From Tistrella mobilis (lineage in GTDB: Bacteria > Pseudomonadota > Alphaproteobacteria > Tistrellales > Tistrellaceae): a stretch of DNA of 64,000 bases. The position numbers and the translations under genes were made by a program. Under the pieces are notes generated by a model. The model was given only the letters and a program-made list of their open reading frames with translations, did not search any database and was not told the origin of the DNA. The stretch spans positions 1,343,501 to 1,407,500 of the forward strand of contig NZ_CP121017.1 of the NCBI RefSeq assembly GCF_041468085.1, in the 5' to 3' direction. Shown here piece by piece: positions 1 to 64,000 of this stretch; within the stretch, counting starts at the first letter, position 1, and each line of letters starts with the position of its first letter.

Positions 1-15
1 CCTCAAGGTGTTCAT

Positions 16-426
16 ATGACCGCTTCCGACTCTCCCCTCGCCATCGATCTCGCCGCCACCCACCGCTCACCGGCGGTGCGTTTCGACCCGGCTGCCGGCC
101 GGTTCTCGATGGCGGGCGAGTCCTATCCCGAGGATGCCGCTGCCTTTTTCGGGCCGATCCTGTATGCCCTGCGCAGCTTTCTTGCTGAAGACGGGCCAAG
201 CGTCACGGTCGACATCACGCTGGTCTATTTCAACTCGTCGAGTGCCAAGGCTTTGATGAATATTTTCCAGATGTTGGAAGAAACGGCGGCGGCAGGACGT
301 TCAGTCACTGTAAACTGGCACTTCGCCCCGGATGATGAGACGATGGAGGAATTCGGGGAGGATTTTGCGTCCGACCTGGAGCACATCGACTTCGTCATGT
401 GCGCGGACGGCGACAGTGGCGACTGA
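16..426 (+). CDS. SiaC-family regulatory phosphoprotein (DUF1987)
   Basis: The 136-residue protein matches the SiaC/DUF1987 family, small phospho-regulated partners of a diguanylate cyclase. The family hallmark YFNSSSAK is at residues 71-78, within the region that carries the phosphosite in studied SiaC proteins. The ATG at 16 has an AAGGTG ribosome site just upstream. A GGDEF gene follows after 15 bases, the siaC-siaD order of the Pseudomonas SiaABCD pathway, where a SiaB-type kinase and a SiaA-type phosphatase set the phosphorylation state and so the cyclase activity. The siaA/siaB partners, if present, lie off the left edge. The family call is firm; the pathway role is inferred from the pairing. 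Confidence 0.85.
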   Translation: MTASDSPLAIDLAATHRSPAVRFDPAAGRFSMAGESYPEDAAAFFGPILYALRSFLAEDGPSVTVDITLVYFNSSSAKALMNIFQMLEETAAAGRSVTVNWHFAPDDETMEEFGEDFASDLEHIDFVMCADGDSGD

Positions 427-441
427 TCGGGATGACGTGAG

Positions 442-1260
442 ATGACCAGGCCCAAGGTGTCCAGGGTGAAGACCCTGCCCGAGCCGGCGACGACGGGGGA
501 CTTCTCGCTCTTCGACCAGGAAGAGGCGATGATCGCCCAGAGTGAGGAGATGCTCCGCAAGCTGGAGGAGGTCTCCGACGGCGTGCGCACCCTGATGCGC
601 GCCTATCGCCAGGGCTATCGGGAGCAGCGCCGTCTGGTCCGTCTTTCCGATCGTATGCAGGACGAACTGCGCCGTCTGAACCAGCGGCTGGAAGCCGAGG
701 TCCGCGCGCGTGAAGCCCTGGCCCATCGGCTGGAGGCGCTGGCCGCGGTGGATGAACTGACGGGTGCCGCCACCCGCCGGCATTTCATGGATGTCGCGGC
801 CCATCTGGCCGATCAGTGGCGCCATGAGGGTCGGTCGTCCGGCGTGATCATGGCCGATCTCGACCGCTTCAAGACGATCAACGACCGCTTCGGACATGCG
901 GCCGGCGACGAGGCGCTGCGCCTGTTCGTGGGCCGGATGTCCGAGACGCTGCGGGAGGATGATCTGGTCGGCCGGTTGGGTGGAGAGGAGTTCGCGGTGC
1001 TGCTGCCGGGGATCGGCGCGGCAGAACTGGACGAGGTGGCAGAGCGCCTGCGCGCCGCCACCGCCGCCATTCGCATGCCCTGGAAGGGCGACGAGATCCG
1101 GCTGACGGCAAGCTTCGGTCTGGCGCGGTTCTCGGCCCCCGGCGACGATATCGACCGGGTGCTCTCCAGGGCCGACAAGGCGCTTTATGCCGCCAAGCGA
1201 TCCGGCCGCAACCGTGTCGCCACCGGTGACGACATCACCGAAGCGGCAGAGACCGACTGA
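442..1260 (+). CDS. Diguanylate cyclase (GGDEF), SiaD-like
   Basis: The 272-residue cytoplasmic protein would make c-di-GMP from two GTP. The N-terminus is charged and helical, with a likely coiled coil at about residues 55-100, then a GGDEF domain from about 103 to 262. The active-site motif is GGEEF at 180-184. An intact inhibitory RxxD site (REDD, 171-174) sits five residues before it, so product feedback is expected. No transmembrane or sensor domain is visible, which fits control by the SiaC-like protein encoded just upstream. An 11-bp hairpin spans the stop codon and probably ends the operon. Confidence 0.92.
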   Translation: MTRPKVSRVKTLPEPATTGDFSLFDQEEAMIAQSEEMLRKLEEVSDGVRTLMRAYRQGYREQRRLVRLSDRMQDELRRLNQRLEAEVRAREALAHRLEALAAVDELTGAATRRHFMDVAAHLADQWRHEGRSSGVIMADLDRFKTINDRFGHAAGDEALRLFVGRMSETLREDDLVGRLGGEEFAVLLPGIGAAELDEVAERLRAATAAIRMPWKGDEIRLTASFGLARFSAPGDDIDRVLSRADKALYAAKRSGRNRVATGDDITEAAETD

Positions 1261-1271
1261 GTCTCTGCCGC
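1243..1271 (+). terminator. Hairpin terminator over the diguanylate cyclase stop codon
   Basis: Perfect 11-bp stem (GCGGCAGAGAC with GTCTCTGCCGC) around a 7-base loop that contains the TGA stop. Only a modest T-rich stretch follows, so termination is probable but not certain. Confidence 0.55.
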
Positions 1272-1296
1272 CGGATCTTCGTCTTCGGGCGCCTTA

Positions 1297-2123
1297 GAGC
1301 CCGTCCGAGAAGTGATCTATAATTTCCGGCTCCTTGCGATTCTGCGCATCATGATCCGGATCATCGCGAGACGGAGGAATGCCAAAGCCATCGTGAGAGG
1401 TTCTCGAAGTCCTTGGCCAGCCTGCGGCAGCGGCCGAGCCATCCGAAGGTCCGTTCGACGATCCAGCGTTTGGGCAGAACCTGGAAGCCCTTGGCGGTAT
1501 CCGAACGCTTGACGATTTACAGGTGCCAGACACCGAGTTCACGCACGGCGGCAGCCGTGGCGGCCCCTGGTAGCCACCATCGGCGAAGATGCGCTCGATG
1601 AAGGGGAACAGGCGGCGGACCTCCTTCAGCACCGGCAACGCGCCGTCCCGATCCTGGATGTCGGCAGGCTGGATCTGCGCTTCCAGCATCATGCCGAGCG
1701 TGTCGACGACGATGTGCCGCTTCTTGCCTTTGACCTTTTTGCCCGCGTCGTAGCCCGACGGATCGATCCGCGCCAGCGTGCCATCCCATTCCCGCAGACC
1801 CGGATATTCATGCACCGCCGCTCCGCGGCGGCAGATCCTTGGGCGGAGCCCACCATTGGCAGCCGGTCATCAGCACATAGAACACGCCAATCAGAACGTC
1901 GCGGATATCGACCGTGCGCTGTTGACCACCCCGCTTCGCGGGCGGGATCAGCGGTTCGACCAGCACCCATTCTTCATCCGTCAGGTCGCTCGGGTATCTC
2001 AGACCCGGCCGCTCTTAAACCCGGCGGGTTTCCGTCGCCCACATTCTGTCCGCTCCCTTTTTCTCTGGCGCGGCATAGAATCACAACGGATTCACCGGAT
2101 TCGATAACCTTCCGGACGGGCTC
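1297..2123 (-). mobile_element. Degenerate IS5-family (IS427-like) insertion sequence
   Basis: The 827-bp element has terminal inverted repeats starting GAGCCCGTCCG at both ends (1297-1312 and 2109-2123). It is flanked by a TTA direct duplication (1294-1296 and 2124-2126), the TNA-type target duplication of the IS427 group. Inside is a broken DDE transposase reading leftward. The right copy of TTA is also the TAA stop codon of the neighbouring LysR gene, so the element landed on that stop without changing the protein. Both ends are recognisable, but the transposase carries several lesions, so the copy should not move on its own. Confidence 0.85.
1305..2050 (-). pseudogene. IS5-family transposase remnant, multiply frameshifted
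   Basis: Read right to left, segments of one IS5-family transposase appear in different frames. The first is RYPSDLTDEEW with a helix ending CQWW (about 2015-1830). After an extra base near 1815 comes VHEY..WDGTLARID, GKKVKGKKRHIVVDT and FADGGYQG. After another frame change near 1563 and a TAA near 1508 comes [13 protein letters not shown], carrying the late catalytic glutamate. A further shift near 1385 breaks the C-terminus. At least three frameshifts plus a stop exclude a functional product, and they are too scattered for one programmed frameshift. The exact ends are uncertain. Confidence 0.8.
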
Positions 2124-3014
2124 TTAGCGCAGGCTCTGCTCGATTTCCCGGATCAGGAAATCGCGGAACACGGCGATGCGTTTCGAATGGCGCAGTTCTT
2201 CGTGATAAACGAAGTAAACCTCGGATTGCGGGCCTTCCAGCTCGGGCAGGACCTGCACCACATTGCCGTTCTCGCGCACCATGTAATCGGGGATCGAGGC
2301 GACGCCGAGGCCGCTCTCCACCGCGCGCATGATACCGTAGATATTGTTCACCTTCAGAATCGGCCGCCGGGCCTTGCCGGGGGTGGCTCCTGCATCCAGG
2401 ATCCAGTTGGCGTTGGAAATGGGCGCGGCCGTGTCTTCGCCGAAGACGATCAGCTTGTGATCGTCCAGCTCGGCCGGGGTCTTGGGCATGCCCTGGCGGT
2501 TGACGTAATCCGGCGAGGCATAGATGCCGTGCCGGATGGTCATGAGCTTGCGTTTGACCAGATCCGGCTGGCGGGGCGGCGACATGCGGATGGCGATATC
2601 GGCCTCGCGCATGCCCAGATCCAACTCGCTGTCATCCAGCAGCAGGGTGATGGTGACGTCGGGATGCAGGCTGAGGAAGCCATGGATCCTGGGCGTCAGC
2701 CAGACCGAGCCGAAGGCGACCGTGGTCGTGACCTTGAGCGGGCCCTTGGGGCGTTCGCGGCTTTCGGTCAGCATGGCTTCGGCCATGGACAGCTTCGCGA
2801 ACACATCGCGGGCGGTGTTGCGCAGCAGCTCCCCCTGTTCGGTGAGGATCAGGCCGCGGGCGTGGCGGTGGAACAGGGGGACGCCCAGGCTCTCCTCCAG
2901 CGCACTGATCTGTCGGCTGATCGCCGACTGGCTGAGGTTCAGCAACTCGCTTGCATGCGTGAAGCTGCCGGCCTCGGCGACGGTGTGGAAGATCTTGACC
3001 CGGTCCCAGTCCAT
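2124..3014 (-). CDS. LysR-family transcriptional regulator, LsrB/VtlR-like
   Basis: The 296-residue protein has an N-terminal winged helix-turn-helix (residues 1-60, MDWDRVKIFHTV start) and a substrate-binding effector domain (about 90-290). The location next to trxB, with an Lrp-family gene close by, is the conserved setting of LsrB (Sinorhizobium, Agrobacterium) and VtlR (Brucella), regulators of redox, envelope and small-RNA genes. Unlike the cysteine-sensing LsrB described in rhizobia, this sequence has no cysteine at all. The TAA stop coincides with the target duplication of the adjacent insertion sequence. Family is certain; LsrB orthology is inferred from context and overall resemblance. 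Confidence 0.85.
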   Translation of the reverse strand: MDWDRVKIFHTVAEAGSFTHASELLNLSQSAISRQISALEESLGVPLFHRHARGLILTEQGELLRNTARDVFAKLSMAEAMLTESRERPKGPLKVTTTVAFGSVWLTPRIHGFLSLHPDVTITLLLDDSELDLGMREADIAIRMSPPRQPDLVKRKLMTIRHGIYASPDYVNRQGMPKTPAELDDHKLIVFGEDTAAPISNANWILDAGATPGKARRPILKVNNIYGIMRAVESGLGVASIPDYMVRENGNVVQVLPELEGPQSEVYFVYHEELRHSKRIAVFRDFLIREIEQSLR

Positions 3015-3174
3015 ATCAGGCTCGCGCGGCTCCGCTGATGCTGCCGGATGGCGACGTCTGGCTCCCTGCCGTCACCCGGTCCGCTGCTGGTGTTTTGACG
3101 ATCTTACGGCGCGATGCGCCGGTCTTCAAAGGTCCTGAGCACGGCCGCACCGTTTTCGGTGCAGCCGCATGTGC

Positions 3175-4146
3175 TCATTCTGCGGCGGCATCGGCCGGCG
3201 CATGGGTGGTTCCGGCCAGGAAGCGTTCGGCCTCCAGCGCCGCCATGCAGCCGGTACCGGCTGCGGTGACCGCCTGACGGAACACCTTGTCCTGAACGTC
3301 GCCGGCCGCGAACACGCCCGGAATGCTGGTCCGGGTGCTGTCGGGGCGGGTGATCAGATAGCCTTCCTCGTCCAGCTCCAGCTGGCCGCGGAACAGGGCG
3401 GTCGCCGGTGCATGGCCGATCGCGATGAACACGCCGTCGACATTGAGGTCCCGCAGGCTGCCGTCGGCGGTGTCCTTCAGGCGCACGCCGGTCACGCCGC
3501 GCGGCTCGCCGCCGGCCAGATAGCCGTCGACCACGGCGTTCCAGATCATCTCGATCTTCGGATTGGCGAACAGCCGCTCCTGCAGCATCTTCTCGGCCCG
3601 GAGCGCGTCGCGCCGGTGGATCAGATACACCTTGTCGGCATGGTTGGTGAGGTAAAGCGCCTCTTCGACCGCGGTATTGCCGCCGCCGACCACCGCCACC
3701 GTGCGATTGCGGTAGAAGAAGCCGTCGCAGGTCGCACAGGCCGACAGTCCGAAACCCTTCAGGAGTTCTTCGTCGGGCAGGCCCAGCCATTTCGCCTGGG
3801 CGCCGGTGGAAATGATCACGGCATCCGCGACATAGCGGTCGCCGCTGTCGCCGGTGGCGATGAAGGGGCGGGTGCTGAGGTCGATATCGGTGATGATGTC
3901 GTGATGGAAGCGGGTGCCGACATGCTCGGCCTGCTTCTGCATCTGCTCCATCAGCCAGGGGCCCTGGATCACGTCGGGGAAGCCCGGAAAGTTCTCGACA
4001 TCGGTGGTGATCGTCATCTGGCCGCCCGGCTGGAGCCCATGGACCAGGATCGGCTCCAGCATGGCACGCGAGGCGTAGATCGCCGCGGTCAGGCCGGCGG
4101 GGCCGGATCCCAGGATGAGAACCTTGGTGCGATGGGTGGCACTCAT
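3175..4146 (-). CDS. trxB: Thioredoxin-disulfide reductase
   Basis: The 323-residue flavoprotein reduces thioredoxin with NADPH in the cytoplasm. It has an N-terminal FAD-binding GSGPAG motif (13-18), a redox-active CATC at 137-140 followed by DG, a central NADPH-binding GGGNTAVEEA (about 154-163), and a C-terminal FAD motif ending in the AAGDV region. Length is normal for bacterial low-molecular-weight TrxB. It is transcribed in the same direction as the ELM1-family gene upstream and the LysR gene downstream, a grouping seen in other alphaproteobacteria. Confidence 0.97.
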   Translation of the reverse strand: MSATHRTKVLILGSGPAGLTAAIYASRAMLEPILVHGLQPGGQMTITTDVENFPGFPDVIQGPWLMEQMQKQAEHVGTRFHHDIITDIDLSTRPFIATGDSGDRYVADAVIISTGAQAKWLGLPDEELLKGFGLSACATCDGFFYRNRTVAVVGGGNTAVEEALYLTNHADKVYLIHRRDALRAEKMLQERLFANPKIEMIWNAVVDGYLAGGEPRGVTGVRLKDTADGSLRDLNVDGVFIAIGHAPATALFRGQLELDEEGYLITRPDSTRTSIPGVFAAGDVQDKVFRQAVTAAGTGCMAALEAERFLAGTTHAPADAAAE

Positions 4147-4238
4147 GACGTGTCGGCCTTTCCAGAGCAGGACATGTGACGGGCGGCGGACGGCCTGAAC
4201 CCCGACTCGCCTTGCGGCAGCGGGGAGGGGCGGGGAAG

Positions 4239-5300
4239 CTAGCGGGAAACGGCCGGATTTGCCAGCACCAACCGCCGGATCCGCGCCGCCACCGCCTGGG
4301 CATCACCCAGGGGCGGGTAGCGCCAGGCGATCTCGCCCCGGGCGACGAAGTCCGCATCGAGCGGGCGGGCTGCGCCCAGAGCATAGAGTGCCCGGTGCAG
4401 CCGTGCCTCTTTCGACGCCTCCCCCGTCATGGGCAGGATCGCGACCGGCCGGCCGGTGCTGGCGGCTTCCGAGGCCATCGACATGCTGTCGCCGGTGACC
4501 ACGATCAGATCCGCCACACCCAGTATGCCGAAATAGGGATTGTCACCGCTCTTTGCCACATCATGCAGCCAGAAAGCGCCCGGCCGTGTGGTCTGGAACA
4601 CGTCGCGGAGGGCGGCAGTCACCTCCGCGCCACTGCGACGGCTGTTGGTCGCCAGGATCCGGGCATCGTGGCGGGCGGCCAGATCGGCGACCAGCCTGGC
4701 CAGATGGCGGGCATCTTCGGCGCCGAAGGGCATGCGCTTGGTTGTCCCGCCGACCAGCAGGCCGATCCGGGGCGTCGGGCCCGCCCCCATGCCGGCAGCG
4801 GCGAAGCGGGGTTCCCACTCCGCGGCAGCCCCGGCAAGGCGAACAGGGGTGACACGGTTGGGCGCGCCCAGGGTCACCAGCAGCCGCGGGTCGCGGTCGC
4901 TCTCGCGGGCGATGCGGTCATGGGCCGGCACGGCGATCAGGTCCAGCCCGCGGCTGGGTTCGCCGGGCCACATGATCTGCACGGCGACCATCTGCGGAAA
5001 GCGCCGCTTCAGCCGGCGGAGCGCCGGCGTCGCCCGCCGTCCGGCCGCGATCGCGACATCGGGTACCGCTACGGCATCGAGCGCTGCCGCCGCAGCCGTC
5101 GTAAGCCCAAGCGTGGAGGTGCCACGAACCAGGTTGGGCAGGCGGATCAGCCGGCTGTAGGAAAGACGGATGTCCGTGATCGGCCAGCCCAGCGCCTCGG
5201 CAACGCCCAGAGCTTGCGCATTGTTACCGGCGCGGTCATCGGTCAGCACGCAGACGTGTGGCAGCGACTGCGGCTGTCCCAGGTTGCGCGGATCGGTCAT
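4239..5300 (-). CDS. ELM1-family (Mito_fiss_Elm1) protein
   Basis: The 353-residue protein belongs to the Mito_fiss_Elm1 family, named after plant ELM1 but widespread in alphaproteobacteria. It resembles a GT-B-type glycosyltransferase fold: an N-terminal TDDRAGNNAQALGVAEALG segment, a central RIGLLVGGTTK stretch, and a C-terminal GDSMSMASEA loop typical of nucleotide-sugar binding. The bacterial role is unknown and may concern the cell envelope. It sits between trxB and a divergent lrp gene. No signal peptide or membrane span is obvious. Confidence 0.85.
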   Translation of the reverse strand: MTDPRNLGQPQSLPHVCVLTDDRAGNNAQALGVAEALGWPITDIRLSYSRLIRLPNLVRGTSTLGLTTAAAAALDAVAVPDVAIAAGRRATPALRRLKRRFPQMVAVQIMWPGEPSRGLDLIAVPAHDRIARESDRDPRLLVTLGAPNRVTPVRLAGAAAEWEPRFAAAGMGAGPTPRIGLLVGGTTKRMPFGAEDARHLARLVADLAARHDARILATNSRRSGAEVTAALRDVFQTTRPGAFWLHDVAKSGDNPYFGILGVADLIVVTGDSMSMASEAASTGRPVAILPMTGEASKEARLHRALYALGAARPLDADFVARGEIAWRYPPLGDAQAVAARIRRLVLANPAVSR

Positions 5301-5607
5301 GGCTGCCTGCGGTATGACATTACGGAAGGTCGGTCCTGAAAGATCGTTTCGTGCTTGAGAGCCCCACCGGCGGACTATAAAGTCCGCGGCGCCGGAACGG
5401 AACCGCTTCGCCTCGGGTGCTGAGGGGCAACCTCCGGCCGCGGTTCGCCTGCAACCGGCAACAGATGAAGACTATCGAATGGCCCATGGGTCGCGACAGA
5501 ACCGCAAACTGCCGCTATGGGTCCGGGTAATATTGCTATAGACTGCCCAGCGATCACGTTGGCCCGCGCGCACGGGCCCGTGACGGGGGAAGGGAGTCAG
5601 CGACACT
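5301..5607. other. Divergent intergenic region, ELM1-family gene / lrp
   Basis: This 307-base stretch separates two divergently transcribed genes and should hold promoters for both. No gene was recognised. An AT-richer patch near 5528-5546 (GGTAATATTGCTATAGAC) is a plausible minus-10 area for the Lrp-family gene, but no convincing minus-35 partner was found. Confidence 0.4.
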
Positions 5608-6114
5608 ATGGCGCGGGTAAAACTCGATACCATCGACCGGAAGATCCTTGCCGATCTCCAGTCCGACGGTCGCATCACCAATGTGGAACTCGCCCGCCGG
5701 GCGGGCATCTCGGCACCGCCCTGCCTGCGGCGCGTCCGGGCCCTCGAAGAGGCGGGCTTCGTGCGCGGGTATCGCGCGGAGCTGGATCCTGAACATCTCG
5801 GCTTCTCGGTCACCGTCTTCGCCCGGGTCGGGCTGGAGAGCCAGGCCGATCTCGACCTCAAGAAGTTCGAGGCGCTGGTCCAGAGCTGGCCCGAGGTCCG
5901 CGAGTGCTACATGCTGGCGGGCGAGACCGATTTTCTGCTGAAGATCGTGGCCAAGGACTGGGACGCCTATCAGCGCTTCCTGACCACCCGGCTGACCGCA
6001 GCGCCGCCGGTGCGCCATGTCCGCACCTCGCTCACCATCCGGACCTCGAAATACGAGCCGGGGGTGCCGATCGAGCTGCTGGAAGCCGAAGAGCCTTCCG
6101 GCGACGACGACTGA
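5608..6114 (+). CDS. Lrp/AsnC-family transcriptional regulator
   Basis: The 168-residue regulator has an N-terminal winged helix (LDTIDRKILADLQSDGRIT, then ELARRAGIS as the recognition part) and a C-terminal ligand-binding RAM domain (about 70-150, with ECYMLAGETDFLLKI). An acidic tail (EAEEPSGDDD) is longer than in many relatives. Lrp-family proteins bind amino acids and form dimers to octamers. The position close to trxB and an LsrB-like gene repeats a known alphaproteobacterial neighbourhood. The target genes cannot be read from this sequence. Confidence 0.93.
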   Translation: MARVKLDTIDRKILADLQSDGRITNVELARRAGISAPPCLRRVRALEEAGFVRGYRAELDPEHLGFSVTVFARVGLESQADLDLKKFEALVQSWPEVRECYMLAGETDFLLKIVAKDWDAYQRFLTTRLTAAPPVRHVRTSLTIRTSKYEPGVPIELLEAEEPSGDDD

Positions 6115-6284
6115 TCCCGAACCGCCCGAGTTGCAGGACGATCCTGAGCCGTGCGGAAACCGCAGACCCCTGGGGGCGGGGGTGGTGGTTGTGCAACCTG
6201 GCTGATCATGGTTCGGTGCAAAACGATCCGAACGGCCGCTTTCGGGTGAAGGCGGCCGTTTTCGTTTGCGGAAGAGCCGATCCG

Positions 6285-7343
6285 ATGTCGTTGCAGACCC
6301 TCCCCCCCTGGTTGCGCTGGCTGCTGCTGCCGATCGTGTCCGTGCCGCTGACGGCGGGGCTGATCTGGATCCAGCTGCCGGCGGCGTTGCTGCTGGGGCC
6401 GATGGTCTCGGGGATTCTGCTGGCGCTCGGCGGCGTCGGGCTCAAGATGCCGCGGATCACCTTCCTGATGGCTCAGTCGGTGCTGGGGTGCATGATCGCA
6501 GGCTCGGTACGGCCCGAGATCCTGGTGACGGTGGCTGCAGACTGGCCGATCTTCCTCGGTATCGTGCTGTCCACCATCCTGCTCAGCGGTGCGCTCGGCT
6601 GGGTGATTGCCCGCAATCACATCCTGCCCGGCACCACCGGTGTCTGGGGGACATCGGCCGGTGCCGCCTCTGCGATGGTGGTGATGGCGGAAGCCTTCGG
6701 GGCCGATGCCCGGCTCGTTGCCTTCATGCAGTATACCCGCGTGCTGTTCGTGGCTTTCGCCGCCGCCCTGCTCGCGCATTTCCTGCTGGCGGGGGAGGCG
6801 GGGGCCGCCATCCCGATCGTCTGGTTCCCCACGATCGATCCGCTTGCCTTTGCCGAGACCCTGGCCCTCGCCGCAGCCGGTGTGGCGGCCGGCCGGCTGA
6901 TCCCGGTGCCCGCGGCGGGGCTGCTGCTGCCGATGATCGGGGGGGCCGTGCTCAGCGCCACCGGCCTCATGACCATCCAGCTGCCGCAATGGCTGCTGGC
7001 GGCCAGCTATGCCGTCCTCGCCTGGAGCGTGGGGCTCGGCTTCACCCGGGTGGTGCTGATGCATGCGCTGAAGGCGCTGCCCACCATCCTGGTTTCGATC
7101 GCGGTGCTGATCGGCTTCTGCGCCGGCCTCGCCTGGGTGCTGACCCGGCTGACCGGCATCGACCTTCTGTCGGCCTATCTGGCGACCAGCCCCGGCGGGC
7201 TCGACACGGTCGCAATCATCGCCGCCTCCAGCCGCGGCGTGGATATCGGCTTCGTCATGGCCCTGCAGACCATGCGCTTCTTCCTGGTCGTCCTGCTCGG
7301 CCCCCCGCTCGCCCGCTTCGTGGCGCGGCAGGTGCGGGAGTGA
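6285..7343 (+). CDS. AbrB-family inner-membrane protein
   Basis: The 352-residue protein is almost entirely hydrophobic, with about ten membrane segments, and matches the AbrB family (PF05145, sometimes labelled putative ammonia monooxygenase; unrelated to the Bacillus regulator AbrB). Internal duplication is visible: GTTGVWGTSAGAASAMV in the first half and ATSPGGLDTVAIIA in the second share the glycine/alanine-rich loop typical of the family. The ATG at 6285 is chosen because GGAAGAG lies just upstream; the frame stays open further 5' over the lrp gene. The substrate is unknown. Confidence 0.85.
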   Translation: MSLQTLPPWLRWLLLPIVSVPLTAGLIWIQLPAALLLGPMVSGILLALGGVGLKMPRITFLMAQSVLGCMIAGSVRPEILVTVAADWPIFLGIVLSTILLSGALGWVIARNHILPGTTGVWGTSAGAASAMVVMAEAFGADARLVAFMQYTRVLFVAFAAALLAHFLLAGEAGAAIPIVWFPTIDPLAFAETLALAAAGVAAGRLIPVPAAGLLLPMIGGAVLSATGLMTIQLPQWLLAASYAVLAWSVGLGFTRVVLMHALKALPTILVSIAVLIGFCAGLAWVLTRLTGIDLLSAYLATSPGGLDTVAIIAASSRGVDIGFVMALQTMRFFLVVLLGPPLARFVARQVRE

Positions 7344-7369
7344 CGGCCGAGGTGAGCTGCTGAACGGAA

Positions 7370-7406
7370 AAGGGCCGGCCCCTCCGCTCGGGAAGGGCCG
7401 GCCCTT
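7370..7406. terminator. Bidirectional terminator between AbrB-family gene and greA
   Basis: A perfect 11-bp stem (AAGGGCCGGCC with GGCCGGCCCTT) and 15-base loop lies between two convergent genes, with an A-run before and TT after, so it can serve both strands. Confidence 0.8.
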
Positions 7407-7431
7407 CACGTCTTCGACGGAGCGTCCGGCG

Positions 7432-7905
7432 TCAGCTGAAGCTCACCGCCATGATTTCGTAGGAGCGGCGGCCCTTGGGGGTCGCGACCTCGACGGTCTC
7501 GCCCACCGCCTTGTTGATCAGCGCGCGCGCCATCGGCGACGTCACCGAGATGCGGCCGATCTTCAGGTCGGCCTCGTCGACGCCGACGATCTTGTAGCTG
7601 GTCTCTTCCTCGGTCTCTTCGTCGACGACGGTGACCGTCGCGCCGAACTTGACCCGATCGCCCGACAGCTTGGTGGGGTCGATCACCTCCGAGCGGGACA
7701 GCTTGTCCTCCAGCTCGGCGATGCGGCCCTCAATGAAGCTCTGGCGTTCGCGCGCCGCGTGGTACTCGGCGTTCTCCGACAGATCGCCATGCGCCCGGGC
7801 TTCGGCGATCGCGTTGATCACCTCGGGACGGGCCACCGTCTTCAGATGCTTGAGTTCGGCGGTCAGTCGGTCGAAGCCTTCCAACGTCATGGGAACTTTT
7901 TCCAT
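7432..7905 (-). CDS. greA: Transcription elongation factor GreA
   Basis: The 157-residue protein has the GreA layout: an N-terminal antiparallel coiled coil (to about 75, with [15 protein letters not shown], whose acidic tip enters the RNA polymerase channel) and a C-terminal FKBP-like domain ([19 protein letters not shown]). It stimulates cleavage of backtracked transcripts. The ATG at 7905 gives the usual family length; the frame is open further upstream but that extension lacks similarity. It lies downstream of carB in the same direction, but a strong hairpin between them suggests separate transcription. Confidence 0.97.
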
Positions 7906-8084
7906 GGGTATGACGCTTTCCACGTTGGTCGTCGAACGGTCAGGCGATCGTCGGAGGGAATGCCGTTCCGCGGTTGACAGGAATTCATGCCGCAGCAGTT
8001 CTGCGCGCGGCGGCCGGGCTTTCCGGCCGCCGAACGTCGGTTGTGCACGAGATCGCTGTGCACCTGCAGCACGACAACAGGAAC

Positions 8085-8118
8085 ACATGCGGGGCCGATT
8101 TTCATCGGCCCCGCATGT
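8085..8118 (-). terminator. Terminator downstream of carB
   Basis: A 15-bp perfect stem (ACATGCGGGGCCGAT and its complement) with a TTTC loop lies 26 bases past the carB stop. There is no long U-tract on the leftward transcript, so it may act as a terminator or as a 3' stabilising hairpin. Confidence 0.7.
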
Positions 8119-8143
8119 CGATCAGCCGTTTTCTGCGGCCTTC

Positions 8144-11381
<3,238 letters not shown>

Positions 11382-11389
<8 letters not shown>

Positions 11390-12554
11390 CGGTCTTGGTC
11401 TTCTCGATGAGGCGCGCGAAACGGTCGAAGAGGTAGTGGCTGTCCTTCGGTCCCGGCGAGGCTTCGGGATGGTACTGCACCGCGAAGACCGGACGATCGG
11501 TCAGGCGGAAGCCTTCCAGCGTGTCGTCGAACAGCGAGACATGGGTCACCTCGGCATTGGCCGGCAGCGAGGAGGCCACGACACGGAAGCCGTGGTTCTG
11601 CGAGGTGATCTCGACCCTGCCCGTGGTCAGGTCCTTGACCGGCTGATTGGCGCCGCGATGGCCGCGGCCCATCTTTTCGGTCGAGGCGCCGACGGCCAGC
11701 GCCAGCAGCTGATGGCCCAGGCAGATGCCGAAGGTCGGCTTGCCGGTCTCGATCAGCTTGCGGATCTGGGGCACGGCATATTCGCCGGTCGCAGCAGGGT
11801 CGCCGGGGCCGTTGGACAGGAAGATGCCGTCGGGCTCGTGCGCCAGGATCTCGTCTGCGGTTGCGGTCGCGGGCACCACCACCACCTCGGCACCGGTGCC
11901 GGCCAGGCAGCGCAGAATGTTGCGCTTGGCGCCATAGTCGACCGCCACGACCTTGAAGCGCGGGCTTTCCTGGCGGCCGAAGCCCCGGCCCAGCTCCCAC
12001 GGGGTCTCGTCCCAGGCATAGGTCTGGGCGCAGGTGACCGTGATCGCGAGATCGAGGCCTTCCAGGCTGGGCGCCGCCTTCGCCTGCGCCTTCAGCGCAT
12101 CCAGATCCGCCGTGCCGGCCTCACCATGCCAGATCACCGCATTCTGCGGACCCTTGTCGCGCAGCAGGCGGGTCACGCGGCGGGTGTCGACGCCGGCGAT
12201 GCCGACCAGCCCGTGCGCCGCCGTCCAGTCCTGCAGGCGGCGGGTGGAGCGGAAATTCGACGGCTCGGTCGGCAGCGCCTTCAGGACGAAACCGCGCGCC
12301 GCCGGCGTCGTGGTCTCAAGATCCTCGTCATTCGTGCCGACATTGCCGATATGCGGGAAGGTGAAGGTGATGATCTGACCGGCATAAGAGGGATCGGTCA
12401 GGATCTCCTGATAGCCGGTGATCGAGGTGTTGAAGCACAGCTCGCCCTCGGCGATGCCTCGTGCGCCGACGCCCAGGCCCCAGAAGACCGTGCCGTCGGC
12501 CAGAACGAGGGCGGCCGTAGCCGCCAGGGCGGGCGAGTTCGACGCCTCTTGCAT
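11382..12554 (-). CDS. carA: Carbamoyl-phosphate synthase, small (glutaminase) subunit
   Basis: The 390-residue subunit hydrolyses glutamine and passes ammonia to CarB. The N-terminal CPSase small-chain domain contains [20 protein letters not shown]; the C-terminal class I amidotransferase domain has GICLGHQ with nucleophile Cys278 and a late HPEA motif holding the catalytic His and Glu. The ATG at 12554 (MQEASNSP) is chosen for normal length and a G-rich ribosome site; the frame continues upstream without similarity. It is first in the carAB operon, with a long leader of about 270 bases. Confidence 0.97.
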
Positions 12555-12827
12555 GATAGCGAGCCCCCAGGATGATGCGACGCGGCCGCCCGGGAAGCCC
12601 CAAGGCGGCCGATGATAGCGAATGCGTGGTCCATCCGGGGACGCTGGCCCGGCTCGCGGACCCGGCCGGCCGACGTCCCGGCCGCGGAACTGCGGCACAA
12701 GGCGGGGCATCGGAGGGGGTCACGGGCGCAACCTGTAAACGACCTGGCAGGCAGGCAAGGCGGTTGCGGCAGCGAAGAGGGCGCGTGCGTAGACGCCCGG
12801 CGGGTGGGCGCCGGATCGACCGGACGG

Positions 12828-12856
12828 ACCATACGCAAACCCCTCCCCCCGGTCAA
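12828..12856 (-). promoter_or_regulatory. Predicted sigma-70 promoter of carAB
   Basis: On the minus strand TTGACC (12856-12851), a 17-base spacer and TATGGT (12833-12828) match a housekeeping promoter well. Transcription would start near 12821, about 270 bases before carA. Confidence 0.55.
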
Positions 12857-12939
12857 GCCGCGGGCTCCGCTGATTTCGCAAGGGGGGCGTCCGCGTGCCG
12901 GCCATTGAAACCCGGGGGGCTGACACGCAATATGAAAGC

Positions 12940-12968
12940 TTGTCACATCGTCCGTGCCCCCGTTAACT
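12940..12968 (+). promoter_or_regulatory. Predicted sigma-70 promoter of yqeY-dnaG
   Basis: TTGTCA (12940-12945), a 17-base spacer and TTAACT (12963-12968) lie 119 bases before the yqeY start codon. The minus-10 match is moderate. Confidence 0.45.
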
Positions 12969-13087
12969 GCCCCGCACCGCCACGATGCCGCCGCCTCTGT
13001 CATGATCTGCGGCATCCGGGGCCGGGTTCCCGGCTGCCGCGGTGCGACGGGGCCGCCGGTTTCCGTCTTTTCGAGGGATCGACTTCC

Positions 13088-13555
13088 ATGCTTCGTGAGC
13101 GCCTCAAGGACGCGCTTGCCCAGGCCGAACAGCAGGGCGACAGCGAAGAGCTGGCCGTGCTTCGCCTGATCCGGACGGCGATCAAGGACCGTGACGCGGC
13201 CGCCCATGTGAGGGGGCGGGATGCGATCGACGATGCCGAGATCCACGACATGCTCCGCACCATGCTGCGTCAGCGCGACGAGAGCATCGGTGCCTATGAA
13301 CAGTCGGGCCGCATCGAACTGGTCGAGCAGGAGCAGCTGGAGCAGCGGGTGATCCGCCGCTTCCTGCCGCCGCAGATGTCGCAGGACGAGATCGAGGCGG
13401 CGGTGCGCGCCACGATCGCCGCCTGCTGCGCCAAGGGGCTGAAGGATCTGGGGCGCACGGTCGATGCGCTGAAATCGGCCTATGGCCCCGAGATGGATCT
13501 GGGCTGCGCCAGTTCCGCGGCCAAGCGCCTGCTCCGCAACTGCCAGCCCGGCTGA
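13088..13555 (+). CDS. GatB/YqeY domain-containing protein
   Basis: The 155-residue protein is a stand-alone YqeY domain, related to the tRNA-binding tail of the GatB amidotransferase subunit. Typical elements are the N-terminal LRERLKDALA helix, RDESIGAYEQSGR in the middle and RRFLPPQMSQDEI. The function of free YqeY proteins is not settled; an influence on tRNA-dependent amidation is often assumed. In alphaproteobacteria it commonly sits directly before dnaG, as here with only 10 bases between stop and start, so the two are probably co-transcribed. Confidence 0.9.
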   Translation: MLRERLKDALAQAEQQGDSEELAVLRLIRTAIKDRDAAAHVRGRDAIDDAEIHDMLRTMLRQRDESIGAYEQSGRIELVEQEQLEQRVIRRFLPPQMSQDEIEAAVRATIAACCAKGLKDLGRTVDALKSAYGPEMDLGCASSAAKRLLRNCQPG

Positions 13556-13565
13556 CCCGCACCTC

Positions 13566-15464
<1,899 letters not shown>

Positions 15465-15630
15465 GGGTCGGGGCGGGTTCGGCGATGACGCGGGGCGTCG
15501 TTGCCGCGGTGATGGTGCCATCATCGCGGGAGCGGCGCCTCACGGCCGTTGAAGGACGGGGCATCGACCTCATGGGCAAGCATCGGAATCAAGGCGCAGC
15601 GTGCGTTTCTGAGCGGGGGAACGACGAATA

Positions 15631-17709
<2,079 letters not shown>

Positions 17710-17752
17710 GATCGACCACCGGGGTCGGGCATCAGGATCGACGACACGACGC

Positions 17753-17781
17753 GACCGCCACCGGGCCTTCCGGCGGCGGTC
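17753..17781 (+). terminator. Probable rpoD terminator
   Basis: A 12-bp stem with one mismatch (GACCGCCACCGG opposite CCGGCGGCGGTC) and 5-base loop, 44 bases after the rpoD stop, is followed by a short T stretch (GTGTCATTT). Confidence 0.6.
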
Positions 17782-17927
17782 GTGTCATTTCCGGCCGGCC
17801 CCTCCTGACGAACGGCCCTCTGTGACGAACCGGCTTCCTCTTGACGAAAACGGCGGAACTCGACAAGGTGTGCCGCCGGTAACCGGCGGTGGCATTCAGC
17901 CCCGTTCCGGCAGCATGGAAGATGTGG

Positions 17928-18003
17928 GGGCCTGTAGTTCAGCGGTTAGAACCCGCCGCTCATAACGGTGTTGTCGCAGGTTCGAATCCTGCCGGGCCCA
18001 CCA
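17928..18003 (+). tRNA. tRNA-Ile2 (CAT anticodon, lysidine type)
   Basis: The 76-base gene folds into a full cloverleaf: acceptor stem GGGCCTG/CGGGCCC with one G-U pair, D stem GTTC/GAAC, anticodon stem CGCCG/CGGTG, loop CTCATAA with anticodon CAT at 17961-17963, and T stem GCAGG/CCTGC with loop TTCGAAT. CCA is encoded (18001-18003). CAT could mean Met, but the acceptor stem resembles Ile2 tRNAs that TilS modifies to read AUA, and Ile2 after rpoD is common in alphaproteobacteria. The 3' end borders a small accessory region, which makes it a possible integration point. Confidence 0.88.
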
Positions 18004-18083
18004 CCTTCCACAGCCCGACATGTCCATGCCCCGCGTGGATCACCCGCGGGCGATGCAAACGGTTGCCGCACCATCGCCCGCCA

Positions 18084-18112
18084 TTGTCGCCGCCCCGCGC
18101 GGTCGCTATCTT
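18084..18112 (+). promoter_or_regulatory. Predicted promoter of the metallopeptidase-cyclase pair
   Basis: TTGTCG (18084-18089), a 17-base spacer and TATCTT (18107-18112) lie 30 bases before the metallopeptidase start codon. Confidence 0.45.
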
Positions 18113-18142
18113 GTAACAAGACGCAGCGATCAAGAGGCGCAG

Positions 18143-18685
18143 ATGACCGTCGTTCCGCCGATGCCATGTCGGGCGAGCAAGGCCGTCATCCAGGATGCGG
18201 CGGAGAAATACGCGGGCAAGATCCATTTTCTGCCCGGGGATGACCTTTACGATCTGGTCCGCCGGCTGGGTGGACGGGTCCGGTTCAGGGAATTCGCCAC
18301 CCCGCAGCCGCGTGAGAGCATCCATGTGCGGGCGCCGGACGATTTCGATCTCTACCTGCCTTTCGAGACCACGCCGGCTCGCGACCGCTTCACCATCGGG
18401 CACGAACTGGGACATCTGCTGCTGCATTATCCGGTCGTGAAGAAGGCGCATCAGGGTGCCAGCGTCGAGATGGCTGCCACCCGCTATCTGCCTGACAATC
18501 CGTCGCCGGATGTCGAACGCTGCGAATGGGAGGCCAACTGGTTCGCGGCCGCCTTCCTGATGCCCTCAGGGCCCTTTGCGGACCTCTGGCGGGAGATGCA
18601 TGGCGATCGCGGCGCCGTTGCACAACGCTTCTTCGTTTCCCGTCAGGCTGCCGAGAATCGGGCGCGCAGCCTGGGTCTGGCGTAA
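18143..18685 (+). CDS. ImmA/IrrE-type zinc metallopeptidase
   Basis: The 180-residue protein carries the gluzincin motif HELGHLLLH with a downstream ERCEWEANWFAAAFLMP helix whose Glu would be the third zinc ligand, the pattern of the ImmA/IrrE (DUF955) family. Such proteases usually cleave a repressor or toxin-associated regulator; no helix-turn-helix domain or repressor gene is visible here. The ATG at 18143 (MTVVPPMPC) follows AAGAGGCGC. The next gene, a cyclase-like sequence, starts 18 bases downstream, so the two look like one operon placed between a tRNA and the trp leader. The partner and function are unknown. Confidence 0.85.
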   Translation: MTVVPPMPCRASKAVIQDAAEKYAGKIHFLPGDDLYDLVRRLGGRVRFREFATPQPRESIHVRAPDDFDLYLPFETTPARDRFTIGHELGHLLLHYPVVKKAHQGASVEMAATRYLPDNPSPDVERCEWEANWFAAAFLMPSGPFADLWREMHGDRGAVAQRFFVSRQAAENRARSLGLA

Positions 18686-18703
18686 GCGGCGGCCCGGCAC
18701 CCC

Positions 18704-19785
18704 GTGAGCGCTGACCAGGGCGACGACCAGATCCTTGCCGCAGCGGCGGAGCGCTATCGCCTGGAAGCCTTTCTCAGCGTCGACATGGTGGGGTCAAGCG
18801 CGTTCAAATTTTCGACCGCCATTGCGGTGGGAATGAAGAGCGCGATGACACGGCTTCGGAAGGCTGGTCCCAGGCCATCCGCAAATTCTATGTCACTTTC
18901 CATCAGACCTTTCTGAAGAAGACCCGTCTCCGATTTGGAACTGAGGATCGGGTGCGGTTGTGGAAAGCTCTGGGGGACGAACTCGTTTATCGCTTTACCG
19001 TCACTGCCCTGGCCGATACCGCAGGCATCGTCAATGATTTCATTCTGGCGCTTCACCAGACGCGGCAGGTGGTACGCGAGATTTCACGCAGTCTCGATCT
19101 GAAAGCCTGTGGCTGGGTGGCGGATTTTCCGGCGCGCAATATGATGATCGACCTCGGCGGACTGAGGGAGACCGACCAGTTCCTCGACGAGATGGCAGAA
19201 GGCGTGGGAGGCATTCAGGATTTTATCGGCCCGTCGATGGACACCGGCTTTCGCCTCGGCCGGTTCGCGACCCGGCGCAAGATGGTGCTGTCGGTGGAAC
19301 TGGTTGCCCTGCTGGCGGAGAGTGACGCAAAGCAGCGTCTTCCCTTCTGTTTCGGATATGATGGCCGCGAGACCCTGAAAGGCATATTGGGTGGCGAAGC
19401 CTATCCGCTGATCTGGATCGACACGGAAGATGATCCACGGCGCAAGATCGCCGATCGTCGCGAGGCGGCGATGCTGCAAATGCGCTCCGAGGTGCAGGCG
19501 GCAGCCGTGGCCGAATTCTGTCTGGGCTATATCGATGCGTCCGACTGGATGGAGCGGGCCTTTCTGCGCGAGCGCAGCGGAGCCTTCGACACGGTGCCGA
19601 CCTCTCATATCGATCATGCCCGCCGGGAGCGGGCGCTGCACGCACGTGAAGACCGGCTTTATGCCGAGACGGCCCCGCTGACCGCCGCCATCCAAGGCGA
19701 TCCCAGTGTCACCAGCTTCGATCTTATCGAAGACATGCCGTCGCCGGCCGGGCGCGGTGAGGGGCCGCGAGAGGATGGCACATGA
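18704..19785 (+). pseudogene. Class III nucleotidyl-cyclase-like gene, interrupted by one frameshift
   Basis: A GTG start at 18704 opens FLSVDMVGSSAFKF, the first metal-binding segment of class III cyclases. The frame then fails, and from about 18811 the reading one base back continues ..DDTASEGWSQAIRKF, KALGDELVYRF (second metal Asp) and DFIGPSMDTGFRLGRFA to a stop at 19785. Adding one T in the TTTT run at 18809-18812 joins the halves into about 360 residues. The loss may be a real mutation, a base-call error in the homopolymer or, less likely, recoding. The protein has no membrane span or sensor domain and resembles stand-alone cyclases such as those of Pycsar anti-phage systems; that link is an inference. 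Confidence 0.65.
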
Positions 19786-19825
19786 CCCCATTGCCGCCCG
19801 CCGCCCGCTCTGTTACCGTCTCCCT

Positions 19826-19885
19826 ATGACGATCCTGCACCCCATCTTCTGCCCGATGCAGACCCGCCGCTGGTGGCCCGCGTAA
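19826..19885 (+). CDS. trpL: Tryptophan-operon-type leader peptide
   Basis: A 19-codon reading frame, MTILHPIFCPM then QTRRWWPA, has two adjacent Trp codons (19871-19876) just before the stop. A 6-bp hairpin (GCCCGC/GCGGGC, 19876-19891) overlaps the stop codon, and a terminator hairpin follows at 19922-19949. This is the standard layout of transcription attenuation by ribosome stalling at Trp codons. The next gene is trpB. The peptide is far below normal gene length and is called on architecture alone, but the three elements together are convincing. Confidence 0.85.
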   Translation: MTILHPIFCPMQTRRWWPA

Positions 19886-19921
19886 GCGGGCGGTTTCACC
19901 GGCAGCAATCATGCCCTGTGG

Positions 19922-19949
19922 AAGGCCGCTCACTCCGGAGAGCGGCCTT
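19922..19949 (+). terminator. trp attenuator terminator
   Basis: A 10-bp perfect stem (AAGGCCGCTC with GAGCGGCCTT), 8-base loop, then TGTCGTTTC. The upstream AGCGG (19885-19889), by the leader stop, can pair with CCGCT in the left arm, giving a possible antiterminator when the ribosome stalls at the Trp codons. It is 79 bases before trpB. Confidence 0.8.
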
Positions 19950-20027
19950 TGTCGTTTCATCAACGCGACAGGGGCAGGGACCCGGGGACGTGGCCTCCAC
20001 TGATCCCGATCCGGAGGTTTTCGACCG

Positions 20028-21254
20028 ATGACGTCCCCCCGACCCGCCTCTCATCTGCCCAACAGCCTGCGCAACGGCCCCGACGAAAACGGCCGGTTCG
20101 GCATGTTCGGCGGCCGCTTCGTGGCCGAGACCCTGATGCCCAATCTGCTGGCGCTGGAGCAGGCCTATGCCGAAGCGAAGGCCGATCCCGCCTTCGCAGC
20201 CGAGATGGACGACATGCGTCGGCATTATATCGGCCGGCCCAGTCCACTCTATTTCGCCGACCGGCTGACCGCACATCTGGGCGGAGCGAAGATCTATCTG
20301 AAGCGCGAGGATCTGAACCACACCGGCTCGCACAAGGTGAACAACGTGCTGGGCCAGATCCTGCTTGCACGACGCATGGGCAAGAAGCGGATCATCGCCG
20401 AGACCGGGGCCGGCCAGCACGGTGTCGCCACCGCGACACTCTGCGCCCGCTACGGGCTGGATTGCGTGGTCTATATGGGCGAGGTCGACATTGCCCGGCA
20501 GATGCCCAATGTCATTCGCATGCGCATGCTGGGCGCCGAGGTGATCCCGGCGCTGTCGGGCTCCCGCACGCTCAAGGATGCGATGAACGAGGCCCTGCGC
20601 GACTGGGTGACCAATGTCGAAGACAGCTTCTACTGCATCGGCACCGTCGCGGGCCCGCACCCCTATCCCATGATCGTCCGCGATTTCCAGACGGTGATCG
20701 GCGACGAGGCGCGGGCCCAGATCCTGGAAGCCGAGGGGCGGCTGCCTGATGTGGTGATGGCCTGCGTCGGCGGCGGCTCCAACGCCATGGGCCTGTTCCA
20801 CCCCTTCCTCGACGACGCGGAGGTCGCGATCTACGGCATCGAGGCGGCAGGGCACGGGATCGAGAGCGGCAAGCACGCCGCTTCGCTCACCGGCGGCCGG
20901 CCGGGCGTGCTGCATGGCAACCGCACCTTCCTGCTGATGGACGATGACGGCCAGATCACCGAGGCCCATTCCATCTCGGCCGGGCTCGACTATCCCGGGA
21001 TCGGGCCGGAACATGCCTGGCTGCATCAGATCGGCCGGGTGACCTATCTGCCGGCGACCGATGCCGAGGCGCTGGACGCGTTCCACCTGCTCACCCGGCT
21101 GGAAGGCATCATCCCGGCATTGGAGTCGGCCCATGCGCTGGCGCGCGCGATCCGCATGGCGCCGGACCTCGGGGCCGATGCGGTGATGGTGGTCTCGCTG
21201 TCGGGCCGCGGCGACAAGGATGTGCCGCAGGTGGCCGAGATGACCGGCGGCTGA
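20028..21254 (+). CDS. trpB: Tryptophan synthase, beta subunit
   Basis: The 408-residue PLP enzyme joins indole and serine to make tryptophan. The PLP lysine is Lys103 in HTGSHKVNN; the phosphate-binding glycine loop is [19 protein letters not shown] at the N-terminus is a TrpB1-type signature, so it is the classic rather than the TrpB2 form. A leader peptide and attenuator directly upstream suggest regulation by charged tRNA-Trp. trpA and trpF, its usual alphaproteobacterial neighbours, are not adjacent: a terminator and an opposing gene follow. Confidence 0.98.
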
Positions 21255-21313
21255 CATGTCTTCGCCGTGACGCCTGCAATGTCACGGAACCAATCCGACA
21301 GTCACGAAAAACG

Positions 21314-21344
21314 CGACGGGCGGCCGGAAACCGGCCGCCCGTCG
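21314..21344. terminator. Terminator between trpB and the DUF1328 gene
   Basis: A 14-bp perfect stem (CGACGGGCGGCCGG and its complement) with an AAA loop. On the minus strand it is followed by CGTTTTTCG, so it best serves the DUF1328 gene and may also stop trpB transcripts. Confidence 0.8.
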
Positions 21345-21376
21345 TGCTGCGGGGGGAGGGCAGAAGGCCGGGGCGG

Positions 21377-21553
21377 TCAGCGGCCCCTGCGCATCAGGCC
21401 TGCGACCAGCGTGATGACGAAGATGACGATCGCGACCCAGAACAGGATCTTGGCCCCTGCCATTGCCGTGCCTGCGACACCACCAAAGCCCAGAAGGGCG
21501 GCGACCAGTGCCACGATCAGGAAAACGATGGCCCAATGAAGAAGGCTGCCCAT
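21377..21553 (-). CDS. DUF1328 small membrane protein
   Basis: This 58-residue gene encodes [20 protein letters not shown] and continues through a GFGGVAGTA loop to a second hydrophobic segment ([19 protein letters not shown]) and the tail MRRGR. Two membrane spans and this loop are the DUF1328 (YtjA-like) pattern. An AGGAG ribosome site precedes the ATG. Upstream is a sequence resembling an EcfG-type general stress promoter, in keeping with stress expression of related proteins, but no molecular function is known for the family. Confidence 0.85.
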
Positions 21554-21930
21554 GGTTCAGATCTCCTTGTCTGTTCGGATCGTGTCTGCGGTATCCGGAT
21601 GGGATACGCCATCCGTGTAAAGTCGTTCCGCAGTCATCTGGTTCCGAATGATCTCAAGCCCGAAATGTCCGGGCGACGAGGAATGCGAAAGCCGGTACGG
21701 GGTGGCGGTCGGATTTTTCTGTTGGCCGCTTTCGACTTGCTTCGTGTTGATTGGAATGTAGCACCGCCCCTCCCGGTTCGGTGCGGGCAAAGACGTGACC
21801 GGATTTGGTCAGGCCCCGGCCGGTTTTGGGCCGAAACCCGCCGATCGATCCTCGGGCGCCTTCCTGAGGTCACGGTGGTGCGGCCAAGGGTGTATGATCG
21901 CTGGACGTTCCTCTGACGGGAGAGGCATCC
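21554..21930. other. Divergent intergenic region, DUF1328 gene / flavin-binding protein gene
   Basis: The 377 bases contain no credible gene. The left part carries the candidate EcfG-type promoter (21603-21629) and a GTATCC-N5-GGATAC inverted repeat (21591-21607). No clear promoter was found for the rightward gene. Confidence 0.4.
21603..21629 (-). promoter_or_regulatory. Candidate EcfG-type general stress promoter
   Basis: On the minus strand GGAAC (21629-21625), a 16-base spacer and CGTATC (21608-21603) approach the alphaproteobacterial EcfG consensus GGAAC-N16/17-CGTT, with one mismatch in the minus-10. The start site would fall about 45 bases before the DUF1328 ATG. Confidence 0.4.
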
Positions 21931-22920
21931 ATGACCGACGAGAGGCAGGCCTCCGGCGCCGACGCCGAGGGGATCGGCTTTCATCTGGGGGAGCGGGCGG
22001 TGCAGGACCTTTACGGTCTGGGGGCGCGGATGGCACCGATCGGCGCCCAGGCGTTCATGACCGCCTTGCCCGACCCGTTCCGCCTGTTCTTCATGGATCT
22101 GGAGTTCCTGGTCGTTGCCTCGGTCGACGGGCAGGGCATGCCCTGGGCCTCGCTGCTGGCAGGTTCGCCGGGCTTCATCGCCTCTCCCGATCCCCGGGTG
22201 CTCAGCATCCTGGCCGCCGTTCCGGCCGGCGACACGCTCGCAGCCAATCTTCAGCCCGGTGCGGCGCTCGGGCTGCTCGGCATCGATCTGGCCACCCGTC
22301 GACGGATCCGGGTCAATGGCCGGGTTCTGGCGCTGGATCGTGACGGCACGCCGCGCATCGATCTGCTGGTCGACCAGTGTTTCGGCAATTGCCCGCGCTA
22401 TATCCGCCCGCGCCAGGCCGTGCCGGGGCGGGGCGGCATGGATCCGGCGCCGGCCGTGGTGTCTCAGGCGGCCCTGGATCCGCGGGCGCGGGAGATGATT
22501 GCCCAGGCGGACACGATCTTCGTTGCCAGCGCCGCCGACAGCCGGGTGGAAGGCCGGGCGGCGGGGGCCGATGCCTCCCATCGTGGCGGCCCCGCCGGTT
22601 TTGCCGTGGTCGACGAGGCGGGGGTGATCACCGTGCCCGACTATGCCGGCAACCGCTATTTCAACACGCTGGGCAATATGGTGCTGCGCCCGGCGGCCGG
22701 GCTGCTGGTGCCGGATTTCGCGACCGGCGACCTGCTGACCATGACCGGTGATGTCGAGATCGTCTGGCAGGGGCCGGAACTCGCCCGTCATCCGGGTGCC
22801 GAGCGGCTCTGGCGGCTCAGGCCGCGCCGGGTGGTGCATCTGGCGGGCGCCTGGCGGGCCCGGCTTCGGGAGACCGGCGGCAGGATTATCGGGATGGGGC
22901 CGGATGGGCGCCCTGGTTGA
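21931..22920 (+). CDS. Pyridoxamine 5'-phosphate oxidase-like flavin-binding protein
   Basis: The 329-residue protein has two split-barrel halves. The first (about 50-130) contains MDLEFLVVASVDGQGMPWASLLAG and the second (about 190-290) DTIFVASAADS then a GFAVVDEAGVITVPDYAGNRYFNTLGNM stretch; this is the pattern of PNPOx-like proteins that bind FMN or another flavin. A CFGNCPRYIRPR linker with two cysteines lies between them and is common in this subgroup. The substrate is unknown and the annotation is at family level. Confidence 0.8.
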   Translation: MTDERQASGADAEGIGFHLGERAVQDLYGLGARMAPIGAQAFMTALPDPFRLFFMDLEFLVVASVDGQGMPWASLLAGSPGFIASPDPRVLSILAAVPAGDTLAANLQPGAALGLLGIDLATRRRIRVNGRVLALDRDGTPRIDLLVDQCFGNCPRYIRPRQAVPGRGGMDPAPAVVSQAALDPRAREMIAQADTIFVASAADSRVEGRAAGADASHRGGPAGFAVVDEAGVITVPDYAGNRYFNTLGNMVLRPAAGLLVPDFATGDLLTMTGDVEIVWQGPELARHPGAERLWRLRPRRVVHLAGAWRARLRETGGRIIGMGPDGRPG

Positions 22921-23095
22921 GAAATGGATGACAGTGGTTGATCCGGACATATCCGAAGGTGACCCTGCGGATCGTGACGGGGTATTGTTCCGTTAAGGCT
23001 GTGTGAAGGATCTACCGATACCGGCCTGTCATCCCCGCACCACCATCGTCCTTCGGCACATGTCGCCAGGGCGATGCTCCCTTCCAGGAGGTCCG

Positions 23096-25087
23096 ATGCC
23101 CGGCCGCCTCGCTCTGCATCCACTTGCCCTGCATCCGCTTTGCCTTGCGCTGCTCGCCTCCGTCGCCATCCCGGCCGTGCCGGCTCGGGCGGCAGACTAC
23201 GGCGACTTCGCCTATGACACGCTCAGAACCCTGACCATCGATCATGCCGGCCGCCACAGCGGCACCGAAGCCTTCGAGGACGCGGCCGACTGGATGGCGT
23301 CGCGCTTCACCCTTGGCGGCACCACGCTGACCCGCCAGCCCTTCACCACCCGCCGTGGCCTCGCATCCCAGAACGTGATCGGCACGGTGGGCAATACCGA
23401 CCAGGGTTTCATTCTGGTCGGTGCCCATTTCGATAGCGCACCGCAGCGCGCGGGCTATACCGGTCCCGCCCTGCAGGGCGTGGACGACAATGGTTCGGGG
23501 GCGGCCGTGCTGACCGAAATCGCCGCCCATCTGGCGGGGTTGCCGGTCGAAACCGGGCTGGTCTTTAACGCCTTCGGCGCTGAGGAGACCGGGCTTGAAG
23601 GCTCCGCCTTCTATCGGCAGGAATTGGAGGCCGCGGGCGAGATCGACCGGCTGAAGGGCATGATCAACATCGACAGCCTGATCACCGGCGATTTCATGTA
23701 TGCCCATGCCGGCACCAACTATCTGACCGACCCGGCGCTGAAAACCTACTGGACCCGGATCCATGCCATCGCCGACGAGCTGGGCATCGACCTGCGCAGC
23801 AATCCCGGGCTGAACCCGCATTACCCGGTCGACACCGGCTGCTGCAGTGACGCCGGGGTGTATGAGGATCTGGACATTCCGGTGCTCTGGCTGGAGGCGA
23901 CCAATTGGGAGATCGGCGACCTGGACGGGTATACCCAGACCACCAATCCGGGTATTCCGGGCGGCGCCAGCTGGCATGACCCCGCGATCGACAATTGGGA
24001 CGTGCTGGAGGCGGCCTTCGGCCCCGATCATATTCCCGGTCGGCTGGAAGACTGGTCGCGGCTGCTGACCCGGCTGCTGGTGGAGCTGACCGATGCCGAT
24101 CTTGCGGCCTCGACGCAGTCGGGCGCCGGCTTCAGCGTCGCGATGACCGATCAGCTTGCCCGCGATCATCAGGCCTTCCAGGCGGCGGTGGATCGTGCCG
24201 TCCTGGCGCTCTTCACCCGCCGGCCCGGGCTGGGGGAGACCAGCGTCGATGTCTTCGTCGAGGGGCTGGCCCGTCCGGGCGGGTTCGACGGCGCCGCCAC
24301 GGCCGATCACGAGACCGCAGGCCGCATCGGCTTCCGCGCCGATCACCGGCTGAGCGATCTGGTGACGCTGGGTGCCGATCTGCATCTGTCGCGCGGCCGC
24401 GACGATCTGTCGGGCGGGTCGGATCTGGACCGCACCGGTGTCGCCTTGGGGCTGGGCGTGCTGGTGAATGATGGCGCGCCGGGCTGGCTCGCGGCCTCGG
24501 TGTCGGCCGGTTATGCCCGGGTGGATGGCACCCGTGCCTTCACCATGACCTCGGGGCTGGGGGTCACCATTCTCGACCAGCGCTTTGATGCGCAGACCAA
24601 TGCCCGCAGCTTCGGTGCGCGGATCGAGGGCGGCTGGGACCTGGCGCTTGGCGGCATCGCCACCGGTCCGGTGGTCGGGCTGGACTACACCCGCTATGAA
24701 CTCGACGGCTTCGCCGAGACCGGGCCCGCGCGCACGGCGCTCACCTATCCAGACCAGCGCTATTCGTCGGCGGAAGGCGAGCTGGGCTGGCGGGTGCGCG
24801 GCAGCGTCGACCTGGGCGATGCGATGACCCTGACGCCCTATGCCCGCGCGGGCTGGGTGCATGAGTTCGCCGACGGCCGGCCGGAGGCAATTCGCCTGAC
24901 CGCAGGGGATGGCTCGTCACGGCAGGTGGGGCTGGCAGAGGCCGATGACGATTTCGGCCGGGCGATGCTGGGGGCGCGGCTGTTCTTCGGCGCGACCGTC
25001 TCGACCTATGCCGAGATTGAAACCCGCTTCGGTCACGACGATGGGTCGCAGACGGCAGTGACCGCGGGCCTGGGCCTGCGCTTCTGA
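23096..25087 (+). CDS. Iap-type M28 aminopeptidase fused to an autotransporter barrel
   Basis: The 663-residue secreted protein has a signal peptide (1-32, cut likely after PARA), a zinc aminopeptidase domain (about 35-340) and a C-terminal beta-barrel (about 400-663, ending in Phe). M28 residues visible are His111 and Asp113 (AHFD), Asp130 (GVDDNGSG), Glu163-Glu164 (GAEETG) and His294 in GASWHD; the IPVLWLEATNW stretch resembles Iap, the alkaline phosphatase isozyme-converting protease. The layout matches the surface aminopeptidase AaaA of Pseudomonas. The ATG at 23096 follows CCAGGAGG. It probably trims N-terminal residues from peptides at the cell surface. Confidence 0.85.
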   Translation: MPGRLALHPLALHPLCLALLASVAIPAVPARAADYGDFAYDTLRTLTIDHAGRHSGTEAFEDAADWMASRFTLGGTTLTRQPFTTRRGLASQNVIGTVGNTDQGFILVGAHFDSAPQRAGYTGPALQGVDDNGSGAAVLTEIAAHLAGLPVETGLVFNAFGAEETGLEGSAFYRQELEAAGEIDRLKGMINIDSLITGDFMYAHAGTNYLTDPALKTYWTRIHAIADELGIDLRSNPGLNPHYPVDTGCCSDAGVYEDLDIPVLWLEATNWEIGDLDGYTQTTNPGIPGGASWHDPAIDNWDVLEAAFGPDHIPGRLEDWSRLLTRLLVELTDADLAASTQSGAGFSVAMTDQLARDHQAFQAAVDRAVLALFTRRPGLGETSVDVFVEGLARPGGFDGAATADHETAGRIGFRADHRLSDLVTLGADLHLSRGRDDLSGGSDLDRTGVALGLGVLVNDGAPGWLAASVSAGYARVDGTRAFTMTSGLGVTILDQRFDAQTNARSFGARIEGGWDLALGGIATGPVVGLDYTRYELDGFAETGPARTALTYPDQRYSSAEGELGWRVRGSVDLGDAMTLTPYARAGWVHEFADGRPEAIRLTAGDGSSRQVGLAEADDDFGRAMLGARLFFGATVSTYAEIETRFGHDDGSQTAVTAGLGLRF

Positions 25088-25127
25088 TCAGCGGGCCGGC
25101 GCCGATCTGCCCGGGGTTGGTCTGCTC

Positions 25128-25508
25128 TTACCTGAGGGCGATGACCAACCCCAGAACCACGATCGTGGTCCAGAGCGCGAGAGCGCCGACGCCCACCAGG
25201 GTGGCGTGATGGAAATAGGCATCCTGGAGCGTGGCGTTGATCAGTGCCCGGGCCTGTTCGGCCGGCAGCTTCAGCTCCGATTTCACCGCCTGCCACACCT
25301 CGGTGCGGCGATGATCCCGATGCGGGGCGCGATAGCCCTTCAGCATCAGGATGGCCCCCATCAGGGTCACGAGGATGGCGCCGGATCTGAGACTCATCAT
25401 CGGGTCATAGACCAGCGCCATCATGATGACCCAGATGGCGAACAGCGAAAAGGCACAGGCGCGGCGGACGGACACCGCCGCGGCTTGTTCGATGAGATCT
25501 GTCTGCAT
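25128..25508 (-). CDS. Hypothetical membrane protein, three hydrophobic segments
   Basis: The 126-residue protein is not recognised. Three hydrophobic segments are visible: CAFSLFAIWVIMMALVY, SGAILVTLMGAILMLKGY and GVGALALWTTIVVLGLVIAL, with a charged helix (APHRDHRRTEVWQAVKSELK) between the second and third. The start at 25508 (MQTDLIEQ) is chosen because the open frame before it is arginine-rich and uncharacteristic. It converges on the aminopeptidase gene, whose stop is 40 bases away. Confidence 0.6.
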   Translation of the reverse strand: MQTDLIEQAAAVSVRRACAFSLFAIWVIMMALVYDPMMSLRSGAILVTLMGAILMLKGYRAPHRDHRRTEVWQAVKSELKLPAEQARALINATLQDAYFHHATLVGVGALALWTTIVVLGLVIALR

Positions 25509-25818
25509 CTGAGAACGACGGGCTGAGGCCGGCTCGTTGGGGACGGGCCGACGGTGCGTTGCGGAGCGGTGACGGGCAGTGGTGCCGATGGGCTGGACCA
25601 CGAGACGCGGGAGACAGGCGGGGGCCGGAGCAGGGGCCGACCCGGCAGACGAGCTGCACCTGCTACCGAAGATGGGGCCCCGGTCCCGGTGATGCCAGTG
25701 GCAAAATTGGTGCCTTTATCCTAGCCCGCGGGGCATCCCGCTGTCATCCCCCGACACGGGGGCATATCATCACCTCAGGCGAGAAGATCATGCATATGAA
25801 AGATCTTTTCGGGAAATA
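25509..25818. other. Intergenic region, hypothetical membrane gene / yggT
   Basis: The 310 bases carry no credible gene. They hold the yggT 3' hairpin (25780-25811) and must contain the promoter of the leftward hypothetical gene, which could not be pinpointed. Confidence 0.4.
25780..25811 (-). terminator. Probable yggT terminator
   Basis: A 10-bp stem with one mismatch (CGAGAAGATC opposite GATCTTTTCG) and 12-base loop, 8 bases past the YggT-family stop codon. No strong U-tract follows on the leftward transcript. Confidence 0.45.
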
Positions 25819-26136
25819 TCACGCCGGGGCATTCAGTCGCGGCGCCAGACCCAGATTGTACATCACCAGCCAGAAGATAATCCGCAGGATCCAGAGATAG
25901 CCGGCCGCCACCAGCGGCCGCAGCCCCGGCAGCACGAAACGCGGGGTCAGCGGCGCCGTCAGCCGCAGCACCGGATCGGTGATCCGACAGAAAAAGCGCC
26001 AGATGTAGTTGGGATCGCCGGGCCGGATGAAAGCCGAGAGCAGGGCGCGCCCGATGAGGGTGTAGATCAGCAGCGACAGAACGTAATTGGGCAGGTTGTA
26101 GGTCCAGTAGGTCCAGAAGAACGGATCGAACTGCAT
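25819..26136 (-). CDS. YggT-family membrane protein
   Basis: The 105-residue protein matches the YggT family: an N-terminal span (NYVLSLLIYTLIGRALLSAF), an amphipathic part with NYIWRFFCRITDPVLRLTAPLTPRF, and a C-terminal span (WILRIIFWLVMYNLGL). The TDPVLR motif is typical. YggT proteins are linked to osmotic tolerance and membrane organisation. It is followed by a weak hairpin. The neighbouring symporter gene ends 99 bases upstream, in the same direction. Confidence 0.85.
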   Translation of the reverse strand: MQFDPFFWTYWTYNLPNYVLSLLIYTLIGRALLSAFIRPGDPNYIWRFFCRITDPVLRLTAPLTPRFVLPGLRPLVAAGYLWILRIIFWLVMYNLGLAPRLNAPA

Positions 26137-26235
26137 GGGGGGAGCGGTCTCTCAACGGCGGCGGGGGCGGGCGGACATGGCCACGGCGCCGGAAGGTTGC
26201 CCTTCCGGCGCCGCATGGGTTTGACGGGCGATCGA

Positions 26236-28002
26236 TCAGTTCTTCAGGCCCTGAGCATAGGGATTGCTTTCAGCCAGACGGGCGCTCGGCACGCGCACGA
26301 ACTCGATGAAATCCTGCATATCCTTCGACGGTTCGCGGGTCATCAGACTGACCACCCAGGTGACCAGGAAGCCGGCCGGGATGCCGAACAGGCCGGCCGA
26401 GACGTTCCGCACGCCGAACCACAGCTCCATACCGTACCACTGGGTGCCGGCCAGATAGAACAGGCAGACCCCGAGGCCGGCCAGCATGCCGGCACAGGCG
26501 CCGGCCTTGGTCGTGCGTTTCCACCACACGCCCATCACCAGTGCCGGGAACAGCCCCGAAGCGGCGATGGAGAAGGCCCAGGCGACCATGGCCAGAATGC
26601 CGGCGGGGCGGAACGAGGCGACATAGGCCGCGAGCATCGCGACCAGGATCAGCAACACCCGGGCCACGATCAGCCGGCGGGCGGCGCTCGCCTTGGGATC
26701 GATCATCTTGTAGTAGATGTCGTGGCTGAGGGCATTGGCGATGGCAAGCAGCAGGCCGTCGGCGGTGGAAAGGGCGGCAGCAAGGCCGCCGGCCGAGACC
26801 AGGCCGGCGATCACATAGGGCAGGCCGGCGATTTCCGGGGTCGCCAGCACGATCGCGTCATTGTTGATGGTGAATTCGGCAAGCTGGAGCAGTCCGTCGC
26901 CATTGGCATCCTTGATGGCGAGCAGGCCGATATCCGACCAGATCCGCACCCAGTCGGGCAGGCTGGCGATGGGCTGGCCGATGACGTTGGTATAGACCTC
27001 CAGCTTGGCGAAGGCGGCATAGGCGGGCGCGCTGAAATAGAGCAGGAAGATGAACAGCAGGCTCCAGCCCACGGATGACCGCGCCTCCCGCACGCTGGGC
27101 GTGGTGAAGAAGCGCATCAGCACATGGGGCAGGGCGGCGGTGCCGACCATCAGGCACAGCACCAGGCTGAAGAAGTTCAGCATGTCGCCGTCGCGGGCGA
27201 AGGCGGTGACATGGCCGACCGTGACCCCGAGCGTCGGCTCGATCTGCTCGATCTCCTGCAATGCATAGCCGTACATGATCTGCGGCACCGGTACCCCGGT
27301 CAGCTGCGCCGACATCAGGATGATCGGGATCAGATAGGCGATGATCAGGATGATGTACTGCGCGACCTGGGTCCAGGTGACGGCGCGCATGCCGCCCAGC
27401 ATCGAGCAGACCAGAATGCCGACGAGCCCGACGAAGATTCCGATCTCGAACGGGATGGCCAGAAAGCGCGAGGCGATGATGCCGGCACCCGTCACCTGGG
27501 CCACGACATAGGTGAAGGAACACATCATCAGCACGGCGATGCCGATCAGCCGGGGCGTGTGGCCGTCATAGCGGGTGCCGAGGAAGTCGGGCACGGTGAA
27601 CTGGCCGAATTTGCGCAGATACGGGGCGAGAAGCACCGCCACCAGCACATATCCGCCCGTCCAGCCCAGCACATAGGCGAGACCGTTATAGCCGGAAGCA
27701 TAGAGCGTGCCGGCCATGCCGATGAACGAGGCGGCGCTCATCCAGTCGGCGGCGGTGGCCATGCCGTTATAGAGAGCCGGCACCCGCCGGCCGGCAACGT
27801 AGTATTCAGAAACCTGGACCGTGCGGCTGAGCACGCCGATCATCGCATACACGCCGATCGTCACCGCGACGAAGGCATAGCCGATGATGCGGTCCGGCAC
27901 GCCCATCTGTTCCAGGATGGCGAGCATGATGGTGAAGCCGACGAAGCCGCCGGTATAGATGCCGTAGACCTTGCCCAGATTCTGGGTGAAATCGCCCTTC
28001 AT
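26236..28002 (-). CDS. Sodium:solute symporter, acetate-type large subunit (VC_2705 subfamily)
   Basis: The 588-residue protein belongs to the SSS family, with about 13 membrane segments. Family marks include AGRRVPALYNGMATAADWMSAASF in the N-terminal half and LSTADGLLLAIANALSHDIYYK in the middle. It is paired with a small DUF4212 subunit 13 bases upstream, the signature of the VC_2705 symporter subfamily, which is often annotated as cation/acetate symporter. The likely substrate is acetate or another short organic acid, inferred only from family. The two genes form one leftward operon. Confidence 0.9.
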   Translation of the reverse strand: MKGDFTQNLGKVYGIYTGGFVGFTIMLAILEQMGVPDRIIGYAFVAVTIGVYAMIGVLSRTVQVSEYYVAGRRVPALYNGMATAADWMSAASFIGMAGTLYASGYNGLAYVLGWTGGYVLVAVLLAPYLRKFGQFTVPDFLGTRYDGHTPRLIGIAVLMMCSFTYVVAQVTGAGIIASRFLAIPFEIGIFVGLVGILVCSMLGGMRAVTWTQVAQYIILIIAYLIPIILMSAQLTGVPVPQIMYGYALQEIEQIEPTLGVTVGHVTAFARDGDMLNFFSLVLCLMVGTAALPHVLMRFFTTPSVREARSSVGWSLLFIFLLYFSAPAYAAFAKLEVYTNVIGQPIASLPDWVRIWSDIGLLAIKDANGDGLLQLAEFTINNDAIVLATPEIAGLPYVIAGLVSAGGLAAALSTADGLLLAIANALSHDIYYKMIDPKASAARRLIVARVLLILVAMLAAYVASFRPAGILAMVAWAFSIAASGLFPALVMGVWWKRTTKAGACAGMLAGLGVCLFYLAGTQWYGMELWFGVRNVSAGLFGIPAGFLVTWVVSLMTREPSKDMQDFIEFVRVPSARLAESNPYAQGLKN

Positions 28003-28015
28003 GGCCCGTGCCCCT

Positions 28016-28288
28016 TCAGTCTTCGGACACGCCGAATTCGTCGTCGATCCGGTTCTGGCGCGCGACGAACCAGAAGATCAGCCAGACGAAGATGATCAGC
28101 GACCCTTGTGCGGCCATGTAGAAGCCGAGCGGGAAGCCCAGGATCCGGATCTGGTTCAGCTCCGGTGCGAAGGCGTGGATCACGAAGCCCGACAGGAACC
28201 AGATCGTGAGCACAGTCCACATCAGGCTCTTGGTTCTCTGCCAGTACTCCTGCGCCCTTTGCGGCGTCAGGCTGCGATTCTCAGACAT
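28016..28288 (-). CDS. DUF4212 symporter small subunit
   Basis: The 90-residue protein has two membrane spans (SLMWTVLTIWFLSGFVIHAF and FYMAAQGSLIIFVWLIFWFV) and a RQNRIDDEFGV tail. This is the DUF4212 pattern, the small subunit encoded with VC_2705-type sodium:solute symporters. The ATG at 28288 (MSENRSLTPQRAQEYW) is preceded by GGGGGGAG, which decides the start over a longer open frame. It precedes the large subunit in the same operon. Confidence 0.9.
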   Translation of the reverse strand: MSENRSLTPQRAQEYWQRTKSLMWTVLTIWFLSGFVIHAFAPELNQIRILGFPLGFYMAAQGSLIIFVWLIFWFVARQNRIDDEFGVSED

Positions 28289-28633
28289 GTCTCCCCCCAA
28301 AAATGCTCGACGTGGTCGCTTTGCGCGGTCTTGGCCGGCACGCGGCGGATGGCGGAACATCCTGCGGGGCCGGCTGGGCCGATGCGGCATTTCGACATGC
28401 GACGACAGGTCGCAGGCATCGGCCTGACGAAGCCCGCTGCCGGTCCGTGACGGCGCGTGGCTCCGGTGGGGGTCACCCGGAGGTTCAACCCTCGGGCGGG
28501 TGACGATCTTCTATAGATTTCCGGGCCAAACTGGTAATCTTGTCAACAACCAAGATGACGTGCCGAGGAAAACGGTGCGTTTGTCTGTAAAAGGCGATGC
28601 AACGTCGCCAAAGGCAGGAGGTCGCCCCCGCTG
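28289..28633. other. Divergent regulatory region between symporter operon and exonuclease-CBS cluster
   Basis: The 345 bases contain no credible gene. A bulged hairpin (28472-28504, GTCACCCG with CGGGTGAC) and a perfect ATCTTG-N8-CAAGAT inverted repeat (28537-28556) lie here. Either could be an operator or leader structure for one of the divergent operons; no regulator is identified. Confidence 0.4.
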
Positions 28634-29257
28634 ATGCTCCGAAGGATGATACGCCTGTGGCGCGAGACGCCGCGTGATCGCGATCGGGCTGCCCTCGACC
28701 GCTTCGTCGAGGCACAGTCCGCCTATGTGGCCCAGCGGATGACCATCGGCTATTGCGAGATCAAGGCCGGACCGCTGCGTCACAGCCTGTTCCGCGAAGC
28801 CGGATTTCAGGTCCTGCTGGAACGGTCGCGGTGGGAGGCCTTCGCCGCCGTACGCGCCGATATGGCGGTGGCCGTCCGCGACCGGCTGCGGCCTCATGCC
28901 GACCAGCCTGCCGCCATCGAGGCGGCGCTGGTCGAAGACTTCGCCGCCTCGATGGCGGCAGCCCCGCATTTTACCGACCGGCCCGATGGCTTTGTGGCCG
29001 AGGTCGAGGCGCTGGCGGCCCGTCTGGCACGCGGCCGGGTGGCGGATCCGCAGCCCCCCGCCCGGATCTTCGCCCTGGGCGGCGACCGGGTTTTCGACTG
29101 TCTGCCGATTCATCCCAGCCTGCGCGGCCACGAACGGGAGATGATCGTGAACGGGGTGTGCTTCCATGCCGTCGGGGCGCTGGCCAAGGCGGATCTTCGC
29201 TTCGACTGGCCGGCGCTTGCCGCCGATCTGGCTGCCGGTGCCCGTGTTGCCGCGTGA
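28634..29257 (+). CDS. Conserved hypothetical protein of the symporter/DUF294 cluster
   Basis: The 207-residue protein is not assigned to a named family. It is rich in Ala, Arg and Asp, mostly helical, without signal peptide or membrane span. Notable stretches are AQRMTIGYCEIKAG near residue 33, FREAGFQVLLERSRWEAFAAV and the C-terminal ALAKADLRFDWPALAADL. GGAGG precedes the ATG. It leads an operon with a membrane-anchored exonuclease-like protein and a CBS/DUF294 protein, which often accompany acetate-type symporters, so a regulatory or quality-control role linked to the transporter is possible. Confidence 0.6.
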   Translation: MLRRMIRLWRETPRDRDRAALDRFVEAQSAYVAQRMTIGYCEIKAGPLRHSLFREAGFQVLLERSRWEAFAAVRADMAVAVRDRLRPHADQPAAIEAALVEDFAASMAAAPHFTDRPDGFVAEVEALAARLARGRVADPQPPARIFALGGDRVFDCLPIHPSLRGHEREMIVNGVCFHAVGALAKADLRFDWPALAADLAAGARVAA

Positions 29258-29285
29258 CGGGCCGCCGCGTGAGGAAAACCGGCCG

Positions 29286-30632
29286 GTGCTGATCGCCGCC
29301 GGGCTGCTGACGGCGGGCGGGCTGGCCGGTGCCGGCTGGGCGGGGCTGACCGCAGGTGCCGCCCCCCTGCCGCTGGGCCTGGCACTGTTCGCCGGGGCCT
29401 GCGGGCTTGGCCTCGCCGCCTGGGTCACACAAGCCGCCGCCCGCACCGGCGGGCGGCTGCGCGGTGATCTCGCCCAGGCGCTGAGGGCGGCCACCGATCC
29501 CGATCTGCCGTTGCCGGGTTTCGAGGCCGGCGACCTGCCGGGCACGGACGCCCGGCTGGTGGCGCTGGCACGTGCGCTTGCCGAAACCGCGCGTGCCGCC
29601 GGTGGCCGCGGCGATGCCAGACTGGCCGCCCTGATCTCGGCCCTGCCCGTCCCGCTGATGGGGGTGGGGCCCACAGGGCTGGTCACCCTGGTCAACCCGG
29701 CGATGGCGGCGCTGATCGGGGCGGTGACGCCCGGCACATCGGTCTATGCGGCTCTCGCACGCGAAAGCCTGGCGCCGCTGCTCGCCGCCCCAGGCGGCGA
29801 TATGCGGCGTACGGCGGTTCACCATGTCGATGGCCGGCTGCTGGACCTCACGGCGGTGCAGCTGCCCGTGCGGGCGGCAACGGCCGGTTGGCTGATCTTT
29901 GCCGACCCGCCCGTGGCGGGGATGTCGGTCCTGCCCGCGGCCGATCTGCCGATGGCGCTGGCGCTTCACGACCTTGCCCCCGATCTGCCGCCGGCCGACG
30001 ACGCCACGCCGCTCGACCGGCTGCCGCTGCTGTCGCTGGATCTGGAGACCACGGGGCTTGAAGTTACGACCGACCGGATGGTCTCGGCCGGCGCGGTCTG
30101 CATGGTGGGCGGCCGGCTGTTCCTGGCCGATGTGCTCGACATGCTGGTCGATCCGGGCATTCCGATCCCGGCAGCTGCCACCCGCATCCACGGCATCGAT
30201 CGGGCGATGCTCCAGGGTGCGCCGCCGCCCTCTGTGGCGGTCGACAGGCTGACGGCCCTGGCGGCCGGGCGGGTGGTGGTGGGCCACAATATCGGCTTCG
30301 ATCTGGCGGTGCTGCGTGCCGAGGCGGCGCGGACGGGGCATCCGGTCCCCGGCTGGCTGGCGCCTGGGGGGCTCGTACTCGACACCCTGCGCCTGGCGGC
30401 GCGGCTTGATCCCGACCGGCCGGAACTTGATCTGGAGGCCATCGCCAGCCGTTACGGCATCGCCGTCTCGGGGCGCCACACGGCCCTGGGCGATGCCCTG
30501 CTCACCGGGCGGGTGTTTGCCGCGATGATCCCGCGCCTGGCCGAGATGGGGGTGCATGATCTGGGCGGCGCCCGGCGCTTTGCGGATGGGGCAGGGGCCG
30601 TGGCTGCGGCGCAGCGTCGCGCGGGTTGGTGA
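29286..30632 (+). CDS. Membrane-anchored DnaQ-like 3'-5' exonuclease domain protein
   Basis: The 448-residue protein has two N-terminal hydrophobic segments (about 2-24 and 29-50), a poorly conserved PAS-like middle (about 120-210) and a C-terminal DEDD exonuclease domain. Motifs are DLE at 252-254 (SLDLETTGLE), HNIGFDLAVL (Exo II) and RHTALGDALLTG (Exo III, DEDDh type). A GTG start at 29286 is preferred because GAGGA precedes it; in-frame GTGs at 29238 and 29244 overlap the upstream gene. The pairing with a CBS/DUF294 gene next to an SSS symporter is a recurring arrangement. The substrate is unknown. Confidence 0.78.
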   Translation: MLIAAGLLTAGGLAGAGWAGLTAGAAPLPLGLALFAGACGLGLAAWVTQAAARTGGRLRGDLAQALRAATDPDLPLPGFEAGDLPGTDARLVALARALAETARAAGGRGDARLAALISALPVPLMGVGPTGLVTLVNPAMAALIGAVTPGTSVYAALARESLAPLLAAPGGDMRRTAVHHVDGRLLDLTAVQLPVRAATAGWLIFADPPVAGMSVLPAADLPMALALHDLAPDLPPADDATPLDRLPLLSLDLETTGLEVTTDRMVSAGAVCMVGGRLFLADVLDMLVDPGIPIPAAATRIHGIDRAMLQGAPPPSVAVDRLTALAAGRVVVGHNIGFDLAVLRAEAARTGHPVPGWLAPGGLVLDTLRLAARLDPDRPELDLEAIASRYGIAVSGRHTALGDALLTGRVFAAMIPRLAEMGVHDLGGARRFADGAGAVAAAQRRAGW

Positions 30633-30702
30633 GTCGCGCGGGTTGGTGAGCCTCGCGGGTTGGTGAGTCGCGCGGGTTGGTGAGCCTCGCGGGCTGGTGA
30701 TT
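30618..30702 (+). repeat. Five tandem 17-bp repeats at the exonuclease gene end
   Basis: Five 17-base copies alternate between two forms, CGCGCGGGTTGGTGAGT or -C and CTCGCGGGTTGGTGAGT, with a slightly divergent last copy. The first copy covers the final codons and the TGA stop of the exonuclease-like gene; the others run into the gap, each recreating TGGTGA. The array is 85 bp. Confidence 0.85.
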
Positions 30703-30776
30703 GGCGGCGTGGCATGGAATGATCGTGGCGCACATGATTGCACCCGCCTCACGATCCCAGAGGGGAGCCCGTCCCG

Positions 30777-32231
30777 ATGGAGCCTTCCGAAGCCGAAGCC
30801 CTGTTCCGGCTCGACAGTTACCCCTATCGCCATCGGGCGGGAGAGGTCGCCTCGCGACCGCTGGTCGCGGCGGAGCCGGGCATGACGGTTCAGGATGCGG
30901 CCCGGGCCATGGCGCGGGCCGGTATCTCGGCCCTGGTCGAGCGGGATGAGGATGGCCGCCCGACCGGCATCCTGACGGAACGCGACGTCGTCCGTGCACT
31001 GGCCCGCGAGGGTGCCGATGCGGCCGTGCTGCCGGCGGCGGCGTTGATGAGCCGGCCGGTGCGCACGGTCGACGAAGATGCGTTCGTCTATGTCGCCATC
31101 GGCCGCATGCGCCGGTTCGAGATCCGCCACCTGGTGGTGGTGGACGCGGCCGGCCGGGCCACCGGCATGATCACCCGCCGTGCCCTGCTCAGGCTCAGGG
31201 CGGGCGATGCGCTGGCCATGGGCGACCGGGTGGAGGCGGCGGAGGATGCACAAGGGCTGTCCCTCGTTCGCGCCGATCTCGGGCCGCTGGCCGCGAGCCT
31301 TCTGGATCAGGCGGTCGATGCCCGGGCGATCGCCTCGGTGATTTCCGCCGTCACGCGCGATCTGACCCAGCGCGCCGCCGCCCTTGCCGAAGCCGCGATG
31401 GTGGCCGAGGGGCAGGGCGCCGCCCCCGCCCCCTATGCCGTGCTGGTGCTGGGATCGGCCGGCCGTGGCGAAACCCTGCTGGTGCCCGACCAGGACAATG
31501 CCATCGTCCATGCCGGACGCGATGCCGATGACGGCTGGTTCGGGGCGTTCGGGCAGCGGATGTGCCGGCTGCTCGCCGATGCAGGCATTCCCTTCTGTCA
31601 GGGCGGGGTGATGGCCTCCAGGCCCGCCTGGCGTCACGGGCTGGAGGGGTGGCGCGGCCGGGTGCGGGCCTGGATCGGTGATCCCGACGGCGACAACATG
31701 CTCAACGCCGACATCTTTTTCGACATGGCCCCGGTCGCGGGCGATCTGGCGCTGGCTGAAGAGCTGCACAGCTATGCGCTTGCCCAGGCCGCCCATGCGC
31801 CGCATTTCCTGCAGGCGATGATCCGCGATCTCGACCGGATGCACGCGCCCATCGGCCTGTTCGGCGATCTGCGGACCGACGGCAAGGGCCGGCTGGACCT
31901 GAAGCGGCACGGGCTGCTGCCGCTGACGCTGACCGCCCGGGCGCTGGCGCTTCGCCACGGCATCGCCGCCACCGGCACGGCGGCCCGGGTGAAGGCGCTG
32001 GCGCAGGCGGGGCTGCTCAATCCCACCGATGCCGAGCAGCTGGATCGCTCCCACGCGCTGGTGATGGCCCTGCTGCTGGAAGCACAGGTTGCCCGGATCC
32101 GCGAAGGCAAGGTCCCGGACACGCTGGTCGACGTGACAGCGCTGGACTCCCGCCGCCGGTCGCGGTTGAAATCAGCCCTCAAGCATATTGATGCGATGAC
32201 CTGGGTGATGCGCAGCTCGCTGGGAGGCTGA
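30777..32231 (+). CDS. CBS-domain and DUF294 nucleotidyltransferase-like protein
   Basis: The 484-residue cytoplasmic protein has two CBS motifs (about 25-140, with TILTERDVVRALA-type and ATGMITRRALL segments) that bind adenine nucleotides. They are followed by a DUF294 nucleotidyltransferase-like domain with LGSAGRGETLLVPDQDNAIV (from about 225, the GSxxRxE plus DxD core) and a helical substrate-binding domain. The layout resembles PII uridylyltransferase-related proteins found beside sodium:solute symporters. The ATG at 30777 (MEPSEAEAL) follows AGAGGGGAG. It may sense energy charge and modify a partner; the target is not known. Confidence 0.88.
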   Translation: MEPSEAEALFRLDSYPYRHRAGEVASRPLVAAEPGMTVQDAARAMARAGISALVERDEDGRPTGILTERDVVRALAREGADAAVLPAAALMSRPVRTVDEDAFVYVAIGRMRRFEIRHLVVVDAAGRATGMITRRALLRLRAGDALAMGDRVEAAEDAQGLSLVRADLGPLAASLLDQAVDARAIASVISAVTRDLTQRAAALAEAAMVAEGQGAAPAPYAVLVLGSAGRGETLLVPDQDNAIVHAGRDADDGWFGAFGQRMCRLLADAGIPFCQGGVMASRPAWRHGLEGWRGRVRAWIGDPDGDNMLNADIFFDMAPVAGDLALAEELHSYALAQAAHAPHFLQAMIRDLDRMHAPIGLFGDLRTDGKGRLDLKRHGLLPLTLTARALALRHGIAATGTAARVKALAQAGLLNPTDAEQLDRSHALVMALLLEAQVARIREGKVPDTLVDVTALDSRRRSRLKSALKHIDAMTWVMRSSLGG

Positions 32232-32239
32232 ACGTTCTG

Positions 32240-33235
32240 ATGGATTTCGATGCAGCAGCGGCCGCGCGGGCCGCGCTCGCCTCGGTTGCGGTGGCCCCCG
32301 CTCCGCAGGGGCCCGAGGCAGATCAGGCCGGTCTGCTCGACCGGCCGGACGCCATGGTGATCCGCTATCTGGTCTGGCATCCGGCATCGGATATCCGCCC
32401 GCGCGGCACGGTGCTGCTGCTTCAGGGCCGCGGCGAATTCGTCGAAAAATATGCCGAGGTGGCAGGGTGGCTGCGCGCCGCGGGTTGGGTGGTCTTTGCA
32501 CCCGACTGGCGCGGCCAGGGCCGCTCCGGGCGGGTGGCGCCGGACCGGGCGATGGGTCATCTGGAACGCTTCGACGACTGCCTGGACGATCTGGATGCGC
32601 TGGCCGCGGGGCCGCTCGCCGGTCTGCCCCGGCCACTGGCCATGCTGGGCCATTCCATGGGCGGCCATCTGGGGATGCGCTGGGTGCTGGAACGGGTGCA
32701 GGGGCCGGCACGGCCTGCGGCCATCGTGCTTTCGGCACCGATGATCGACATCCGCATGCCGCTGCCGGCCCGACGGCTGGTGCCGCCGCTGGCCCGGCTG
32801 ATGCGCGCCCGCGGCCGCGGCATGACCTATGCCCCCGGCCAGGGCCCGGGGCGGGCCAGCGGCGGCGGTTTCGCCGGCAACCGGCTGACCCATGACCCGG
32901 CGCGCTGGGCGCGGGAACAGGCACTGCTGGCGGCCGATCCCGCCCTGCATCTGGGCGGCAGCAGCTGGGGCTGGCTGGCGGCGGCCTTCGATTCGATCCG
33001 CGATCTGGAGCGCGCGGTGATCCGCATGGGCGCAGGGCTGGATGTTCCGGTCACCCTGTTGCAGGGCGGCGCGGATATGGTGGTGGATCCTGTCGCCCAG
33101 TCCAGGCTGGTGGCCCGGCTGCCCCGCGCCCGGCTGGTGGTGGTACCGGGGGCGCTGCACGAGATCCTGATGGAAACCGACGAGATCCAGGCCCCCGCCC
33201 GGGCGGTGATCGCGCAGGCCTTGCGCGACATCTGA
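32240..33235 (+). CDS. Alpha/beta hydrolase, lysophospholipase-like
   Basis: The 331-residue protein has the alpha/beta-hydrolase fold with nucleophile Ser139 in GHSMGGH, an oxyanion-side LLLQGRGEFVEKYAEVA stretch typical of the Hydrolase_4/PldB group, a DWRGQGRSGR loop, a late Asp in LLQGGADMVVDP and a His in PGALHEILMETD. PldB-like proteins act on lysophospholipids or monoacylglycerols. It starts 8 bases after the CBS/DUF294 stop and may be its last operon member. Its stop codon abuts the opposing SDR stop in the palindrome TGATCA. Confidence 0.88.
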   Translation: MDFDAAAAARAALASVAVAPAPQGPEADQAGLLDRPDAMVIRYLVWHPASDIRPRGTVLLLQGRGEFVEKYAEVAGWLRAAGWVVFAPDWRGQGRSGRVAPDRAMGHLERFDDCLDDLDALAAGPLAGLPRPLAMLGHSMGGHLGMRWVLERVQGPARPAAIVLSAPMIDIRMPLPARRLVPPLARLMRARGRGMTYAPGQGPGRASGGGFAGNRLTHDPARWAREQALLAADPALHLGGSSWGWLAAAFDSIRDLERAVIRMGAGLDVPVTLLQGGADMVVDPVAQSRLVARLPRARLVVVPGALHEILMETDEIQAPARAVIAQALRDI

Positions 33236-33994
33236 TCAACCGGCCAGAAAACCGCCATCGACACAGAGATTCTGGCCGATCAGGAAGCTTGCCGCATCGG
33301 ATGCGAGCCAGAGCACGGCCGCAGCCACGTCTTCGGGCCGGCCCATGCGCCGGACCGGCAGGGTGGCTGCGATGCTCGCGAAATCGGCGACCCCGGCACC
33401 GGCCATCATCGGGGTTTCGATCCGCCCGGGAGAGACGGCATTGATCCGGATGCCCTCGGGCGCATGCTCGATCGCAAGCGAGCGAGTGAGAGAGAGCAGC
33501 GCCGCCTTGGAGGCGGCATAGATCGCAAAACCCGGATAGGGGTTGCGCACCCCGCTGACCGAGGCGTCATTGACGATCACCCCGCCGCCCGCCCCACCGT
33601 CGTCTCTCCGGCGCATCGCCCGGATCTGGGCCTGCATCGCCTCGGCGACGGCCCGGAGATTGATCGCGAACACCCGGTCGAGTACGGCGAGATCGCGATC
33701 GACCAGCGATCCTTGCGGTTCCTGCCAGCCGGCATTGTTGAAGGCGATGTCGAGCCGTCCCCAGCGGGCCATTGCCGCATCGACCAGCGCGGCGGCCGTG
33801 CCGGCTTCGGCCAGATCGCCGGCCTGAAACACGGCGTCGGCCCCCTCGGCGCGGCAGGCTGCCACCACTGCCCGGCCCCGGTCGGCGTCGCGCCCGCCCA
33901 GCATCAGCCGGGCCCCCTGCCGCGCAAAGGCCAGCGCCGTGGCCCGGCCGATGCCAGAGGTGGCACCGGAGACGATGATGACGGATGCGGTCAT
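33236..33994 (-). CDS. Short-chain dehydrogenase/reductase
   Basis: The 252-residue SDR has the classical TGxxxGxG nucleotide loop in the variant SGATSGIG (9-16), NNAG in the central strand (86-89), catalytic Ser near 145 and Tyr159-Lys163 (YAASK), and a C-terminal LCVDGG. The GGRD after the second strand suggests NADP preference. It is a classical oxidoreductase of unknown substrate. It shares its direction with the AraC-type gene 43 bases upstream, so the regulator may control it. Confidence 0.92.
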   Translation of the reverse strand: MTASVIIVSGATSGIGRATALAFARQGARLMLGGRDADRGRAVVAACRAEGADAVFQAGDLAEAGTAAALVDAAMARWGRLDIAFNNAGWQEPQGSLVDRDLAVLDRVFAINLRAVAEAMQAQIRAMRRRDDGGAGGGVIVNDASVSGVRNPYPGFAIYAASKAALLSLTRSLAIEHAPEGIRINAVSPGRIETPMMAGAGVADFASIAATLPVRRMGRPEDVAAAVLWLASDAASFLIGQNLCVDGGFLAG

Positions 33995-34037
33995 GGCGGC
34001 TGGCTCCCTGGTCAGGTTGTCCCGCCAGACTGGCCGA

Positions 34038-34901
34038 TCAGCGCGTCTGCGTATTGGCGGATCTTGCGCCTGTGACCGCTGCCGCCCAGAGCCCGGGGGT
34101 AATGCCGTAGCAGCGCTTGAACTGTCGGGTCAGGTGGCTTTGATCGCAGAACCCGGTTGCGGCCGCGACCTCGGCCGGTGCCATGCCTGCCGCAAGATGC
34201 AGGCGCGCCAGGTCCAGCCGCGCCTGGGTCAGAAAGGCGTGGGGGGCAAGGCCGGTTTCCTTGCGAAAGGCGCGGCAGAAATGGAACGGGCTCATGCCGG
34301 CCAGGGCGGCGAGTGTGCCGACCGACCAGTCGGCGGCAGGGTCGTCGCGCAGCGCCGCCACCACCCGCCGCACCGGTGTCCGCTCGCGGCCGGGCGCCGG
34401 CAGCAGGGGCGCGGGCGCGCCGTGTCGCCGGAACAGAAGGGCCATGGCATCGAGCAGCAGGGTCTCGCGCATCAGCCGGCCGGCGCCGCCGTCGATCGCG
34501 CGATGCGCCGCAAGCATCAGCCCGGCAAGGTCCGGGTCGTTCACCACGGCATCGCGGAACCAGGGCAGGGTGATCCGGCGACCGAAGGCTTCGTCGCGGA
34601 GCGTGTCGAGCAGGTCCGGGCCCAGATAGAAGCTGCGATAGCACCAGGGCCTGTCGCCCGTCACACCGCCCTGATGGGGTTCCCCGGGATTGAAGACCAT
34701 CACCGTCTGCGCTGTGCCGATCGAGGCGGTGCCGCGGGTGACGCAGCGTCCGGCCCCCGCCTGGGTGACGGCGATGACCATTTCCTCGTGCACATGAGGG
34801 GCGAAGACCAGCGTGCCGAAGGCCGCAGTCAGCAGGCCGAGCCCCCCGATCTGGCGGTCGAGGCTGAAGACGGCATGGTTGTCGGGGTCGTATCGGGCCA
34901 C
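34038..34901 (-). CDS. AraC-family transcriptional regulator
   Basis: The 287-residue regulator has an N-terminal cupin-like AraC-binding domain (about 15-110, with HVHEEMVIAVTQAG and NPGEPHQG) and a C-terminal pair of helix-turn-helix motifs (about 185-285, including LAALAGMSPFHFCRAFRKETG and FCDQSHLTRQFKRCYGITPG). This is the layout of AraC proteins that sense small hydrophobic or sugar ligands. It reads in the same direction as the downstream SDR gene. Ligand and targets are unknown. Confidence 0.92.
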   Translation of the reverse strand: MARYDPDNHAVFSLDRQIGGLGLLTAAFGTLVFAPHVHEEMVIAVTQAGAGRCVTRGTASIGTAQTVMVFNPGEPHQGGVTGDRPWCYRSFYLGPDLLDTLRDEAFGRRITLPWFRDAVVNDPDLAGLMLAAHRAIDGGAGRLMRETLLLDAMALLFRRHGAPAPLLPAPGRERTPVRRVVAALRDDPAADWSVGTLAALAGMSPFHFCRAFRKETGLAPHAFLTQARLDLARLHLAAGMAPAEVAAATGFCDQSHLTRQFKRCYGITPGLWAAAVTGARSANTQTR

Positions 34902-35078
34902 GTCCGGACATCATCGCAGGAGGAAGGGGGCGGATTGATCCTAAACCGCAGGCGCCCCTGACGTATTGGACGGATTTGACCCCGAAGCCGGTCGAAACGC
35001 GCTATAAAACCCAGGATGCAAAGGCGCCGCCACCTCCCCCAACGAGCGGGCGCCGGCCGAGACGAGGAGACGCTCCCC

Positions 35079-35684
35079 ATGGCTTTCATCTATGCCTATG
35101 ACGACGTGGTACCGGTGATCGACCCGACCGCCTTCGTGCACGAGACCGCGGTGCTGATCGGCGACGTGATCATCGGCCCCGAGGTCTATGTCGGTCCGGG
35201 CGCGTCGCTGCGCGGCGACAGCGGCCGGATCTCCGTCCTGCGCGGTGCCAATCTTCAGGACAATGTCGTTGCCCATACCTATCCGGGCGGCGAGGTCGTG
35301 GTGGGCGAGATGGCGGCCGCCGGCCATGGCGCCGTGCTGCATGGCTGCCGGCTGGGTCAGCTGTCGCTGGTGGGCATGAATGCGGTGGTGATGGATGATG
35401 CCGAAATCGGCGACTTCTCGGTGGTCGCCGCCATGTCCTTCGTGAAGACCGGCATGAAGGTGCCGCCGCGAACCATGGTTGCGGGCGTGCCGGCGAAGCC
35501 GCTGCGCGAGGTGGGGGAGGCCGAGATCGGCTGGATCCGCGAAGGCGCGCTCAGCTACGACGACCTCCGCCGCCGGGGGCTTGCGGGAGAGCTGCGGCGG
35601 GCGGAGCCGCTGACGGCGCCCGAGCCCGACCGGCGGACGGTCCGGGCCTATCAGGTGAAGCCGCTGTCGGCCATGCGCGGCTGA
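35079..35684 (+). CDS. Gamma-carbonic anhydrase family / PaaY-like hexapeptide protein
   Basis: The 201-residue protein has repeated hexapeptide turns of a left-handed beta-helix trimer (VIIGPEVYVGPGASLRGD) and the three zinc-ligand histidines: one in NVVAHTYP and two in GHGAVLHGC. The C-terminal GVPAKPLREV helix is typical. It resembles PaaY, a carbonic anhydrase/thioesterase-like protein of the phenylacetate pathway, but no paa genes are nearby. The ATG at 35079 follows GAGGAGACG. Confidence 0.88.
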   Translation: MAFIYAYDDVVPVIDPTAFVHETAVLIGDVIIGPEVYVGPGASLRGDSGRISVLRGANLQDNVVAHTYPGGEVVVGEMAAAGHGAVLHGCRLGQLSLVGMNAVVMDDAEIGDFSVVAAMSFVKTGMKVPPRTMVAGVPAKPLREVGEAEIGWIREGALSYDDLRRRGLAGELRRAEPLTAPEPDRRTVRAYQVKPLSAMRG

Positions 35685-35741
35685 CAGAGGGCGGCTGTGG
35701 CCCCAGAACATTGAAGCGACCGGCCCGGATAGGGTACAACC

Positions 35742-35786
35742 GGGTCCGAAACGGGCGGGTCCGAAACGGGCGGGTCCGAAACGGGT
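35742..35786 (+). repeat. Three tandem 15-bp repeats upstream of ettA
   Basis: Three 15-base copies of GGGTCCGAAACGGGC (the last ending in T) lie head to tail, 76 bases before the ettA start codon. The period is a multiple of three, but no gene covers them. Confidence 0.85.
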
Positions 35787-35861
35787 GGCTCATGCCCGGC
35801 ACCGATTTTCTCTTCAAGCGCCCGCGGAGATCGCCTCCGCCAGGGCCTCACGGGGTGGCAT

Positions 35862-37544
<1,683 letters not shown>

Positions 37545-37589
37545 GGCAGCGGATCTTCACATCTGCGCAGACCTGTTACAGTGACGGCG

Positions 37590-37620
37590 TCGCCCCCATC
37601 GTTTCCAGCGATGGGGGCGA
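37590..37620 (+). terminator. ettA terminator
   Basis: A perfect 12-bp stem (TCGCCCCCATCG and its complement) with a 7-base loop, 46 bases past the stop, followed by TATCGTTTCC. A second, smaller hairpin (CGTTTCC with GGAAACG) comes immediately after. Confidence 0.8.
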
Positions 37621-37683
37621 TATCGTTTCCGGCAATGGGAAACGGTCGGAAGATGACGTATGACGCGAGGCATGAACAGCCGG

Positions 37684-38268
37684 TCAGATCAGCCCGATCA
37701 GCGGTGATCCGATCATGATCACCGAGAAGATCGATAGAACCGCGGCGCCGAACCGTGGGACCAGCCGGGGACGGCGGGCCGCTCCGGCCGTGCCACCGGC
37801 CATGGCGCCGAGGCTGATCCAGCCGAATCCGGTCAGGATCAGGATCGTCGAGAAGCCCGCCAGATAGAGAACCGCCGCCGGATCGGCCAGCGGCACGATG
37901 CCATGGGCAAAGACCAGGGCCTTCGGGTTCAGCAGGGTTGCAATGAACAGCCGGCGGGGGGAAATGACCTGTCCGGTCTCGTGAACCACGCCGCCGGATT
38001 GCCAGAGCTTCCAGGCAATCCAGGCGAGATAGAGTCCGACCACGATGCTGAGCCCCGTGCCGATGTCTGGCCAGGCGGTCAGTATGGGGTGAAGCAGGAT
38101 CCCGATCACCAGGATGGCGATCAGATAGCCTGCGAGTTCGGCCGGCACCAGGGGCAATGATGCCCTCCATCCGATGGTGGCGCCCGAGGTCGCCAGCAGG
38201 GTGTTGGTCGGGCCGGGGGTGGCGAGGATGATGGCCACCGACAGACAGAACAGCAGCGGGTCGGTCAT
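37684..38268 (-). CDS. LysE-family translocator
   Basis: The 194-residue inner-membrane protein has about six spans and the LysE/RhtB family pattern: an N-terminal IILATPGPTNTLLATSGATIG segment and the central LFIATLLNPKALVFA loop. Relatives export amino acids or their derivatives. The start at 38268 (MTDPLLFC) is chosen because GGGGAT precedes it; ATGs 12 and 24 bases further upstream are possible. An AT-rich stretch at about 38340-38420 upstream probably contains the promoter. Confidence 0.88.
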   Translation of the reverse strand: MTDPLLFCLSVAIILATPGPTNTLLATSGATIGWRASLPLVPAELAGYLIAILVIGILLHPILTAWPDIGTGLSIVVGLYLAWIAWKLWQSGGVVHETGQVISPRRLFIATLLNPKALVFAHGIVPLADPAAVLYLAGFSTILILTGFGWISLGAMAGGTAGAARRPRLVPRFGAAVLSIFSVIMIGSPLIGLI

Positions 38269-38422
38269 GCGGATCCCCATGAAGCCCGACATGCCGGGGT
38301 GGCTGTGCCGGGATACCGCTCGGGAGGTGAGAGGAGGGCGGGGGACCTATATTCAACTATTACGAAATTTTATGAATTCTTCCATCACATTATGGTGGCA
38401 AGATATCTCCCGTGAAACATGA

Positions 38423-38457
38423 AACGGCCGGCGGCAGAAGATCTGCCGCCGGCCGTT
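38423..38457 (-). terminator. mlaC terminator
   Basis: A perfect 16-bp stem (AACGGCCGGCGGCAGA and its complement) with a 3-base loop, 22 bases after the mlaC stop. On the leftward transcript it is followed by TTTCATGTTTC. Confidence 0.85.
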
Positions 38458-38479
38458 CGTTGAGCTGACTGGCACCCGA

Positions 38480-39172
38480 TTACCGGGCCGAGGCGGTAAC
38501 CTGTCCGGTGCGGCGCTTCAGTTCGCTGATCAGCCCGTCCATGCCCGAGCGCTCGATCACCGACGAGAATTCGGAGCGCTGGGTGATGGCCATGCTCACG
38601 CCTTCGATCGCGATGTCGATGATCTGGGGGCTGTTGCCGTCCACGCGGACGCGAAAATCCAGCGGCACCGGCGGCCCGTCGGGGCGCCAGATCTGGCCGG
38701 AGATCACGACCATGCGGTCGTCATTGCTGTCGGCGCGGACATTGGTGGTCTTGAAGGCCTTGCCTTCGCCCGATGCTGCCAGCTGCTTCGAATAGGTATC
38801 GGCGATGTAGTCGGCGAAGCGGCTGGAATAGGTGGCGACGACATAGGCGTCGAAGGCGTCGCGGAAGGCGTCGCGCTGGGGCTCGCTCGCGGTCCGCCAG
38901 TGGCGGCCCAGCACGAAGCGCGAGATCCAGTCGAAATCGAAGCCTTCATGGAACAGCTTGCGGAATCGCTCGGTCCGGGTCTCGCGGTCAAGGCCCGGTT
39001 CGGACAGGGCGGAGATCGCCTTGTTGCCGAAATCCTCGATCGAGGTGGCTGCCGTTTGGGGCGAGATGGCGGCCATCGCCACGGACGAGGTGGCGGGGCC
39101 GAAAACTGGCAGAACCGGCAGCGCTGCGCCGAGTGCCACGGCAACCGCGATTCCGCGAAGACGGATGGTCAT
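38480..39172 (-). CDS. mlaC: MlaC-like periplasmic phospholipid-binding protein
   Basis: The 230-residue protein has a signal peptide (about 1-34) and the MlaC/Ttg2D (Tol_Tol_Ttg2) fold, with FDFDWISRFVLGRHWRTAS and the C-terminal DIAIEGVSMAITQRSEFSSVI as family marks. MlaC ferries phospholipids between the outer-membrane MlaA complex and the inner-membrane MlaFEDB transporter. The upstream gene is mlaA, 96 bases away in the same direction, a usual alphaproteobacterial pair; mlaFED genes are not in the window. The ATG at 39172 starts MTIRLRGIAVAVALG. Confidence 0.9.
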   Translation of the reverse strand: MTIRLRGIAVAVALGAALPVLPVFGPATSSVAMAAISPQTAATSIEDFGNKAISALSEPGLDRETRTERFRKLFHEGFDFDWISRFVLGRHWRTASEPQRDAFRDAFDAYVVATYSSRFADYIADTYSKQLAASGEGKAFKTTNVRADSNDDRMVVISGQIWRPDGPPVPLDFRVRVDGNSPQIIDIAIEGVSMAITQRSEFSSVIERSGMDGLISELKRRTGQVTASAR

Positions 39173-39268
39173 CGCGATGACTCTCCTGGTGGTGTGCCTG
39201 GTGATGATGGGCTGCACGCCGGGTGCTGCGCCGCCCGACGGACGTACCGCCATCATATGGTCCAAGAC

Positions 39269-40117
39269 TTAGTCGTCGTCGAGGTCCAGACGGAAGATGT
39301 CGTCATTGCCCTGGCCGGTGCCAACCGTGCCATTCGAGATTTCGGACAGCCGCCGCTGCCAGTAGGCGCTGCGCACGGCTGCATAGAAATCGACCGAATT
39401 GCGCTGCAGATCGTCCAGCGGCTCGATCGCCCGCTCGCGGGCAACGATGCCGTTGGCGACCGTGATGCCGATGGTCGTGCCCTGGTCGTCGATGGCATAG
39501 GTCACGGGATCGCCGAAGGAGTCGGCCGCGCGGCCAAAGGTATGGCGCAGCGTCGCCGGCCCCAGAATGGGCAATACGATGTAGGGGCCGGGGCCGATGC
39601 CCCAGACCGCAAAGGTCTGGTCAAAATCCTCGTCATGCGGCGGCGGCATGCCGGCATCGGTCGCAACGTCGATCAGGCCGCCGACGCCGGCGATGCTGTT
39701 GATCATGAAGCGGCCGGCGGTTTCCGCGGCGCGTTCCGGCTCGCCCTGGGCCACGTCGTTCACGAAGACCAGCGGCAGCGACAGATTGACCAGGAAGTTG
39801 CCGATCACGGTCTGGATCGCCGGCGGGATCATCTGACGATAGAACATGGCGGCCGGACGGATCAGCAGGCCGTCGACGAAGGTATTGGCCGCGAAGATCG
39901 CCCGGTTCACGGGCTCGATCGGATCCGACAGTTCGGCCGGCTGGTTGGGCACCGCCGACATCGGCACGTCGTTTCCGGCGGTGGCACAGGCCCCCAGCAT
40001 TGCGAGGGCCGCGACAGCACCGCCAAGACGTGCGACCAGACGCCGGGGCCGGGGGCCGTCCGCTTCCGGAGACTGGATGGTCATGGTCTGGCACTCCGCC
40101 CGGCTTGCTGCAGCCAT
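39269..40117 (-). CDS. mlaA: MlaA (VacJ) outer-membrane lipoprotein
   Basis: The 282-residue lipoprotein removes mislocalised phospholipids from the outer leaflet. A lipobox LGAC follows a hydrophobic signal core (VAALAMLGAC). The mature part has DPIEPVNRAIFAAN, FLVNLSLPLVFVND and GIGPGPYIVLPILGPATLR, all MlaA hallmarks. The start at 40117 is favoured by a GGAGGA site six bases before it; an ATG at 40084 is also possible. It leads the mlaA-mlaC operon. Confidence 0.93.
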   Translation of the reverse strand: MAAASRAECQTMTIQSPEADGPRPRRLVARLGGAVAALAMLGACATAGNDVPMSAVPNQPAELSDPIEPVNRAIFAANTFVDGLLIRPAAMFYRQMIPPAIQTVIGNFLVNLSLPLVFVNDVAQGEPERAAETAGRFMINSIAGVGGLIDVATDAGMPPPHDEDFDQTFAVWGIGPGPYIVLPILGPATLRHTFGRAADSFGDPVTYAIDDQGTTIGITVANGIVARERAIEPLDDLQRNSVDFYAAVRSAYWQRRLSEISNGTVGTGQGNDDIFRLDLDDD

Positions 40118-40297
40118 ATGCGTCCGTCCTCCGTATTCGCGGCCCCGATCCGACCCGCACCCCGAACTATCACATGGAAAGACGACGTGCGACAGGTTCA
40201 CCTATCACAGGACACCGCCACAGGCCACGGAAAAGCCGGCAGCCCCCGCGCTTCGGGGGGCCGGGGCCGGATATGCGCTGCCGGCTTGCCACAGGTC

Positions 40298-40325
40298 GAT
40301 TTAAGATATAAAGATATGTTTATGT
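40298..40325 (+). promoter_or_regulatory. Candidate operator upstream of the methionine operon
   Basis: GATTTAAGATATAAAGATAT and the bases after it form an unusually AT-rich island with two AAGATAT copies (40303-40309, 40311-40317), 28 bases before the ArsR-methyltransferase start. It resembles the ATATC/GATAT-rich sites attributed to SahR-type ArsR regulators of methionine genes. Confidence 0.45.
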
Positions 40326-40352
40326 CATGACCCGCTGAGGGAGCATCAGGGG

Positions 40353-41420
40353 ATGGGAAGCCTTCCGGCCGTCGACGGACCGCATGAGACGGGAACCGTG
40401 GCAGCCATGGACACACTGCTCGACGGGCTGAAGGCCGCGGCCGAGCCGACCCGGCTGCGCCTGCTGGCCCTTTTGTCGGCAGGCGAGCTGACCGTCACCG
40501 AGCTGACCCAGATCCTGGGCCAGAGCCAGCCGCGTGTCTCCCGTCATCTGAAACTGATGTGCGAGGCCGGTCTGCTCGACCGTATTCCTGAAGGGGCCTG
40601 GGTGTTCTACCGGCTGGCGCGTGAGGGGGCCGCCGCAGGTCTGGCCCGGCGCCTGGTGGAACTGCTGCCGCTGGACGACCCGGCGCTGGCGGTTGATCTC
40701 GGCCGGTTGCGGCGGGTGAAGGAAGACCGTGCCCGTCAGGCCGAGGCCTATTTCCGGGCGAATGCCGCGGAATGGCGCCGCATCCGCGCCCTGCACGTGC
40801 CCGAAGCGCAGGTGGAGGCGGCCCTGTCGGGCCTGATCCGCGCGGCCGGGCCGCGCAGCCTGCTCGATATCGGCACCGGCACCGGCCGGATCCTGGACCT
40901 GCTGGGCCCGCTGGTCGATTTCGGGCTGGGGATCGACCGCTCGCGCGAGATGCTGGCCGTGGCGCGCGAACAGCTGGCCTCGTCGGGGCTCGATCATTGC
41001 CAGGTGCGGCTGGGCGATCTGAACCAGCTGCCGGTGACGGATGCGGCCTTCGATGCGGTGGTGATTCACCAGGTGCTGCACTATCTGGACGATCCCGGCC
41101 ATGCGCTGGCCGAAGCGGCACGAGTGCTGCGACCGGGCGGCACGATGGTGGTGGTGGATTTTGCCGCCCATACGCTTGAGGACCTGCGCCGCGACCATGC
41201 GCATCGCCGGCTGGGGTTCTCCGACGACGAGGTTGCAGGCTGGCTTGCTGCGGCGGGGTTGGAGGCGGCCACACCGATCCGGCTGCCGGGCGAGCCGCTG
41301 ACGGTGGTGTTGTGGCCCGCGCACCGGCCGGGTGGTGCGACAGGGCCCGGGGAGGACGAAAACCTTCGTCGCGCTGCGGCGGGCCGCAGGACCGGCCAAA
41401 AGAACAGGGAGACGACGTGA
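40353..41420 (+). CDS. ArsR-type regulator fused to SAM-dependent methyltransferase (SahR-like)
   Basis: The 355-residue protein joins an N-terminal ArsR winged helix (about 20-95, recognition part LGQSQPRVSRHLKLM) to a class I methyltransferase domain (about 130-330) with motif I LDIGTGTGR (171-179). No metal-binding cysteine pair of arsenic-type ArsR is visible. It sits directly before metF (ATGA-type overlap) and metH, the place of SahR, which senses S-adenosylhomocysteine and controls the methionine cycle. Autoregulation via the AT-rich site just upstream is likely. Methyltransferase activity itself is unproven. Confidence 0.85.
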   Translation: MGSLPAVDGPHETGTVAAMDTLLDGLKAAAEPTRLRLLALLSAGELTVTELTQILGQSQPRVSRHLKLMCEAGLLDRIPEGAWVFYRLAREGAAAGLARRLVELLPLDDPALAVDLGRLRRVKEDRARQAEAYFRANAAEWRRIRALHVPEAQVEAALSGLIRAAGPRSLLDIGTGTGRILDLLGPLVDFGLGIDRSREMLAVAREQLASSGLDHCQVRLGDLNQLPVTDAAFDAVVIHQVLHYLDDPGHALAEAARVLRPGGTMVVVDFAAHTLEDLRRDHAHRRLGFSDDEVAGWLAAAGLEAATPIRLPGEPLTVVLWPAHRPGGATGPGEDENLRRAAAGRRTGQKNRETT

Positions 41421-42361
41421 TGACGGTGACCCCCGACGGGCGGGTTCTGACCCCCCGGGCGCTCTGGGATGCGCCTGCGCCGGTGCCGGGGCTGAAGATC
41501 AGCCTGGAGTTCTTCCCGCCCCGCGGCGCCCAGGCAGAGGCGCGGCTGTGGGAGAATGTTGCACGGCTTGCCGCCTATGCGCCGGATTTCGTATCCGTGA
41601 CTTATGGTGCCGGCGGATCCACCCGCGACAAGACACGAGACACGGTGCTGCGCATGCGCCGCGAATACGGCCTTGCCGCCGCGGCCCATCTGACCTGCGT
41701 CGATGCCTCGCGCGCCGATGTGATGACGGTGGCTGAGGGCTATCTGGCGGACGGTATCGATCATGTGGTGGCGCTGCGCGGCGACCCGCCCCAGGGGGCC
41801 GGACCCTATGTTCCGCATCCCGACGGCTTCCCCTTCGCGGTCGATCTGGTCCGCGCCCTGGCTGATCTCGGCCGGTTCGAGATCAGCGTGGCGGCCTATC
41901 CCGAGGTTCATCCTCAGGCGCAAAGCGCCGGCGCCGATCTCGACAATCTGAAGGCCAAGCTGGATGCCGGCGCCACCCGCGCGATCACCCAGTATTTCTT
42001 CGACCCGGCGGTGTTCCTGCGCTTCCGCGACCGCGCGGCGGCGGCGGGCATCACGAAGCCCATCCTGCCCGGGCTGATGCCGGTGCTGGGCTTCCAGCAG
42101 ATCAGGCGCTTCTCGGCCGCCTGCGGTGCCGGTATTCCGGATTGGATGGAACGGCTCTACGATGGTACCGATGCCGACGAGGCGACCCATCAGGCGGTTT
42201 CGGCCATGCTGCTGGCTGAACAGGCGCGGGTGCTCGCGGCGGAAGGCTGCGAGGATCTGCACTTCTACACCCTGAACAAGGCGGAGCTGACCATCAGCGC
42301 CTGCCACCTGCTCGGCATCCGCCCGCGGGCGGAGACGGTCGCCGCCCGGGCGGCCGGCTGA
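41420..42361 (+). CDS. metF: 5,10-methylenetetrahydrofolate reductase
   Basis: The 313-residue flavoprotein reduces methylene-THF to methyl-THF, the methyl donor used by MetH encoded next. The TIM-barrel motifs are EFFPPRG near the N-terminus (catalytic Glu), SVTYGAGGSTRDKT, HLTCVD and LRGDPP, followed by GATRAITQYFFD. The start ATG overlaps the TGA of the regulator by one base (TGATG), indicating translational coupling. Length is standard. Confidence 0.97.
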   Translation: MTVTPDGRVLTPRALWDAPAPVPGLKISLEFFPPRGAQAEARLWENVARLAAYAPDFVSVTYGAGGSTRDKTRDTVLRMRREYGLAAAAHLTCVDASRADVMTVAEGYLADGIDHVVALRGDPPQGAGPYVPHPDGFPFAVDLVRALADLGRFEISVAAYPEVHPQAQSAGADLDNLKAKLDAGATRAITQYFFDPAVFLRFRDRAAAAGITKPILPGLMPVLGFQQIRRFSAACGAGIPDWMERLYDGTDADEATHQAVSAMLLAEQARVLAAEGCEDLHFYTLNKAELTISACHLLGIRPRAETVAARAAG

Positions 42362-42413
42362 CCGCGCCCCTCACCACGTTATCCTGGTCCCCGAACAGCG
42401 CGATCGAGGCAAG

Positions 42414-45400
42414 ATGTCACGGCTTCTCGACTTTCTCGGCTCCAACGTCCTGCTGCTCGATGGTGGCATGGGCAGCCAGCTTCAGGCGCGTGATCTCAGC
42501 GTCGACGGCGACTATTGGGGCAAGGAGAACTGCTCCGAAATCCTCAACCTCTCGCGTCCTGACATCATCCGCGATATCCACATCGCCTATTTCGAGGCGG
42601 GGGCGGATGCGGTGGAGACCAACACCTTCGGCGGCTCACCGATCACGCTGGGGGAGTTCGACCTCACCGATCAGGCCTTCGAGATCAATGTGAAGGCCTG
42701 TGAGCTGGCGCATGAGGCGGCCGAGCGGTTCAAGGGCGATGGCCGCGAACGCTTCGTGATCGGCTCCATCGGGCCCGGCACGCGGCTGCCGTCGCTTGGC
42801 CATATCGATTACGACCGGATGGAGGCGGCCCTCACCATCCAGGCCCGGGGTCTGATCGCTGGCCGTGCCGACGCCTTCCTGATCGAAACCTGTCAGGACC
42901 CGCTGCAGATCAAGGCGGCGGTGAATGCGGTCAAGATCGCCCGGGCGGAAGCTGGCGTCGACCTGCCGATCATGGTTCAGGTGACGGTGGAGACCGTCGG
43001 CACGCTGCTGGTCGGCACCGACATCGCAGCGGCCACCGCCATCGTGGATGCGCTCGATGTGGATGTCATGGGGCTGAACTGCGCCACCGGCCCGCAGGAG
43101 ATGCAGGAACACGTCCGCTATCTGTCGCAGACCTGGCGCAAGCGGATCTCGGTGCTGCCCAATGCCGGCCTGCCCGAACTGGTCGACGGCCGCACCCATT
43201 ATCCGCTGGGCGCGCGCGAACTGGCCCAGTGGCTGGAGCGGTTCATCGTCGAGGACGGCATCGACATCGTCGGCGGCTGCTGCGGCACCGGGCCGGACCA
43301 TATCCGGGCGATCGACGAGATGCTGCGCCGTCGCGGCGGTGCCCGACATCGTCCGGCGCCGGTGAAGCGTGAGGTGAACTGGATGCCGGGGGCGGCCTCG
43401 CTGTTCGGCTTCGTGCCGTATTTCCAGGAAAACGCCTATTTCTCGATCGGCGAGCGCTGCAACGCCAACGGTTCGAAGAAGTTCCGCGAGATGCAGGATG
43501 CCGGCAACTGGGACGGTTGCGTCGGCATGGCGCGCGAGCAGGTGAAGGAGGGCTCCAACGCCATCGATCTCTGCGCCGCCTTTACCGGCCGCAACGAGAT
43601 CGCGGACATGACCGCGCTGACCACGGCCATGCGCGGCTCCGTCTCGGCGCCTCTGGTGATCGATTCGACCGAGCTCAACGTCATCGAGACGACGCTGAAG
43701 CTCTATGGCGGCAAGCCGATCATCAACTCGATCAATTTCGAGGATGGCGAGGAACCCGCCCGGGCGCGGCTGGCCCTGGCGAAGAAGTTCGGCGCCGCCA
43801 TGGTCGCACTGACCATCGATGAAGAGGGCATGGCCAAGACCGCCGATCGCAAGCTGGCGATCGCAGAACGGCTCTATGCGCTCGCGGTCGATGAATACGG
43901 TCTGGCGCCCGAAGACCTGCTGTTCGACCCGCTGACCTTCACCATCGCCACCGGCAACGAGGATGATCGCAAGCTCGGCATCGAGACGCTGGAGGGCATC
44001 CGGCTGATCCGCGCGCGTTTCCCGCGCTGTCAGATCATCCTCGGCCTGTCGAACATCTCCTTCGGTCTGAAGGCGGCGGCCCGCCATGTGCTGAACTCGG
44101 TCTTCCTCGATCATGCGCTGAAGGCCGGGATGAGCGGGGCGATCGTGCACCTCTCGAAGCTGATGCCGCTGCACAAGATCCCCGAGGACGAGGTGAAGGT
44201 CGCCGAAGACCTGATTTTCGACCGGCGTGCCGACGGCTACGACCCGCTGATCTCGTTCATGGCGCTGTTCGCCGACCGCAAGGCGGAGAGCCAGGCCACG
44301 AAGGTGCGGCCCGAGACGGTGGAAGAGCGTCTGAAGCTCCGGATCATCGACGGCGACCGCGAGGGGCTGGGCGCGGATCTGGACGAGGCGATGGCGAAGA
44401 TGCCGCCGCTTGAGATCATCAACACCGTGCTGCTCGACGGCATGAAGGTGGTGGGCGAGCTGTTCGGTGCCGGCAAGATGCAGCTGCCCTTCGTGCTTCA
44501 GTCGGCCGAGACCATGAAGGCTGCGGTCGCCTGGCTGGAGCCGCATATGGAGAAGGTGGAGGGCGAGCAGAAGGCGACCATCGTGCTTGCCACCGTCAAG
44601 GGCGATGTGCACGACATCGGCAAGAACCTGGTCGACATCATCCTTACCAACAACGGTTACCGGGTGGTCAATCTCGGCATCAAGCAGCCGGTGGCCTCGA
44701 TCATTCAGGCGGCGCGCGAGCACAGGGCCGATGCGGTCGGCATGTCTGGTCTGCTGGTCAAGTCGACCGTGATCATGCGCGAGAACCTGGAAGAGATGAC
44801 CCGCGAGGGGCTGGACGTGCCGGTGCTGCTGGGCGGTGCCGCGCTGACCCGCAAATATGTCGAGGAAGACTGCGTCGCCGCCTATGGCGCCGGCCGTGTC
44901 GCCTATGCCCGCGATGCTTTCGACGGGCTCAGCCTGATGAATGCGGTGGTGGACGGGCGGTTCGATGCGGTGCTGGACGAGGCGAAGCGCAAGCGTGAGG
45001 CCCGGCCGTCGAGCATCCGGGGCCCCAAAAAGCGCGCGTCGAGCGACGAGGACATCAAGGCCATGTTGGACCGGCCGGTCGATTTCGACGAGATCCGGCT
45101 GCGCCGTTCGGAACTTCATGGCGGGATCGAGGTGCCCGTGCCGCCCTTCTGGGGCGCGCGGGTGATCGAGCACGTGCCGCTGAAGTCGGTCGTGCCCTAT
45201 CTGAACGAGACCATGCTGTTCCAGTTTCATTGGGGCTACAAGCGCGCCGGCCGCAAGCCGGCCGAGTTCGAGGCCTATGTGAAGCAGGAACTGTGGCCGA
45301 AGCTCGAAGCCCTGCTCAAGACCTGCGCCAAAGAGAAGATCCTGGATCCGCAGGCGGCCTATGGCTACTGGAAGGCGGCGGGCGAGGGCAATGATCTGGT

Positions 45401-45923
45401 GCTGTTCGAGACCGACGGCACCACTGAACTCGCCCGTTTCCGCCTGCCGCGGCAGGATCGCGAGGGCGGGCTCTGCGTCGCCGATTTCGTCCGCGACATC
45501 TCGGACCCGGTGCGTGACGTGATCGGGTTGCAGGTGGTGACGGTCGGCCAGCATGCCTCCGACGTCGCCCGCGACTGGTTCGCCGCTGATCGCTATCAGG
45601 ATTATCTCTACCTCCACGGTCTGGGGGTGGAGGTCGCCGAGGCGATGGCGGAATACGTCCACAAGCGGATCCGTGCCGAGCTCGGCTATGCCGCCGAGGA
45701 TGCGCGCGAGATCGACCGCATGCTCAAACAGGGCTATCGCGGCTCCCGCTACAGCTTCGGCTATCCGGCCTGTCCGAACCTTGCAGATCAGCGGGTGCTG
45801 CTGGAGCTGCTGGGCGCCGATCGCATCGGCATCCAGATGGGCGACGAGGATCAGCTGCACCCCGAACAGTCCACCTCGGCCATCGTGCTGCTGCACCCGC
45901 AGGCGAAGTATTTCTCCGTCTGA
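42414..45923 (+). CDS. metH: Cobalamin-dependent methionine synthase
   Basis: The 1169-residue enzyme moves a methyl group from methyl-THF to homocysteine through B12. Domains in order are: homocysteine-binding with zinc cysteines (GLNCATGP, and GGCCGTGPDH at about 287-296), pterin-binding (about 340-620), cobalamin-binding with the lower-ligand His733 in DVHDIGKN, and the C-terminal AdoMet activation domain (about 880-1160, with SRYSFGYPACP). All four modules of long MetH are in one chain. It is the last gene of the regulator-metF-metH operon. Confidence 0.98.
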   Translation: MSRLLDFLGSNVLLLDGGMGSQLQARDLSVDGDYWGKENCSEILNLSRPDIIRDIHIAYFEAGADAVETNTFGGSPITLGEFDLTDQAFEINVKACELAHEAAERFKGDGRERFVIGSIGPGTRLPSLGHIDYDRMEAALTIQARGLIAGRADAFLIETCQDPLQIKAAVNAVKIARAEAGVDLPIMVQVTVETVGTLLVGTDIAAATAIVDALDVDVMGLNCATGPQEMQEHVRYLSQTWRKRISVLPNAGLPELVDGRTHYPLGARELAQWLERFIVEDGIDIVGGCCGTGPDHIRAIDEMLRRRGGARHRPAPVKREVNWMPGAASLFGFVPYFQENAYFSIGERCNANGSKKFREMQDAGNWDGCVGMAREQVKEGSNAIDLCAAFTGRNEIADMTALTTAMRGSVSAPLVIDSTELNVIETTLKLYGGKPIINSINFEDGEEPARARLALAKKFGAAMVALTIDEEGMAKTADRKLAIAERLYALAVDEYGLAPEDLLFDPLTFTIATGNEDDRKLGIETLEGIRLIRARFPRCQIILGLSNISFGLKAAARHVLNSVFLDHALKAGMSGAIVHLSKLMPLHKIPEDEVKVAEDLIFDRRADGYDPLISFMALFADRKAESQATKVRPETVEERLKLRIIDGDREGLGADLDEAMAKMPPLEIINTVLLDGMKVVGELFGAGKMQLPFVLQSAETMKAAVAWLEPHMEKVEGEQKATIVLATVKGDVHDIGKNLVDIILTNNGYRVVNLGIKQPVASIIQAAREHRADAVGMSGLLVKSTVIMRENLEEMTREGLDVPVLLGGAALTRKYVEEDCVAAYGAGRVAYARDAFDGLSLMNAVVDGRFDAVLDEAKRKREARPSSIRGPKKRASSDEDIKAMLDRPVDFDEIRLRRSELHGGIEVPVPPFWGARVIEHVPLKSVVPYLNETMLFQFHWGYKRAGRKPAEFEAYVKQELWPKLEALLKTCAKEKILDPQAAYGYWKAAGEGNDLVLFETDGTTELARFRLPRQDREGGLCVADFVRDISDPVRDVIGLQVVTVGQHASDVARDWFAADRYQDYLYLHGLGVEVAEAMAEYVHKRIRAELGYAAEDAREIDRMLKQGYRGSRYSFGYPACPNLADQRVLLELLGADRIGIQMGDEDQLHPEQSTSAIVLLHPQAKYFSV

Positions 45924-45940
45924 CAGGGGACCAGACGCCA

Positions 45941-45974
45941 AGGACCGGCCCCCGCTGCAACCGGGGCCGGTCTT
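45941..45974 (+). terminator. metH terminator
   Basis: A 10-bp perfect GC-rich stem (GACCGGCCCC with GGGGCCGGTC), extendable by two pairs, with a 10-base loop, followed by TTTACTTTTG. Confidence 0.85.
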
Positions 45975-46397
45975 TACTTTTGTCCAGTGCTGCACGCCAT
46001 GGTTGATAATCTGCGCAGCGGTTCCGTGACGATCGGCCGCAGCCCGGGGTGGGCCATTGCATCGAACGTCATGAATCCACCGTTGAACCGCGCGGCCGTC
46101 CGGGTGATAAGGGAAGAAGGGGACCGGCATGGGATACCAGCCTTGCCGATCCGGGGGGCCCTGAAGCCGGTGGGTGATCATCTTCGCCGGTGGATGTCTG
46201 GACAGGTTTGCCGGACCGTGGGTGCACTGCGGCATGTGCGGTGCCAGATGCAGTGGCGTATGGAACGGCGTTCCACGAAATCGCGGACTTGGCAAACAAA
46301 GTTACCTGAGGCAAGAATAACTGCCTCATAATATTGCTGCACCGCAGCGTCGGCGGCGTCGGGGCGCCGCAGAGACAGAACGAGGGCCGGAGAGACC
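45975..46397. other. Intergenic region upstream of pntAa
   Basis: No credible gene lies in these 423 bases. The region holds TGGAAC-GGC-GTTCCA (46261-46275) and the inverted repeat at 46307-46328, then an AT-rich CATAATATT patch that may be the pnt minus-10 region. Confidence 0.5.
46307..46328 (+). promoter_or_regulatory. Inverted repeat upstream of the pnt operon
   Basis: TGAGGCA (46307-46313) and TGCCTCA (46322-46328) form a perfect 7-bp inverted repeat with an 8-base spacer, immediately before CATAATATT. It could be a regulator-binding site for the transhydrogenase operon; no matching regulator is known here. Confidence 0.4.
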
Positions 46398-47537
46398 ATG
46401 AAGATCGCAGTTCCGAGGGAGAGCCGCGCGCACGAGAAGCGCGTCGCGGCGACCCCCGAAACGGTCAAAAAATATCGCGACCTGGGCTTTGAGGTCGTGG
46501 TGGAGGCGGGCGCCGGGCTGGGGGCCGCCATCACCGACGATGCATTCAAGGCAGCGGGTGCGGAAATCGCCGCCGATGCCGCGGCGACGCTGGCCGGGGC
46601 CGACCTTGTGCTGAAGGTGCAGGCACCCGACGAGGCCGAGACCGCGGCCTTGCCCAAAGGCGCCACTCTGGTCGCCATGCTCAGCCCCTACACCAATCGT
46701 GATCTGGTGAAGCGGCTGGCGGAGGCCGGGGTGACCGCCTTCGCCATGGAGCTGGTGCCGCGCATCACCCGCGCCCAGTCGATGGACGTGCTCTCGTCGC
46801 AGAGCAACCTTGCGGGCTATCGGGCGGTGATCGACGCGGCAGCCGAGTTCGGCCGCGCGATGCCGATGATGATGACCGCGGCCGGTACCGTGCCGCCGGC
46901 GCGCGTGCTGGTGCTGGGGGCGGGCGTCGCCGGCCTGCAGGCGATTGCGACCGCACGTCGCCTGGGCGGTGTCGTCTCGGCTTTCGACGTGCGCCCCGCC
47001 GTGAAGGAGCAGGTCGAAAGCCTGGGGGCCAGTTTCGTCGACGTGCCGAGTGACGAAGCGGCCTCCGCCGAGACCAAGGGCGGCTATGCCCGCGAGATGA
47101 GCGACGCCTACAAGGCCCGCCAGGCGCAGGTGCTGGCTGATCATGTGAAGAAAAACGACATGGTCATCACCACCGCCCAGATCCCCGGCAAGCCGGCCCC
47201 GGTGCTGATCACCGAGGAGATGGTGGCGTCGATGAAGCCGGGTTCGGTGATCGTCGACCTGGCGTCGGAAACCGGCGGCAACTGCGCGCTCACCCGCCAT
47301 GGCGAAGTGGTCGAGACCCCGGGTGGCGTGCGCATCGTCGCCTTCCCGAACGTGCCGGCGCGGGTGGCGGTGAATGCTGCCCAGCTTTACGCCAAGAACC
47401 TGCTGACCTTCGTGACACTGATGGTCGACAAGGAAACCAAGGCGCTGAAGGTCGACACCGCCGACGAGATCATCGCCGGTACGCTGCTGACCCGGGGCGG
47501 CGCCGTGGTGCATCCGAACTTCAAGGAGGCCGAGTGA
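46398..47537 (+). CDS. pntAa: NAD(P) transhydrogenase, subunit alpha part 1
   Basis: The 379-residue cytoplasmic NAD(H)-binding subunit (domain I) resembles alanine dehydrogenase: [23 protein letters not shown] at the start, the Rossmann loop [19 protein letters not shown], and [13 protein letters not shown]. It works with PntAb and PntB to drive NADPH formation using the proton gradient. The alpha subunit is split from the membrane part, as in Rhodospirillum rubrum. It overlaps the pntAb start by four bases. Confidence 0.96.
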
Positions 47538-47953
47538 TGAGCGCGCTCGACCAGCTTCAGTCCGCCGCCGACGCCAATGTCGAGGCGGCCAATGCCAGCC
47601 TCGACGCCGCGCGTCAGGCGCAGGCCGAAATCGCCCGCCTCGCCGCTGAAGGTGCTGCCGCCCATGGTGGCGTCGATCCGCTGGTGCTTGGCCTGACCGT
47701 CTTCGTGCTGGCGATCTTCGTCGGCTATTACGTGGTCTGGCGGGTGACGCCGGCGTTGCACACGCCGCTGATGGCGGTCACCAACGCCATCTCGGGCATC
47801 ATCGTCGTCGGTGCGATCATCGCCGCCGGTCCCGCCACCTTCGGCTTCGCCACGGTGATGGGCTTCCTGGCGGTCACGCTCGCCTCGGTCAACATCTTCG
47901 GCGGCTTCGTGGTGACAAACCGCATGCTGCAGATGTTCAAGAAGAAGGGCTGA
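47534..47953 (+). CDS. pntAb: NAD(P) transhydrogenase, subunit alpha part 2
   Basis: The 139-residue membrane subunit has a helical Ala/Gln-rich N-terminus (about 1-45) and then membrane segments: [33 protein letters not shown] and [21 protein letters not shown], ending in [10 protein letters not shown]. This is the PntAb (domain II) pattern. The ATG overlaps the end of pntAa and pntB follows after 10 bases, so all three are one transcription unit. Confidence 0.95.
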
Positions 47954-47963
47954 GGGCGGAACC

Positions 47964-49367
47964 GTGAACGCAAACCTTTCCTCGCTCCTTTATCTCGTCG
48001 CCGCCGTCTGCTTCATCATGGCGCTGAAGGGGCTGTCCTCTCCGGTCAGCGCCCGCAACGGCAACCGCATCGGCATTGCCGGCATGGCGCTGGCCGTGCT
48101 GGTCACCCTGTTCCAGCCGGGTGTCGAAAGCTACTGGCTGGTGGTGCTGGGCGTGATCATCGGCGGTGCCGTCGGCACGGTCATTGCGCTGCGCATCCAG
48201 ATGACCGCGATGCCGCAGCTGGTTGCGGCCTTCCACAGCCTGGTCGGCCTCGCTGCGGTGTTCGTCGCCATCGCCGCCTATTACGCGCCTGAAGCCTATG
48301 GCATCGGCACTGCCGGCAGCATCAAGGTCAACAGCCTGATCGAGCTGTCGCTGGGCTCTGCCATCGGTGCGATCACCTTCACCGGCTCGATCATCGCCTT
48401 CGGCAAGCTGCAGGGCATCTTCAAGTCAGCGCCGGTGCGCTTCCCGATGCAGCATCCGATCAATCTGGGTCTCGGCATCGCCGTGATCGCGCTGATCGTG
48501 GTGTTCTGCCTGACCGAGGCGCCGGCGGCCTTCTGGCTGCTCACCCTCATCGCGCTGGCGCTGGGCATCCTGCTGATCATCCCGATCGGTGGCGCCGACA
48601 TGCCGGTCGTGGTGTCGATGCTGAACAGCTATTCGGGCTGGGCGGCGGCCGGCATCGGCTTCACCCTGGAAAACCACCTGCTGATCATCACCGGTGCGCT
48701 GGTGGGGTCGAGCGGCGCGATCCTGTCCTACATCATGTGCAAGGGCATGAACCGCTCGTTCTTCAACGTGATCCTGGGCGGTTTCGGCACCGATGGCAGC
48801 TCGGCTGCGGCGGGTGGCCCCGACATGGGTGACCGCACGGTGAAGCAGGGCAGCGCCGAGGATGCCGCCTTCATCATGAAGAACGCCTCGTCGGTGATCA
48901 TCGTCCCCGGCTATGGCATGGCGGTGGCCCAGGCGCAGCATGCGCTGAAGGAAATGGCCGACATGCTGGAGAAGGCGGGCGTCAAGGTGCGCTACGCCAT
49001 CCACCCGGTCGCCGGCCGCATGCCTGGCCATATGAACGTGCTGCTGGCCGAAGCCAACGTGCCCTATGACGCGGTGTTCGAGCTGGAAGACATCAACCGC
49101 GACTTCGCCTCGACCGACGTGGCCTTCGTCATCGGCGCCAACGACGTGACCAATCCGGCGGCCAAGACCGACCCGGCAAGCCCGATCTACGGCATGCCGA
49201 TCCTGGACGTCGAGCGTGCGGGCACGGTGCTGTTCATCAAGCGCAGCATGGCTTCGGGTTATGCCGGCGTCGAGAACGAGCTGTTCTTCCGCGACAACAC
49301 CATGATGCTCTTCGGCGACGCCAAGAAGATGACCGAGGAAATCGTGAAGGCGATCGAGCACGCCTGA
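47964..49367 (+). CDS. pntB: NAD(P) transhydrogenase, subunit beta
   Basis: The 467-residue subunit has about eight to nine membrane segments (1-270), forming the rest of the proton channel, and a C-terminal NADP(H)-binding domain III (about 285-465). Motifs there include [31 protein letters not shown] and [14 protein letters not shown] start at 47964 gives [11 protein letters not shown]. It ends the pnt operon and is followed by a strong terminator. Confidence 0.96.
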
Positions 49368-49405
49368 TCCGGCACCGCCCGACCGCGTCCACGACGACGC
49401 ATCAG

Positions 49406-49448
49406 ACGACGAAAAACGCGGCCTCCGGAGACGGGGGCCGCGTTTTTT
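49406..49448 (+). repeat. Left copy of a 43-bp direct repeat flanking yefM-yoeB
   Basis: The 43 bases beginning ACGACGAAAAACGCGG recur without change at 50085-50127, 679 bases apart. They contain the pntB terminator. The second copy lies just after the toxin gene. Confidence 0.9.
49412..49447 (+). terminator. pnt operon terminator
   Basis: A 12-bp stem (AAAAACGCGGCC with GGCCGCGTTTTT), 12-base loop and run of six T: a textbook intrinsic terminator active on both strands. Confidence 0.92.
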
Positions 49449-49479
49449 GCGCGAGGTGATCTTGTCTTTCACAATAAGT

Positions 49480-49497
49480 TGTACAATTAACTGTACA
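49480..49497 (+). promoter_or_regulatory. YefM operator (two TGTACA boxes)
   Basis: Two TGTACA hexamers (49480-49485, 49492-49497) with centres 12 bases apart lie 17 bases before the yefM start. TGTACA is the core recognised by the YefM-YoeB complex in E. coli, so autorepression is expected. TACAAT (49482-49487) overlaps the first box and may be the minus-10. Confidence 0.75.
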
Positions 49498-49513
49498 GAA
49501 AGAGGAGGGCGCC

Positions 49514-49783
49514 ATGGACGTCGTGACATACAGCTATCTCAGGCAAAATCTGGCCCGCGTGATGGACGAGGTCACCGACAGCCATTCACTGACCGTCGTC
49601 AGCCGACGGGGCCGGGACGATGCCGTGGTGATGATGTCGCTGGCTGACTACAACGGCATGATGGAGACCCTGCATCTGCTCCAATCCCCCAAGAATGCCG
49701 AGCGTCTGGCGCGTGCCGTGGCTGATGTGGAAAGCGGCCGTTTCCTTCATCGTGATCTTGTGGATGAGCCGGTCCCGGAATGA
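49514..49783 (+). CDS. yefM: Phd/YefM-family antitoxin
   Basis: The 89-residue antitoxin has the Phd/YefM N-terminal DNA-binding and dimerisation fold (TYSYLRQNLARVMDEVTDSH, then VVMMSLADYNGMMETLHLL) and an acidic C-terminal tail (VESGRFLHRDLVDEPVPE) that neutralises the toxin. AGGAGGGCG precedes the ATG. The stop overlaps the yoeB start by four bases, so translation is coupled and antitoxin is made first. The two TGTACA boxes upstream support autoregulation. Confidence 0.93.
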   Translation: MDVVTYSYLRQNLARVMDEVTDSHSLTVVSRRGRDDAVVMMSLADYNGMMETLHLLQSPKNAERLARAVADVESGRFLHRDLVDEPVPE

Positions 49784-50052
49784 GCATCCGACTGGTCTGG
49801 ATCCAGGATGCGTGGGCTGATTATGTTCACTGGCAGCAGGCTGATAAGGCGATGCTCCGGCGGATCAATGATCTCGTTCGCGATGCTTTGCGGCATCCAT
49901 TTGAAGGCATTGGGAAGCCCGAGCGGCTAAGGGGAGATCTTTCCGGATACTGGTCCAGGAGAATTGATCGGGAACATCGACTCGTCTATAAAGTGATTGA
50001 TACAGACGATGGGATGGATCTGATCGTCATCCAGTGTCGTTACCACTACTGA
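49780..50052 (+). CDS. yoeB: YoeB/Txe-family mRNA interferase toxin
   Basis: The 90-residue ribosome-dependent endoribonuclease has the family core PFEGIGKPERLRGDLSGYWS, followed by RRIDREHRLVYKV and the C-terminal CRYHY. Catalytic positions known from E. coli YoeB are represented by the Glu in PFEG, the Arg in SRRI and the His of RYHY. It cleaves mRNA in the A site when YefM is degraded. A terminator follows that is identical to the one before the pair. Confidence 0.94.
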   Translation: MSIRLVWIQDAWADYVHWQQADKAMLRRINDLVRDALRHPFEGIGKPERLRGDLSGYWSRRIDREHRLVYKVIDTDDGMDLIVIQCRYHY

Positions 50053-50084
50053 AGCGCCTGCCCGCGCGGTCTGGCGTTCACGGC

Positions 50085-50127
50085 ACGACGAAAAACGCGG
50101 CCTCCGGAGACGGGGGCCGCGTTTTTT
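50085..50127 (+). repeat. Right copy of the 43-bp direct repeat flanking yefM-yoeB
   Basis: Identical to 49406-49448. It closes the toxin-antitoxin cassette and lies 32 bases after the yoeB stop. Confidence 0.9.
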
Positions 50128-50128
50128 T
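50091..50128 (+). terminator. yefM-yoeB terminator
   Basis: The same 12-bp stem and 12-base loop as the pnt terminator, here followed by seven T. It also faces the end of the convergent dioxygenase gene at 50150. Confidence 0.92.
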
Positions 50129-50149
50129 CGGTCGAGGGCAGGACCCGTG

Positions 50150-51073
50150 TCACACCGGCATCAGCACCGGCTCATCCCCCGCCACCGTGGTGCGGTACAT
50201 CTCGCGGCGGGCGCCGTGATAGTCGCCGATCGGCAGGTGCAGCACCGATCGGTTGTCCCAGATGGTGAGCGTGCCCTGTTCCCAGCGCACCCGGCAGGTG
50301 AAGCGCGGGTCGACCGAGAGCTGGAAGAGGTAGCCGAGCAGGGCCTCGGCCTCGGCATCGGTGAAGCCGTCGACGCCGATGGTGTAGGCGGGGCTGACAT
50401 AGAGGGCGCGGGCACCGGTTTCGGGATGGGTGCGGATGACCGGGTGCAGGCGGGTGGCCATGGCGGTTTCGCTGACCACGATGTCCATATTGGGCAGCCG
50501 GTCTGCCACCGCCTCGCGGCTGGCGGGGCCGTAGCCGCGCCGGGCGCTGTGCACCGCCTTCAGCGGTTCCAGCAACCGGACCATGGCCGGGCTCAGTGCC
50601 TCGCAGGCGCGGATCTGGCTGGCGAACATGGTGTCGCCGCCCCAGTCGGGCACGTCGTGACCATAGAGCAGGGTGAATGCCGGGGGCGTGTCGAGGAACG
50701 ACCAGTCGCTGTGCCAGGCCTCGCCGAAGACATTGGGATGCACCTCGTCCGCCGTCTTCAGCAGGCGCAGCACATTGGTGAAGCCGGGCAGAGGGCGCAC
50801 ATAAGGATCCTGGCCGAAAGCGCCGAACCGCAGCGCCACCCGCTCCATGCCGGCCGGATCGAGGCTCTGGCCGCGAATGGCCAGCACCTGATGATGGACC
50901 AGGGCCGCACGAAGATCGGCGATGGCGGCATCCGGGGCCGTGGCGACGTCGATGCCGGTGATTTCGGCACCCAGCGCACCGGTCAGGGGCCGGGCCGTGA
51001 AATGGGCCGACGGGCGGGGCGCATTGCTGCGGGCGGTCGGCGGTTTGGCAGAAAAGAACGGGTTGGCGGTCAT
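50150..51073 (-). CDS. TauD/TfdA-family Fe(II)/2-oxoglutarate dioxygenase
   Basis: The 307-residue enzyme has the iron facial triad: His121 and Asp123 in WHSDWSF and the distal His in NRSVLHLPIGDY; the late Arg in REMYRTT binds 2-oxoglutarate. Its sulfonate, taurine or other substrate is not evident. The ATG at 51073 (MTANPFFSAK) follows GGGAGGA. The divergent AraC gene begins 144 bases away, so that regulator may control it. Confidence 0.9.
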   Translation of the reverse strand: MTANPFFSAKPPTARSNAPRPSAHFTARPLTGALGAEITGIDVATAPDAAIADLRAALVHHQVLAIRGQSLDPAGMERVALRFGAFGQDPYVRPLPGFTNVLRLLKTADEVHPNVFGEAWHSDWSFLDTPPAFTLLYGHDVPDWGGDTMFASQIRACEALSPAMVRLLEPLKAVHSARRGYGPASREAVADRLPNMDIVVSETAMATRLHPVIRTHPETGARALYVSPAYTIGVDGFTDAEAEALLGYLFQLSVDPRFTCRVRWEQGTLTIWDNRSVLHLPIGDYHGARREMYRTTVAGDEPVLMPV

Positions 51074-51217
51074 CGGGCAGTCCTCCCTTGGCGCGGGCCG
51101 GTTCGTGATGCCGGCCTCGATCTCTTGAGAGTGCGGCCGGGGCGCGGGGTTCGCCATGGCGGCTGCGGCCGGATTCTTGATAAAATCGGCCAGACTGACC
51201 GCTCAGGGAGGGATCCC

Positions 51218-52282
51218 ATGGTTCATGCCGGCGATCGCCGGGATCCGGTGGGCGTGCTGAACATCCTGGAGATGGCCGGCGGGCACGGGCTCGACCCTGC
51301 GGCGCTGGCGGCTGGGGCAGGCCTGGATGCGGCCGGCCGGAGCGATGCCCCGGTTCTTGCCTGGCAGGAGCTGGCCCTGATCGAGGCGCTGTTGCGTGCC
51401 CTGCCGGACCAGGACCCTGCCCGGCTGGGGCTGGAGACCGGGTTGCGCTACCGGGTCTCGGCCTTCGGCCTGTTCGGCTGGGCGATGCTGACCCGTGCAG
51501 CCTTTGCCGATGCCCTGGCGCTCTGGGGTCGGCTGCCGACGCTCGGCCTGTCGTTCAGCGCGATCACGGCTCAACATCTGCCGGGACAACCGATCATCTT
51601 CGTCCTGGACGATCACGGGCTGGGCTCATTGCCGCGGGCGGTGCGTCGTTTTCTCGTGGCACGAGGGCTGGTGTCGACCGCCGTGCTCACCGCCGATCTG
51701 CTCGCGGCTCCGGTGATGCCGATGGCGGCAGAGCTGGGCATTCCGCCACCGACCGAGGCGTCGGACCGCGACCGCTTTCACGAGGTTCTGGGGCCGCATC
51801 TCGTCTTCGGCCGGGGCGGCGGGCACAGGCTGATCTATCATGCGGCGCTGGCGCGGCGGCCCTTGCCCTTTGCCCATCCCGTGGCGACGCGCACGGCGGA
51901 GCAGGCCTTTCTGGCCGAGGCGGCGCGGCGCGGTGCCGGCGGCCCGGTGGCGGCGCTGGACGTGCTGCTGCGCGATGATGCCGGGCCGCCGGTCGATCTT
52001 GTACAGGCCGCGCGCCGGCTGGCGATATCGGAACGGTCGTTGCGCCGCCGGCTTGCCGCGGCCGGGACCAGTTTCCGGCAAAGGCGGGATGTGGCGCTGG
52101 CCGAACGGGCACAGCGCCTGCTGGGCGAAGACATGCCGGTCGAACGGGTGGCGATAGCGCTGGGCTATGCCGATGCCGCCGCCTTCACCCGCGCCTTCCG
52201 CCGCTGGACCGGAGAGACGCCGGGGCGTTTCGCCCGGTCTCAGCCGCGCCGGTCGGCGATGACGGCATCCTCGACGACATAA
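51218..52282 (+). CDS. AraC-family regulator with arabinose-binding-like N-terminal domain
   Basis: The 354-residue protein has an N-terminal domain of the Arabinose_bd type (about 20-200, LRYRVSAFGLFGWAML) and a C-terminal helix-turn-helix pair (about 250-345, with LAISERSLRRRLAAAGTSF and VAIALGYADAAAFTRAFRRWTG). OruR/ArgR-like AraC proteins share this design. It is divergent from the TauD-family gene and probably regulates it. The 3' end overlaps the convergent Dabb gene by 43 bases. The ATG at 51218 follows CAGGGAGGGAT. Confidence 0.9.
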   Translation: MVHAGDRRDPVGVLNILEMAGGHGLDPAALAAGAGLDAAGRSDAPVLAWQELALIEALLRALPDQDPARLGLETGLRYRVSAFGLFGWAMLTRAAFADALALWGRLPTLGLSFSAITAQHLPGQPIIFVLDDHGLGSLPRAVRRFLVARGLVSTAVLTADLLAAPVMPMAAELGIPPPTEASDRDRFHEVLGPHLVFGRGGGHRLIYHAALARRPLPFAHPVATRTAEQAFLAEAARRGAGGPVAALDVLLRDDAGPPVDLVQAARRLAISERSLRRRLAAAGTSFRQRRDVALAERAQRLLGEDMPVERVAIALGYADAAAFTRAFRRWTGETPGRFARSQPRRSAMTASSTT

Positions 52283-52554
52283 TCGGCCACGATGCGCAGA
52301 TCGCGCAGATGGCGGACGCGCGCGATCGATTCGGCATAGAGCGGGTCGGCCTTGTAGGCGGCAAGGGCCGCCTCGTCGTCGAACTCGGCATAGACGATCA
52401 GATCGACATCCGACGACAGCGCATCGCGCTTGGTGTTGGTCCCGACCTCGAAGCGGCGGGCATGGGGAATGCCGCCCAGGATCGCGAGGCCGTCGCGCAC
52501 CGCAGCGAGATCGGCCGGGGTCTTTGCGCTGAACATCACGATATGCCGGATCAT
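52240..52554 (-). CDS. Dabb (stress-responsive A/B barrel) family protein
   Basis: The 104-residue protein matches the Dabb family: MIRHIVMFSAK at the N-terminus, a VDLIVYAEFDDEAALAAYKADPLY segment and a final VADYVVEDAVI strand. These form dimeric ferredoxin-like barrels; some are enzymes on polyketide-like or plant products, most are unassigned. The last 43 bases overlap the end of the AraC gene on the other strand. Confidence 0.88.
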   Translation of the reverse strand: MIRHIVMFSAKTPADLAAVRDGLAILGGIPHARRFEVGTNTKRDALSSDVDLIVYAEFDDEAALAAYKADPLYAESIARVRHLRDLRIVADYVVEDAVIADRRG

Positions 52555-52642
52555 CGGGCTTCCTTCACGACCGGGGGAGGGAGGGCGGCGCGGCAGGCGC
52601 CGGCGGAAGCTAGACCCGTCACCGGAATCCGGGCAACAAAAA

Positions 52643-52666
52643 ACCGCCGCTCGCGAGGAGGGCGGT
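52643..52666 (-). terminator. rpsU terminator
   Basis: A 6-bp stem (ACCGCC with GGCGGT) and 12-base loop. On the leftward transcript it is followed by a T-run (GGTTTTTTG), 89 bases past the rpsU stop. Confidence 0.6.
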
Positions 52667-52754
52667 CTTTCGTAACGGCAGGCATGTCATGCCGCGGGCC
52701 GGTTCAGCTTCAGGGCATGCATCCGGTCGTCGGGGCGCGGAACGCGCCTGCTGC

Positions 52755-52964
52755 TCAGAGCAGGCCCTCGCGCTGCGCACGCTTCATCGCGAGCTTGCGG
52801 GCGCGACGAACGGCCTCCGCATCCTCGCGGGCGCGCTTCTCCGACGGCTTCTCATAATGCCGACGCATCTTCATCTCGCGGAAGATGCCTTCACGCTGCA
52901 TCTTCTTCTTCAGCGCGCGAAGCGCCTGGTCGACATTGTTGTCGCGAACGATGACCTGCACCAA
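52755..52964 (-). CDS. rpsU: 30S ribosomal protein S21
   Basis: The 69-residue basic protein matches S21: [20 protein letters not shown], then [19 protein letters not shown] and a C-terminal [15 protein letters not shown]. The best start is TTG at 52964 (reading MVQVIV with the next codon GTG); no ATG exists at the conserved N-terminus. GACGGG lies seven bases upstream as a weak ribosome site. S21 affects initiation at leaderless or weak sites, so poor start signals may be part of its own control. It is divergent from the tenA and COQ9 genes. Confidence 0.95.
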
Positions 52965-53272
52965 GTCTACACCCGTCTTGTCAGTCGATTGAAACCCGGT
53001 CCGGACGTCCTCCGTCCGGGCCCGTCGCGAAGCACCGCGACAGATCACGACCACCGAAACCCTCGGCGACCATCGGCCGCCTTTGGTACCGGGGCGACGG
53101 ATGAAAGTCAAACCGATTCGACCGTTGCGAAACGAAAGCCGGCACGAGTGGCCTCCCAGCCTCTCGTCCCGAGATCCCGACGGCGTGCGTGTTTGTTCGA
53201 AACCGAGTATAGGGGAAAGGCTGCGCCCCGGCAAGGGTGTGCGGCCAGACCGGAAGAACAGGGAGATGCCAG
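52965..53272. other. Divergent intergenic region, rpsU / tenA
   Basis: The 308 bases have no credible gene. They contain the promoters of rpsU (leftward) and of the tenA-like gene (rightward), neither of which could be placed with confidence, and a small CCGGACG-N5-CGTCCGG-like inverted repeat near 53001-53020 in the rpsU leader. Confidence 0.35.
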
Positions 53273-53944
53273 ATGTCCGCCAGCCCCGCCGAGGCCCGCT
53301 TCAGCCTCCGCCTGCGTGCCGCCGCCGAGCCCGACTGGAGCGCGGTGACCGGCCACCGCTTCACCGACGAGCTGATCGCCGGCACGCTGGATGATGCGGT
53401 CCTTGCCCGCTATCTGGTCCAGGATCACCGCTTCATCGACGCCTTCGTGGCCCTGCTGGGCGCGGCGATCGCCTCGGCCGACCGCTTCGAGGCCCGGATT
53501 CCGCTCTGCCGTTTCGCCGCCATGGTGACCAGCGACGAGAACGACTATTTCCTCCGGGCCTTCAACGCACTGGGCGTGGACGAGGCGATGCGGGCGGACC
53601 TGCCCGACCACCCGGCCACCGCCACCTTCAAGGCGCTGATGGCCGAGGCGCGGCTGACGGCCGATTATGCCTGCTGTCTGGCGGTGCTGGTGGTGGCGGA
53701 ATGGAGCTATCTCTCCTGGGCAGAGCGGGCCGAAGGCCGGCTGCCGCCACGCTTCGAGCATGCCGAATGGATCACGCTCCACGACAACCCGTTCTTCCGG
53801 GACTTCGTGGGCTGGCTGGTCTCGGAACTCGACCGTGTGGGCCCCATGCTGGATGATGCGACCCGGGCGCGGGTCGAAGACCTGTTCCGGCGCGCCGTTG
53901 CGGCGGAACGCGCCTTCTTCGATGCCGCTTATGCGGCGGCGTGA
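53273..53944 (+). CDS. TenA-family protein, TenA_E type
   Basis: The 223-residue all-helical protein belongs to the TenA/THI-4 family of pyrimidine-salvage aminohydrolases. The position that holds the catalytic Cys in TenA_C proteins (PCYWSY) reads [10 protein letters not shown] here, with Glu143, which places it in the TenA_E group. TenA_E enzymes also act in salvage of thiamin breakdown products. The ATG at 53273 follows GGGAG. It is upstream of a COQ9-family gene in the same direction. Confidence 0.82.
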
Positions 53945-54026
53945 CCCGTTGACGGCACGGGGTTGCAACGCTAGCTGATGAGGCACGGTGCCGCGACGAC
54001 CGCGCCGATCCTGAGGGAGACGGAAG

Positions 54027-54800
54027 ATGACCGCAGACGACGGACGTACCCGCGACGAGCCTGGGGCCGACGACGACATCGGGGTTCTGCCGCCCTCGGA
54101 TACGGAAACCAGCGGGGCGGGGGGGCTTGAAGCCGGCGTGCCGCAGCTGCTCCGCGACCGCGATGCGGTGCTGGAACAGGCGCTGCCCGATGTGCCCTTC
54201 GACGGCTGGACGGATGATCTGGTTCGCCGTGCGGGCCAGGCGGCCGGCTTCGACGCCGCCGCCACCCGCCGGCTGTTTCCGCGCGGGCGCATCGATCTGA
54301 TCGTGCATTTCTGCGATTATGCCGACCGGCGCATGGCGGCGGAACTGGAGCGGATCGATCTGCCGTCGCTGCCGATCCGCAGCCGCATCACCACCGCCAT
54401 TCTGGTGCGGCTGGAGCAGAACCTTGCCCATCGCGAGGCGATCCGCACCGCGCTCGGCCTGCTTGCCCTGCCGCAGAATGCCGCCCTCGGCCTGAAGACG
54501 CTCTATCGCACGGTCGATGCGATGTGGTGGGCGGCGGGCGACACCGCGACCGATTTCAGCTTCTACACCAAGCGCGCGACCCTGGCTGCGGTCTACAGCT
54601 CGACGCTCGCGGTCTGGCTGGACGACAGGAGCGAGGGCTTCGCCGATACCCGCGCCTTCCTGGACCGGCGCATCGCCGATGTGATGCGCATTCAGAAGGT
54701 CCGCGGCCGGGTGGAGAAGATGCTGCCCGATCCGCGCCGCTTCCTGCCCGGCGGCAACCGCTTCGCCGGTCGCAATTCCCTGCGGATGCGGGGGCGCTGA
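54027..54800 (+). CDS. COQ9-family protein
   Basis: The 257-residue protein has a disordered acidic N-terminus (1-45) and a helical COQ9 core resembling a TetR fold, with GWTDDLVRRAGQAAGF, RLFPRGRIDLIVHFCDYADRRM and the C-terminal ARTLDRRIADVM-like helix. The DAMWWAAGDTATDFSFYTKR motif is diagnostic. COQ9 presents isoprenoid intermediates to ubiquinone-synthesis hydroxylases in mitochondria; alphaproteobacterial versions are presumed to do likewise. The neighbourhood with rpsU is conserved in the class. Confidence 0.92.
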   Translation: MTADDGRTRDEPGADDDIGVLPPSDTETSGAGGLEAGVPQLLRDRDAVLEQALPDVPFDGWTDDLVRRAGQAAGFDAAATRRLFPRGRIDLIVHFCDYADRRMAAELERIDLPSLPIRSRITTAILVRLEQNLAHREAIRTALGLLALPQNAALGLKTLYRTVDAMWWAAGDTATDFSFYTKRATLAAVYSSTLAVWLDDRSEGFADTRAFLDRRIADVMRIQKVRGRVEKMLPDPRRFLPGGNRFAGRNSLRMRGR

Positions 54801-54808
54801 GCCCCCGC
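54788..54808. terminator. Hairpin between COQ9-family gene and purK
   Basis: An 8-bp perfect stem (GCGGGGGC with GCCCCCGC) and 5-base loop covers the COQ9 stop codon and lies five bases from the purK stop. It can act in both directions but lacks a clear T-run. Confidence 0.45.
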
Positions 54809-54812
54809 CACG

Positions 54813-55922
54813 TCAGCTGCGCGCGGTGCCGAGCCGGGTGACATGGCCCATCTTGCGGCCCGGCTTGGCCTCGCTCTTGCCGTAGAGGTGCAGCTTGGCG
54901 CGCGGGTCGGCCAGGATCTCGTGCCAGCGGTCGACGTCGGCGCCCAGCAGGTTTTCCATTTCGGCGTCGACCAGCCGCGCGGGATCGCCCAGCGGCAGGT
55001 CGGCGACCGCGCGGATGAACTGCTCGAACTGGCTGGTCGCGGCGGCATCGAAGGACCAGTGGCCGGAATTATGCGGCCGCGGCGCCATTTCATTGACCAG
55101 CACCCGGCCGTCGCGGGTGACGAACATTTCCACCGCCAGCAGCCCTTCCAGCCCGAAGGCGTCGGCAAGTGCCAGCGCGATGCGTTCGGCCTCGGCGGCG
55201 ATGGCCTCGGGCACCTGCGCCGGCACCCGGCTCAGATGCAGGATGCCGTTGCGGTGCTCGTTCTCTGCCGGCTCGAAGCAGCGCACGTCGCCGGCGGGCG
55301 AGCGGGCGACGATGACCGAAATCTCGCAGCCGAAATCGACCATGCCCTCAAGGATCGCGGGACGGCCGCCGATCGCCGCGAAGGCGGCCTCGGCCGCGGC
55401 ATGGACGTCGCCCTCGGCCGCAATGCGGGCCTGGCCCTTGCCGTCATAGCCGAGCGTGCGGGTCTTCAGGATCGCCGGCCGGCCCAGCGCCTCGATCGCG
55501 GCAACCAGCCCGTCGACATCGTCCACCCGGGCATAGGGCGCCGTGCCGATGCCCAGCCGGTTGACGAAATCCTTCTCGGACAGGCGGTCCTGGGTGGTCT
55601 CCAGCACCGTCCAGGCCGGGCGCACCGGGCGCTTCGCCGCCAGCCCCGCGACGCTTGCCGCGGGCACGTTCTCGAACTCGAAGGTCACCACATCCACCGC
55701 CGCCGCGAAGGCGTCGAGGGCGGCCGCATCATCCCAGGCCGCGCGGGTCCAGGCATCGGCCACCTCGGCCGCCGGGCTCTCGGCTTCGGGGGCGTAGATA
55801 TGGACCTTGTAGCCCATCCGGGCGGCCGCGATCGCGGCCATCCGGCCAAGCTGTCCGCCGCCCATGATGCCGATCACCGAACCGGGGGCGAGCGGGGCGG
55901 GGGTGGTGGTGCGATCGGTCAT
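54813..55922 (-). CDS. purK: N5-carboxyaminoimidazole ribonucleotide synthase
   Basis: The 369-residue ATP-grasp enzyme makes N5-CAIR from AIR, bicarbonate and ATP in purine synthesis. It has the N-terminal SVIGIMGGGQLGRMAAIAA loop, ATP-grasp motifs KTRTLGYDGKGQ and EMAPRPHNSGHW, and a C-terminal YGKSEAKPGRKMGHVTRLG strand. The ATG at 55922 (MTDRTTTPAP) gives the normal size. It lies 41 bases downstream of purE in the same direction, an operon. Confidence 0.97.
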   Translation of the reverse strand: MTDRTTTPAPLAPGSVIGIMGGGQLGRMAAIAAARMGYKVHIYAPEAESPAAEVADAWTRAAWDDAAALDAFAAAVDVVTFEFENVPAASVAGLAAKRPVRPAWTVLETTQDRLSEKDFVNRLGIGTAPYARVDDVDGLVAAIEALGRPAILKTRTLGYDGKGQARIAAEGDVHAAAEAAFAAIGGRPAILEGMVDFGCEISVIVARSPAGDVRCFEPAENEHRNGILHLSRVPAQVPEAIAAEAERIALALADAFGLEGLLAVEMFVTRDGRVLVNEMAPRPHNSGHWSFDAAATSQFEQFIRAVADLPLGDPARLVDAEMENLLGADVDRWHEILADPRAKLHLYGKSEAKPGRKMGHVTRLGTARS

Positions 55923-55963
55923 CGGGGTCGTCCGTACAGGGTGAGGGAAGATAGGAAGGCGGC

Positions 55964-56488
55964 TCAGGCCTGGTCGTCGACCGGTTCCAGCGCCACGCCG
56001 TCGGTCTGCTCGGCGCGGAAGGCTTCCAGCGCCTCCAGCACGGCGGCATCGTGGTTGGCGACCACCGCGGCGGCAAGCAGGGCGGCGTTCTTGGCCCCCG
56101 CCTCGCCGATCGCCAGCGTGCCCACGGGAATGCCGGCCGGCATCTGCACGATCGACAGCAGGCTGTCCATGCCGTTCAGCGCCTTGCTCTGCACCGGCAC
56201 GCCGAAGACCGGCACGCTGGTCTGGGCGGCGATCATGCCCGGCAGATGGGCGGCACCGCCGGCACCGGCGATGATCACCTGCAGGCCGCGGCTGCGCGCG
56301 GTGGCGGCATAATCGGCCATGCGCTGCGGCGTGCGATGGGCCGAGACGATGCGCACCTCGTGCGGGATGCCGAAACGTTCCAGCAGCACCGCGGCATGGC
56401 GCATGGTGGCCCAGTCGGATTGGCTGCCCATCACGATGCCGACCAGGGGAGAGGTGGCGGAGGGCGTTCCGGCGGGCGTTCCGGTCAT
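55964..56488 (-). CDS. purE: N5-carboxyaminoimidazole ribonucleotide mutase
   Basis: The 174-residue class I PurE converts N5-CAIR to CAIR, the step after PurK. It shows [24 protein letters not shown] and [17 protein letters not shown], the active-site signatures of the octameric class I enzyme. The ATG at 56488 (MTGTPAGTP) gives the usual length. purE and purK form one leftward operon. Confidence 0.97.
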
Positions 56489-56653
56489 GAAGCCTTGTCC
56501 TTCTGTCTCTGGCGGATCGGGCCGGCGCGGCTGCCGGACCTTCAGGAGGGATCGGGGGCGGCGGATCATACAAACACCGCCCGGCCGTGTATACTCGCGC
56601 CGACGCATATGCCCTGCGCGCTCCCCAGAAGACATTGCCGGAAGATGCGGATC

Positions 56654-57217
56654 ATGCCCAGCCCCATGCCCCCACCGCCGCTGACCTCCCTCGGCCGTCA
56701 CGCCCATGCCGTGTATGGCCGGCCGTCTGCGCGTGAGGTCTGCCTGGAAGCCCAGGACGGCCACGGCGCCGACGTGGTGCTGATCCTTGCCTTCCATCAT
56801 GCCGCGGCGACCGGCCGCCGGCTGGATGCCCACGGCATCGCGGCGCTGGATGCGGCGGCCGCCGGCTGGCGGGCCGAGATCGTCCGGCCGCTCCGGGCCC
56901 TGCGCCGCCGTTTACGGGGGGCGGCGCCCGGCATGGCCGGCATGGCGGCGGATCGCGCCCGCACCATCGGTGACGGCGTGCTTGGCCTTGAAATCGCAGC
57001 CGAGACGGCAATGCTCGACGCCCTGGCGCCTGCGCTCGACGGTCTGGCCCGGCCGCTTGCATCCGGAGAAGACGGCCGCACCGCCTTTGCCCGCATGCTG
57101 GATCTCTATGGCCAGCTTCTGGTCGCCCGTCCCGAGGGCTGGGCAAGGGTCCGGGACGGGCTGGTGGCCAGCATCGGGCCGGCCATTCCGCGGGGTGAGA
57201 CGGAAGATCGCGCCTGA
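56654..57217 (+). CDS. TIGR02444-family protein
   Basis: The 187-residue protein resembles TIGR02444/DUF2390 proteins: [28 protein letters not shown] near the N-terminus and [17 protein letters not shown] in the middle are the recognisable segments. The function is unknown. The start at 56654 (MPSPMPPPP) is chosen from three in-frame ATGs (56645, 56654, 56666) by its spacing to GGAAG. It is divergent from purE. Confidence 0.75.
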
Positions 57218-57328
57218 CCGCTCTGCCTGCCCCCTCCCGTCCCGGCTTGATCCCATACCGGATGGGCCCATCTTCTTCCACTTCCAGGGCTCCTGCCCGC
57301 CGCTTGCGCCGACGAGGATCGCCCCGAG

Positions 57329-59059
57329 GTGAGACAGCCCCCCACAAGCTTCGCCGCCGGCCTTGCCCGCCTGGTTCTGGTCTGGATCCTGGCCGGGCTG
57401 CTGGTCAACATGCCGGCCCGCTTCGATACCTGGTTCACGCCTGCCCATTTCCGCCTGTCGATCGAGGTGGCGGCGGTGATCCTGCTTGCCCTGGCATTGC
57501 CGGGCGGTTTTCCGGTCGCCCGTGGCAGCAGCCTGGCCCGCAGCCCGGCACAGGCCGAACGCTGGTTGCCCGGGGTTCTGCTCCGGCTGGCGGCGGCGGG
57601 GCTGGCGGCGCTGGTGCTGCTGAGAGGGGCGGATCTGGTCGCCCATGCCGCCGCGGGCCGGCCGCTCGATCTCGGCCGTGATCTTTATCTGATGCCGGCG
57701 CTCTGGGATGTGCTGGCGGGTGATCCGACAAGGCTGGCGGCGGTGCTGGGCTTCTGGATCCTGCCGGCGGTGGCGGTCTATCTGCTTGCCCGTCGCGGTC
57801 AGATCCTGGCCCGACGCCACCTGACCGGCGGCCGTCGCCCGGCGATGACCGTGGCGGCGCTGGGGGGCATGCTGGCGCTCGGCCAGGTGATCGGCGCCGC
57901 CAGCCAGACCGGCGGTCCGGTAGGGGCGGGGGCGCTGCGTCTTGCCGCCTTTCAGGCCGATGCGCTGAAGGCGCGGGCCGCGATCGAGGCGGAGCTTGCA
58001 GCGGCGGTGGCCGACGACCCTGCGGCCGGTCTGCCGGGGCCCGCGCTGTTTCCGCGGCTGCGTGGCCGCGACGTGAACCTGTTCTTCATGGAAAGCTATG
58101 GCTGGTCGGCCCATCACGACCCGCGCATCCGCGAGGCCACGGGCCGGCGGCTGGCGCATCTTGGTCGGACGCTGGATGCCGCCGGCTTTCGCGTGGTCAG
58201 CGGCTGGCTCGACAGCCCCGTCGTCGGCGGCCAGTCCTGGCTTGCCCATGGCACGCTGCTCTCGGGCCTGACGCTCGACCGGCAGCGGGCCTATGACTAC
58301 GCGCTCTCGGCCGGGCGCACGACGCTGGTCGATCTGTTCGGCCGTGCCGGCTGGCGGACGGTGGCGCTGATGCCGGCCATCCGCGAAACCTGGCCCGAGG
58401 CGGCCGCCTTCGGTTATGACCGGGTGATGGATGCGGCGGCACTCGACTATCGCGGCCCCGCTTTCGGCTGGCCGACCGTGCCCGATCAATATGCGCTCGA
58501 CCGCTACGCCACCGAGGAACAGGCGCTGGTGGACCGGCCGCCGCTCTTCCTCGAATTCGCCATGATTACCAGCCATCACCCCTGGGGGCCGCTGCCGCCG
58601 CTGCTCGACGACTGGTCGATGGCGGGGGCCGCCGGCGGGCGGATCTTCGAAACCGCCGCCCCGCCCGAGGACCAGCCCTTTGCCCGCGACACGGCCGACT
58701 GGGCGGAACGCTATGCCAATGCGCTGGATTATACCCTGGCCCTGGTCGGCCGCTGGGCGGTGGAGCGCATGCCTGAAGATGCATTGCTGATCGTGGTCGG
58801 CGACCACCAGCCGCCGCTGGTCACCCCGGCGGGTGCGCCGCACAGCGTGCCGATCCACGTGATTGCCCGCGATCCGGGGCTGATCCGTGCGTTCCAGGCC
58901 GAGGGGCTGACCCCCGGTCTGATGCTGTCCGCCGATGCGCCGGTCCGGCCGATGGCGGTCTGGCGCGACCTGATGATCCGCGCCACCCGTGATGCCGCAC
59001 CGCCCGTGGCGGGCTTGCCTTCAGACCTTTCCGGAGATAGCTTCGAAAATCGAAGCTAA
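57329..59059 (+). CDS. LtaS-like membrane alkaline-phosphatase-superfamily protein
   Basis: The 576-residue protein has about five membrane segments in the first 200 residues and a periplasmic hydrolase/transferase domain (about 245-560). Superfamily marks are NLFFMESYG (first metal region, about 250), GGQSWLAHGTLLSG (about 300-312, containing the nucleophile Ser or Thr) and VVGDHQPP (about 490, metal Asp-His). The layout is that of LtaS/MdoB-type phosphoglycerol or phosphoethanolamine transferases, so it may decorate glucans or lipids in the envelope. The start is GTG at 57329. Confidence 0.78.
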   Translation: MRQPPTSFAAGLARLVLVWILAGLLVNMPARFDTWFTPAHFRLSIEVAAVILLALALPGGFPVARGSSLARSPAQAERWLPGVLLRLAAAGLAALVLLRGADLVAHAAAGRPLDLGRDLYLMPALWDVLAGDPTRLAAVLGFWILPAVAVYLLARRGQILARRHLTGGRRPAMTVAALGGMLALGQVIGAASQTGGPVGAGALRLAAFQADALKARAAIEAELAAAVADDPAAGLPGPALFPRLRGRDVNLFFMESYGWSAHHDPRIREATGRRLAHLGRTLDAAGFRVVSGWLDSPVVGGQSWLAHGTLLSGLTLDRQRAYDYALSAGRTTLVDLFGRAGWRTVALMPAIRETWPEAAAFGYDRVMDAAALDYRGPAFGWPTVPDQYALDRYATEEQALVDRPPLFLEFAMITSHHPWGPLPPLLDDWSMAGAAGGRIFETAAPPEDQPFARDTADWAERYANALDYTLALVGRWAVERMPEDALLIVVGDHQPPLVTPAGAPHSVPIHVIARDPGLIRAFQAEGLTPGLMLSADAPVRPMAVWRDLMIRATRDAAPPVAGLPSDLSGDSFENRS

Positions 59060-59114
59060 ATGACACGGGGGCCATCGAAGGCCCCGGTCCTGAACGGGAA
59101 GGCAGGAACGCCTC

Positions 59115-60092
59115 ATGAAGACGCGCATCACGGAACTGCTGGGCATCCGGCATCCGATCATCCAGGGCGGCATGCATTATGTGGGCTTCGCCGAGCTTGC
59201 GGCCGCGGTGTCGAATGCCGGCGCGCTCGGCATCATCACCGGCCTGACCCAGAAGACACCCGAGCTTCTGGCCCGCGAGATCGCGCGGGCCCGCGAGATG
59301 ACCGACCAGCCCTTCGGCGTGAACCTGACCTTCCTGCCCACTTTCCAGGCGCCGCCCTATCCGGAATACATCCAGGCGATCGTCGAAGGGGGCGTGAAGA
59401 TCGTCGAGACCGCCGGCCGCAGCCCCGAGGCCTATATGCCGGCGCTGAAGGCGGCGGGGATCAAGGTGATCCATAAATGCACCTCGGTCCGCCATGCGCT
59501 GAAGGCCGAGAAGATCGGCTGCGATGCGGTCAGCGTCGACGGTTTCGAATGCGGCGGGCATCCGGGTGAGGACGACATCCCCAACATGATCCTGCTGCCG
59601 CGCGCAGCCGAAGAACTGACCATCCCCTTCGTCGCCTCGGGCGGCATGGCCGATGCGCGCAGCCTGGTGGCGGCGCTGGCGCTGGGGGCCGATGGCATGA
59701 ACATGGGCACCCGCTTCATCGCGACCAAAGAGGCGCCGGTCCACGAGAACGTCAAGCAGGCGATCGTGGCCGCCACCGAACTCGACACCCGCCTGGTCAT
59801 GCGCCCGCTGCGCAATACCGAGCGCGTGCTGGCCAATGCCGCGGTCGACCGGCTGGTCGAGATCGAGCGCGAAAAGGGTGCCGACCTCAAGATCGACGAC
59901 ATCCACGATCTGGTGGCCGGCGTCTATCCGCGGGTGATGATCGAGGGTGAGATGGATGCCGGCGCCTGGAGCTGCGGCATGGTCGCCGGTCTGATCCACG
60001 ACGTGCCGAGCTGTCAGGAACTGATCGACCGGATCATGTCCGAGGCGGAAGGCCTGATCAATCAGCGCCTTGCGGGCATGATCGCCGGCTGA
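59115..60092 (+). CDS. Nitronate monooxygenase (NMO) family FMN protein
   Basis: The 325-residue TIM-barrel flavoprotein oxidises alkyl nitronates such as propionate-3-nitronate. It has the N-terminal GIRHPIIQGGMHYVG, the catalytic His149 in ECGGHPGEDD, and the FMN-phosphate loop VASGGMADARSLVAALALGADGM. The NMO family also includes 2-nitropropane dioxygenase-like enzymes; the physiological substrate here is not known. It begins 55 bases after the LtaS-like gene and precedes an HxlR regulator. Confidence 0.92.
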   Translation: MKTRITELLGIRHPIIQGGMHYVGFAELAAAVSNAGALGIITGLTQKTPELLAREIARAREMTDQPFGVNLTFLPTFQAPPYPEYIQAIVEGGVKIVETAGRSPEAYMPALKAAGIKVIHKCTSVRHALKAEKIGCDAVSVDGFECGGHPGEDDIPNMILLPRAAEELTIPFVASGGMADARSLVAALALGADGMNMGTRFIATKEAPVHENVKQAIVAATELDTRLVMRPLRNTERVLANAAVDRLVEIEREKGADLKIDDIHDLVAGVYPRVMIEGEMDAGAWSCGMVAGLIHDVPSCQELIDRIMSEAEGLINQRLAGMIAG

Positions 60093-60118
60093 CGGCCGGG
60101 CGGGGAGGGGAAAGCACG

Positions 60119-60613
60119 GTGGCGCGGGAACCGCTCGATCGGATGAATTGCAGCATCGCCCATGCGCTCGACGTGGTGGGATCGATCGACGGTTTCCTGA
60201 TCCTGCGCAACGCCTTCAACGGCATGCGCACCTTCGACGCCTTCCAGGACCATCTGGGCCTGTCGTCGAGCGTGCTTTCCACCCGCCTGAAGCAGATGAC
60301 CGAGGCCGGCATCCTGCGCAAGACCCCGTCGCCCACCGATGGCCGGTCGTATGAATATCGCCTGACCGAACAGGGGCTCGGCCTCTATCCGGTGATGGTG
60401 GCGCTGCTCCATTGGGGCGAGCGCTGGGCCCCGGACCCCGGCGGCGAGCGCATGTTCCTGACCGAAACCGCCACCGGCCGCCCGGTGGCGCAGATGGCGG
60501 TCCGCTCCGAAGACGGCCGCCCGCTCCGCCCGCAGGAAATCACCGCCGTGGCGGGGCCGGGGGCGGACGACAAGATCCGGCAGCTTGTGGGGTGGCGGCA
60601 CCGGCAAGGCTGA
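60119..60613 (+). CDS. HxlR-family transcriptional regulator
   Basis: The 164-residue protein has the HxlR winged helix: MNCSIAHALDVVGSIDGFLILRNAF, then RTFDAFQDHLGLSSSVLSTRLKQMTEAGIL and a wing with RSYEYRLTEQG. The single Cys near the N-terminus is typical of the family, some of which sense aldehydes or quinones. The GTG at 60119 starts just 26 bases after the nitronate monooxygenase gene, so it may regulate that operon. Confidence 0.88.
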   Translation: MAREPLDRMNCSIAHALDVVGSIDGFLILRNAFNGMRTFDAFQDHLGLSSSVLSTRLKQMTEAGILRKTPSPTDGRSYEYRLTEQGLGLYPVMVALLHWGERWAPDPGGERMFLTETATGRPVAQMAVRSEDGRPLRPQEITAVAGPGADDKIRQLVGWRHRQG

Positions 60614-60647
60614 CACCGCCACCCGGATGAGGGCGACAGGAAGCCGA

Positions 60648-62987
60648 TCAGGCCTCGATGGCCCCCCAGTTCTTGTAGACGGCCCGCGTGCCGAGATGTT
60701 TCCAGGTGACGCCGCCGTCGCCGGCCGTGCCGGAAGTATGCGTCGGCGGCGTGGTGCCGGTGGTGCCGTCTGCGGTGGCCTCGTAGGCCTCGGTGCCGTT
60801 ATAGCGCAAGTCACCGATCGCGACCGTTTCGCCCGTCGTCCAGGCGAACTGCACCATGTGACCGCCGGTCACCACCACCCAGCCGATGTTGCCGCCAGCC
60901 GTCGGGTTGAGTCTGAAGCGGATGTCGCCCCGCTTCACTTCGGTGTTCCAGAGCCACGGAGAGGCGGCGAGGTCGACATGCCGCAGTTCATGCCACATGC
61001 CCAGCTGCATGCCGTTGATGAAGCGCGGCGTGCCTGACCAGTTGGCGTCGGAGTCGAGCATCGGGACGAGGCGCCGGGTCTCAGGCGTTTCAAGATTGGA
61101 AGCTCCCTCGTAATGCCGAACCCGCATATGGGGCTGCCCGTCGATGACGGTCAGTTCGCCGTTGCGCAGGGTGAGCGGTGCGGTGGTGTTGTGCCCGCCC
61201 ATGTCGATCAGCAGGCCGTCGCGTCCATAGGGGGCTGAAACCGTCGCCTGATGCAGGGCCTCCGTCGGACGAACGCCGATCGACCAGCTGCCGTAGATAT
61301 TCCATTCATTCACCGGTGCTGCCGGGTCTTTGGGGTCGAAACCCGACGGATCGGCGATCGAAAAGGGAAGCCTTTCGAGGAAGTAGCGGGTGCTCGAGGC
61401 AACACCTGCCAAGGCGACCCGGTTATCACGGAGATTGGCGTCTTCTTCCAGATACATCAGCCAGACACCCGGAATGGCCGTCCAGGTGATGGTGCCGTCG
61501 GTCACCTGTCCGCCGGCGAGCAGTGGCCAGTTGGGTTCGCTGGCCGCTGTCTGGCCACTCTGAGTGGCGCTGTACATCAGGCCCGTCGCCTTGCCGAGTG
61601 GCGGGATGACCATGGCCTGTTTTCCGGCCTCGATGGCGAACGTCCGCCCTGCGCTCCAGCGTGCGATATTGCCGCCCACACCTTCCCCCCGCACCGAAAT
61701 CTTCGATTCCTGGAGCCGGGCACTTACCAACAGGCCGCAGCGCAGCGCCTCACCGCCGGTGTCGCGCGAATTGGTCGAGGACAGATAGACGCTCAGATCG
61801 ATCTCGCCGTTATAGAGCGTGGCGGTCGCGTTGCCGTCCTGGCCGGGGTTGCGCCGGACCTCGATACCGACGGACTCGAGCGACGTGTCCCAGGGCATTT
61901 CGCAATGGACATGCCTGATGACGCGGCAGCCGTGGAAGGATCCGTTGGCCTCTCTGGTTTCAAAGACGACGCCACGGACGGTGTTGGCGGTGACGCAGTC
62001 TTCGAAGACGGTGTATTCGCTGTACAGAAATTCCTTCGGGGCGCCGAAATCCGGCGGCAGGCCGAAATCGGGAACCGCGTTCAGAAAGTGGATGGAGATA
62101 TCCGCAGGATGGGCGTAGTTCGACACGCGGATGCGCTGGTTGACGGTGAACATGGCGCCGGTGACACAGATGCCGGTGTGGCCACCGGTCACGCCGGCCT
62201 TTTTGATGACCGAGAAGTCGCGAATGCCCCAGCCGCGCGGGCAATCCCGATTTTTGAGCGTGTCCAGGGTTTCGAGCATCAGGCAGTACTGATGGCCGCC
62301 GGTGTGGACCAGCATGGTGACGCTGGTACCGCTGCCTTCGAGAACCGTCTTGTTGATACGGTGTCCGCCCGCGAGCGGGATCTCACCCTGGGGCAGGATC
62401 ACATGGCGAGAGGCGGCGAGCGCCCTGTTCAGGGCCGCCGAATTGACGACGCCCTCGGAACTGGTCAGGCTGCGCGGGCGGCAGCCATACCAGGCGGCAT
62501 AGACCGGCCCTTCGAAGCTTCGCCGCCAGCGGCCGGGACTGGTGCCGGCGACCGCGTCGGGTTTGACCAGGATACCGTCGTCATCGGCCGCGGTCGAAGC
62601 GGGATCGTAGACGAACCAGCCGCTACCACCATCACCGGGCAGATCGTGGCCGTGGACATAGACCGCCCCGTTCAGCACCGGCCAGGCCCTCAACCCAGCC
62701 AGATGAGCGGGATATTCGACGCCGCCGTCGACCGGGTCGGCCGACCAGATCAGGGTGCCGTCGGTGCGATCGAGCCGGGCGGCTGCCGGGGCATCATCCA
62801 GCCAGATCTCGGGGAAACGGCCATCCGCGTCGGACAGGATCGGATGGCCATGGGTGGCGGTATGGGCGGCATCGACCCAGGCCGTCTTGGGCGTGGTGGT
62901 GCCGGCATCGAACAGATGAAGTCGGGTGGACGGGTAGGGCGTGCCGTTGCCATCGACCGGGACGGGGATCGGCAGGACGAACTTCAT
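60648..62987 (-). CDS. Phage tailspike-like beta-helix protein, orphan
   Basis: The 779-residue protein starts like a phage tailspike head-binding segment (PVPVDGNGTPYPSTRLHLF, then ILSDADGRFPEIWLDDA). A pectate-lyase-like right-handed beta-helix follows (about 165-420, with an NSAALNRALAASRHVILPQG start), then an SGNH-free C-terminal part. Two copies of a Y-x5-GQT/GTT...DGxxTW module (about 470-505 and 735-770) resemble small carbohydrate-binding units of tail fibres. No other phage gene is nearby. It may be a tailspike captured from a phage or a cell-surface depolymerase. Confidence 0.7.
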   Translation of the reverse strand: MKFVLPIPVPVDGNGTPYPSTRLHLFDAGTTTPKTAWVDAAHTATHGHPILSDADGRFPEIWLDDAPAAARLDRTDGTLIWSADPVDGGVEYPAHLAGLRAWPVLNGAVYVHGHDLPGDGGSGWFVYDPASTAADDDGILVKPDAVAGTSPGRWRRSFEGPVYAAWYGCRPRSLTSSEGVVNSAALNRALAASRHVILPQGEIPLAGGHRINKTVLEGSGTSVTMLVHTGGHQYCLMLETLDTLKNRDCPRGWGIRDFSVIKKAGVTGGHTGICVTGAMFTVNQRIRVSNYAHPADISIHFLNAVPDFGLPPDFGAPKEFLYSEYTVFEDCVTANTVRGVVFETREANGSFHGCRVIRHVHCEMPWDTSLESVGIEVRRNPGQDGNATATLYNGEIDLSVYLSSTNSRDTGGEALRCGLLVSARLQESKISVRGEGVGGNIARWSAGRTFAIEAGKQAMVIPPLGKATGLMYSATQSGQTAASEPNWPLLAGGQVTDGTITWTAIPGVWLMYLEEDANLRDNRVALAGVASSTRYFLERLPFSIADPSGFDPKDPAAPVNEWNIYGSWSIGVRPTEALHQATVSAPYGRDGLLIDMGGHNTTAPLTLRNGELTVIDGQPHMRVRHYEGASNLETPETRRLVPMLDSDANWSGTPRFINGMQLGMWHELRHVDLAASPWLWNTEVKRGDIRFRLNPTAGGNIGWVVVTGGHMVQFAWTTGETVAIGDLRYNGTEAYEATADGTTGTTPPTHTSGTAGDGGVTWKHLGTRAVYKNWGAIEA

Positions 62988-63121
62988 GGGGCAAACTCCC
63001 GCTGCAAATGCTGTCCGGAGGCCTCCGTTCCAGGCTGGCGCGGAATACCTTCGGATGCGGGAGTCAGGCTAAGTACCGACAGGTTTCGTGTAAAAATCTG
63101 TTATGTTGCAACATGTTGCAT
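62988..63121. promoter_or_regulatory. AT-rich control region upstream of the tailspike-like gene
   Basis: The region is AT-rich against its surroundings and contains two ATGTTGCA copies (63103-63110 and 63113-63120) that overlap the palindrome TGTTGCAACA (63104-63113). These could be operator sites for the leftward tailspike-like gene, which they precede by about 116 bases. Confidence 0.4.
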
Positions 63122-63787
63122 CTAAAGATCAGCCTGTGCCTTATCCGGAGTGGCTGCCGTCTCCCGCCACCGCTTCAGCCCCGGCGTGTCGATGTCGAAG
63201 AGGTCCAGGACCCGGCCGAGGGTGTGGTCGATCATCGCCTGCAGGCTGTCGGGCTTTGCATAGAAGGCCGGCACCGGCGGGGCGATGATGGCGCCGGCTT
63301 CGGCGGCCTGGGTCATGGCGCGCAGATGGCCCAGATGCAGCGGGGTTTCGCGGACCATCAGCACCAGCCGGCGGCGTTCCTTCAGCACCACATCGGCGGC
63401 CCGGGTCAGAAGGCCGGTGGTGTTGCCATAGGCGATCTCCGACAGGCTGCGGATCGAGCAGGGGGCGACCACCATGCCCAGGGTGCGGAACGAACCGCTG
63501 GAGATCGCGGCGCCGACATCGCGCGGATCATGGACCGTATGGGCCAGCGCCTTCACCTCGGCCACGCGCAGATCGGTTTCGTAGGCAACCGTCATTTCGG
63601 CCGCCTTGCTCATCACCAGATGGCTCTCGATCCCGGCCGATTTCAGCAACTGCAACAGACGGATACCGTAGACGACGCCCGAGGCGCCCGAGATGCCGAC
63701 GATCAGACGGCGGGGCCCATGCCGGGCCATGCCATTCATTGCCGTCATCGAACCGTCATCAGGGGGGTTGAAGCCGTCCGTCGTCAT
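63122..63787 (-). CDS. ubiX: UbiX-family flavin prenyltransferase
   Basis: The protein (222 residues from the chosen start) makes prenylated FMN, the cofactor of UbiD decarboxylases in ubiquinone synthesis. It has the family opening RRLIVGISGASGVVYGIRLL, the FMN/DMAP-site SSGSFRTLGMVVAPCSIRSLSEIA and the late RETPLHLGHLRAMTQAAEAGA. The start is uncertain: 63787, 63748 and 63730 are in-frame ATGs and none has a clear ribosome site; 63730 would give the typical length near 200. A divergent DUF465 gene begins about 105 bases away. Confidence 0.9.
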   Translation of the reverse strand: MTTDGFNPPDDGSMTAMNGMARHGPRRLIVGISGASGVVYGIRLLQLLKSAGIESHLVMSKAAEMTVAYETDLRVAEVKALAHTVHDPRDVGAAISSGSFRTLGMVVAPCSIRSLSEIAYGNTTGLLTRAADVVLKERRRLVLMVRETPLHLGHLRAMTQAAEAGAIIAPPVPAFYAKPDSLQAMIDHTLGRVLDLFDIDTPGLKRWRETAATPDKAQADL

Positions 63788-63893
63788 ATCCACGTAACTT
63801 TCTGAGGGGTCGCCCTGTGAAAGGGGCCGGGCCGCGCCACGGGAGGTGGCGGTCTGTCCCGGTCCAAGATGGTATTGCGCAACGGAGGTGTCC

Positions 63894-64000
63894 ATGAGCG
63901 TTCAGGCGCGTGTCGAAGCCTTGAAGCAGAAGCATGCCGCTCTCGACGAGGCGTTGCACAGTGAATACATCCGCCCGAAGCCGGACGATCAGGCGATCGC
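63894..64000 (+). CDS. DUF465 (YdcH-like) protein, partial
   Basis: The first 35 codons of a small gene are present, reading MSVQARVEALKQKHAALDEA before the edge cuts it. The EALKQKHAALD pattern and the RPKPDDQAI turn match DUF465, short coiled-coil hairpin proteins of unknown function that are common in alphaproteobacteria. ACGGAGGTG precedes the ATG. The remainder lies off the right edge. Confidence 0.8.
   Translation, partial: MSVQARVEALKQKHAALDEALHSEYIRPKPDDQAI

Follow-up and report, generated by a model that had tools for sequence, protein, structure and literature searches.

A solitary, constrained tailspike-like gene in Tistrella is preceded by a palindrome that recurs upstream of other solitary neck-domain genes

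Why would a bacterium carry an intact tailspike-like gene among genes of metabolism? The question arises in a 64,000-nucleotide stretch of DNA (the window) from a genome that we call G000, which we compared with the genomes of a sister species (G001) and of T. mobilis (G002), all three of the genus Tistrella. The original prediction placed a 2.3-kb gene at positions 60648-62987, standing alone between an HxlR regulator and ubiX, and we found the gene there as an intact open reading frame of 779 amino acids on the minus strand (60648..62987), with a syntenic orthologue in G001. The frame begins with an ATG, and there is no in-frame start codon further upstream. A Shine–Dalgarno-like GGGAG, read from the sequence, lies 8 bases upstream of this ATG (62996..63000, minus strand); a scan of positions 60000-64000 found no sigma-70 promoters. 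The neighbours encode a nitronate monooxygenase-like protein, HxlR, UbiX, a DUF465 protein, two AMP-binding enzymes, an MFS protein and a helicase, with PurE, PurK and COQ9 further away. The gene is also alone in the phage sense, as had been proposed: surveying 45-64 kb of the window and the following 20 kb by eye, with a crude gene caller, we saw no phage gene.

The N terminus of the protein is that of a phage tailspike, as originally predicted. Amino acids 1-92 (62712..62987, minus strand) form a P22-type tailspike head-binding domain. In phmmer searches of the PDB, amino acids 12-90 matched 7eeq, 'Tailspike head-binding domain' (1.7e-8), and amino acids 3-86 matched 9vyg, 'Tail spike protein' (about 8e-8); a nine-sequence profile of the N terminus with its phage relatives matched the same two structures at 3.4e-23 and 1.6e-22, respectively. 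A secretion or adhesin domain in this position would have spoken against a phage origin, but the N-terminal relatives that we found are phage or prophage proteins, and those whose surroundings were read are phage or prophage genes (the IMG/VR loci L017-L023, MW202691 and a prophage of genome G043). A crude hydropathy test found no hydrophobic stretch or signal peptide at the N terminus.

The head-binding domain is followed by a tailspike neck domain, GWFVYD...GRWRR (amino acids 93-170; 62478..62711, minus strand). A profile built from nine such domains (A2) matched the solved tailspikes 5w5p, 8iq9 and 6c72 as well as a host protein, 6tgf, the last with an E-value of 0.001; the solved relatives of the neck domain are mostly tailspikes. 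From this neck domain we infer that the body of the spike is a beta-helix. The presumed parallel beta-helix is assigned by position only to amino acids 171-640 (61068..62477, minus strand), and amino acids 151-638 had no convincing sequence match in the PDB (best E-value 0.46). A Pfam search of the whole protein returned nothing at E≤10. AlphaFold2 gave models of very low confidence, with a mean pLDDT of 31 for the full-length protein from a single sequence and of 43 for the N-terminal part from seven sequences. We found no relatives of the body in the phages, viral contigs or genome contigs searched, the last in a first scan from which records near the window's genome may be missing. Only one full-length homologue of the spike is known, and it lies at the same locus.

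Two short modules of the form Y...DGxxTW lie at amino acids 472-502 and 735-762. They had been described as two copies of Y-x5-GTT..DGxxTW; the second fits this motif, but the first ends in DGTITW without the GTT. A stretch within the body that contains the first module (amino acids 456-504; 61476..61622, minus strand) matched phrog_20658 at 2.1e-5. The C-terminal module (amino acids 715-770; 60678..60845, minus strand) resembles that of 7eea, the tailspike of a short-tailed cyanophage (5.6e-12 by phmmer against the PDB), and matched phrog_19864 at 2e-9.

Comparison of G000 with G001 showed purifying selection on the spike, which these two Tistrella species have at the same locus. In Nei–Gojobori counts for this single species pair, the gene carries 56 synonymous changes and 43 nonsynonymous ones, where neutrality predicts 166 nonsynonymous changes (dN/dS 0.25). 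The head-binding domain is constrained to a similar degree, with 4 nonsynonymous changes against 17 expected (dN/dS 0.23); the C-terminal part is less tightly constrained (dN/dS 0.50). The synonymous divergence of 0.10 equals that of the adjacent HxlR and ubiX genes, and three genes further off range from 0.15 to 0.27. We saw none of the signs of a decayed relic (lost constraint, a broken frame or phage remnants nearby) at the spike.

The orthologue in G001 lies at the same locus in an alignment over 10 kb, and the two spikes are 94% identical without gaps. Because of this syntenic orthologue and the E-values of the domains, we consider the locus more than a chance resemblance. The T. mobilis genome G002 has no full-length match to the spike. 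Since the spike occupies the interval between HxlR and ubiX in two species and a RES–Xre pair occupies it in T. mobilis, this interval is a variable slot (60599..63158, with breakpoints located by blastn). Pfam identified the two T. mobilis genes as RES (6.2e-27) and Xre_MbcA_ParS_C (6.2e-9); the match of the RES gene to the NCBIfam RES-toxin model was below its cut-off. This toxin–antitoxin-like pair lies at 7352-8334 of the T. mobilis locus L045. The 3′ end of ubiX differs between G000 and T. mobilis. The two ends of the slot share no direct or inverted repeat of more than 8 bp, and on this ground integrase-type insertion of the spike was rejected.

The spike is one of several such genes in the genus. 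Profile A2 matched 6 proteins in G000, 7 in G001 and 4 in G002, 17 in total. One of these, G002:C1:43097, belongs to a podophage prophage of T. mobilis as its spike, and we set it aside. The remaining 16 solitary genes fall into eight kinds of locus, named here by protein length or neighbour: the spike itself (779), 1039, 510, 547/585, 548, 752, 533 and a locus next to a kinase gene that Pfam identifies as PrkA. Surveying by eye with a crude gene caller, we noticed no phage genes over about 20 kb at loci L025, L026, L028, L029, L030, L094, L127, L128 and L129, over about 7-9 kb at L095 and L096, or over the first 6 kb of the contig of L130; for the 510-aa loci of G001 and G002 the survey covered 3.4-kb pieces. 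Orthologues within the 510, 547 and 548 groups have dN/dS values of 0.11-0.52. The 1039-, 510-, 547-, 548-, 533- and 752-aa proteins have the neck domain of the spike and their genes its upstream palindrome (weak for the 752-aa gene), but the proteins start at or near the neck, and among those read only the spike and its orthologue have the P22-type head-binding domain.

Two of these loci vary between species. The site at tRNA-Thr(cgt) is empty in G001 but occupied in G000 by the 1039-aa gene with its palindrome and in T. mobilis by a podophage of about 36 kb. At the PrkA locus, the spike proteins of G000 and G001 are different, with 25% identity over about 350 amino acids. These two loci indicate that the solitary genes lie partly at sites used by phages and that the content of such sites varies with the species. 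The T. mobilis podophage prophage spans loci L051-L052 (contig C1, about 40-76 kb) and has a partial tRNA copy at its far end, and the prkA-adjacent genes lie at L128 9858-11759 and L130 95-1489, in surrounding DNA that is 90% identical. In G001, the 752-aa gene lies between two copies of tRNA-Thr(ggt) (L028 8095-10741), with a weak palindrome outside the second copy. Outside the three genomes, a solitary neck-domain protein of genome G096 (L032 9202-11376) has a twin-arginine-like N-terminal stretch by eye (SRRLF...) and is possibly exported.

The palindrome is the second feature that the solitary genes have in common. Upstream of the spike it reads AGATGCAACATGTTGCAACA (63104..63123, minus strand), lies 116 bp from the ATG, shares two bases with the ubiX stop codon and is identical over its 20 bases in G001. 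We noticed it when comparing upstream regions, in which TGCAACATGTTGCAACA stands before the spike gene and also before the 510-aa gene, with looser forms upstream of others. A 20-bp palindrome, TGTTGC-N8-GCAACA, lies upstream of 13 of the 16 solitary genes at distances of 78-134 bp, measured from gene starts of our own choice. We drew a degenerate pattern from six groups picked by inspection and searched four genomes with it. Zero-mismatch sites numbered 3 in G000, 4 in G001, 3 in G002 and 0 in G003, a genome of another family, and all ten sites in Tistrella precede neck-domain genes. Three of the ten fall in the 547 group, which had no part in the design of the pattern and whose genes were found through the site; profile A2 also lists these genes, although its rows by then included two of them. 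When up to one mismatch is allowed, the pattern shows no clear excess over its reversed control (19 versus 17 in G000, 14 versus 17 in G001, 14 versus 9 in G002 and 9 versus 17 in G003), and with two mismatches its count in the window, 2 against 1.24 expected, is unremarkable.

We also scored each group with a matrix made from the other groups, taking the best site within 400 bp upstream, against 410 upstream regions of other called genes at 24 Tistrella loci; because of overlap and orthology among them, these controls are not all independent. The sites of 13 of the 16 solitary genes scored above all 410 controls. The 752-aa gene has its site 362 bp away, at a score reached by 2 of the 410 controls, and the G000 gene at the PrkA locus has no palindrome in the 400 bp scanned. 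Its G001 counterpart has a site that scores above all controls (17.6), but we did not count it, as it lies 5 bp from the assumed ATG. No palindrome was found upstream of the T. mobilis prophage spike (357 of 410 controls score as high) or of the solitary genes of G041 and G096 (53 and 72 of 410, respectively). In the 548 group, the site is conserved amid diverged upstream DNA, and in G000 both of its arms have changed together, to TGCTGC/GCAGCA from TGTTGC/GCAACA. This paired change is a single event, of the kind expected if the site were bound by a dimer.

The palindrome is not confined to spikes. A one-mismatch site lies upstream of an operon of tandem NHLP-leader RiPP precursors in all three species (G000 C1:471223, G001 C42:16057 and G002 C3:397042). 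Five precursors were called in G000, and all four that were tested scored at or above the cut-off of TIGR03793. That the set extends beyond spikes speaks for a host regulator. The operon (L165 7290-9168 on C1 of G000; also L166 and L167) adjoins a cyclic-peptide-type ABC exporter and an FhuB-like permease, and L165 also contains CRISPR-like repeats at 10433-10859, whose translation reads VSIHTPAKGV several times. Another one-mismatch palindrome of G000 (L097 9767-9786) precedes one member of a tandem chemotaxis-receptor gene cluster.

In public genome contigs we found the palindrome in 12 stretches, one of them in T. mobilis; the other 11, from other genera, had no recognisable tailspike gene within about 1.2 kb by eye. 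By the same inspection, none of 12 viral contigs with the motif had it beside a recognisable tailspike gene. An integron or pdif-like cassette was rejected, as each locus has one strong site and no flanking pair. The late-promoter site of the P2 Ogr type is TGT-N12-ACA, a spacing that differs from that of the palindrome, and this candidate was rejected as well. We did not find TGTTGCAACA as an operator in the open-access literature.

The P22-type domain raises the possibility that the spike is mounted on a particle. P22-like podophage tailspikes (the cyanophage structures 7eeq and 7eea, MW202691 and loci L017-L023) have the head-binding domain of the spike, and 7eea also has one C-terminal module in common with it. 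These tailspike genes adjoin tail nozzle and accessory genes, however, and the spike gene does not. Solved phage tailspikes (8iq9, the K2-2 TSP; 5w5p; 6c72) have a neck before the body, as does the spike, with a match limited to the neck. The nozzle that accompanies head-binding-domain spikes in L017 and G043 is phrog_578; MW202691 is annotated with a stabilization protein and a P22 tail accessory factor. Among 142 genomes, phrog_578 was found in three (G011, G014 and G043). It was not found in G000, G001 or G002 by the same search that finds the nozzle of G043. We used phrog_578 because PF11134 is not a valid test, as Pfam misses the nozzles of G043 and L017 too.

One of the roles originally suggested, that of serving a tailocin or phage particle whose genes lie elsewhere in the genome, would account for a head-binding domain that is intact and constrained, and tail genes do exist elsewhere in G000: a contractile-tail prophage (loci L055-L056, C4, about 3.02-3.05 Mb) has a sheath, baseplate J and a lambda-type portal (PF05136). 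Its fibre has an N terminus unlike that of the spike, however, and mainly because phrog_578 was not found in the Tistrella genomes we reject a resident particle, which we rate the least probable of the readings considered here. The portal families PF04860 and PF12236 are also absent from G000, which says little, as the portal of its own prophage is PF05136. Near the start of contig C3, T. mobilis has a contractile-tail cluster with sheath and baseplate J (L057 1204-13600), which is possibly tailocin-like, as we saw no head genes by eye in the first 20 kb of the contig.

The original prediction also offered capture of a phage gene, and this is well supported: the frame is intact and under purifying selection, the domains are of phage type, no phage genes were seen around it, no phrog_578 nozzle was found in its genome, and its palindrome recurs at most other solitary tailspike-like genes of the genus. 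We think it probable that the host captured a phage tailspike gene and brought it under its own control. Alternatively, a P22-like prophage could once have integrated at the 3′ end of ubiX and decayed, leaving the gene as its last relic, with no present function. The P22-like podophage domain at the N terminus is what such a relic would have, the different ends of ubiX in G000 and T. mobilis mean that something changed there, and tRNA-Thr(cgt) is empty, holds a solitary spike or holds a whole podophage depending on the species. A relic is nevertheless hard to reconcile with the deficit of nonsynonymous changes in a frame intact in two species, with the slot ends, which have no repeat longer than 8 bp, with the lack of any other phage gene seen nearby and with a control-like site that is common to genes at other loci, and we regard it as unlikely.

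Slightly less likely again is a mobile, moron-like single-gene cargo that moves between phages and host hot spots, with the palindrome as a cassette recombination or promoter element instead of a host operator. Exchange of this kind would fit the RES–Xre pair in the T. mobilis slot, the dissimilar spike proteins inside closely similar DNA at the PrkA locus and the position of the 1039-aa gene next to tRNA-Thr. The palindrome itself does not behave like such an element: it occurs as a single strong site per locus without a flanking partner, none of the motif-bearing viral contigs has it beside a recognisable tailspike gene (within the same distance, by eye), and the same site precedes RiPP genes that are conserved in place in three species. 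Capture by the host followed by host control is thus the reading that we carry forward, and the data suggest that the host has adopted phage spikes to serve purposes of its own.

The precedent that we found in print for a host-encoded tailspike-like enzyme is WceF of Pantoea stewartii (PDB 6tgf), which is reported to be a glycosidase that acts on the host's own exopolysaccharide, stewartan, and to be prone to aggregation without its P22-like head domain (PMC7949094). WceF resembles the spike in being encoded by a host gene outside a prophage and in having a head domain like that of the P22 tailspike and a neck domain; a beta-helix follows the neck in WceF, and in the spike that of the body is inferred. 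The two differ in that WceF has a Tat signal, whereas our crude hydropathy test saw none in the spike, and in that WceF is encoded in an exopolysaccharide cluster, whereas the spike gene stands alone among metabolic genes. The palindrome that the spike has in common with other solitary genes also sets it apart from WceF. Searching the open-access literature for solitary, orphan or stand-alone tailspike genes as a topic, we found no paper, which is weak evidence of novelty.

With WceF as a working model, the spike would be a glycan-binding or glycan-cutting trimer. It may fold as a trimer whose head and neck domains help assembly, and the aggregation reported for WceF without its head domain would explain why the head-binding domain has been kept here. 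The body may bind or cut polysaccharide, on surfaces or in the extracellular space, that comes from the cell itself or from neighbours, and the polysaccharide depolymerase role originally suggested would be plausible. Because no signal peptide was seen, we assume that the spike would be released by lysis or by an unrecognised export route. The palindrome would be the putative operator at which a single dimeric host regulator acts, with the NHLP RiPP-precursor operon also under its control. A more speculative extension, which we consider improbable, though less so than a particle encoded elsewhere, is that the head-binding domain has been kept because it has a use: during assembly of a P22-like phage in the cell, the host spike would replace the phage's own on the virions and so direct the progeny to a wrong receptor, with the dispersed spike and RiPP genes forming a regulon for competition or surface remodelling.

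If capture and host control are correct, a genus with several solitary spikes at fixed and variable loci, most of which have an operator-like site in common with peptide-natural-product genes, would have a regulated tool set made from phage receptor-binding proteins. This makes the function of solitary tailspike-like genes in bacterial genomes testable, and the palindrome offers a direct handle on the regulator. The constraint on the head-binding domain raises the further question of why a host keeps a domain for docking to a virion.
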